The notes under the pieces are model-generated. The model was not told the origin of the DNA. It searched no databases and saw only the letters and a program-made list of their open reading frames with translations. 28,971 nucleotides of DNA, taken from IMG/VR virus record IMGVR_UViG_3300024433_000035, positions 1 through 28,971 of that record, one strand, 5' to 3'. The position numbers and the translations under genes were made by a program. This document shows, piece after piece, positions 1 to 28,971 of the stretch. The DNA is from a virus. The first letter of the stretch is position 1. The number at the start of each line of letters is the position of its first letter.

Positions 1-2093
1 AGGCCATCGACGGCAGACATAAGCGTCTGGAACCCGATCTGCCCGAAATCAGATGCCTGGCGCATCTGGTCTTGCATCATTTCCCATGGGCTGGGATCGG
101 AAAGTTTTTCGTAATACTGCTCTAGCTGCCCCTCGAGTTGGTTGTAATATGCGAGATCCTCTTCAGTGGCATTGGCCAGCAACTCCTGCCGCGTGCCGAA
201 GGTTTCAATCATCGCATCGCGTTCTTGCTTTACGAGATCGAATAGCGCCTGGTATTGTCCGCGCCGCTCCATGAAGGTGCGCTGGGCAGCGGCGCGCCTC
301 CGCTCAGCGCCGATGTCGCGCTCAGCAGGCAATCCGGCTTCGGCACCTGGCTCTTCAAATACCGGGGCAGCGGTCGGAGCCTTACCAGCGATTTCATCCA
401 TCCCCTTGCTGACCTTCTCGTAATCGCTGGCCAATTTCCGCGCTGCCTCGGCTCCGCCATACATGATCTTTTCAATCGCCCCGATGGCAGCATTGATCGG
501 GGAGACGTTAGCAACCGTCCGCGCGGCGAATGGCAGCCCTGTTACAGGGTCAATCCCCGAGGCGATATCCCAATATGCCTTAAGAGTTGTCTTCGCCTTA
601 TCATCGCCGAATGCGGCCTTGACCAGCGTGGGGATATCGCTGATGAGCACAAGGGCGGCCATCACTCGCTGGACAGCGGTGCGGAAGGAATCCCATTGAT
701 TGACATAATTCCCGATCTCTAAACCAAGCGCGAGTGCGGCGAGTACCCCGACAATGGTCAGGAGATTCACGCTGATCGATTTCAGTGTCGGGATGAAATT
801 CGCCTGTGCCACGTGTCGGAATTGATTCAGCGCAGTAATAGACTTTAGGACTTGGCTGCCGAAGATGAGAAACGTGCCCCCGGCTAGCGCGATAACAGCA
901 ATAAGGCCTCCGCCCCCACCGACCACTAACCCCATCATGCGAATTAATTCACGATGGCTATCGGCGAATTCTGCGAATGCCACAACCGCGTCCCGGATCT
1001 TTGTTACCAATGCCACGAGATCATCGCGCAGCGCTTCGAAGATAGTGATCTCGATGTCTTCAATCGCGGATTTCAACAACCGCCCGGCGCCGGAGAAGGA
1101 GTCTAATTGAATCGCGGCCATCTCCGCAGCAGCTTCGGTCGCGGTAATTTTCTCCGTAAGATCAGCGAGTTTCTCGCTCCCCTGCTGCGATAGCGTCAGC
1201 CATACACGGGCACCCTCGGCGCCGAAGATCTTCATGGCTTTCTGCGCATCGAGATGTCCGCGTTCGAGAGCGCCGACAATATCTGCCATTGAATGCAATT
1301 GCGGATTGATATCGTCTGCGGTAAGGCCCATCTCCCTTAGCGTTGCCGCACCTTCGCCGCTGATATCTGTCAGTTTCAACAGCGATGTCCCAAGGAGTCG
1401 CCCGGCACTTGATGCTCGGACACCCGCCGAGACGAGTACACCGAGCGTGCCCACGGTCTCCTCGAGGGAAATCCCTAATGCACTCGCGCTCGAGCTAACA
1501 AATGGCAACGCAATCCCGAGGCGTTCGAGTGTCAACTGCGATTTCCCGATACTCGCGGCGAGCACATTTGAAACACGCCCGGCATCAGAGGCGGCTAACC
1601 CGAAAGCATTGAGCTGGCTAACAACAATCTCGGTAGAGGACGCCAGGTCTGATTGTGTCGCCGCGGCCAGATCCAGGATGGGCTTGAGCGATTGCATCTG
1701 CTCCTGGGCGCTCTGCCCCGCGCTGGCGAGGAAATACATCCCCTCGCCAGCCTGGCGCGCGGAGAATACCGTCGCCCGCCCCATGTCCTTTGCGAAATCC
1801 GAAAGTTCTCGGAATTGCGCTTCGGTGGAGCCGGATACCGATTGAACATTCCTCATGGTCTGTTCAAAATCCGCACCGGTTTTAATGATGGCTCGGGATG
1901 CCAAGCCAAGAGGGACTGCAATGGCAGCGCCAAGCGCGGCGAATTGCATGCCCATGCGCTGGGTCTGCTCCCCCATCCGCTTGGATTTTAACGCAAAAGC
2001 ATCAAGTCTTGCATCGGCCTGATCCATCTTTTGAAGGAAGTCGCCGATCGCTCCCTTCAGAACTACCTCGAGCTCCGCTAGTCGAGTCGCCAA
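1..2093 (-). CDS. Tail tape measure protein, TP901 type, C-terminus cut by window edge
   Basis: I translated an uninterrupted frame of 697 codons running off the left end of the window. The first 400 residues match the TP901 tape measure pattern: an early GADFEQTMRNVQSVSG segment, then FSARQAGEGMYFLASAGQS, SASALGISLEETVGTL and AMKIFGAEG. Long hydrophobic stretches follow around residues 380-450 (GLVVGGGGGLIAVIALAG and ISVNLLTIVGVLAALALGL), as usual for proteins that set tail length and pass into the host envelope. The start is TTG at 2093, preceded by GGAGGG four bases upstream; the next ATG has no ribosome binding site. The gene overlaps the end of the shifted chaperone frame by 92 nt, a typical chaperone to tape measure arrangement. 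The family call is strong; the TTG start is less certain. Confidence 0.93.
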   Translation of the reverse strand, partial: MATRLAELEVVLKGAIGDFLQKMDQADARLDAFALKSKRMGEQTQRMGMQFAALGAAIAVPLGLASRAIIKTGADFEQTMRNVQSVSGSTEAQFRELSDFAKDMGRATVFSARQAGEGMYFLASAGQSAQEQMQSLKPILDLAAATQSDLASSTEIVVSQLNAFGLAASDAGRVSNVLAASIGKSQLTLERLGIALPFVSSSASALGISLEETVGTLGVLVSAGVRASSAGRLLGTSLLKLTDISGEGAATLREMGLTADDINPQLHSMADIVGALERGHLDAQKAMKIFGAEGARVWLTLSQQGSEKLADLTEKITATEAAAEMAAIQLDSFSGAGRLLKSAIEDIEITIFEALRDDLVALVTKIRDAVVAFAEFADSHRELIRMMGLVVGGGGGLIAVIALAGGTFLIFGSQVLKSITALNQFRHVAQANFIPTLKSISVNLLTIVGVLAALALGLEIGNYVNQWDSFRTAVQRVMAALVLISDIPTLVKAAFGDDKAKTTLKAYWDIASGIDPVTGLPFAARTVANVSPINAAIGAIEKIMYGGAEAARKLASDYEKVSKGMDEIAGKAPTAAPVFEEPGAEAGLPAERDIGAERRRAAAQRTFMERRGQYQALFDLVKQERDAMIETFGTRQELLANATEEDLAYYNQLEGQLEQYYEKLSDPSPWEMMQDQMRQASDFGQIGFQTLMSAVDG

Positions 2094-2828
2094 TTGCCCT
2101 CCGTGGCACCATGGGCAGATCACCAAACATCTTCATCAGAGTCTTATACTTAAGCCCGGCGCCTGCTCCTTTCAGGCGCGACAAGACCCCGCGCAATCTG
2201 TCATATAGTTTCTGTGGCTCCTTGCCATGAATCATCCCCAGCAGGCTCATCCGCCTTTGTACATCACGAATAGCGGCCTGCTTTGAATACAGCATCAATT
2301 CTTCAAAGTTGAACTCTCGGATTTCGTCGAGCCTATATCCTCGCCCAACGAGCCCATCAACTGTTTGAGCGAATCGAACCACGCCTTCAGCGCGGCCACC
2401 GGCATCCCCGCCGCCTCCAGGACTCCGAAAAAAGCCTTGGCGACTCCCTGGTGTATCCTCACGAACACCTCGACGATATTAAGCATATCCTCTGCATCCA
2501 TATCGTCATAATCGGCCTCCGTGAGATTGGTAGCCAATCCGAGCATCGCTACCAAGGGATCCCAAATTGCAACCACCAGGCTGCCGATAAACGCATAACC
2601 ACTCGCAGCCTTATCCGTTTCCTCGGCCTTGGTCTTAGTCGCCACCGTCAGCCCCGCCAACGCGCTGACGAATGTCCCCGCATGCTGAATGATTTGCCGC
2701 AGCTTTAAGCGACTGACTTCAGCTATCCGCCCGTCACGAAGCGGGACACATTCGGGTACCCGGAGCACAATCTTCGCCTCGCTATCTGCACTACCATCAC
2801 TGGGCTTCAAAGAGCCTCCTGCTGCCAT
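2002..2828 (-). CDS. Frameshifted tail assembly chaperone fusion (lambda gpGT-like)
   Basis: Joining 2828-2427 with 2427-2002 (the base at 2427 is read twice) gives a 275-residue fusion: 134 residues of the chaperone plus 141 residues of the -1 frame. The -1 frame has no stop from the slip site to 2002. Its core, GYRLDEIREFNFEELMLYSK followed by an Arg-rich helix, resembles the second half of other phage chaperone pairs. The only independent start I see in this frame is a GTG at 2382 with no ribosome binding site, which favours expression by frameshifting. The last 39 residues lie over the start of the tape measure gene and look unconserved in character. By analogy with lambda G and GT, both forms would be needed at a set ratio. 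Confidence 0.75.
2295..2828 (-). CDS. Tail assembly chaperone (lambda gpG-like), zero-frame product
   Basis: A 177-residue protein sits immediately before the tape measure gene, the place of the lambda gpG-type chaperone that coats the tape measure protein during tail assembly. It begins at ATG 2828 behind a strong AAGGAGG. The sequence is acidic and helical, with DYDDMDAEDMLNIVEVFVRI around residues 105-124, and shows no enzymatic motif. After codon 134 a T TTT TTC heptamer lies in the correct phase for a -1 slip, and the downstream gene is open in that frame. The function is inferred from position, size and the frameshift signal; I do not recognise a named family from the sequence itself. 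Confidence 0.8.
   Translation of the reverse strand: MAAGGSLKPSDGSADSEAKIVLRVPECVPLRDGRIAEVSRLKLRQIIQHAGTFVSALAGLTVATKTKAEETDKAASGYAFIGSLVVAIWDPLVAMLGLATNLTEADYDDMDAEDMLNIVEVFVRIHQGVAKAFFGVLEAAGMPVAALKAWFDSLKQLMGSLGEDIGSTKSESSTLKN
2427..2433 (-). promoter_or_regulatory. Slippery heptamer T TTT TTC for -1 ribosomal frameshifting
   Basis: Read on the minus strand, codons GCT TTT TTC of the chaperone gene contain T TTT TTC in the X XXY YYZ phase needed for tandem -1 slippage. The shifted frame begins CGG AGT CCT and stays open for 141 codons. Just downstream is a GC-rich stretch able to form short stems (for example CGGC with GCCG around a six-base loop), as is common for stimulators. The site lies 132 nt before the zero-frame stop. 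Confidence 0.78.
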
Positions 2829-2841
2829 CAGAACATCCTCC

Positions 2842-3390
2842 TTACGTGGCCGGACAAGTCGATTGAATCTCTATGTTCCCAAAAGGCTCTGCAGGATGCA
2901 GAGACGCACAGTCGGTCGCCCGGAATCGAATCGGGAACTCTACAATCGACTCGCCGAACTCCATGGTAAACTCTGCGGTAATGAGCGCAGCCCACAGGTT
3001 GATATTCAACCACTTGCTGGCACAGGGGAACGCATGCTCAAACCGCACGCCATAATGCCTGCCACAATCCGGCTTTTTGAACGGGATCTTACACGATGAA
3101 ACATCGGGGATCCAATTCACTCCCAGGGCAGTCGCCAGATTATAGACGGTGATTTCATGGATGAGCACTTCCAACTCAAACTCTGCGCGGATTGGAATCG
3201 CAGCATCAAACTGACCATCCCGGCTACGGTAATGGTCAATGTATGTCGGGCGATAGGTAAAGCGTATCACCCCACACTCGCCGAGATTCGTTTCCGCGCC
3301 ACCGCTGTGGTTACAGACAAAGACCTGACCAGAATTGACCGTGTAATTCTCGTTGGTCGATTCTTCGGTGCAGGCGTCACAGATGGACAC
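2842..3390 (-). CDS. Probable major tail tube protein or tail component
   Basis: A 182-residue protein lies between the presumed tail terminator and the tail chaperone, the usual place of the major tail protein. I chose GTG 3390 because AGGAGG lies eight bases upstream; the earlier GTG at 3399 is part of that Shine-Dalgarno sequence itself. It has a CDAC pair near the N-terminus and further cysteines near residues 26, 39, 101, 109 and 123. The middle looks beta-rich. No family is recognised from the sequence, so the function rests on gene order only. It ends 13 nt before the chaperone start, with the chaperone's ribosome binding site in the gap. Confidence 0.6.
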   Translation of the reverse strand: MSICDACTEESTNENYTVNSGQVFVCNHSGGAETNLGECGVIRFTYRPTYIDHYRSRDGQFDAAIPIRAEFELEVLIHEITVYNLATALGVNWIPDVSSCKIPFKKPDCGRHYGVRFEHAFPCASKWLNINLWAALITAEFTMEFGESIVEFPIRFRATDCASLHPAEPFGNIEIQSTCPAT

Positions 3391-3405
3391 TAATCTCACC
3401 TCCTC

Positions 3406-3900
3406 TCACAGGCAAAATTCCGGTTGCCCGGGGCGGCAGCATTGATACGCTACCTTGAACATATATCGCGTGCTTTGGTGCCAGGCCTGAATAGTGGAAT
3501 CGACGTCCGGCTCGTCCAGGTCACCATCCCACCGCGAATTCATCACAATGATCTCATCTGAGGATCCCGGGCTGCAGCAATCAAAGTCACACTTGGCACA
3601 GCCGAAGCGCCGCCGGATCCAGTAGAGGATGTCGCCCAAAACCAAGTCGGCGTTTTGAGTTTCAGAATAATCGATACGCACATATGGGGTAAAAGTGCAG
3701 AACACATGCTGTAGCGGCTCGCTGACGAACCCGGGGATCGGAGCGCCAAAGGCTTTCCCGTAACATAGGCATGCACGGAAGGAGCCATTATCTGGCCGCG
3801 CCGCTCGCCGCAAGCCATCGGTTGTGTCCAGAATCGCCATCAGGTGCTGGCAACCCAAAAGGCAGTCGCATACATAAGAATAAAAAGCACTTATCCTCAT
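3406..3900 (-). CDS. Cysteine-rich neck/tail protein, possible tail terminator
   Basis: A 164-residue protein coupled to the upstream HK97 gp10-like gene by an ATGA overlap. Its position (after gp10-like, before the presumed tail tube gene) is that of the tail terminator or tail completion protein. It contains 13 cysteines: CDC and C near residues 11-17, CLC at 44-46, then CAKCDFDCC at 100-108, CC at 153-154 and one at the C-terminal end. The spacing of the central cluster suggests metal binding or disulfides. No named family is recognised. The gene is surely real (clean coupling, coding-like composition), but the role is inferred from order. Confidence 0.68.
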   Translation of the reverse strand: MRISAFYSYVCDCLLGCQHLMAILDTTDGLRRAARPDNGSFRACLCYGKAFGAPIPGFVSEPLQHVFCTFTPYVRIDYSETQNADLVLGDILYWIRRRFGCAKCDFDCCSPGSSDEIIVMNSRWDGDLDEPDVDSTIQAWHQSTRYMFKVAYQCCRPGQPEFCL

Positions 3901-4289
3901 AGCTGGATACTCCGATCAATTACCTTTTTGTATTCATCCTCGATGTACTGTAGCACAACTGCCCGCTGTTTTTCAAACGCTTCAAATAGGAACCCCCCGT
4001 CCGGCAGATTCTCTATAAACTCTGCATATGCCCGATCGGTACCAACGCTGACCTCTACCGTCCGCATGGTAACATTTGTGATCTGCGCGGTTTGCGATCG
4101 CCACAACGCGCCGGTCAACACATGATCTTTCGCCGTAATAATCTGCGCAGCCGAATTGGCGATGATCAGCCCCCCGCCCCGGAATACGCGTCCGATATCT
4201 AACCCGAAGCGAGTCTTCAAAGCAGCGATATTCTTTTTCGCGTTTCTGATACCCCGCAGATTCTGCTCTTCCTGTGCCGTAATACCCAT
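3897..4289 (-). CDS. HK97 gp10-like neck / tail completion protein
   Basis: A 130-residue protein with the gp10-like layout: an N-terminal helical part, then HVLTGALWRSQ at about residues 56-66, VEVSVGTDRAYAEFIE at about 78-93, and LFEAFEKQRAVVLQYIEDEY near the end. In this family the TGxLxxS, VGT..YA..xE and terminal helix blocks occur in this order, and the protein joins the head connector to the tail. The start ATG at 4289 shares a base with the upstream stop (TGATG), and the gene overlaps the next one by ATGA. The order adaptor, head closure, gp10-like, terminator fits a long-tailed phage neck. Confidence 0.82.
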   Translation of the reverse strand: MGITAQEEQNLRGIRNAKKNIAALKTRFGLDIGRVFRGGGLIIANSAAQIITAKDHVLTGALWRSQTAQITNVTMRTVEVSVGTDRAYAEFIENLPDGGFLFEAFEKQRAVVLQYIEDEYKKVIDRSIQL

Positions 4290-4645
4290 CAGTCCTGCCC
4301 CGGCCTTGTCGGCGGCACCTTGATTTCACGCACCCAACATTTCATGTATTCCATCGAATCTTGACCGCGTGGCCGTTTGGCCATGGTGACGATCATCTCT
4401 GAGCCTCCGGAGCGGATCACCTTGTCGCCGGTTTGAATGTCTTTCAATTGCCCGATCATCATGAAACGCGCTACCTGGCGCTCGCCTTCATCGGCATATC
4501 TGGTCTCAGCATCGGGGTGATAAATCCGGCAATGATACCGCGCGATGTGCGCCGTGAAGATCGGGATCTTGCCACATGCGCTATCGCTAATCGTGGTCTT
4601 CCGCTGGATCTCTACGATTTCATTCAGCAGCAATCCGCGATACAT
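4289..4645 (-). CDS. Head closure / head-tail joining protein
   Basis: A 118-residue protein starting at ATG 4645 inside TAATG, sharing its first base with the adaptor gene's stop. It begins with MYRGLLLNEIVEIQRKTT and later has GQLKDIQTGDKVIRSGGSEM followed by VREIKVPP. The late IQTGDKV segment followed by a repeated beta pattern is typical of small beta-barrel head closure proteins (SPP1 gp16-like). Size and position between adaptor and gp10-like protein agree. The similarity is of pattern rather than a firm family signature. Confidence 0.68.
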   Translation of the reverse strand: MYRGLLLNEIVEIQRKTTISDSACGKIPIFTAHIARYHCRIYHPDAETRYADEGERQVARFMMIGQLKDIQTGDKVIRSGGSEMIVTMAKRPRGQDSMEYMKCWVREIKVPPTRPGQD

Positions 4646-5637
4646 TAAAACACCCGGCCTCCAAACTGCTTCCGCAGGAAACTGAACAGCAGCCCATCGA
4701 TCGCGGGGATCCCGGTTTCATTATGCACCGCCGCGCGTTCGAATAATTTCCGGAGAGTATAGGCATACCCGTCCACCGATTCACTCGCGAAGTTCGCAAA
4801 CATCGGCGCGGTAACTGTGTCCCACTTGCCGCCTTCTTTCAGGAGCAGACACGTTGCCAGCGATATCGGATCCGGACATGCAGCATAGAGCCCCCAGGTC
4901 GCGTCGACTGCGATATTCTTAAACCCATACGGGAATATCGATGATGTCCCACTACAGTATGCCACTGCGGCTTCGCCGGTCGGCGGCTCCATCTGATTCC
5001 GCGGCCACGGTCGACCGTCTTTATGGATCAGCCAAGTTCCGCGGATTCTATAATCTGCAACCGTGAAAGTCGCGGTAGCATCATCAAGATTCGTGATGGC
5101 GGTTAATTCCAGGATCGGCCCATCGCATGGCAAATAGAACATCCCGGTGCCGTCGACATAACGGGTCTCTTGTACTGGCAAAAAATGCTGCCCGCAGACT
5201 CGATCGATGATCGACATAGCAATCCGGATGAGATACTGAATATCGTCATCCGACAGTGGGCTGCCGATAAGACAGCGTGCACGCGCCTCGGTTACGGACA
5301 GATAATAATCCGCAGCTGCAAACGTCCCCGCTGCATAGACATAGAATTCCAGCGTGGCCGTTACGGCGTCGTGCCCGGCCTCCGGCGTGTAGTACCACTT
5401 GTCATAATGCTTGCCCAAAGTCTCAGCGCCAGGGACGGCCCAATCCACATAATAAAGCCCGGTAGCATCGCGCACGATTTCGCTGGCTGCGAAGGTGTGT
5501 AAAACCGAGAGATCGGCTGCGAGGATCTCTACCTGCGTAAATGCATATGGATCATAGAGATTCCCTTCGGGATCGTGAAACTTAATGCCGAGCCGGACAG
5601 TTTGGCCTTGCTCGGCGGCATAGCGTGAAACGGCCAT
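4645..5637 (-). CDS. Head-tail adaptor with an extra N-terminal beta-sandwich domain
   Basis: A 330-residue protein starting at ATG 5637 behind AGGAGG. Residues 1-105 look like an Ig/BppU-like beta-sandwich (QGQTVRLGIKF, GLYYVDWAVPG, ATLEFYVYAAG). From about residue 110, YYLSVTEARAR, SDDDIQYLIRIAMSIIDRVC and GQHFLPV match the start of gp6/gp15-like head-tail connectors, whose first helices carry this acidic DDD..L...A...ID pattern. The C-terminal part ends in LFSFLRKQFGGRVF. Normal adaptors are 100-200 residues, so this is a fusion. The N-terminal domain resembles the two proteins encoded just upstream, suggesting domain duplication. Confidence 0.72.
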   Translation of the reverse strand: MAVSRYAAEQGQTVRLGIKFHDPEGNLYDPYAFTQVEILAADLSVLHTFAASEIVRDATGLYYVDWAVPGAETLGKHYDKWYYTPEAGHDAVTATLEFYVYAAGTFAAADYYLSVTEARARCLIGSPLSDDDIQYLIRIAMSIIDRVCGQHFLPVQETRYVDGTGMFYLPCDGPILELTAITNLDDATATFTVADYRIRGTWLIHKDGRPWPRNQMEPPTGEAAVAYCSGTSSIFPYGFKNIAVDATWGLYAACPDPISLATCLLLKEGGKWDTVTAPMFANFASESVDGYAYTLRKLFERAAVHNETGIPAIDGLLFSFLRKQFGGRVF

Positions 5638-5649
5638 CTCAATCGCCTC

Positions 5650-5958
5650 CTAATATGCCTGCGCGGTGAAGCCACGCAAGGCTTCGATGATGTCCTCATC
5701 GACATCAAACACCTGAAACGAATAACATGGCGGGCTTGAGCAGTCCAGGGTCACTAGCCATGCCCCGAGCGCATCCGGGGTGAAGTCCACATAATAGACC
5801 GCCGTCGCGCCGATCTCTACCACACCCGGCGTCAGTGCCAGCACCAGTAAGGGGTTGTAGATTTCAGCCGTGATATTCCCGGCGATCCCCGTTGCCGGGG
5901 TTCTGTCCGCATTCAGGATCCGCATGAACACGCGGATTGGCTCGTTAATGATGTTCAT
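5650..5958 (-). CDS. Small beta-sandwich (Ig-like) structural protein
   Basis: A 102-residue protein coupled by ATGA to the upstream gene. It begins MNIINEPIRVFMRILNADR and contains TAVYYVDFTPDALGAWLVTL at about residues 52-71, the same strand-turn-strand pattern as in its two neighbours (GEYYYNVTSDSGGMHKVSV and GLYYVDWAVPG). This resembles Ig-like or BppU-type domains used as decoration or baseplate modules in phages. It ends 12 nt before the adaptor start, whose AGGAGG fills the gap. A virion surface or neck role is inferred. Confidence 0.65.
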   Translation of the reverse strand: MNIINEPIRVFMRILNADRTPATGIAGNITAEIYNPLLVLALTPGVVEIGATAVYYVDFTPDALGAWLVTLDCSSPPCYSFQVFDVDEDIIEALRGFTAQAY

Positions 5959-6248
5959 GCGGTAATTGTTCCTTCCTGATATACAAAGAAACTCCCCCAG
6001 CCGTAGACGGCATCGGCAACGACACTCACCGAAACCTTATGCATCCCGCCGCTGTCTGAAGTGACGTTGTAGTAATATTCTCCGCCGCCGATCTCGGTTG
6101 CGTTCCCGGATACGAGGATTGTGTTGTCCTCCCGCCGGACTTCGACCGCGACTGTTCTGCCCGTTAATGGCCCGGTTTCATCAACCACTGCGATCGGGAT
6201 CTGGATCTGTTTCCCAATCGGATGCCGCCCACACCAGCCTGTGCTCAT
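5955..6248 (-). CDS. Small beta-sandwich (Ig-like) structural protein
   Basis: A 97-residue protein with GGAG upstream of ATG 6248. The middle reads RTVAVEVRREDNTILVSGNA and then GGGEYYYNVTSDSGGMHKVS, an alternating beta pattern like a bacterial Ig-like domain. It is the first of three consecutive genes carrying this domain; the third has it fused to the head-tail adaptor. It overlaps the next gene by ATGA. No catalytic motif is present. A structural or adhesive role on the virion is inferred. Confidence 0.63.
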   Translation of the reverse strand: MSTGWCGRHPIGKQIQIPIAVVDETGPLTGRTVAVEVRREDNTILVSGNATEIGGGEYYYNVTSDSGGMHKVSVSVVADAVYGWGSFFVYQEGTITA

Positions 6249-6272
6249 GGCGCTATCTCCGATGTGATTGCG

Positions 6273-6950
6273 TTATACATTTTCCCAATAGCCAACCGTT
6301 CTGAAGAGCACTATCCCCGTGCCAGCTCCGCCGAAATCAGCACAGAAGCAAAACTTCTGGTCGACGATTTTGATTATCGTCGTGAAATTGAACTGAGCGT
6401 TAACGGCCTGGAGCCTATATGCTTGTCGCTTACCATTGGCCTCCGTCTCATACGGGTGCAAGACTAACCTGCCATTGATGGCCGCGCTGTCCAAATATGT
6501 CACATAGACTAGGGCAGCGATGACATCGCTATTCAGAAATTCTGAGCAGTCTATCTCAAAGTATTTGAAAGCCCACGGGGAACCAACAGATGGACTATTC
6601 GTCGCAATCGCATCGCCCGCACTCCAAGCCGGGGTCATGGGTGCTGTCAAAGTAATTCTATTTGTCAGCGTGTTGACCGATTCGATCAGCCTGTATTCTC
6701 CGATGGTTGAATTGTATAGTCTCAAGTGCCCGATCTCATGCCCGGTAAGGAGTCTCGGCACGATGCTGTCTTCATTGCCGACAACATTTTTATAGATTAA
6801 AATGGTGTCTGAAACAAACGTATCTATCTCTGCGGCAAAGATTGTATCACTGCTGGCGGCGTTCCCGAAAATCTCATCGTCACTCGTATAGTTAACAAAC
6901 CTCGTGAGTGGGCTCGGGACGCTCCCGCTGATCCTGGTTACGATGATCAC
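6273..6950 (-). CDS. Predicted virion structural protein
   Basis: I choose GTG 6950, which overlaps the upstream stop as GTGA and has AGAGGAG ten bases upstream; this gives 225 residues. A longer reading from GTG 7001 exists but lacks a ribosome binding site and would overlap the upstream gene by 55 nt. The protein contains GEYRLIESVNTLTNRITLTA followed by a W-S-A-G-D turn. This EYR..I..V....ITL motif recurs in phage structural proteins that contact membranes or fibres. The C-terminal half is beta-rich, and FCFCADFGGAG lies near residues 203-213. The exact role is unknown. Confidence 0.6.
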   Translation of the reverse strand: MIIVTRISGSVPSPLTRFVNYTSDDEIFGNAASSDTIFAAEIDTFVSDTILIYKNVVGNEDSIVPRLLTGHEIGHLRLYNSTIGEYRLIESVNTLTNRITLTAPMTPAWSAGDAIATNSPSVGSPWAFKYFEIDCSEFLNSDVIAALVYVTYLDSAAINGRLVLHPYETEANGKRQAYRLQAVNAQFNFTTIIKIVDQKFCFCADFGGAGTGIVLFRTVGYWENV

Positions 6951-7666
6951 GATACCCGCACTCCTCTCGGGCTCGAATTCGGGATTGCCGCACAGTTCCA
7001 CGACCAGCCGTTGCCAATGATTTCTCCGTTATAGTGTGGCACACTTGCATCATGTACCTGCATGCCGGAGCCTTCATCGAAATTGAATCGCATGAGATCG
7101 GTCGGGTGAGCGACGAATGGGTATCCCGTCATAAGCGGCTCGCCCACATAGTCACTGCAAATCGCCAATTGCCAAATCCGCATCGCCATGCCCCGGCCAA
7201 CCATCGCCGACGCTTCCGGCAGTAACATCATCGATGCGTTCCCGACCGGCCACGGCGGCTTAAGGCTCCCGTTAATCACGGCTTGGTATGCTGTCTGAAT
7301 CGGTGGAACAAGAGAGACATTATGTACCCGCCACTTGATGAAGTAATGCGTGCCGACCACCATTTTATTGACAACGGCGCTACCATAGCCTCCGGTACCA
7401 AGGCCCGCCCAGCGGACAGCGAAAAAGTCGTGTGTGCCCTCGACATAGATTTCAATGCCTTCCACTATGTCCCCGCCAACATCCCGCGTTGCCCATTCGA
7501 ATAGATACGCATCGTGTGGCGCTGGCATATTCAAGACCTCAAACTCCATTGTAACTGTGAGATTTTTCCGGTCACTCGGCTCCGGCATTGGAATCGCAAG
7601 GTGCGCGCTGCCCGGCGTATCGCCTGGCAATTCGATGTAACAGCGCCGCTGTTTAGATACCCCCAC
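6947..7666 (-). CDS. LamG-like (concanavalin A fold) virion protein
   Basis: A 239-residue protein starting at GTG 7666 with GGAGGG seven bases upstream. The C-terminal third contains LMRFNFDEGSGMQVHDASVP followed by HYNGEIIGNGWSW, the usual opening of LamG/laminin-G-like jelly-roll domains (F.F.EGSG..V.D.S....G.I.....W). The preceding region, with VRWAGLG and YFIKWRVHNVS, has the beta-sandwich texture of the same fold. Such domains bind sugars or cell-surface ligands. It sits between the capsid/glycosyltransferase genes and the neck genes, so it is probably displayed on the particle. Sugar binding is inferred; no ligand can be read from sequence. Confidence 0.65.
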   Translation of the reverse strand: MGVSKQRRCYIELPGDTPGSAHLAIPMPEPSDRKNLTVTMEFEVLNMPAPHDAYLFEWATRDVGGDIVEGIEIYVEGTHDFFAVRWAGLGTGGYGSAVVNKMVVGTHYFIKWRVHNVSLVPPIQTAYQAVINGSLKPPWPVGNASMMLLPEASAMVGRGMAMRIWQLAICSDYVGEPLMTGYPFVAHPTDLMRFNFDEGSGMQVHDASVPHYNGEIIGNGWSWNCAAIPNSSPRGVRVS

Positions 7667-7685
7667 TGCTTATCCCTCCGCGACC

Positions 7686-8120
7686 CTATAAGACCCCATA
7701 GGCATAAGATCCATAATCGGTATCGACCCGCATGGCCCCAGGCCCGGCTGGGCGGATGAAATATCCACGCGCGGTAAACGTGATCGCCTTCCCACCACTG
7801 GCCCGCCGCACCACAAATTCCGCATTGGCTGGCAGAATCATTGCCTGCACATAGGTGCGCTTCCCGTGTTCGTAAAACCCCTGCACATAATCGAATTCGA
7901 AAAAGGTGCCGCCCTGCTGATATGCCAATACCAATTCTGTGCTGGCCTGATCGCCACTCGGGAAATCCAGATCTTGAATCGCGATGCAATAGTGGCTCGG
8001 CGGCCTCACGATGATATGCCAGTTATCATCGGCCCAGGTCATCGGTACACGATACCAAGATTGGATTGGCTTCCCGAAAGCGACGGCGCGCCGGAACTTA
8101 TTGATCATCGGATAGCCCAT
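7686..8120 (-). CDS. Uncharacterised virion-block protein
   Basis: A 144-residue protein with AGGAGG upstream of ATG 8120. Its N-terminus overlaps the end of the glycosyltransferase gene by 16 nt. It is rich in aromatic residues and beta strands (WADDNWHIIVRPPSHYCIAI, FFEFDYVQGFYEHG, ITFTARGYFIRPAG). I do not recognise a family. Its place between the glycosyltransferase and the LamG-like protein suggests a decoration or surface protein, but this is position-based only. Confidence 0.58.
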   Translation of the reverse strand: MGYPMINKFRRAVAFGKPIQSWYRVPMTWADDNWHIIVRPPSHYCIAIQDLDFPSGDQASTELVLAYQQGGTFFEFDYVQGFYEHGKRTYVQAMILPANAEFVVRRASGGKAITFTARGYFIRPAGPGAMRVDTDYGSYAYGVL

Positions 8121-9208
8121 GTCTTCTCCTCCTCGCGGACATTTATATTAACTCTCTCCGCAATCGCCTGACGAACGCGGGCAATGATCTCGCTGGATGA
8201 AATCGCTCGCATACACTCCAGCGTCGTACAGGTCGGCCTCTTGTCAAAGCACGGACACTTAGGCAGCCCCAGGGATCCCGCCTTCCAAATCGGGAAGGCA
8301 TATCGATAATGCGATAGGCGTAATCGTGGCGGCCAGCTTGAGTATAAATCTACATGAGGAGTTTCAACCGCTTCCGCCAGATGACACAGCCCGGTATCCG
8401 GAGCAATCACGGCATCGCATTCGGCGACGATCGCACATAGCTGCCGGATATTGAGTTGCCCCGTGAGATTCAGATCCGCTGGCCAATCCAGGAAGTCATT
8501 ATATGTTAAAACCGCTGACATATTCTCTTCATTCAGACGATGTGCCACTTCAATGACTTGCGCCTCGGGGAATGTCCGCAAATGGATCGTGCTGCTTTTC
8601 GCAGCAATAACCACGCGCGGCGCCGGGACTTCAGCGAGGGTCTGCCTGGCCCATTGGCGTTCAGATTCGGTCAAGACGGGCACGCAGAACCGATACGCCT
8701 TGGGGCGGCTACCAAGAAGATAATCAAAATAGATATCGATCCGATCGGTGGTATATTTCGCATGATGCCGTTCGGCGAATCCCCGCAAATCGATTGCATC
8801 AAAAGTTCCCCGCATGCTGGAGATTTGATAGGTGCAGGTAAGCCATGGCACATTTTCAAATAGCTCGCGGTGATAAGAATTAGTCGCCCAGGCAAAGCGC
8901 AGATGTGGGTGCGCCTCATCCAATGCTTTGATCGCTGCCGAGATAATCACCAGGTCGCCGAGACCAATGTCGCGGACAATAACAACCTCTGTCCCGGGGC
9001 GGAGTTTCTTCAAGTGATCCGATGGCCAAAGCCGGAAGTCTTTGTAGGGGGCTCGGAAATATCCCGTTCGCAATAGCCAGTTATAATCGTGCTCACATTT
9101 GACACCGAAGATCTCGCCGCGCACAGCGTGGTAGGTGTTGCTCATGGGGACGGTGCCCTGCCATGAAACGGAACGCTTCAGGATCAGGTGCCCGCAATAC
9201 TTCGGCAT
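8105..9208 (-). CDS. Glycosyltransferase family 9 (heptosyltransferase-like)
   Basis: A 367-residue protein starting at ATG 9208 behind AGGGG. The N-terminal Rossmann half has VVIVRDIGLGDLVIISAAIK at about residues 75-94, the GT9 signature in which GDLV replaces the usual GDxLL. The C-terminal half has VAECDAVIAPDTGLCHLAEA near residue 270, the family's acceptor/nucleotide motif (D-S/T-G...H-L-A), followed by ETPHVDLYSSW. GT9 enzymes move heptose or related sugars from nucleotide donors onto glycans at the cytoplasmic face. A cluster of cysteines (CPCFDKRPTCTTLEC) lies near residues 317-331. The gene lies between the major capsid gene and surface protein genes, so modification of a virion protein or of host surface glycan are both possible. 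The family call is firm; the substrate is unknown. Confidence 0.88.
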   Translation of the reverse strand: MPKYCGHLILKRSVSWQGTVPMSNTYHAVRGEIFGVKCEHDYNWLLRTGYFRAPYKDFRLWPSDHLKKLRPGTEVVIVRDIGLGDLVIISAAIKALDEAHPHLRFAWATNSYHRELFENVPWLTCTYQISSMRGTFDAIDLRGFAERHHAKYTTDRIDIYFDYLLGSRPKAYRFCVPVLTESERQWARQTLAEVPAPRVVIAAKSSTIHLRTFPEAQVIEVAHRLNEENMSAVLTYNDFLDWPADLNLTGQLNIRQLCAIVAECDAVIAPDTGLCHLAEAVETPHVDLYSSWPPRLRLSHYRYAFPIWKAGSLGLPKCPCFDKRPTCTTLECMRAISSSEIIARVRQAIAERVNINVREEEKTWAIR

Positions 9209-9230
9209 GGTTTACCCCTGGCAACATAGA

Positions 9231-9267
9231 GCAGGGAGTCCGCCCTTGGACGCTGGCGGCTCCCTGC
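9231..9267 (-). terminator. 13-bp hairpin after the major capsid gene
   Basis: GCAGGGAG (9231-9238) pairs with CTCCCTGC (9260-9267), and inside it CCGCC pairs with GGCGG, with one bulged T and a 10-nt loop. On the minus strand it begins 24 nt after the capsid stop. Only TCTATGTT follows, not a clean T tract, so it may be a partial terminator, a 3' RNA-protecting stem or a processing site that keeps capsid mRNA abundant relative to the genes after it. Confidence 0.55.
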
Positions 9268-9290
9268 CCCGCGAAGCTATCGTTGACGGC

Positions 9291-10322
9291 CTAGTAGGTG
9301 CTGGACTCGACGCAGCACTCATCTCTGGTCGTCAGATGGTCAAGCAATACTGCGGCATCGGTGTTGATGATACCGGTATCGAACGCGATCCTGAAGATAT
9401 GGAACGTCCGTGAGTTCACGCCATCCCGCTGACGCTCGTAATTGATATCATACTGAATACCAAGCACGAGGTTCTTCGGGTCTGTCAGAAACATGAACGT
9501 CCCCGCCTGGCCATCTTCATAATGCCCGCAGGCATTCGCCAGATCGGTCGGCAGGAGCGGGATCGTTTCCATCGGAGTGGTCATCCAGGTTGCGGGAGCC
9601 TCCCCCGTGATAACCTTGTCCCCAAGGGCAGTTCCCCGCTTCTGCAGAATGTCTGCCCAATCCTGGAACACGTCGTCGGCCATGAAGAAGCGCAGTTTCT
9701 TTTTGTCCCGACGCCACTTGGTCGGGAGCTGCTTCATCATCTGCCCGAAATGACAGATGTCCAAGCAACAATTGGGGAAGGTCGGCGTCACAACGTGAGC
9801 CGCCTTGAGCTGCTTGTACCATCCATCGAAAAGGTGAAATACGCTGGTGTCTACATCCGCATGGACATAGGAATGATCGATGTTGGCCATAAGCGCCATG
9901 ATCTCCAACTCGTTTGCGAGCTGGGATCCGACCATCTTTAATACCTGCTTCTCCAGCGCATCGCCGGTGAGATTGTCTGAGAGCATATCATCACAGATCG
10001 GGATGACGGCCTTGAATTTGCGCGCGGTCAGTTTGAAGCCTGTGGCCGACATGCCGCCGGTGTCGACGTAGTCGCCACAGTTGTCTGGGCGCAGCATACC
10101 TTTATTGATATCGATAAACCGCACCCACTTCTCATTGGTCGTCATCCGCTCGACTCTGACCTTGCTCCACAGCGTTGACTCATCAACGATGAAATCAATC
10201 AACCGGTCAGCTTCCTCGGGCTGGATGATCGACGGCGCGCTCGAGCTTTGAATAGCCTTCTTAAAGTCGAATGTATCCTTTGCTTCGACTCCAAGAAGCT
10301 GCATGGCGCGTGCCTTGCTCAC
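9291..10322 (-). CDS. Major capsid protein, HK97-fold type
   Basis: A 343-residue protein starting at GTG 10322 with AAGGAGG seven bases upstream. It follows the protease-scaffold gene, the standard place of the major capsid protein. The N-terminal arm ends in PSIIQPEEADRLIDFIVDES (residues 30-49), a motif of one branch of phage capsid proteins, and the C-terminal half ends in VNSRTFHIFRIAFDTGIINT, typical of the last strand of the P and A domains. NCCLDICHFG at about 192-201 and DECCVE near the end give several cysteines, so cross-linking is conceivable. It is preceded by a 71-nt gap and followed by a strong hairpin, suggesting its own expression control. Confidence 0.88.
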   Translation of the reverse strand: MSKARAMQLLGVEAKDTFDFKKAIQSSSAPSIIQPEEADRLIDFIVDESTLWSKVRVERMTTNEKWVRFIDINKGMLRPDNCGDYVDTGGMSATGFKLTARKFKAVIPICDDMLSDNLTGDALEKQVLKMVGSQLANELEIMALMANIDHSYVHADVDTSVFHLFDGWYKQLKAAHVVTPTFPNCCLDICHFGQMMKQLPTKWRRDKKKLRFFMADDVFQDWADILQKRGTALGDKVITGEAPATWMTTPMETIPLLPTDLANACGHYEDGQAGTFMFLTDPKNLVLGIQYDINYERQRDGVNSRTFHIFRIAFDTGIINTDAAVLLDHLTTRDECCVESSTY

Positions 10323-10393
10323 GATCAGCCTCCTTGCTAGTAACGCCTCCTGGCATCCGGAACCCTATTCAGTTACACGATCGTCATCGATCG

Positions 10394-12169
10394 CTACGTC
10401 TTCTTGCTGCCCTCTTCCTCCTCGACGGGAATATATCCGCCCAGCATAGTCGAGTATCTCATCCCGGGCTTGCCCTCGGCGCCTTTAGCACCATGCATTC
10501 TCTCCTGCATGGAAACGCCACGCGTGTGCTCGATCGCCTGCACGCGGTGATCCATGCCCCGAACCATGTTCAGGACAAGATCCATCTTGGCCGAAAGCGC
10601 TTTCTCGCCTTCGGTCTCCGCCTCCCCGGCGCCACCGTCGCCAGCGCCTTCCGCGCCAGCCCCGGTATCGCCTTCCCCAGCGGCCCCGGCACCCTCCCCG
10701 GCACCGCCTTCACCAGCGCCTCCGGCGCCTTCAGCGGGCTTCTCGCCAGCGGGCTTGCCCTCCGGCTTGCCTGCAGCACCAGCAGCGCCCTGTGCGCCGC
10801 CTGTGCCCTCAACGGGGGACTTGCCCGTTCCAGGCGATGCCTGCTCCTTGGGCGGCTCCTGCGCGGCCCCAGCAGCGGAAGCCTCCGCGCTGGCCATGAC
10901 GGCCGAGGTATTGGCATTTACTCGCGCGATAATGAGGTTAAACTGCGTGGCCACGGCGTTGGCATCGGCCAGCGCCTCCGGGGTGACCTGCTGCAGCTCA
11001 TCCTGCTTCTTGCCGAACATCTGCATGAATTCGGCGACCACCTGCTTTGCTACGGCTTTGACGTCCATCGGCCTCCTCCCTCCTTGATTGAGCCAGAACA
11101 TCCTCTCAGCGTCTGTAGTATCCGCTATCTTTTGCCCATGTCCATTCGATCCGCTTTCAGATTCTATGACAAGCGAATCTGTCCCATCTTTGTATCCGGC
11201 AAAATCCTTTCTGATCGCACCCTTGATCACAAGCGAGAGATCTTTAATATGAACATCCATCAGCTGGAAAATCCCCTTGCTGCTGGTAGTGCGGGGGATA
11301 ATAGGGATCAGCGTCCATACGCCTCCGATCGAGAACCCATTGAGTTCGCCATTTTGCACCTTAGCCCAGGCGACATCGGAACATCTCACCCCGGCGACGC
11401 CAGCGCCCGGGGTGAAGAATTTTGACCCCTCCGGCGCCTGGAAGCATTCAACGAGATCGCCCACGCCTCCCCATAGGATATGATTGATACCGATGCCCTT
11501 TGTCCGGCCCGCAGCATATTCAATCATGAACTCATGAATGGCTTTCCCGATTTCATACTCGCTCAGGAAATGCCCCTGCGCATCGGTAGCCCACGGCACC
11601 AAGAATTCCCCGTAGACAACCTTTTGCGAAGCCATGAGGGGATCCTGGGCGAACTTGAAGAATATCTTCCCGTCGATTTTCTGCGGCTTGTAGGCATCGC
11701 TCTGGAGCCGTGTCTTATTGGCGCGGATAAACTGCTCTGCCGCCAACTTGGTAAAGATGGAATCATCGAACCAGACGGTAATTAAATCCCAGGTCTCGGT
11801 GCCCTCATTGAACCCAAACTCCAGCCGGACGCCTTCGCTGTCTCTGAAATTGACCATGGCGGTCTTGTCATAGGAATACACATTCGGCTCGAGTTCAATA
11901 GAAAACCAATTCGTCTTAGCGCCAACCAGCGCCACGATTTCCCGAGGATCGATGATATCTTTTTCCCGTAACGTCCAGCTGCCGGCAGCATCTCTGGTGT
12001 ATTTCTGCTTGACCGCTGCCCAGGCGGCAATGCGTGCCCCCTCCTCGCGCACGGATTCTTCGCCGGTCAGGGTTTGGTAAGTTGAATTGAAGATCCGGAT
12101 CCAGATCGCCTGTGCGCCTTTCGGCAGGTTCTTAATCGTGTCCGGGGGATTCGATAGGAGATACGGCAT
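10394..12169 (-). CDS. Prohead protease with ChaB domain and scaffold-like tail (XkdF-like)
   Basis: Starting at ATG 12169 (GGAG ten bases upstream) the product is 591 residues. Residues 8-60 form a ChaB-like domain (LPKGAQAIWIRIFNST, GARIAAWAAVKQKYT). Residues 180-285 match XkdF-type phage proteases: KVVYGEFLVPWATDAQGHFL, then GIGINH (His 230) and NGELNGFSIGG (Ser 280), the likely catalytic His and Ser. About residues 430-530 are almost entirely Gly, Ala, Glu, Pro and Lys, with a short predicted coil (AKMDLVLNMVRGMDHRVQAI) after them. This is the layout of a maturation protease fused to its scaffold, placed just before the capsid gene. An alternative ATG at 12190 adds seven residues but lacks a binding site. 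Confidence 0.82.
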   Translation of the reverse strand: MPYLLSNPPDTIKNLPKGAQAIWIRIFNSTYQTLTGEESVREEGARIAAWAAVKQKYTRDAAGSWTLREKDIIDPREIVALVGAKTNWFSIELEPNVYSYDKTAMVNFRDSEGVRLEFGFNEGTETWDLITVWFDDSIFTKLAAEQFIRANKTRLQSDAYKPQKIDGKIFFKFAQDPLMASQKVVYGEFLVPWATDAQGHFLSEYEIGKAIHEFMIEYAAGRTKGIGINHILWGGVGDLVECFQAPEGSKFFTPGAGVAGVRCSDVAWAKVQNGELNGFSIGGVWTLIPIIPRTTSSKGIFQLMDVHIKDLSLVIKGAIRKDFAGYKDGTDSLVIESESGSNGHGQKIADTTDAERMFWLNQGGRRPMDVKAVAKQVVAEFMQMFGKKQDELQQVTPEALADANAVATQFNLIIARVNANTSAVMASAEASAAGAAQEPPKEQASPGTGKSPVEGTGGAQGAAGAAGKPEGKPAGEKPAEGAGGAGEGGAGEGAGAAGEGDTGAGAEGAGDGGAGEAETEGEKALSAKMDLVLNMVRGMDHRVQAIEHTRGVSMQERMHGAKGAEGKPGMRYSTMLGGYIPVEEEEGSKKT

Positions 12170-12404
12170 CGCGCTTCTTCTCCATGGCATCTAGCGTGCC
12201 CATGATCTGATTCAACTGTGAATTGAGCTCCCGGGCGAGCGCCGTTAATTCCATAAGGGTCTTGCGGACTTTCTGTTCTTGGTCAACGGGGATAGCGATT
12301 TCCATTCTAAGGGGTTGTGCCTTCATCCCCCCAGCATTCCGCAAGTCCATTACGTGCGGGTTTAAAATTCGCGGTCGATCCCCGTTGCCCTGCCCGTTCG
12401 CCAT
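12132..12404 (-). CDS. Small helical protein, first gene of the capsid operon
   Basis: A 90-residue protein starting at ATG 12404 with GGAGG seven bases upstream. Its second half (QEQKVRKTLMELTALARELN followed by SQLNQIMGTLDAMEKKRD) looks like a coiled coil. It is the first gene after the promoter at 12475-12503 and overlaps the protease gene by 38 nt. I recognise no family. Small coiled-coil proteins at this spot may help scaffolding or be virion-linked, but nothing in the sequence proves that. Confidence 0.6.
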   Translation of the reverse strand: MANGQGNGDRPRILNPHVMDLRNAGGMKAQPLRMEIAIPVDQEQKVRKTLMELTALARELNSQLNQIMGTLDAMEKKRDAVSPIESPGHD

Positions 12405-12424
12405 CCTTGGCCTCCGTAAGAGTC

Positions 12425-12443
12425 AGCCCTTCGAATTAGGGCT
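12425..12443 (-). other. Hairpin in the 5' leader of the capsid operon
   Basis: AGCCCT (12425-12430) and AGGGCT (12438-12443) are perfectly complementary around a 7-nt loop. The element lies between the promoter and the ribosome binding site of the gene at 12404, so it would sit in the first 50 nt of the leader RNA. It could stabilise the 5' end. Confidence 0.4.
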
Positions 12444-12468
12444 TCGAGAGCCTCTAAGCGCGTCATCC

Positions 12469-12493
12469 ATCGGGAGTATAGAAATCTCCCGAT
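12469..12493. promoter_or_regulatory. Perfect 8-bp dyad over the -10 and spacer: probable operator
   Basis: ATCGGGAG (12469-12476) and CTCCCGAT (12486-12493) are exact inverted repeats separated by 9 nt. The dyad covers the -10 box and most of the spacer of the promoter at 12475-12503. A binding protein here would block RNA polymerase directly. The same structure could form as a DNA or RNA hairpin, but the transcript would start at its edge, so a protein-binding site is the better reading. The regulator is not identified in this window. Confidence 0.6.
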
Positions 12494-12503
12494 AGCCTGT
12501 CAA
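12475..12503 (-). promoter_or_regulatory. Near-consensus sigma-70 promoter for the capsid operon
   Basis: On the minus strand TTGACA (12503-12498) is followed by exactly 17 nt and then TATACT (12480-12475). The -35 matches consensus 6/6 and the -10 matches 5/6. The -35 box overlaps the stop codon of the upstream Com-like gene. Transcription would begin near 12468, about 64 nt before the first gene of the capsid block. It lies in one of the few real gaps of the structural region. Confidence 0.78.
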
Positions 12504-12661
12504 GAAATCTTTTTGCACCGGGGGCACTTGATTCGGATCGGCATGTGCCGCTGTGCGAATTCCCTCTCGGTAGGCGTGCGGTATTGCCCGAGCTTCTTAT
12601 TGCAGAATTTACACCGCTTATCAGAGTCACCTTTGGGATCCGTCCCAGATGTCCTCTTCAA
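12500..12661 (-). CDS. Com-like small zinc-finger protein
   Basis: A 53-residue frame not long enough for usual ORF cut-offs. It has CKFC at residues 17-20 and CPRC at 46-49, with HMPIRIKCPRCKKIS at the end. This is the layout of the phage Mu Com family (C-x2-C, then I-K-C-P-R-C), small zinc proteins that in Mu bind mRNA and switch on translation of the mom modification gene. The start proposed is TTG 12661, with AAGGAG nine bases upstream, overlapping the minor head gene by 35 nt; no ATG lies in frame before the first CxxC. Its stop codon is embedded in the -35 box of the capsid promoter. Com-like genes in this position occur in other phages; no mom gene is visible here. Confidence 0.7.
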   Translation of the reverse strand: MKRTSGTDPKGDSDKRCKFCNKKLGQYRTPTEREFAQRHMPIRIKCPRCKKIS

Positions 12662-13472
12662 TGAGTTCGACTCCTTCCAATACCGGCAGGAAGGTGCATT
12701 GACAATGCACGAGTTCCTCGGCCCCTGCCGAGGGATCGCCCGGGTGCATCATCTGATGCGCACCGACAGTGAACGGCGCGTCCATGCGCTGCCGCTGGCC
12801 GTGTGCGTCCATATGTGTCTGCCGACTATTCCGAAATGAACAAGCCCAATCTTTGAACTCTACGCTTGTGGTTTTGTAGACTTCAAATTGCGCCTGCTCG
12901 ACTGCGATGAGCGTTTCTGTCCGCGCCGTGGCATTCGCTCTGCCAATTGAGAACTCATCGAATTTCGCCGCAATCATCTGCCCGACCTGCAATGGGTTCA
13001 GCCCCTTGTCATAGAACCCGGTCGCGATGGTTCGGGACAGATCATCGATCAGATCGTCAGCGAAAAACTGCCCCCATGCGGCTGCGCGGATCTTGAGGTT
13101 TTCAAGTACAGTGATATCTTTCAGGTTAAAAGAGCCAGGCATTCCCATGCGGATCTGTGCCGTTTTGCCCCCCGCATTATATGCCGGGAGCGAACGCGCC
13201 TTGAGTGTCGCTTCCATCTCGGCGGCAAGTCCCTGGTGGGTACCTCGCAGATCCGACAGCAGGATTTCTTTAACCAACCGTTCCTCTTCCGGACTGGCCT
13301 TCTCGGTGCGTTCTCTCTCGGTCTTCACATAGATCCGCTCGAGCGTATCCTGCTTTTCCATCGCTGCCATCCCGGTGCGTTTGGCGTCAACCACATGCTT
13401 ATGAATAGCGTCATACGTGGCCCGCTCAAGCGGCTCCAGTGGAATCGGGCGAGTAAAAGTTTCACGCGACAC
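12627..13472 (-). CDS. Minor head protein, SPP1 gp7 / Mu gpF-like
   Basis: The protein carries the Mu F-like head morphogenesis pattern: an Arg-Thr-Glu block (ANATARTETLIAVEQAQFEV), then SFRNSRQTHMDAHGQ, the F-T-V-G turn, a P-G-D-P segment and the terminal EELVHCQCTFLPV with an H-C-x-C motif. Such proteins bind the portal and are packaged in small numbers. GTG 13472 (281 residues) is preferred since GGGAG lies seven bases before it and it overlaps the portal stop by 11 nt; ATG 13496 would add eight residues but has a poor binding site. Order portal then gpF-like is standard. Confidence 0.86.
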   Translation of the reverse strand: MSRETFTRPIPLEPLERATYDAIHKHVVDAKRTGMAAMEKQDTLERIYVKTERERTEKASPEEERLVKEILLSDLRGTHQGLAAEMEATLKARSLPAYNAGGKTAQIRMGMPGSFNLKDITVLENLKIRAAAWGQFFADDLIDDLSRTIATGFYDKGLNPLQVGQMIAAKFDEFSIGRANATARTETLIAVEQAQFEVYKTTSVEFKDWACSFRNSRQTHMDAHGQRQRMDAPFTVGAHQMMHPGDPSAGAEELVHCQCTFLPVLEGVELIEEDIWDGSQR

Positions 13473-14973
13473 GGTGCTGCTCCCTGAAGCGGCCATACAT
13501 TTCCATCGCTTTTACCTGCGCCTCGGGATCCATCAGCGCCATGAAACTCGGGAACCCCATGGCAGCACTCCCGGGTGTGCCAGTTGTAATCTCTCCGCGC
13601 CGGATCCCGAGATCCATCATCGCCAACTGCGCCTGGATTACCTGAAACGGCAGATTCGCCCACGGCTCCGGAATGGCCGGTAGAGCCATCTTCAAGAACT
13701 TCGTCATGTACTCTCGGCCTTCATTGATCGACATAAATGGCAGCACCCCGATCCGCGCCAGGATCTCGGCCTCGCGCTGTTCGTCGAGGGTATCGATCTC
13801 ATCGAACTTCGCATAATGATCGTGAACGAACAGCCCCTCTTTTATCAGGCGGAGCAATTTCTTTTCCCATGTCTCTTGACGCGGCTTGGTAATCGAATGC
13901 TTGTAAACTTCAATCTGTGTCTCACCACTGCCGGTGCCGATGTTGCCGGTTTCTATGATACCCACGCGATTCGGGAGCATCCCATAGGAACGCAGGATCT
14001 CATCGCGGTTGTCTCTCCGGTATTCGCGGAAATCCGCGTCCTTATGATCCGGCCCCAGCTTCTTCCACTCGAGTTCAATCTCCTTGGGGATTTCCAGGTA
14101 GAGTAGCCGGTAGTGATCACCCCGGAGCACGAGCTCGAGGTGGTTCGTAATGTTCTCACGGAATACGGCGAGTTCCTTGTCCATGCCGACAAGATCGCCC
14201 TTGACCATCAGGCACCATTCCGGCAGCGTCCGGTTGAAGAAGAACTTGATATTCCGATCTGCCTGGTATTGATATCCCCGCACCGCAGATAGCGCAGGGA
14301 CAATCCGGGGGATCCCGTAGACCGGCGAGAACGAATGATAATGCCGGAACCAGATCATCTCATTAAGCAAAGCCCCTGTATCCGGATCCCGCGATCGTTC
14401 ATTCTTGGGATCGCTGCCGAAGCGCCGGAACCATACCTTCTGTGCCCCGCGGATTTGACAAAAGTTCTTCATGTCAATTGTGATCCGCACCTCTTTCGCT
14501 GGAACGTGGTCGAGGCGCTGAACAGGCTTGGTGGGCAAGTTCCCAATTCGTGTGCATTCGATATAGCCGTTCCCGGTCGATTCCCAATCCATATTTGTGG
14601 CATCAGAGATCTCGCGGAAGGTATCGTCCGGATTGCAATCGCCGAAGAACGTCTCGACCGCCAAGCGATTTTGCTCACTCGCCAGGTCTTTCTTAAAGGG
14701 AACGATGTGTAACCCAAGACCTGAGACATCGGTTGAAATCTGATTCACGGTAACCGCGAAATCGGTGCTGCTCAGAAGAAGCGCTGCCATCTGCTCCAGA
14801 GATTTCCCACCGAGCGGCGGGATCTCAAGATCCCATGCGCCTTTACTGTACTGCCGGAAAAATGGGTCAACAATCTTCGTGGGCTGCATCCAATCTTTAT
14901 ATGGACGCTTCGGCCCTGGCCCCAAGGATAACGCCTTAGCTCCGCGCTCTTTTATGATATCGCCATCAGCCAT
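13462..14973 (-). CDS. Portal protein
   Basis: A 503-residue protein directly after the large terminase, starting at ATG 14973 behind GGGGGA. Features of the HK97/PBSX-type portal family include DATNMDWESTGNGYIECTRI at about residues 124-143, the clip-region FRHYHSFSPVYGIPRI around 208-223, and the long C-terminal helix block with ILRSYGMLPNRVGIIETGN followed by GETQIEVYKH. The portal forms the dodecameric ring through which DNA enters and leaves. Length is normal for the family. The gap to the terminase stop is 15 nt, and the following minor head gene overlaps its end. Confidence 0.92.
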   Translation of the reverse strand: MADGDIIKERGAKALSLGPGPKRPYKDWMQPTKIVDPFFRQYSKGAWDLEIPPLGGKSLEQMAALLLSSTDFAVTVNQISTDVSGLGLHIVPFKKDLASEQNRLAVETFFGDCNPDDTFREISDATNMDWESTGNGYIECTRIGNLPTKPVQRLDHVPAKEVRITIDMKNFCQIRGAQKVWFRRFGSDPKNERSRDPDTGALLNEMIWFRHYHSFSPVYGIPRIVPALSAVRGYQYQADRNIKFFFNRTLPEWCLMVKGDLVGMDKELAVFRENITNHLELVLRGDHYRLLYLEIPKEIELEWKKLGPDHKDADFREYRRDNRDEILRSYGMLPNRVGIIETGNIGTGSGETQIEVYKHSITKPRQETWEKKLLRLIKEGLFVHDHYAKFDEIDTLDEQREAEILARIGVLPFMSINEGREYMTKFLKMALPAIPEPWANLPFQVIQAQLAMMDLGIRRGEITTGTPGSAAMGFPSFMALMDPEAQVKAMEMYGRFREQHRVA

Positions 14974-14988
14974 GTTTGTCCCCCACGA

Positions 14989-16542
14989 TTATTTCCCAAG
15001 CGAAGTGGCTTTAAGCCCACCGCGCGTCCTCTTGCCACAGGCGCTGGTAAAAAACCAAGATGCCATCAGGCGATCGCCTGTATGCTCAACGGGATCGAAG
15101 CGTAACATATCATCTATCCATTCTGCCGATTGATGGTTCCTGGGGATCCGCCACATACGGTTTTCGAAGTCGACAGACATCGCGCGAACGCCCAGGGTAG
15201 GATCCGCCTTGTTCTTGCCCGTAGTAAAAGGATGCAACCGGATGGCCTTGGCGAATCGTTTAATTTCATCAAGCGCCATGGAGCCTTCGGATGGCGTGTT
15301 TTTGATGATGGCCCTAAAGATCTCATCGGCGCCTCTTAAGAACTGCAACAGATAATCCTGTGCCGAATTGTTTTCCACCTCAAACAACACAGGTTTGAAG
15401 CGATCCTGAATCTGACAGAAATTCTTGATGATGTCAACAAGTCCCATTCGGCCCGCGATGATATTAAGCACCACTTTTGTCCCATGCGGATCCACGCCGC
15501 CAATGAAAAATACTGTCTCATGTGCGCCGCGCTTCTTCTTGACTGCCAAGTCAACACCGACATAGACCTGCAGTTCATTGTCGTCATAGCGGGAGACAAA
15601 ATGCCTGCCTTCGGCCTCGGCCAGTTCAACGCATGTCTCAATCGCTGCCCGGCTAAAATCATCACTCCCGCGTTCCTTGTCGGGGATATTTTTCATCGAT
15701 CGTGCATACTCGATCGAGCTGACCTCGGCGAGTCTTTCCTTGCGGCGCCACTCCGGCCAACCACAGACCTCCCCGGACGGCATGATTTCAAGATCCGGCC
15801 AGAGATCATCATCGGCATCATAGCGTTCGACGTGATAATTTGTATTCGCCGCAGCCCAATGCATCGCGTCTTCTGCATGCCAGGCATTGCCGATCATCCA
15901 GAGACGAGCCAGCGCGGTAAGCCTGGAAATCACTGTGTTCTTGACATATTCAATCACCCGCTTGCGCTGGCCCCGGGTTAGAGTATTTTCGAAGTCGAGG
16001 ATATCATCTAAGATAGCCAGGTCGAGCCGCGCTCCCATGATGTTCCCGTTCACCCCGACCGCCTCCACCGTATAATCCTTATTTGACAGATCCTTTCGCT
16101 CAACAACGATGTGACTGTCCTGCCAGCCCATGACTCGCCCGCGCCTGCGTTCAGGACGCACGTGTGGAAACACCGCCTGATAGCGTGCGTTATAACCGAT
16201 CGTCTGGCGGATCACGCCGAGAAATTTATGCGCCTGCCCAGCCGTATTGGAAACCAGCGCTGCGCGGATGTTGGTGTTCTTGCCGATCTCCCAGCTCAGG
16301 CGGCACACGGAAATCTGCATCGACTTCCCGTGCTCAACCGGGGCGAAAATAACCAGGCGCCGATATTCATTGCAGAGATCCTGCCATTCGTCATGAAGGG
16401 GTTGTGCTTTCCAACCGAAAACGTACTCGCCGAAGGTCGCCGGATCCTGCCTGGCTACCTGGATCGTGTCGCGTTCGTAAGCGCCGAGGTCGGCTTCCAG
16501 CAGATCCTGATCATGCTCAATTTTCCCGGGGGAGTCTGTCAT
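14989..16542 (-). CDS. Terminase large subunit
   Basis: From ATG 16542, which overlaps the upstream sulfatase-like gene as ATGA, the product is 517 residues. The ATPase half has a Walker A of the terminase type, FAPVEHGKS (residues 66-74), an adenine-side segment near the N-terminus (QPLHDEWQDL), and Walker B RLDLAILDD (172-180). The nuclease half has YVGVDLAV with Asp 331, FEVENNSAQDYLLQF with Glu 390, and the late MSVDFENRMWRIP block. This is the motor and nuclease that packages DNA into the prohead. All key residues are present. The longer reading from 16602 is rejected because the overlap start fits the operon's habit. Confidence 0.94.
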   Translation of the reverse strand: MTDSPGKIEHDQDLLEADLGAYERDTIQVARQDPATFGEYVFGWKAQPLHDEWQDLCNEYRRLVIFAPVEHGKSMQISVCRLSWEIGKNTNIRAALVSNTAGQAHKFLGVIRQTIGYNARYQAVFPHVRPERRRGRVMGWQDSHIVVERKDLSNKDYTVEAVGVNGNIMGARLDLAILDDILDFENTLTRGQRKRVIEYVKNTVISRLTALARLWMIGNAWHAEDAMHWAAANTNYHVERYDADDDLWPDLEIMPSGEVCGWPEWRRKERLAEVSSIEYARSMKNIPDKERGSDDFSRAAIETCVELAEAEGRHFVSRYDDNELQVYVGVDLAVKKKRGAHETVFFIGGVDPHGTKVVLNIIAGRMGLVDIIKNFCQIQDRFKPVLFEVENNSAQDYLLQFLRGADEIFRAIIKNTPSEGSMALDEIKRFAKAIRLHPFTTGKNKADPTLGVRAMSVDFENRMWRIPRNHQSAEWIDDMLRFDPVEHTGDRLMASWFFTSACGKRTRGGLKATSLGK

Positions 16543-17534
16543 CGCCCAACGTACCCTAAACCCTCGAGCCGTTTTAAGACCTCCGGATCTGCAGTCGGCC
16601 ACGGCAGGGACGGCCCGGGTTGTTTGATGGAAAACCGGCGCAGAATCGTATTGAGCATCATGTGGTGGTCGGCGGGTTCATAGACTTCGCGAACAGCCAG
16701 CTGGATCGGCAATGGCGTCCGCGCTATGAGGGGAACCCGAATGAGTTCGGGGAACATCCCATAGGCATGAATACAAAAGCCCCGTTCGCCTAAGCCTTCA
16801 CCATGGTCGCCGGTAACGAAGATCTCGGCATCCGGAAAGGCGTCGAAGAGTTCAGGCATCTTCGAATCGAGAAATCGGATCGCCCCATCGTAGGCAGCGA
16901 TGTAACATGCCGGATGATTGGCGATGCGTTTGCCGAAATACCGCGAGCCCTCGACTGTCCATTCCTGGCTATCTTCGCCGCACCACTCGACCAGCGCGCC
17001 GATCTTGTCGAGGATCTTCATGCCCGGCATTGCCATCGGCCCCCAGCGTTTCTTGTGGGTTTGCCAGAGAGCGTCCCCGACAAAACGCTGGTGGTTGCCC
17101 CAGGGTTGATACATCGCATGCGTCTCCTGCAGGTGTAGCACCCCGAAAAACTCCGGGCGGCCTCGGTGTGCAGCGATAAAGGCATCGACCATCTGATTCG
17201 CCGTTGGCCTCTTGCCGCTCCGGTGATACCACGCAGGCCAGGACTTAAAGTCGAAAACGCTCGTGGCCATGCGCTGGCCTGCCGGTGTCGCGTTGCCGCT
17301 GTAAAACGATGTGTGGATCTTGTTGCGAGAAATCGTCAGCGCATAGTTGGCGATCCGCTGGAACGTCCCCTTGGTCGCTGAGGCATTAGACTTGAAATCG
17401 CTCCACATCAAACCCTTGGCCCCGGTTACCACGGAATCCAAGAACGGAGTCGTCTCGCGATCGTACCCATAACAATGGATATGATCGCTCCGCAAACACT
17501 CGACCATGACAAGAATAATCTGTGTTTTGTTCAT
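16539..17534 (-). CDS. Sulfatase / alkaline phosphatase superfamily protein
   Basis: A 331-residue protein with clear sulfatase architecture: ILVMVECLRSDHIHCYGYDR (residues 7-26), VLHLQETHAMYQPWG (132-146), IFVTGDHGEGLGERG (238-252) and HAYGMFPELIRVPLIAR (256-272), ending EGLGYVGR as many sulfatases do. Asp 243 and His 244 are the expected metal ligands. The first metal position is Glu 12 where Asp is usual. The nucleophile region reads SNASATKGTFQRI (49-61): there is no C/S-x-P-x-R signature for formylglycine, so a Ser or Thr nucleophile, as in phosphatases and phosphoglycerol transferases, is more likely. It is joined by ATGA overlaps to the small terminase before it and the large terminase after it. 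Function in the phage is unknown. Confidence 0.85.
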   Translation of the reverse strand: MNKTQIILVMVECLRSDHIHCYGYDRETTPFLDSVVTGAKGLMWSDFKSNASATKGTFQRIANYALTISRNKIHTSFYSGNATPAGQRMATSVFDFKSWPAWYHRSGKRPTANQMVDAFIAAHRGRPEFFGVLHLQETHAMYQPWGNHQRFVGDALWQTHKKRWGPMAMPGMKILDKIGALVEWCGEDSQEWTVEGSRYFGKRIANHPACYIAAYDGAIRFLDSKMPELFDAFPDAEIFVTGDHGEGLGERGFCIHAYGMFPELIRVPLIARTPLPIQLAVREVYEPADHHMMLNTILRRFSIKQPGPSLPWPTADPEVLKRLEGLGYVGR

Positions 17535-18391
17535 CTGAGATCCTCTATCGATGGCACTTCAAAATCACAACCCTCTTCATCTGCACCATCGTCTCCGGCG
17601 TCATTGTCAGCCGCTCGGTCAAGTCCTGTGGCGGCGAAACTAACATCAAGGTGTCCGCCGGCAGATCCGAAATCGTCAGGATCGGGATCCCCCACAGGCT
17701 CCTCAGAGACCTCCTCGGCGGTAGCAGGGATGGCCTGGGGATCGTCTCCAGGCGGAACTTCAAAGAGGACTCCATGAAGGTCTCCTTCCTGCGGCGCATC
17801 CTTCACGCCACGCAATGCCATTTGCGTCCGCGCATCGGTTACGGTCGTTACCTGCTCCCGGCCCAGCAGCGTGCGGAGTTGCCGCAGATGTTTGCGCACC
17901 GCCGGAATGTTATCCGCTGGCACCTCCGCGAATTCCCCCTTGCCGCCTCCAGGCGGCGCGTTGTTTGTCGTCTGATTGATAAAGGCGAAAACCGGCGACT
18001 GCTCGGTCTTGCCGAAGCCCAAGATCATCGCCTGCAACCGGATCGCCTCGAGTACCCGCGCGTCAGCCGCGGTGCGTGCGTTGTAATCGGGTTCGGTCAC
18101 TAACTGTGGTTTCTCGTCCTTGTTCTCACGCACCTCCCGAACCTTCACGGCCTTGTCGGCGATCTTGTTCTGCCGAACAATTACCGTCCCGATCCTCGTG
18201 AGCATCTCGCCTACGGCACAGCCGTCAATGATCAGGAGATCGGTATAGCGCTTATAAATCATCTTCAGGTCATCAACCACCGTTGCCCGGGTTACCTTCA
18301 CCTCCTCGGCAATCTGCGTTGGGTTCGCTCCCCGCGCGGCAAGGCTCAAAACCTGCTTTTCACGTTCCCAGCGCTCCTGCCTGTCAGACAT
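17531..18391 (-). CDS. Terminase small subunit (probable)
   Basis: From ATG 18391, with GGAGGG nine bases upstream and an 8-nt overlap with the ParB-like gene, the product is 286 residues. Residues 17-49 form a helix-turn-helix (SLAARGANPTQIAEEVKVTR, then ATVVDDLKMIYKRY), as expected for DNA recognition by a small terminase. A middle helical part (ADARVLEAIRLQAMILGFG) could mediate oligomerisation. The C-terminal 70 residues are strongly acidic (GDPDPDDFGS, DNDAGDDGADEEG). Its position upstream of the large terminase, separated only by the sulfatase-like gene, supports the call. A general transcription regulator is the main alternative. Confidence 0.72.
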   Translation of the reverse strand: MSDRQERWEREKQVLSLAARGANPTQIAEEVKVTRATVVDDLKMIYKRYTDLLIIDGCAVGEMLTRIGTVIVRQNKIADKAVKVREVRENKDEKPQLVTEPDYNARTAADARVLEAIRLQAMILGFGKTEQSPVFAFINQTTNNAPPGGGKGEFAEVPADNIPAVRKHLRQLRTLLGREQVTTVTDARTQMALRGVKDAPQEGDLHGVLFEVPPGDDPQAIPATAEEVSEEPVGDPDPDDFGSAGGHLDVSFAATGLDRAADNDAGDDGADEEGCDFEVPSIEDLR

Positions 18392-19022
18392 CCGTGTCGC
18401 CCTCCGCAAGACCGACCGCTCCCAGGTACCCTCGCACCATTACCATCAGCGCCTTGCCCCGGGAAACGCCTCCAGCTAACGCACTGGCCCGCGTCAAGGC
18501 CTCCTCGAGCAGCGCCGGATCGTCCTCCACCACGAAGGAGACGATCTTCGGTCGCGTCCGCTCCGCCTCCTCCTCCTCGGCATCCAGGTCGACCTCTAAG
18601 GCATCGGATACCTTCGAAAGTTCAAGCGCATCCCGGAGCTCCGCCTCGCTGTAGGGGAGATGCGTCTCGAGGTCGTCGATCGATAGATCCGTCGACAGAT
18701 CCTGAACCAGCTTCGCAAACAATGCTTGCACCGACTGCCCCTTGAGTTCGTTCAGGTTGATCGATAGGATCTTCGCTTCACGATCGCCCAGGTCGACCAC
18801 GCTGCAGGGGACGGCCGTGTAGTCTAACTCCTGCGCCGCCATCCAGCGATGGTAGCCACCGAGGATCTCCCAGCGCCCATCGTGCGGACGCACCACCAGC
18901 GGCTCTACAAAGCCCCGGGCTTTTATATAGGCCCGGAGTTTCGCATATGTCTCCGCGTCCATGCGATTCGGATTCCATGGATTAGGTACCAAATCGCCGA
19001 TCGGAATTTCCTGAATATCCAT
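18384..19022 (-). CDS. ParB/Srx-superfamily (ParB-like nuclease fold) protein
   Basis: From ATG 19022 (GAGG five bases upstream) the product is 212 residues. Residues 1-90 show the ParB-like fold: IPIGDLVPNPWNPNRMD, YIKARGFVEPLVVRPH, then GRWEILGGYHRWMAAQELDY, where GGYHR is the family's phosphate-binding GxRR-like motif. The C-terminal half is acidic and helical (LEVDLDAEEEEAERTRP). In phages such proteins sit near terminase and methyltransferase genes and may act as nucleases, NTP-binding factors or partition proteins. Longer starts at 19049 and 19070 are possible but have weaker binding sites. The fold call is firm; the role is not. Confidence 0.8.
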   Translation of the reverse strand: MDIQEIPIGDLVPNPWNPNRMDAETYAKLRAYIKARGFVEPLVVRPHDGRWEILGGYHRWMAAQELDYTAVPCSVVDLGDREAKILSINLNELKGQSVQALFAKLVQDLSTDLSIDDLETHLPYSEAELRDALELSKVSDALEVDLDAEEEEAERTRPKIVSFVVEDDPALLEEALTRASALAGGVSRGKALMVMVRGYLGAVGLAEGDTDV

Positions 19023-19186
19023 CTCAACCTCGCTCTCAGCTCCCGCCATGTCCACCACGGCCAGAGCCATTCGATCCGCAACGCGTCAAGCAGATCCTGC
19101 TCGCTGATAATGTAATCGATAAACCGATCGGCCTGAGCATAGGTGATGAAGGCTTTGGCCTGGCCCGGCGGTAGACCCAACATCAT
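18923..19186 (-). CDS. Short ORF with a capsid-arm-like motif
   Basis: ATG 19186 overlaps the upstream stop as ATGA, the coupling used throughout this phage. The first 40 residues contain ADRFIDYIISEQDLLDALRI, which closely resembles ADRLIDFIVDESTLWSKVRV in the major capsid protein of this same phage. From about residue 41 on the sequence (WPWWTWREL...) runs over the start of the ParB-like gene in another frame and looks like a shadow. Either a short protein is made with a poorly conserved tail, or it is a remnant. An overlap of about 100 nt with the ParB-like gene counts against a full-length functional product. Confidence 0.42.
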   Translation of the reverse strand: MMLGLPPGQAKAFITYAQADRFIDYIISEQDLLDALRIEWLWPWWTWRELRARLRWIFRKFRSAIWYLIHGIRIAWTRRHMRNSGPI

Positions 19187-19527
19187 GCCCTCACCCTTCT
19201 CGCGGCCTCGAGGATCCCGCAGATCTGCGATATCGCCAACCGAATCGCCAGCCTCTCCAGGCGCACGATAGCAGCGTTAATGCGATCGACATATCCGGCC
19301 ACCTCTGCCGTGACGACAATCGCTAACCCACCAGGTTTGTACGGCCCCATGAGCCAACGGCCACAAGCACCACAGCGCTGCTGTGAATCCTTGACCAACG
19401 CGTTCCGCACTCCGCACATGGGGCACTCCCACGTCTTGTCAATCGCCCCGCCTACCTCACCCGGATCACATATTCCACGTTTGTCGTCCGATGCCGATCC
19501 GATGCCAGCGCCGCCAGGTGTGTGCAT
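19183..19527 (-). CDS. Zinc-ribbon protein
   Basis: A 114-residue protein whose start ATG 19527 is supported by GGAGGAG six bases upstream, although it lies 76 nt inside the methyltransferase gene. CPMCGVRNALVKDSQQ followed by CGAC (residues 35-55) is a classic zinc ribbon, C-x2-C-x13-C-x2-C. The C-terminal half is helical (YVDRINAAIVRLERLAIRLA) and may form a coiled coil. Zinc ribbons usually bind nucleic acid or mediate protein contacts. No specific family is recognised. It lies between methyltransferase and ParB-like genes, so a DNA-related role is plausible. Confidence 0.7.
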   Translation of the reverse strand: MHTPGGAGIGSASDDKRGICDPGEVGGAIDKTWECPMCGVRNALVKDSQQRCGACGRWLMGPYKPGGLAIVVTAEVAGYVDRINAAIVRLERLAIRLAISQICGILEAARRVRA

Positions 19528-20471
19528 TTGATCTCCTCCACGTCTATATCTTCACGGAACTTCCGGATGCTGTCAACTAGCTCCGCGATCGGAAACCCCT
19601 GGTTGCCATAGGATAGAACCCAGGTGGGAAACTTCTCGCAGGCTATAAATAAATCCTCCAACGCCGATCGCGCCTCCTTCGTCGAGAATACACTGCGCGG
19701 CACCTTCGATATCTCGCCCGCCAAGATCGAATCCAACACCCGAAGGCTCTGCTCATAACTCTGCGTGCCCACATACGGCGGATCCAGGTAGACCACATCC
19801 CCCTCTACCCGATCGAGAAAATCAAAGACGTCCAGCTGGTGCGCCTCGTTCTGAAGCCCGTTGGTGAATACTCCCTTGTTTATATACGACAGCACCCGCC
19901 TGGCAACCGTCCGCGGATGCCCCGCTATGTTCCGCGCCAAGATGTCACGAACGTAGTTCTGATTCATCTCCTCCCATTTCCCGTCTTCCGCCTGCTGGAT
20001 GATCGTCTTCGCCCCGAAGTTCCCCGCCGGACGCATCCGCAAAATGTACTTGATCAAAAGAAGCAGAAGCATCCACCGCTTGACACCCTCCGCTCGATGC
20101 GCCCAATAGAATGCCCGATCGAGAAAACGCGCGTGGCGCGTTGTGAATACTCCATAGGCGAAATGGTCGGCAATGAAGGTCTGTGGCTCCGGGGGCTTCA
20201 CGAAAAGCCGATCGATGTCTAACTCGTCTAAGCGTACACGATCGTTTGCAATCAATGCCTGGCCGACAATGTGACTCCGAAATGCAATGTCGTTCGCCAG
20301 TACCCGGTAACCCCGAGCCTTCCCGAAAAGCGAGACGCTGCCGCCCCCCATGAAGGCATCCACCAGAACGGGTGCTTCCGAAGGCGGGGGGATCCACTTG
20401 AAAATGTGACCGAGCAGACGACGCTTGCCGCCCCGGTAGAGCGGCAGTGCCCGAAGCCTCGACCAGGCCAT
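19452..20471 (-). CDS. D12-class DNA adenine-N6 methyltransferase (Dam-like)
   Basis: From ATG 20471, preceded by AAGGAGG seven bases upstream, the product is 339 residues. It has the Dam-family entry LYRGGKRRLLGHIFKWIP (residues 11-28), the SAM-binding motif I VDAFMGGGSVSLFG (37-50) and the catalytic motif IV DVVYLDPPYVGTQSYEQ with DPPY at 230-233. D12 enzymes methylate adenine at N6. It is the first gene left of the repeat-rich region. The target cannot be read from sequence; GATC is the classical target of the Dam branch and is frequent here. A longer reading from 20582 is rejected since it lacks a binding site and its extra residues are not family-like. Confidence 0.88.
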   Translation of the reverse strand: MAWSRLRALPLYRGGKRRLLGHIFKWIPPPSEAPVLVDAFMGGGSVSLFGKARGYRVLANDIAFRSHIVGQALIANDRVRLDELDIDRLFVKPPEPQTFIADHFAYGVFTTRHARFLDRAFYWAHRAEGVKRWMLLLLLIKYILRMRPAGNFGAKTIIQQAEDGKWEEMNQNYVRDILARNIAGHPRTVARRVLSYINKGVFTNGLQNEAHQLDVFDFLDRVEGDVVYLDPPYVGTQSYEQSLRVLDSILAGEISKVPRSVFSTKEARSALEDLFIACEKFPTWVLSYGNQGFPIAELVDSIRKFREDIDVEEIKCTHLAALASDRHRTTNVEYVIRVR

Positions 20472-20792
20472 GACGCGCCTCCTTGAGAGATCGAGGTCGA
20501 TGAGCACCCGCTGGAAGCCCACCGACCTCACCCAAAACGGAGTGTGACGAGGATGAGTCGTCAGCGACGACCACTCTACCATGGCCCGACTGAGACGACA
20601 ACATAAAAATTCTCCCCGGCGTTCCCGTGTGTGAAAAATGACGACCTGGACAAGATACCCGGGCGATCCGGCTCGTGATCAGAGGCGGGGGATAGAGCAA
20701 AATTCGTGCCATCGATTTACGCTAATTTGCATCCTGCGCTGCCGGCCTTGCATGTTTTCGCACAGCTTCTGCTTTGCTGTGAGTGTCCTCGC

Positions 20793-20826
20793 TGATCGTT
20801 GCCGACCTTTGTCGATCAAACTGATC
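20793..20826. other. GATC cluster with 6-bp dyad near the methyltransferase gene
   Basis: Three GATC sites lie at 20794, 20814 and 20823. The first two are arms of the dyad TGATCG/CGATCA (20793-20798 and 20813-20818, 14-nt loop). The cluster is about 320 bp upstream of the Dam-like gene. If that enzyme methylates GATC the cluster could be a methylation-sensitive control site, which is inference. Confidence 0.35.
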
Positions 20827-20860
20827 ATTTAAGCAATCGCTGTCGTCATTTGACCAGGGT

Positions 20861-21008
20861 TTGCACATGCTGTGCAATCAGTGTGGAACGTTGTGCTCTA
20901 CAGTCACGACGTTTGCTGATTATGACACCTGGACAGATGCTGTCCACTTTTGCAGATAGCGAGCTTTAAGGTCACGCTCCTTGCACATGCTTGCGCATGC
21001 GTGTGGAA
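20861..21008. repeat. Composite direct repeat spaced exactly 120 bp
   Basis: TTGCACATGC, ten variable bases, then GTGTGGAA occurs at 20861-20888 and again at 20981-21008. All 18 fixed positions match. The first copy includes a perfect TTGCAC/GTGCAA hairpin with a 5-nt loop. GTGTGGAA reads TTCCACAC on the other strand and resembles a degenerate DnaA box. A third TTGCACATG lies at 21682-21690. Confidence 0.75.
20930..20946. repeat. 7-bp perfect hairpin with 3-nt loop
   Basis: TGGACAG, ATG, CTGTCCA form an exact inverted repeat. Its right arm is followed by CTTTT, so CCACTTTT at 20944-20951 matches the CCACTTTT of the 20-bp repeats near 21800 and 21846. It lies between the two copies of the 120-bp-spaced repeat. 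Confidence 0.6.
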
Positions 21009-21113
21009 TCACACTGATTTCTTGGTCGGGTTTGGCAGATCGTGTGCTTTGGCGTGGGTTATTTCGCAGGCGTGTGGACAGAGTGGTGCCCTGGTGCTGC
21101 TCGGTGCGGACGG

Positions 21114-21553
21114 AGTGGGCTGCGGAGAGTGGAATTTGCACTCACATTTCCACAGAAGTGGGCTGCGGAGAGTCGTGTATGAGTGCTTTTTCAGTCGAAA
21201 GTGGGGTGATGGTGGCAGGATCAGTGATGCTCCCGGGGCAATGGTGGAGCCATGGTGGGCTGCGCGGCGTCGGTGTGACACTTGATTTGCGGGCAAAGTG
21301 GGCTGCGAAGACTGTGATTATGACTCACATTCCACCGTCAGTGGGCTGGAATAGTGGGTGTTATCACCCAGGACATGCCTGATGCATGACTGTGTGTGTC
21401 GGCCAGGCGGCGCCGGTGGGACGCCGTCCCAGGATGTGACTCATTATTGCACTCATGTTTCACTCGAAGTGGGCTGCGCGGAGTCAAACGTGAGTCCTCT
21501 TTCAGTCGAAAGTGGGCTGCGGCGTCACACGCAAGCCTGTGTCGTGTCTGTGA
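21114..21553. repeat. Degenerate tandem array with a 43-bp period
   Basis: The core AGTGGGCTGCG (or a close variant) starts at 21114, 21157, 21200, 21254, 21297, 21340, 21468 and 21511. The spacings are 43, 43, 54, 43, 43, 128 and 43 bp; 128 is three units less one base. The units at 21114 and 21157 share 17 identical bases (AGTGGGCTGCGGAGAGT). The intervals between cores are also related, often ending TTTCAGTCGAA or containing TGACTCAC. A 69-bp segment at 21138 is about 77% identical to one at 21449. The period is close to four helical turns, as for iterons. Reading frames here do not repeat, because 43 is not a multiple of three. Confidence 0.82.
21353..21372. repeat. Hairpin element, copy 1
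   Basis: AGTGGGTGTTATCACCCAGG contains a 6-bp stem TGGGTG/CACCCA with a TTAT loop. A second copy with one change in the loop (TTTT) lies at 21897-21916. Both copies begin AGTGGG like the cores of the 43-bp array. Confidence 0.7.
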
Positions 21554-21750
21554 CACACACCCGGGGCAGCCGCGAGATCGGGGATCCCCCTGAATGCACG
21601 TCCGCGATCGCCCGTAACGGCGGCCTCTCCCGCATGATCGCATAAAAGGCATTATGTCAACTTGGCTGAAGTGCGCAGGTTTTGCACATGTTGATACTAT
21701 GACATCCCCGGGTGTGTCCCCCGCGTGGCAAACATCCCGCGAGCGCCGCC

Positions 21751-21774
21751 GGACATGTCCACACTCTGTCCACA
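21751..21774. promoter_or_regulatory. Paired DnaA-box-like sites phased at 11 bp
   Basis: TCCACA occurs at 21758-21763 and 21769-21774, each preceded by TG, giving TGTCCACA twice one helical turn apart. The left copy is part of the palindrome GGACATGTCC (21751-21760). The bacterial DnaA box is TTATCCACA, so these are partial matches. They suit an initiator-binding site but could serve a phage protein. Confidence 0.4.
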
Positions 21775-21794
21775 TCCGGTGCATAACCGCCCAG

Positions 21795-21860
21795 AGTGAC
21801 CACTTTTAGAGTCATACATGACTGTCGAGCGACTGTCGAAAGTGACCACTTTTAGAGTCA
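21795..21860. repeat. Perfect 20-bp direct repeat, 46-bp period
   Basis: AGTGACCACTTTTAGAGTCA is present at 21795-21814 and 21841-21860 without mismatch. Between them lie the dyad AGTCAT-AC-ATGACT (21810-21823) and GACTGTCGA twice, 11 bp apart (21820 and 21831). The second copy is preceded by GTCGAA, as are two cores of the 43-bp array, which links the two repeat families. Confidence 0.8.
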
Positions 21861-21896
21861 GCGAGCAGGCATGTCGGAGTCATGGATCAGTCATGC

Positions 21897-21916
21897 AGTG
21901 GGTGTTTTCACCCAGG
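21897..21916. repeat. Hairpin element, copy 2
   Basis: AGTGGGTGTTTTCACCCAGG repeats the element at 21353-21372, 544 bp away, with the same TGGGTG/CACCCA stem and a TTTT loop. Conservation of the stem and flanks with a change only in the loop suggests selection for the hairpin. It could be a protein-binding stem in single-stranded DNA or RNA. Confidence 0.7.
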
Positions 21917-22114
21917 GCACACCCTCACAGTCATCCTGTGAGTCATCCTCGCAGGATCCCCGGGGTAGCCCCGGAAACGAAGGCCACAGAGCGCCCGTGT
22001 GCGTCGATCGCAAGCCCTCGCGGCTCCCAGGTCGTATCCCCGGCGATCGCCTCACACGCGCGACGTGTGCGCGAACCTGCCCCCGGCATGCCATGGTGCA
22101 TGGGTAAAATAGGC

Positions 22115-22148
22115 AAAAAAAAGACCGACCGGAAGGTGCTCTTCCCGG
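22115..22148 (-). terminator. Probable intrinsic terminator of the small-gene operon
   Basis: On the minus strand CCGG-G-AAG pairs with CTT-CCGG (22129-22148; 7 bp with one bulged G, 5-nt loop). Six bases later there is a run of eight T (22122-22115). It lies about 55 nt after the stop of the last small gene at 22204. The 6-nt gap before the T run is longer than ideal, hence moderate confidence. Confidence 0.5.
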
Positions 22149-22203
22149 GCAGAGGCAGATTTACAGCCCTAACCATATGGCCCCTATAGCCCCTTCAATC
22201 GCC

Positions 22204-22584
22204 CTATTTGCCTACCTTCGCCACACGGCAGCGCTGCAGCGTTTCTGCGTCCATCCGGACTTTCCGTCCATTGAACGTTCCGTCACATATATCACATGGC
22301 ATAAGCAAGCTTCGGCTAGACGCGAGCGTATCATTCTCCAGGTGAAATTTCATTCTACACGCCGCGCAGACGATCGCGACTCTCTCTTCGATTTCGCCAC
22401 GTCGACTGAGATGTCTCATCCCTGCCCATTTGTGCACTATACCCTCGATCGTGCCGGGGGTAACTTCGAGGATCCCGGCGTAATCGATGATGAGTTGTCG
22501 TTTGAGGTCTTCGGAGAATGGTGCTTTACGGTCACAGATATAGCACACCGCCTCTGCGAGAGCGCATTTATCATCACGAGCCAT
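22204..22584 (-). CDS. Small zinc-binding protein with three CxxC pairs
   Basis: From ATG 22584, with GGAGG six bases upstream, the product is 126 residues and overlaps the preceding gene by 11 nt. CYIC lies at residues 14-17, CAAC near 69-72 with a His shortly after (MKFHLE), and CDIC near 94-97. These could form one or two zinc sites. A helical segment (SEDLKRQLIIDYAGILEV) separates the first pair from the others. The last residues are basic. I recognise no family; nucleic-acid binding or transcription control is a reasonable guess for the last gene before the control region. Confidence 0.68.
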   Translation of the reverse strand: MARDDKCALAEAVCYICDRKAPFSEDLKRQLIIDYAGILEVTPGTIEGIVHKWAGMRHLSRRGEIEERVAIVCAACRMKFHLENDTLASSRSLLMPCDICDGTFNGRKVRMDAETLQRCRVAKVGK

Positions 22585-22978
22585 CGTCGGCCTCCAGTTC
22601 ATCATCGGCGAGTTTGATTTCACATGCCGCGGCCTTGACCGCCTCGGGATCGAGCAAGTCGACTCCGGCCAGGTCAGTAAGGATAAGGCACATGGCCGCG
22701 AGGGTAATGGCATCCTTCCTGACATCCTCCTTGAGCGCATCGGGCAGCGGCCCATGGCCTTGGTGGCCGATCGCCCCCAGCACCGTGTGTAGCAGGCTGG
22801 TATAGGAATCGGCGATTTGGGACGCTGTATAGGCGATGGTGCCGGCACGCCAGTTACCATCGCGGCGGTAGACCTGGAGTAGGCGTTTGCGGAGTAAGGA
22901 TGCGAAGGGGGGGATGAATTGTGAGACTGCAGACGAATATAAAGGATCTTTTTCTAGCACAGTAGTGTTTCCCTCCAT
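22574..22978 (-). CDS. Hypothetical helical protein
   Basis: From ATG 22978 the product is 134 residues, almost all helical: FASLLRKRLLQVYRRDGNWR, AGTIAYTASQIADSYTSLLH and LKEDVRKDAITLAAMCLILT. The C-terminus is acidic. The order of helices with a late D-A-(x3)-A-x-M block vaguely recalls small MazG-like nucleotide hydrolases, but the needed Glu/Asp clusters are not evident, so I do not assign it. It follows an 80-nt gap containing two hairpins. Confidence 0.6.
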   Translation of the reverse strand: MEGNTTVLEKDPLYSSAVSQFIPPFASLLRKRLLQVYRRDGNWRAGTIAYTASQIADSYTSLLHTVLGAIGHQGHGPLPDALKEDVRKDAITLAAMCLILTDLAGVDLLDPEAVKAAACEIKLADDELEADDGS

Positions 22979-23014
22979 TTGGAACAGCGGAAGCGCGCGG
23001 CCTCCGGGGAGACG

Positions 23015-23051
23015 CCTCTCCCTGGCGGGAGAGGGCAGGCTATCGCCTGCC
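23015..23051. repeat. Two abutting perfect hairpins, REP-like
   Basis: CTCTCCC-TGGC-GGGAGAG (23016-23033) is followed at once by GGCAGGC-TATC-GCCTGCC (23034-23051). Each has a 7-bp stem and a 4-nt loop. No T tract follows on either strand. The CTCTCCC...GGGAGAGGGCAGG pattern resembles REP-type palindromes common in bacterial chromosomes. It occupies the only sizeable gap in the small-gene block. Confidence 0.7.
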
Positions 23052-23058
23052 GTATCGT

Positions 23059-23343
23059 TCAGGACTTTTCTTCTATTTCCACTTCGACACCGGGTGAGGT
23101 TGTCGGTGGCGTTTCCGGTTCGAGTTCGAGGCAGAGTGTGGTCACGCATTGCCCGGTGTCCTCGTCGGTCGTTTCCAGCACGATATCGCCCTTACCGATG
23201 AGGCGACCGATATCGTTATTATTTATCGCATCGCTGAGCGCGGTGGCCTCGTCATAGGTTCCGGACAGATCGGTGAGGCGTTCTCGTATGATGGCCAAGT
23301 CGGTCACTTCGAGAACGGATCTTAGAGTTACCTTATATTTCAC
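23059..23343 (-). CDS. Hypothetical small acidic protein
   Basis: A 94-residue protein coupled to the upstream gene by ATGA. It begins MKYKVTLRSVLEVTDLAIIR and the middle contains YDEATALSDAINNNDIGRLI. The C-terminal third is acidic and proline-rich (LELEPETPPTTSPGVEVEIE), probably disordered. No family is recognised. The last gene before the hairpin pair at 23015-23051. Confidence 0.62.
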   Translation of the reverse strand: MKYKVTLRSVLEVTDLAIIRERLTDLSGTYDEATALSDAINNNDIGRLIGKGDIVLETTDEDTGQCVTTLCLELEPETPPTTSPGVEVEIEEKS

Positions 23344-23750
23344 GGTTGCTCCTCCTTCCGCCAGTGTGCGGCAAGGCGTGAGGCGATGCCATGCATCCGG
23401 CGCGTGAGATATGCTTTGCCGGTTTCAGGATCCACGCCTTTGCGTTTCCGCCAGAGCATTTCTTCACACATGCCGTCGGGTGTGAGGTCACAGACACCAT
23501 GCACATCGCGGAAGCGGCGCCGGAGTGCGGTCGTAAATACACCATCGGGGGCTTTGCCGCTCGCGAGCCACTTCCACAGCACATATTGCGCAGCGTCAAA
23601 GCCGAGCGAGATAAACACGTCCATATCCTTGCGGCCCCGCGTGGGGATATACTCATTGATGAGCCAGGTGTACCAATCGCCTTCGGTGGCGAACTCGTGC
23701 AGGGGACGCAGGCCCAGCCGCGTGAGCAGGCGATCAGCCGGGCGAGCCAT
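23340..23750 (-). CDS. Hypothetical protein
   Basis: From ATG 23750, sharing a base with the upstream stop (TGATG), the product is 136 residues. It is rich in Trp and Arg (EGDWYTWLINEYIPTRG, AAQYVLWKWLASGKAP) and has two cysteines in the middle (HGVCDLTPDGMCEEML). A basic helical end (RRMHGIASRLAAHWRKEEQ) could bind nucleic acid. No family is recognised. Confidence 0.6.
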   Translation of the reverse strand: MARPADRLLTRLGLRPLHEFATEGDWYTWLINEYIPTRGRKDMDVFISLGFDAAQYVLWKWLASGKAPDGVFTTALRRRFRDVHGVCDLTPDGMCEEMLWRKRKGVDPETGKAYLTRRMHGIASRLAAHWRKEEQP

Positions 23751-23956
23751 CAGCGGCACCTCAGGCGGGCGAGGACGCCTTGTTGGCGGCGTTCCTCTGC
23801 CTCGCGCTGGCGGTGTTCCCGCCCAACCAGGCATCCGATAACTGCGATCAGCTCATCCCTGGTCATGTTCTTGACCGGACGCGCCATGAAGTGGGTGCCG
23901 ATGCCAGCCGCATACCACTTCCAGAACGCTTTAGCCCTACGGATCGGAGTCAACAT
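23750..23956 (-). CDS. Hypothetical small basic protein
   Basis: A 68-residue protein whose ATG shares a base with the upstream stop (TGATG at 23956). It is strongly basic (TPIRRAKAFWKWYAAG; HRQREAEERRQQGVLARLRC) with a short LIAVIGCLV hydrophobic segment in the middle. Function unknown. The tight coupling on both sides supports it as a gene. Confidence 0.55.
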   Translation of the reverse strand: MLTPIRRAKAFWKWYAAGIGTHFMARPVKNMTRDELIAVIGCLVGREHRQREAEERRQQGVLARLRCR

Positions 23957-24138
23957 CAGGCGCCTCCTCCCATCTCTCGCTCGAGGTCTGTGATATCCTT
24001 CTCGATCTCTCCGAGGCGACGTGACCGGTCCATAGCTCCGGAGTACAATCCAAACAGCAGGTCACGTCCGGCATTTGCTCGCACCTCGAACAGGATGGCT
24101 TTAAGTATCTTCAAGAGGTTCCTCTCATTGGCGGTCAT
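23956..24138 (-). CDS. Hypothetical small helical protein
   Basis: A 60-residue protein coupled by ATGA to the upstream gene. It looks fully helical: NLLKILKAILFEVRANAGRD, then RLGEIEKDITDLEREM as a likely coiled coil. No family is recognised. Confidence 0.55.
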   Translation of the reverse strand: MTANERNLLKILKAILFEVRANAGRDLLFGLYSGAMDRSRRLGEIEKDITDLEREMGGGA

Positions 24139-24383
24139 GGCCGTCTATCCCTCCTCCGGCCAGCCGTCTTTTTCAGCCACGCACACATGCGCCGCCATGC
24201 CGACGGAGACGTTGCGTACTCCGGGCAGGTATAGACATAGGGACATTCCAGCCGGAGCGCGCCGCCCTTATCCTGGCCTGTCAGCCCTGAGCGTGGGCAC
24301 CGCCATTCGCCTTCGAAATAGATCCGGTTCCCGCTGCGCCTGGTCACGAGTTCGATCCCATTCTGCCAGCGACAGATTTTCAT
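24135..24383 (-). CDS. Hypothetical small cysteine-containing protein
   Basis: From ATG 24383, which overlaps the upstream stop as ATGA, the product is 82 residues; ATG 24392 would add three. Cysteines fall at CRWQNG near the start, WRCPRSG, and LECPYVYTCPEY, so a metal site is possible. The C-terminus is very basic (KKTAGRRRDRR). Unknown function, perhaps nucleic-acid binding. Confidence 0.55.
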   Translation of the reverse strand: MKICRWQNGIELVTRRSGNRIYFEGEWRCPRSGLTGQDKGGALRLECPYVYTCPEYATSPSAWRRMCAWLKKTAGRRRDRRP

Positions 24384-24598
24384 GGCGGCCACGCAATGTA
24401 GTCTGGCTCATCGACCGTAGCCTTGACGTGCCGGAAGGCCTTGGCGGCATCGATACATGCCGGGTTATCGTTGCAGTAGCGGACGTTCTGCGTCATCGTC
24501 CCGGGCGGCAGGTCATGCTCCGCGCCGATGTCCGATGAGAACACGCTGATCTTCTCATCCGGCCTGACCGCACCGCAGATATGGCATCGCCATTTCAT
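24380..24598 (-). CDS. Small zinc-finger-like protein
   Basis: A 72-residue protein with CHIC at residues 5-8 and C...C at YCNDNPACIDAA (about 42-50), a two-part zinc-binding layout like that of small phage zinc ribbons. The start ATG 24598 lies 44 nt inside the upstream gene; a run of eight G (24605-24612 on the complementary strand) provides a G-rich binding site. Function unknown. Confidence 0.6.
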   Translation of the reverse strand: MKWRCHICGAVRPDEKISVFSSDIGAEHDLPPGTMTQNVRYCNDNPACIDAAKAFRHVKATVDEPDYIAWPP

Positions 24599-24836
24599 AA
24601 GCGGCCCCCCCCTGTGTTAGTATCTCTCCGTCCCCCCAGCATTGTGGCGCCCATGCCGATGGACAGCACCTGGGCGGGAAAAGCCCGCAAATCTCATCAA
24701 TAAGATGGCACCAATGCACCACCGCGTAGCGATTCCCCTGTGTATGGAGTTCCACACGAGCATACTCATAATGCTTACACTGAGGGCGTTTCGGTTCCGT
24801 CTGCGCCAACGCGTCATAGATCTCCGGGTCTGTCAT
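24555..24836 (-). CDS. Hypothetical cysteine-rich protein
   Basis: A 93-residue protein coupled by ATGA to the upstream gene. It has eight cysteines, including PQCKHYEYA, HWCHL, CGLFPPRCC, QCWG and LRCGQ, spread over the whole length. That density suggests metal binding or disulfides. No family is recognised. Confidence 0.58.
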   Translation of the reverse strand: MTDPEIYDALAQTEPKRPQCKHYEYARVELHTQGNRYAVVHWCHLIDEICGLFPPRCCPSAWAPQCWGDGEILTQGGAAYEMAMPYLRCGQAG

Positions 24837-25225
24837 TGCGCCATCACCAGCCGCAGGCTCGCCTCCTGGAGCACGCTAAGATTGGCCATGACCTCCGCGT
24901 AATTATCTCCCAGCACCTCTGGCCCGTAGATCACCACCGTGTCCATATCGGCATCGTTCCTGATCTCGCCGACCATTCTGAAGAACTCCTTGAACTTCTC
25001 CTTATGATCGGGCAGGAGATTAAGCCCCTCGCGCCTGCTCATCCACGACTCAAAGCACTCGCGGGAGCAGAAGTCGTGGGTAATCAGATGCTCGGGAAGC
25101 AGGATATCGCCCTTCGGGTTGCGGTAACCCTCGAGCCGGATGACGCGGTTGGCGATCGCGGGATCCCCACCACATCCCCGTTCCGGAACCTCCGCGTGAC
25201 ATTCATCACATCTTACTAACCTCAT
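24833..25225 (-). CDS. Zinc-finger protein with two cysteine clusters
   Basis: From ATG 25225 (ATGA coupling) the product is 130 residues. The N-terminus has RCDECHAEVPERGCGG and a second cluster HDFCSRECFESWM lies near residues 53-65; together they look like a bipartite zinc site (C-x2-C ... C-x3-C, FCS-like). The rest is mixed alpha/beta (VVIYGPEVLGDNYAEVMANL). Possibly a DNA- or RNA-binding accessory protein; unassigned. Confidence 0.62.
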   Translation of the reverse strand: MRLVRCDECHAEVPERGCGGDPAIANRVIRLEGYRNPKGDILLPEHLITHDFCSRECFESWMSRREGLNLLPDHKEKFKEFFRMVGEIRNDADMDTVVIYGPEVLGDNYAEVMANLSVLQEASLRLVMAQ

Positions 25226-25494
25226 GTGACCTCCCCTAGCCGGACAAATGTCCTGGCCTCCTCGCCTGGCAACCGCCGCGTTGCGTTGAAGAACTCTATT
25301 ACCTTCCGGCACAGATCCTCATCGGAGAGCGCGCGGGGATCGATCCCCCGGCTATCAAGCCAGCGGGCAAACCAGCCCTCCCCTCGCTCGACCCTGGCGC
25401 GATCGATCATGTCGCCCCATCCTCTCTCGCTGTTGCCATGCCTGGCGACAAAATGAATCTCCCGTTTCTCAGCCTCCGGCTTCTTCTCCGCCAT
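25222..25494 (-). CDS. Hypothetical protein
   Basis: From ATG 25494, with AGGAGG four bases upstream, the product is 90 residues and overlaps the preceding gene by 26 nt. It is highly charged, with a Trp-rich middle (RGWGDMIDRARVERGEGWFA) and a helical end (LSDEDLCRKVIEFFNATRRL). The N-terminus is Lys/Glu-rich. No family is recognised. Confidence 0.58.
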   Translation of the reverse strand: MAEKKPEAEKREIHFVARHGNSERGWGDMIDRARVERGEGWFARWLDSRGIDPRALSDEDLCRKVIEFFNATRRLPGEEARTFVRLGEVT

Positions 25495-25717
25495 TGCGCC
25501 TCCTCTCGTCCTCCGCATGTGCAGCCGCGAGCGCTGCATGCATTGTTGTGGCATACTGCTTGAGCGCCTCGTAGACCTCCGGCTCGAGGTAGATTGTATT
25601 TGATGGATCGGTCGGCAGCCCGTTTCTGGTCGTCAAGATTATCCCGCCACTACCGTCGACTGCACAGTAGACGCTATCGCCCAGATAGGTGGTGATCATT
25701 CGGGTTCCTGGTTCCAT
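25469..25717 (-). CDS. Hypothetical small phage protein with IYxxPEVY motif
   Basis: From ATG 25717, preceded by GAGGAGG, the product is 82 residues. The N-terminal half is beta-like (MITTYLGDSVYCAVDGSGGI); then SNTIYLEPEVYEALKQYATT leads into an Ala-rich helix. The IYxxPEVY segment also occurs in the neighbouring gene at 25922-26155, hinting at a shared module. Function unknown. Confidence 0.6.
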   Translation of the reverse strand: MEPGTRMITTYLGDSVYCAVDGSGGIILTTRNGLPTDPSNTIYLEPEVYEALKQYATTMHAALAAAHAEDERRRNGGEEAGG

Positions 25718-25910
25718 CCCGCCTCCTCTTTGCTCGTTGCTTTGCCAGTAGTTCATCCCGATGGCACCAATAGTATGCTGCCCCTCGGGAGCGCGCGGCC
25801 CGGGCACGTTGCTCGTGATAGAGATTGACGAGCGCCTGCCGCGCACCGCGCAACGTTTCCAGGCGCTGGTCGATCTCATCGAGTGCCGCCCGGAAGGTTG
25901 CCGCGTCCAT
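25674..25910 (-). CDS. Hypothetical small basic protein with YYxxHRDELLAKQ motif
   Basis: From ATG 25910, with AGGAGG four bases upstream, the product is 78 residues. A helical N-terminus (AALDEIDQRLETLRGARQAL) is followed by YYWCHRDELLAKQRAKRRR. A Y-Y-x-x-H-R-(D/E)-E-L/I-L-A-K pattern recurs at the ends of many small phage proteins and is probably nucleic-acid binding. Overlaps the next gene by 44 nt. Confidence 0.62.
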   Translation of the reverse strand: MDAATFRAALDEIDQRLETLRGARQALVNLYHEQRARAARSRGAAYYWCHRDELLAKQRAKRRRDGTRNPNDHHLSGR

Positions 25911-25921
25911 CCCGCCTCCTT

Positions 25922-26155
25922 TCATCTGCCCAGCCTGCCGGTTAGACACAGCAGCGCCATGCGGGTAAGCGCCCCGCTATCCGGCAGGCGGACAAGGGGT
26001 AAGTGCTTGAGTACCAGTTCGAGGGTCTCAGTGCCGTCCGTCATGAGATCGTAGACCTCCGGCGGCACGTAGATGGTGCCCCGAGCAAATACCGCCTTGT
26101 TCATGCCTGCCAGCATGGGTGCGACGACTACGGATATGTCGGCAAAGGGTTTCAT
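25922..26155 (-). CDS. Hypothetical small protein with IYxxPEVY motif
   Basis: A 77-residue protein coupled by ATGA to the upstream gene; it lacks its own ribosome binding site. It contains ARGTIYVPPEVYDLMTDGTE, matching the IYxxPEVY segment of the gene at 25469-25717. The C-terminus is hydrophobic then basic (TRMALLCLTGRLGR). Function unknown. Confidence 0.55.
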   Translation of the reverse strand: MKPFADISVVVAPMLAGMNKAVFARGTIYVPPEVYDLMTDGTETLELVLKHLPLVRLPDSGALTRMALLCLTGRLGR

Positions 26156-26424
26156 GACTTAGGATCCAGCACCTTCGCCAGCCAGAGGCGATCCTTAACG
26201 GTTACGGCCTCGGCGCGTGGCGTGTGCAAGATCGTGCGCAGCGCCTTCCGCACCGCTTCGATCCCATGCAGCCGCCCCTTCAGTTTCGATGTGTCCAGGT
26301 GCTTCGCCTTATTCGCACGGATCTCCGTCTGGATCGCGGTGACCTCGTGCCGCAGGGATTCCTTGAGCACAATCAACTGGCGGCGGATGAAGAACCCCCC
26401 CACCCCCCCTGTCGCTACACGCAC
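26152..26424 (-). CDS. Hypothetical small helical protein, start uncertain
   Basis: Read from GTG 26424 the product is 90 residues. Codons 6-12 run through a G7-T-G7 tract (26395-26409 on the complementary strand), giving Gly-Gly-Val-Gly-Gly. The remainder is basic and helical (LKESLRHEVTAIQTEIRANK, KLKGRLHGIEAVRKALRTIL). A start after the tract (TTG at the LIVLKES segment) is possible, with the G tract acting as binding site. Function unknown. Confidence 0.5.
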   Translation of the reverse strand: MRVATGGVGGFFIRRQLIVLKESLRHEVTAIQTEIRANKAKHLDTSKLKGRLHGIEAVRKALRTILHTPRAEAVTVKDRLWLAKVLDPKS

Positions 26425-26469
26425 CCCGTAGGGTTGATCGATCCGCCTCGCTCAGCAGGGAGCAGAAAC

Positions 26470-26763
26470 CTATCGCCCCGGCATTCTGTAGTCATACAAT
26501 TTACTCCGTCGCACCAGCCAGGCCCGTAGCAGGCGCGCCACGCTCCGGGCGCGTGCCCGGCTATCATAATTCCCGAGTACACAGAACAGATCAGGCTTCG
26601 CCGCCAACTCGGCGACTACACAGTAGCACCCCTTAAGCGGCGGCATCGATGCATAGGGCAGTAGTTTGCCGAGGTGCCGCCGAGTGGTCTTATAACTCCA
26701 GGCGCGGACGCGGAAAATGAATCCCTCCGAAAGTGAATATATCCCCTGCGTTTGGATATACAT
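26470..26763 (-). CDS. Hypothetical basic protein
   Basis: A 97-residue protein whose ATG shares a base with the upstream stop (TAATG at 26763). It is very basic (RVRAWSYKTTRRHLGKLLPY; RARARSVARLLRAWLVRRSK) and ends YDYRMPGR. A nucleic-acid-binding role is conceivable. No family is recognised. Confidence 0.58.
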   Translation of the reverse strand: MYIQTQGIYSLSEGFIFRVRAWSYKTTRRHLGKLLPYASMPPLKGCYCVVAELAAKPDLFCVLGNYDSRARARSVARLLRAWLVRRSKLYDYRMPGR

Positions 26764-27095
26764 TATCCCGCCCCCAGCTGTGTGGCGAAGAGGTCAAGGG
26801 CTTCGCCTACCGCATGGATCCCTGCCCGGCGCTTTGCCTTGGTCTCCTCCTTCAGCGCATCTGTCAAGGCACCAATGAGCGCACCATCGCCCAGGTCATC
26901 AAAGCCGAGATCCCCCAGGCTATCGATGGCCCCGGCAATCTGCTGGAGCCTCCGCACCTTAATGTGCTGCTTGCATTTCGGACGCGCCATTTGGCTTACG
27001 GCCGCACGGATCTTCCGCAGAAGGATCCGCGCACGCCGCCTCCGATCGGCCAGCGCATCCGCTGCTGCTATCTCATCTCGAGTCGGCTCGCTCAT
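26763..27095 (-). CDS. Hypothetical basic helical protein
   Basis: From ATG 27095 (ATGA coupling) the product is 110 residues: an Arg-rich N-terminal helix (ADRRRRARILLRKIRAAVSQ), then KVRRLQQIAGAIDSLGDLGF and a final helix (TDALKEETKAKRRAGIHAVG). Probably all-helical. No family is recognised. Confidence 0.6.
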   Translation of the reverse strand: MSEPTRDEIAAADALADRRRRARILLRKIRAAVSQMARPKCKQHIKVRRLQQIAGAIDSLGDLGFDDLGDGALIGALTDALKEETKAKRRAGIHAVGEALDLFATQLGAG

Positions 27096-27274
27096 TCCTG
27101 CATCTCCACCACCAAGTAACCACCGTTCTGCGGTGCGATCGGATGCTCCTGTGCAACCCGCGCGAAGCACGAACTGGCAAACAGAGTCTTGGACAACCTG
27201 CCGCCAGGTGAGATCGCCGCCCCGTCAGGATACTTCGCCAAGATCTCACGCACCGTCATGTCCTCGTTTTTCAT
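27092..27274 (-). CDS. Hypothetical small protein
   Basis: A 60-residue protein coupled by ATGA on both sides. The N-terminus TVREILAKYPDGAAISPGGR looks like a helix followed by a turn; the end is beta-like (NGGYLVVEMQE). No family is recognised. Confidence 0.55.
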   Translation of the reverse strand: MKNEDMTVREILAKYPDGAAISPGGRLSKTLFASSCFARVAQEHPIAPQNGGYLVVEMQE

Positions 27275-27537
27275 GCGATCACCTCAAAGACGTGCCAGAT
27301 CAAGGCGCCGCCCTTCATCTGCGCGGTACCGATGTACTTGAAATTGTCCGCGCCCATCTCATGGCCAGTCCCGATCACCGCGATCGAACGAGGCTCCTTC
27401 TCCGCATCGGTGTCTACGACCGCCCACACACATAGCGCCTCGGCCTGGGTGTCGGCACACAGGATCTCGGCGCCTTTAGGCATCTCGACATCCTGCAGCC
27501 CCTTGACTGCCAATGAAAACTTCCAGATCGACTTCAT
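27271..27537 (-). CDS. DUF7352-type phage protein
   Basis: From ATG 27537, preceded by the near-perfect Shine-Dalgarno AGGAGGTGAT, the product is 88 residues. It follows the DUF7352 pattern: MKSIWKFSLAVKGLQDVEMP at the start, KGAEILCADTQ, then CVWAVVDTDAEKE, IGTGHEMG, and WHVFEVIA at the end. The family is widespread in phages, small and beta-rich, with unknown function. The strong ribosome binding site suggests high expression compared with its neighbours. Confidence 0.78.
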   Translation of the reverse strand: MKSIWKFSLAVKGLQDVEMPKGAEILCADTQAEALCVWAVVDTDAEKEPRSIAVIGTGHEMGADNFKYIGTAQMKGGALIWHVFEVIA

Positions 27538-27541
27538 GTAA

Positions 27542-27715
27542 TCACCTCCTCTCCAATGTCTCAAGCCGGAACAAGATCGCGCAGCCCAGGAGCCAGAGCC
27601 CTCGCTCCGGCCATGACCTTTCCGCCCCTGGCCAGCCGAAGCAGACGCAGGCACCTATCATCGCAAGCCAGAAACCCAGGGGACTCCATCGTCTTGCCTT
27701 CTCTTGTAGGCTCAT
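27542..27715 (-). CDS. 57-residue membrane protein with two hydrophobic segments
   Basis: A short frame below usual length cut-offs, from ATG 27715 (ATGA overlap with the upstream stop) to TGA 27544. It reads MSLQEKARRW, then hydrophobic SPLGFWLAMIGACVCFGW (residues 11-28), a charged turn AERSWPERG and a second hydrophobic segment LWLLGCAILF (40-49). Two short membrane spans with a positively charged N-terminus are likely. Its last codons overlap the Shine-Dalgarno of the next gene. Small phage membrane proteins can be holins or envelope effectors; the location far from tail genes gives no proof. Confidence 0.62.
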   Translation of the reverse strand: MSLQEKARRWSPLGFWLAMIGACVCFGWPGAERSWPERGLWLLGCAILFRLETLERR

Positions 27716-27996
27716 CCTGCCTCCTCAATCACTCGCATCGCCGCGGCCTTGCCTGCCTCAAAGCCCTTGTCGTAGCCCTCCGCATGTCCATCGGCCTTGC
27801 CGCGCGAATAGCCCTCCTCGTCCCCGGCCTCATCCCCTTCCGTCTTCGCCTTCTCCAGACACGCCTCACATGGCTCGATCTTGACCATCGCGTTCGTTCG
27901 GTAAGATCCCGCAGTCACGTCCGCCGTAAGGGTTGCCCCGCAGGTCTCGCATTTCACATCGAACTCTATCTCGGCTTCATGATTTAAAGTCGGCAC
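27712..27996 (-). CDS. Zinc-ribbon protein with Gly-repeat tail
   Basis: The start is GTG 27996, sharing a base with the upstream stop (TAGTG) and with GGAGG about nine bases before it; this gives 94 residues. CETC (residues 17-20) and CEAC (44-47) form a zinc ribbon. The C-terminal third is a repeat of Gly at every fourth position (EGYSRGKADGHAEGYDKGFE), a GxxxG helix pattern seen at the ends of many phage proteins and in FliH-like stalks. A longer frame reads upstream but is out of phase with the true start. Function unknown. Confidence 0.65.
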   Translation of the reverse strand: MPTLNHEAEIEFDVKCETCGATLTADVTAGSYRTNAMVKIEPCEACLEKAKTEGDEAGDEEGYSRGKADGHAEGYDKGFEAGKAAAMRVIEEAG

Positions 27997-28283
27997 TAGA
28001 ACGGCACCTCCACTTCCTTCTTCGCCACCTCCTCCTGCGCGCGGTGCTCGGGCACCCGTTCCGGCTCCCCCTGCCACGCTCCAATTACCACGCGCTCCAC
28101 ATTCATCAGAGGGAAGATATGTATTTCGCTGGTGCCCATAGGATCGCACCAGAGCCATACGCACTCTTCCTTGAAGCTGTAGGCACAAATCCCGCCCATC
28201 ATATGCGCGCCGCCATCGAGCATCTGTATTGTGATCTCTTGCCCGGGCGGCGACCCGATTATATTTAAGTCGCCGGTTTGCAT
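27996..28283 (-). CDS. Hypothetical protein
   Basis: A 95-residue protein starting at ATG 28283 with GGAGG ten bases upstream, overlapping the previous gene by 19 nt. It is beta-rich (NIIGSPPGQEITIQMLDGG, YSFKEECVWLWCDPMG) with an acidic, charged end. No family is recognised. Confidence 0.6.
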   Translation of the reverse strand: MQTGDLNIIGSPPGQEITIQMLDGGAHMMGGICAYSFKEECVWLWCDPMGTSEIHIFPLMNVERVVIGAWQGEPERVPEHRAQEEVAKKEVEVPF

Positions 28284-28495
28284 CCGATACTCACCTCCAA
28301 ATCTTCACCCCCACGTACAGGTAGACTTGCCCCCTGGTGTAGCGTAGCATAGATGCGCCACACCCCCTTTGGCTCATCCCGCACCGCCTTGGTGATCTCG
28401 CCGACAACCTTGTCCTCACATCTGATCGGTCGCCCTGCGAGGTCGCCGACAAGATCTATAAGGGGCACCTCAAAAACAAACCCGTTCCAAAACAT
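28265..28495 (-). CDS. Hypothetical small beta-rich protein
   Basis: A 76-residue protein with GGAGGG nine bases upstream of ATG 28495, which shares a base with the upstream stop (TGATG). The pattern RPIRCEDKVVGEITKAVRDE followed by VWRIYATLHQG suggests a small beta-barrel. No family is recognised. Confidence 0.6.
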   Translation of the reverse strand: MFWNGFVFEVPLIDLVGDLAGRPIRCEDKVVGEITKAVRDEPKGVWRIYATLHQGASLPVRGGEDLEVSIGCKPAT

Positions 28496-28971
28496 CAGCC
28501 TGTTCCCTCCGTTTCTCCTTTCTGTGATTGCAGCCGTTCAAAAAGCGTGTTGGCCAAGTCCCGCGCCACACACTCGCTAATATCAAATGCCCCCATCACT
28601 TGCTTGTCACCAAAGAACAATGCGATCGCTTCCTTGGCATCCACGATCGCAGCAGCCTTGGCTTTAAGCGCGGCCTCTAGTGCGCAGGCTGCTGCCTGGT
28701 TCTGTTTGGCTAACTCCTCGGTGCGCATCTCGAGATCCTTATATCGCCGCATGGCACGTCCGAGATCCTGCCGCAGGGTCTTGATCTCTTCGGCGGTATC
28801 GATCGTATCGGGTTCCTGATCGAGATCGGAAAAATCCTCCGGATCCCATTCGGCATCGTCTAAAGGCCCAAGGCCCATGGTCGCCCGCTGGTTATTGATG
28901 GTTGCCTTCTCGCTCTGCGATACGACATAATGAACGGCCTCCCGTTCGGTTTGTAGCCGCTTCAGATGCGC
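28495..28971 (-). CDS. Coiled-coil protein, N-terminus cut by window edge
   Basis: The frame is open from the stop at 28495 to the right edge, 158 residues visible. An internal ATG at 28878 has no ribosome binding site, and the 31 codons before it read well (HLKRLQTEREAVHYVVSQSE), so the real start lies outside. An acidic linker (DAEWDPEDFSDLDQEPDTID) is followed by a long coiled coil (EEIKTLRQDLGRAMRRYKDL and on). No enzyme motif is visible. Confidence 0.65.
   Translation of the reverse strand, partial: AHLKRLQTEREAVHYVVSQSEKATINNQRATMGLGPLDDAEWDPEDFSDLDQEPDTIDTAEEIKTLRQDLGRAMRRYKDLEMRTEELAKQNQAAACALEAALKAKAAAIVDAKEAIALFFGDKQVMGAFDISECVARDLANTLFERLQSQKGETEGTG

Follow-up and report, generated by a model that had tools for sequence, protein, structure and literature searches.

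A threonine-type sulfatase-superfamily gene overlapping the putative small and large terminase genes of a phage, with a possible role in glycan modification

The closest described systems to the gene reported here are enzymes of the sulfatase superfamily. Sulfatases need a formylglycine, which is made from a cysteine or a serine, NPP-type enzymes (nucleotide pyrophosphatases) of the same superfamily use a threonine nucleophile, and known phosphoethanolamine (PEtN) transferases, the group to which EptA, EptC and MCR belong, are membrane-anchored and periplasmic. In MCR-1, zinc is bound by Glu246, Asp465, His466 and Thr285, Thr285 can carry phosphate, and His395, His478 and Glu468 matter for activity (PMC5216409). 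A phosphothreonine form of MCR-1, at +78 Da, is known. Here we analyze a stretch of 28,971 nucleotides from the IMG/VR virus record IMGVR_UViG_3300024433_000035 (the window), a phage represented by metagenome sequence alone, in which a gene of this superfamily lies between a putative small terminase gene and the large terminase gene. An incomplete coverage of the literature yielded no description of a sulfatase or PEtN-transferase gene placed between terS and terL in a phage, and the collections searched likewise gave no published case of the present gene in that position.

An enzyme gene in the terminase operon

The genes and overlaps that frame the locus are as follows.

17531..18409, minus strand: putative small terminase (TerS), an HTH protein whose translation probably starts at the ATG at 18391
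17531..17534, minus strand: ATGA in which the TerS-like ORF upstream ends and the enzyme gene starts, read in the sequence
16539..17534, minus strand: PF00884 enzyme gene, 331 aa, ATG start, predicted cytosolic and of the Thr-nucleophile type
16539..16542, minus strand: ATGA in which the enzyme gene ends and TerL has its likely ATG, read in the sequence
14989..16542, minus strand: large terminase (TerL), PHROG 38, E 5e-53
13462..14973, minus strand: portal protein, Pfam and PHROG
9291..10322, minus strand: virion structural (major head) protein, PHROG
8105..9208, minus strand: glycosyltransferase family 9 (GT9, heptosyltransferase-like), directly downstream of the head protein gene

A reading made from the sequence alone had described ATGA overlaps at both ends of the enzyme gene, and these are seen at 17534-17531 and 16542-16539; a Shine-Dalgarno-like AGAGGA lies just 5' of the enzyme gene start, and a GTG at 16602, upstream of the ATG, is a possible alternative start for TerL. 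Judged from the overlaps, it is plausible that the enzyme is co-translated with the packaging motor, and the gene, which lies in the terminase operon, is probably expressed alongside the late genes. That both flanking genes encode terminase subunits holds firmly for TerL, while the TerS label is putative. The upstream ORF gives weak HTH matches (PHROG 2538 TerS, E 0.09) and shares 33% identity over 57 aa (E 4e-8) with an HTH ORF overlapping the TerL start of a related locus, L141; these matches and its position indicate that it is probably TerS. After TerL the gene order is portal, Mu F-like protein, ChaB/protease protein and head protein. Upstream of the terminase genes, a ParB-like protein and a D12 adenine methyltransferase are encoded on the minus strand (window 18384-20582).

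The only Pfam family found in the 331-aa protein is PF00884 Sulfatase (E 4.9e-18), a match that is not due to chance, since its 65.9 bits exceed the gathering score, which is 25. A phage that is collinear with the window at about 95% DNA identity, and circularly permuted with respect to it, IMGVR_UViG_3300031566_000037 (G001; 56,758 bases), carries the enzyme gene at the same place, with 97.6% protein identity. Comparison of this one sequence pair (NG86) gives a dN of 0.010, a dS of 0.26 and a ratio of 0.04, which falls inside the range of this phage's other structural genes. On its retention in G001 and the low dN/dS, the ORF is a real gene under purifying selection.

The gene is an insertion in this phage lineage. 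A TerL-alignment scan of IMG/VR yielded 80 loci, some with short upstream flanks, in which the closest TerL apart from that of G001 is 33-35% identical; when all ORFs of the 80 loci were compared with an enzyme-family profile, a match was obtained in G001 only, some flanks being short. L141 has no space for an additional gene, since its HTH ORF extends across the start of TerL, and a hypothetical gene directly overlaps TerL in two annotated genomes, those of Weizmannia phage Youna2 and Bacillus phage BSP7. Given its absence from the other 79 of the 80 TerL loci and the direct overlap of TerL in other phages, the enzyme gene is, by these sequence comparisons, a lineage-specific cargo gene (moron) and not a standard packaging part; cargo was among the possibilities that the sequence-only reading had raised. 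That reading would have counted an absence from all related phages against itself; the gene is indeed absent at or below about 35% TerL identity, and yet it is kept and selected in the 95%-identical phage. Separately, the out-of-frame overlap of about 250 bases between the TerS-like HTH ORF of L141 (L141:4026-4712) and TerL is itself unusual and may reflect a sequencing indel.

The same observations bear on whether the protein could be a part of the packaging machine, namely a terminase accessory or regulator that uses an old fold for binding only. The TerS-TerL position with ATGA overlaps on both sides and the strong constraint (dN/dS 0.04) would fit such a role, but the catalytic residue set is kept in full, the other 79 related TerL loci do without the enzyme, and its viral relatives are placed elsewhere, before TerS or after the portal gene, so we regard a packaging role as very improbable. 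Beyond these loci, a search of 50,697 phage records with the enzyme sequence gave no match at E 0.01, and a BFVD structure search gave no tailed-phage match at E 0.001; tailed phages thus seem to carry compact sulfatase-superfamily members of the Thr type very rarely.

Predicted fold, active site and location

An AlphaFold2 model of the enzyme, built from 72 aligned sequences, has a pTM of 0.82 and a mean pLDDT of 78.8, with low confidence in the middle (residues ~160-200), a region that may shape the substrate pocket. In structural alignment (VIA) the best match is N. meningitidis EptA (Z 26.1, 2.7 A, 269 residues), followed by EptC, and S1 sulfatases and phosphonate monoester hydrolases start at Z 25.0, about one Z unit below EptA. 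Values of Z 23-26 across the 50 matches listed place the model in the superfamily fold, with EptA just ahead of S1 sulfatases; the scores draw no clean line between PEtN transferases on one side and sulfatases or phosphonate monoester hydrolases on the other, and the site residues are more informative than the fold. The sulfatase/alkaline-phosphatase-superfamily layout first claimed for the ORF thus agrees with both the PF00884 score and the predicted fold, and each element on which the claim was built can be read in the protein: Asp243-His244, the HAYGMFPELIRVPLIA block and, at the end, EGLGYVGR. Alignment assigns the following site residues.

17499..17501, minus strand: Glu12 codon, aligned with MCR-1 Glu246 and predicted to be the first metal ligand
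17373..17375, minus strand: Thr54 codon, aligned with MCR-1 Thr285 and with the formylglycine Cys of sulfatases, and predicted to be the nucleophile
17118..17120, minus strand: His139 codon (MCR-1 His395)
16803..16808, minus strand: Asp243-His244 codons, predicted metal ligands (MCR-1 Asp465-His466)
16797..16799, minus strand: Glu246 codon (MCR-1 Glu468)
16767..16769, minus strand: His256 codon (MCR-1 His478)

Across 86 aligned relatives His139, Asp243 and His244 are invariant and position 54 is threonine in 78, while the first-ligand position, Glu12 in the enzyme, is aspartate in 80 and glutamate in 4. All key site residues coincide with those of the EptA-type protein L023, and the seven-residue EptA/MCR site set is complete in the enzyme, in G001 and in two cellular relatives of the set. 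L023 and L024, both membrane EptA-like proteins, served solely as an active-site control; their full-length genes (~4735-6495) lie at the ends of IMG/VR contigs and may be phage cargo or host flank.

The formylglycine signature C/S-x-P-x-R is absent from the enzyme, which has ATKGTFQ with Thr54 at that position, and the first metal ligand is glutamate instead of aspartate; both features had been noticed from the sequence and are upheld by the alignments. Because formylglycine needs a cysteine or serine and the enzyme has Thr54, hydrolysis of sulfate esters is unlikely. The Pfam family name, the close S1 sulfatase structures (Z up to 25.0) and the top rank of sulfatases in the profile search would suit an enzyme that truly hydrolyzes sulfate esters and thereby releases sulfate from glycans of the host or the environment. 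However, the missing formylglycine residue speaks against this role, and a protein with no export or secretion signal could not reach extracellular sulfated glycans, which leaves little room for the earlier suggestion that sulfate is removed from host glycans and makes this explanation scarcely credible. The alternative suggestion, action on phosphate rather than sulfate esters, is favored by the Thr nucleophile position together with the Glu first ligand, as in EptA/MCR. We therefore consider it likely that the enzyme uses a phospho-enzyme chemistry, as a Thr-nucleophile phosphotransferase or phosphodiesterase.

No hydrophobic segment was found in the enzyme (the best 19-aa KD is 1.2, vs 2.43 in the EptA control), and the catalytic beta strand of the model, the first strand of the domain, starts at residue 5. 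With nothing ahead of that strand to anchor or export it, and with no hydrophobic segment, the protein should act in the cytosol.

Relatives, glycan genes and candidate substrates

A scan of genome contigs with the single protein found no relatives, and an alignment-based scan found 80 distant ones. Several candidates were set aside: two loci of the first IMG/VR scan, L003 and L004, matched the pattern by chance in an unrelated protein with MWSDFKSN, and L025 is spurious, without a sulfatase ORF. The compact group also excludes L022, whose short contig encodes a canonical sulfatase of the Cys type together with a TerL, and L019, which has an N-terminal hydrophobic segment. Among the compact viral relatives, which are few, that of G004 lies just before TerS-TerL in an overlapping row of GT4-like, methyltransferase, enzyme-relative and UDP-GlcNAc 2-epimerase genes, and those of G002 and G003 follow TerL at a distance of about 6 kb, beyond the portal gene, amid methyltransferases and glycosyltransferases. 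Three haloarchaeal relatives are flanked by GT4 genes, and glycosyltransferases are the commonest neighbor family of the cellular relatives in raw counts, which carry no background rate. The G004 contig also encodes a PAPS-reductase-domain protein (L029:2589-3437).

The phage itself carries glycan genes. The GT9 gene has no PHROG match and a dN/dS of 0.06, and could possibly be a pathway partner of the enzyme. Outside the window, G001 encodes an NTP_transf_3 nucleotidyltransferase-like protein (L008:18493-19521) and a GT4 glycosyltransferase (L009:2-988), giving in total two glycosyltransferases (GT9 and GT4) and one nucleotidyltransferase-like protein. Several points count against the reading favored below: the viral relatives are just 20-30% identical to the enzyme, known PEtN transferases work in the periplasm from a membrane anchor, and the enzyme gene does not sit beside the glycosyltransferases: GT9 is several genes off, and GT4 and the nucleotidyltransferase are outside the window. 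No integrase, tRNA or base-hypermodification genes were found in the part of the phage scanned.

These glycosyltransferases might instead serve DNA, with the enzyme performing a phospho-transfer step of base hypermodification on the phage genome. Phage glycosyltransferases acting on modified DNA bases are described by Pyle et al. 2024, as cited in PMC12619734, and the enzyme gene overlaps packaging genes, but no hydroxymethylase, TET/JBP or nucleotide kinase is present among the proteins of the scanned part of the phage, and we give phage DNA only a slim chance of being the target.

A more serious competitor, though we still think it rather unlikely, is a simple phosphatase, phosphodiesterase or nucleotide pyrophosphatase (NPP-like). 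Its substrates would be small nucleotides or signaling molecules, and it could, for instance, weaken a host defence that relies on nucleotides or tune the nucleotide pools. The Thr nucleophile shared with NPP-type enzymes and the predicted cytosolic location are compatible with it, and two of the compact viral relatives, L020 and L029, give PF01663 Phosphodiest scores as well. However, PF01663 gives no match to the enzyme itself at E <=1, a phage NPP-like protein fares far worse in the fold search (HHTV-1 phosphodiesterase, E 0.42), and the neighborhoods of the relatives are glycan-related. Nor does PADLOC give any match for the enzyme, so the host-defence role raised in the sequence-only reading finds no support.

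We thus favor, with confidence that goes no further than an even balance, a cargo-encoded, cytosolic Thr-nucleophile phosphotransferase or phosphodiesterase that takes part in a glycan-modification pathway of the phage. For its catalysis, metal, donor, acceptor and glycan target we infer the following. A metal, probably zinc, would be bound by Glu12, Asp243 and His244 and would activate Thr54; this residue would then attack a phosphodiester or pyrophosphate donor to form a phospho-threonine (phospho-alcohol) intermediate, and His139, His256 and Glu246 would assist the onward transfer, with water or a sugar hydroxyl as the recipient. The substrate would most likely be a glycan, or a nucleotide- or lipid-linked sugar intermediate of the GT9, GT4 and nucleotidyltransferase-like proteins, a preference based on the glycan genes of the phage and on the glycan-gene neighbors of the relatives. 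The outcome would be a glycan tailored on the virion or on the host surface, and the data may fit either. That phages modify the host surface is well known. For the virion, glycosylation by phage glycosyltransferases is described in mycobacteriophages (Freeman et al. 2023, as cited in PMC12619734).

A more specific version, which we consider a speculative and improbable one, is that a cytosolic relative of PEtN transferases, co-translated with the packaging motor, adds a phospho-alcohol to capsid glycans built by the glycosyltransferases of the phage. If it were true, the virion would bear phosphorylated glycans. More generally, a soluble enzyme with the PEtN-transferase residue set, retained by purifying selection in the late operon of a phage that has glycosyltransferases of its own, would point to phosphate-group decoration of glycans by phages as a class not yet explored.

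Comparison with known systems

With the catalytic domain of EptA/EptC/MCR, the enzyme shares the fold, the Glu-Thr-Asp-His site, two histidines and the Glu of DHGE, and its chemistry may, by analogy, be the same. In contrast to these proteins, it is soluble and cytosolic by prediction, has no membrane domain, and is only ~16% identical. Without the membrane domain, and with 26.2 bits for NCBIfam P_eth_NH2_trans against a cut-off of 500, it falls outside the definition of the EptA/MCR family.

S1 sulfatases and phosphonate monoester hydrolases likewise have the PF00884 domain and a close fold (Z 23-25), but they use a formylglycine from Cys/Ser where the enzyme has Thr54, and NCBIfam PehA (phosphonate monoester / phosphoric-sulfuric ester hydrolase) gives 14.8 bits against 900. 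Compared with longer relatives, the enzyme lacks most of the C-terminal subdomain and retains just its final LGY motif. Haloarchaeal and bacterial 'sulfatase' proteins resemble it at 24-27% identity over most of the protein, in the Thr nucleophile position and in the RLxxLGY end, but they mostly have Asp as first ligand, are at least ~100 residues longer and are cellular; no characterized member was found among these Thr-type relatives. Finally, PHROG 19870 and the compact viral relatives (G002, G003, G004) are, like the enzyme, virus-encoded, compact (288-366 aa) and near terminase or portal genes, whereas they differ in lying elsewhere than between TerS and TerL, in having Asp as first ligand, and in sharing 20-30% identity with it.

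Follow-up and report, generated by a model that had tools for sequence, protein, structure and literature searches.

An eight-core array with a 43-bp period in the non-coding region ahead of the packaging genes of an uncultured phage

A 28,971-base virus record from IMG/VR (the window hereafter, ie the whole stretch of DNA that was analysed) contains a long non-coding region ahead of its packaging genes, and in that region a short sequence recurs with a period of 43 bp. The question raised by this locus is what such an array does. The initial annotation placed eight cores there, spaced 43, 43, 54, 43, 43, 128 and 43 bp apart, and a direct check of the positions bore out both the cores and the intervals. 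Comparisons were made mainly with a related phage, G001 (IMGVR_UViG_3300031566_000037, 56,758 bp), which has identical 127-bp ends, as expected of a circular assembly, and which shows 93-97% identity to most of the window. The region, the array and its cores are as follows.

20472..22203, no strand assigned: long non-coding control region (1.7 kb) that separates the upstream operon from the methyltransferase/packaging operon, with no codon phase against G001
21114..21553, + strand: eight-core array on a 43-bp grid, from k-mer lag analysis and unit alignment; kept in G001
21114..21124, + strand: core 1, AGTGGGCTGCG
21157..21167, + strand: core 2, AGTGGGCTGCG
21200..21210, + strand: core 3, degenerate, AGTGGGGTGAT (AGTGGGGCGAT in G001)
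21254..21264, + strand: core 4, GGTGGGCTGCG, adjoining an 11-bp duplication behind the 54-bp gap
21297..21307, + strand: core 5, AGTGGGCTGCG
21340..21350, + strand: core 6, AGTGGGCTGGA
21468..21478, + strand: core 7, AGTGGGCTGCG
21511..21521, + strand: core 8, AGTGGGCTGCG; G001 is divergent, with an insertion, from this core to about 21562

The array is real. The exact sequence AGTGGGCTG occurs at 21114, 21157, 21297, 21340, 21468 and 21511, followed at 21340 by GA instead of CG, and cores 3 and 4 are variants of it; elsewhere in the window there is a single copy, at 5255. Within 20472-22203 the strongest 6-mer lag is 43, with 34 matching pairs compared to 10 or fewer at any lag in 300 dinucleotide shuffles, so that the autocorrelation peak anticipated at this period was found. 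The 8-mer AGTGGGCT is present in six copies in the non-coding region where 0.07 are expected (p = 1e-10), and direct repeats of 61 and 73 nt run across cores and spacers. Tandem Repeats Finder did not report the array, even at a score of 30, because the spacers and units are too diverged.

The repeat unit is larger than the core. When the units are aligned on their cores a T is found at -9 in all eight, and there are weaker matches in the flanks, CACTC or GACTC around -18 to -14 and GAGTC around +13 to +17. Identity was compared among units 1, 2, 4, 5 and 7, the non-degenerate units whose next core follows at a true 43 bp; their cores agree at 106 of 110 positions (96%) and their spacers at 139 of 320 (43%). 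The spacers fall into types, units 2 and 7 being alike at 23 of 32 positions and units 1 and 5 at 19 of 32. One period before 21468 there is a spacer of the same type as that of unit 1 (19/32) whose core has been lost (3/11), and this core-less spacer supports the reading of the 128-bp interval as 3 x 43 - 1. The 54-bp gap holds an 11-bp local duplication, ATGGTGGAGCC/ATGGTGGGCTG. The array thus looks like an old tandem duplication in which the cores have been held constant, with the caveat that the units were picked by their cores.

It had also been proposed that the period is close to four turns of DNA, so that bound proteins would lie on one face of the helix. This holds if the helical repeat is left free: with about 10.7 bp to the turn every spacing comes to a whole number of turns, and the coherence there (R = 0.98) is equalled by 0.7% of random spacing sets. 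At exactly 10.5 bp per turn the coherence is gone (R = 0.09), and therefore the description as four turns is valid for a slightly longer repeat only.

A search for the same array in related phages found it in G001, with no indel over about 940 bp. Between the two phages there is one substitution in cores 1 to 7, in degenerate core 3, and one at the last base of core 8, compared to 21 in the spacers. Fisher's test gives p = 0.02 for seven cores without change and the edge base 21521 left out, and p = 0.19 over all core bases, so that core conservation, taken alone, is only suggestive of constraint. Core 8 lies at the edge of a divergent block, with 29% substitutions in 21521-21620 and a 111-bp insertion in G001 (window 21521-21562). 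A second relative, G002, matches the window at 99.8% identity over the part compared and lacks the array because its contig begins at 21894. That start is unremarkable as a DNA end, being one of several contig ends among three linear contigs. A third, G003, overlaps the window at its right end only.

Beyond the window and G001 the array was not encountered. No homologue was matched among annotated phages or plasmids, and two specific pattern scans of IMG/VR returned G001 only. A loose scan gave 94 stretches, most of which are taken to be coding repeats because three divides 105 of the 127 gaps between their cores; a 43-bp pair was met in one further place (L102), where it stands alone and one open frame runs through it. 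Searches with the large terminase (TerL), the methyltransferase, the O-like protein, an upstream-operon protein and the capsid protein recovered G001, G002, G003 and a 7.6-kb fragment (L114), which is 87% identical in the capsid protein and too short to reach the array region. One weak match, which looks spurious, came from a genome scan with TerL, and literature searches for phage arrays with a 43-bp period, or for an intergenic array like this one, turned up nothing relevant. The array is known from this virus and G001 only, and is of a kind already known.

An origin of the array in a repetitive protein had been dismissed on the ground that 43 is not a multiple of three. The conclusion is right, and better evidence for it comes from comparing the two phages, in which codon-level conservation is absent from every frame: substitutions between the window and G001 have no codon phase across the region, and in each of the nine open reading frames tested the nonsynonymous changes outnumber the synonymous. 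On this substitution pattern a coding repeat was rejected. A structured non-coding RNA was also considered and discarded, there being no Rfam match and no unusual folding over the array (z = -1.2 to +0.8 on both strands, in 150-nt windows wholly between 21033 and 21482). The region holds several other elements.

21353..21370, with a second copy at 21897-21914, no strand assigned: small hairpin AGTGGGTGTTATCACCCA, from the repeat and inverted-repeat search (families D9 and I1)
21795..21814 and 21841..21860, + strand: two copies of the repeat AGTGACCACTTTTAGAGTCA (family D6)
22115..22148, - strand: intrinsic terminator-like site after the upstream operon, stem CCGGGAAGAGCACCTTCCGG then a T run; consensus match only
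20919..20946, - strand: tentative promoter-like TGGACA-16-CATAAT with TG, overlapping the dyad TGGACAGCATCTGTCCA

The terminator-like site is almost unaltered in the alignment with G001, which was also the sole match of an IMG/VR pattern scan with the AGTGACCACTTTTAGAGTCA repeat. The promoter-like site is held to be tentative because one such match was found where 1.0 is expected by chance and because it is weaker in G001. About 30 bp of the window (from 21968-22003) recur near a Sak4-like recombinase gene in the other two relatives (G002:C1:18597-18630 and G003:C1:13770-13803). Over the whole window GATC occurs at 2.7 times the expectation from base composition, but at 1.09 times that of a trinucleotide model, and a Dam-like (D12) methyltransferase is encoded. 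The non-coding region has 15 GATC sites against 16.5 expected; with no enrichment there, the region gives no sign of a pac site switched by methylation as in P1.

The confidently called genes here are all on the - strand. In the order of transcription, the terminator-like stem (T run from 22148) is followed by the non-coding region and then by genes for the methyltransferase, a ParB-like protein, a helix-turn-helix (HTH) protein, a sulfatase-family protein, the large terminase, the portal and the capsid. Those closest to the argument are listed here.

19452..20471, - strand: D12-class N6-adenine DNA methyltransferase (PF02086, 3e-18)
18384..19070, - strand: ParB-like protein with a ParB_N domain (PF02195, 5e-14)
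17531..18391, - strand: protein with an N-terminal HTH, candidate small terminase subunit, from weak HTH matches and its position upstream of TerL
14989..16602, - strand: large terminase subunit (phrog_38, 7e-53)

The start of the methyltransferase gene at 20471 was placed by an AAGGAGG Shine-Dalgarno sequence and by G001, in which a 245-bp insertion with a small open reading frame, absent from the window, separates the Shine-Dalgarno from the methyltransferase start (window 20471; L010:8127-8370). A sulfatase-family protein (PF00884, 5e-18; window 16539-17534, - strand) is encoded between the candidate small and the large terminase and is unusual cargo for a packaging cassette; its single-sequence structure model was uninformative (pLDDT 35). 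Elsewhere in the group there is a long hairpin whose stem measures about 22 bp (ACCCATTGCAAATGGCCAGGAA, L008:18181-18234), near which G003 has about 1.3 kb of extra sequence, and G001 carries a row of genes for a MobA-like NTP transferase, an FkbM-type methyltransferase and a glycosyltransferase (L008:18493-19999, L009:2-988), possibly concerned with surface or virion modification.

Profile matches of the HTH protein are weak, with values of 0.0013 for GerE and E = 0.089 for a small terminase family (phrog_2538). In its structure model N-terminal residues 1-40 (pLDDT about 80) form a predicted NarL-type HTH, of which about 40 residues superpose at 0.6-1.0 A on known domains of this type, with no match of E < 0.05. 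By its position and this modelled domain the protein is the best candidate for a small terminase.

From these features it is probable that the array is a cis-acting control element to which a protein would bind, whatever its output. Its specific role is a matter of graded possibilities, and the one we tentatively favour, while giving it rather less than an even chance, is a packaging-initiation site of the cosB or pac type, with the HTH protein as the presumed ligand and packaging as the presumed outcome. It is favoured because the region follows the terminator-like site and precedes the methyltransferase, ParB-like, HTH, sulfatase, large terminase and portal genes. Each of the eight sites, a AGTGGGCTGCG core with semi-conserved flanks, would dock a DNA-binding protein on one face of the helix. 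The HTH protein, acting as small terminase subunit, would assemble cooperatively on the array and recruit the large terminase, and a cut in nearby DNA would then start packaging, as at cosB or pac. We count for this reading that the non-coding region opens the operon with the HTH, TerL, portal and capsid genes, together with the 43-bp period, the contrast between cores and spacers, the retention in G001, the helical coherence and the N-terminal HTH model. Known small terminases have N-terminal HTH domains and repeat-bearing sites, as at R1-R3 of lambda cosB (PMC9026076), and the pac site of SPP1 contains direct repeats (PMC4737164).

The likeness to these systems has limits. As at lambda cosB (R3-I1-R2-R1), several near-identical short sites lie upstream of packaging genes and an N-terminal HTH protein is the reader, here a candidate one; but the array has eight sites instead of three, all in one orientation and with a 43-bp period, at least 2.7 kb from the candidate small terminase gene. 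With the pac site of SPP1/SF6 it shares direct repeats that precede the terminase genes and lie in a promoter region, here a putative one; but pac of SPP1 comprises three distinct sets of repeats and overlaps the small terminase gene at its start, and the array is one family on a grid. Distance counts against a packaging site: the array, upstream in the direction of the operon, is separated from the HTH gene by 2.7-3.1 kb with the methyltransferase and ParB-like genes between, while cosB of lambda and pac of SPP1 lie directly beside the gene for the small terminase. A set of eight in 400 bp exceeds the number of sites at cosB, the contigs yielded no mapped DNA end or cleavage site, the match to a small terminase is weak, and core conservation between the phages is, as noted, suggestive at most. 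In SF6/SPP1 the pac repeats barely affected binding by the isolated HTH domain (PMC4737164), a warning that the HTH domain may recognise something other than the repeats at such a site. In another version, to which we give a very small chance, the eight phased sites would form a packaging-initiation site of novel arrangement, far from the small terminase gene; the ParB-like protein might read it jointly with the HTH protein, and ParB-type loading would thereby be linked to packaging.

Control of the late promoter is a close rival to packaging, and a realistic though still doubtful one. The array would then be an upstream platform for an activator or repressor of the packaging/structural operon promoter, acting from about 170-590 bp. 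The region does lie between the terminator-like site of one operon and the start of the next, the called genes are co-oriented, the promoter-like site with its overlapping dyad (20946-20919, - strand) is in the same region, and so are the further short repeat families and dyads. Set against this, the promoter match is at the level of chance, no late-activator gene was found, and a same-orientation array of such length is unusual for an activator. The initial annotation had likened the cores to iterons, ie sites for a replication initiator, and in their tandem, same-orientation, helically phased arrangement in non-coding DNA with several further repeat families nearby they do resemble them; G001 also has one DnaA-box-like TTATCCACA in the aligned region. 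That reading is weakened, and we regard it as unlikely, as G001 has a gene for a lambda-O-like initiator (L008:11574-12788) about 20 kb from the array on the circle. This gene holds a pair of 15-bp dyads (GTGACAATATTGTCA and GTGACACCGGTGTCA) that lie 24 bp apart and do not differ between G001, G002 and G003. In lambdoid phages the origin is in the middle of O (PMC7466680). From its position, like that of the lambda ori iterons, the dyad pair (L105:10472-10514) is probably the replication origin of the phage group. Both the array and lambda ori have tandem protein sites, presumed ones in the array; the array differs in lying in non-coding DNA with no AT-rich tract (100-bp blocks over 20472-22203 peak at 52% AT), and the non-coding region of the window has no DnaA box within one mismatch of TTATCCACA. 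GC skew tracks gene direction and located no origin.

Less probable again is that the array is a relic without function, left by an old tandem duplication and now drifting in a spacer. The units do differ strongly and some grid positions have no core, but the difference in identity between cores and spacers argues the other way, albeit with units that were defined by their cores, as do a phase retained despite an 11-bp insertion and the presence of the array without indels in G001. A centromere-like or loading site for the ParB-like protein encoded beside the methyltransferase is very unlikely. Plasmid centromeres typically have iterated sites, and the parC/parS arrays resemble this one in having tandem sites near a ParB-like gene, here a ParB_N protein encoded 2.0 kb away. 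However, no ParA-type ATPase (AAA_31, PF13614) was found in G001, G002 or G003, whereas 14 of 14 control genomes had one, and a ParA-type centromere is therefore not supported; ParB-like proteins are, in addition, widespread among phage genomes and need not act in partition.

On present evidence the array is a well-formed but ordinary kind of regulatory array. Its eight phased sites would make it a good substrate for studies of cooperative binding. If it is a packaging or late-control site, it provides a mapped control region for an uncultured phage group, together with specific candidate proteins.
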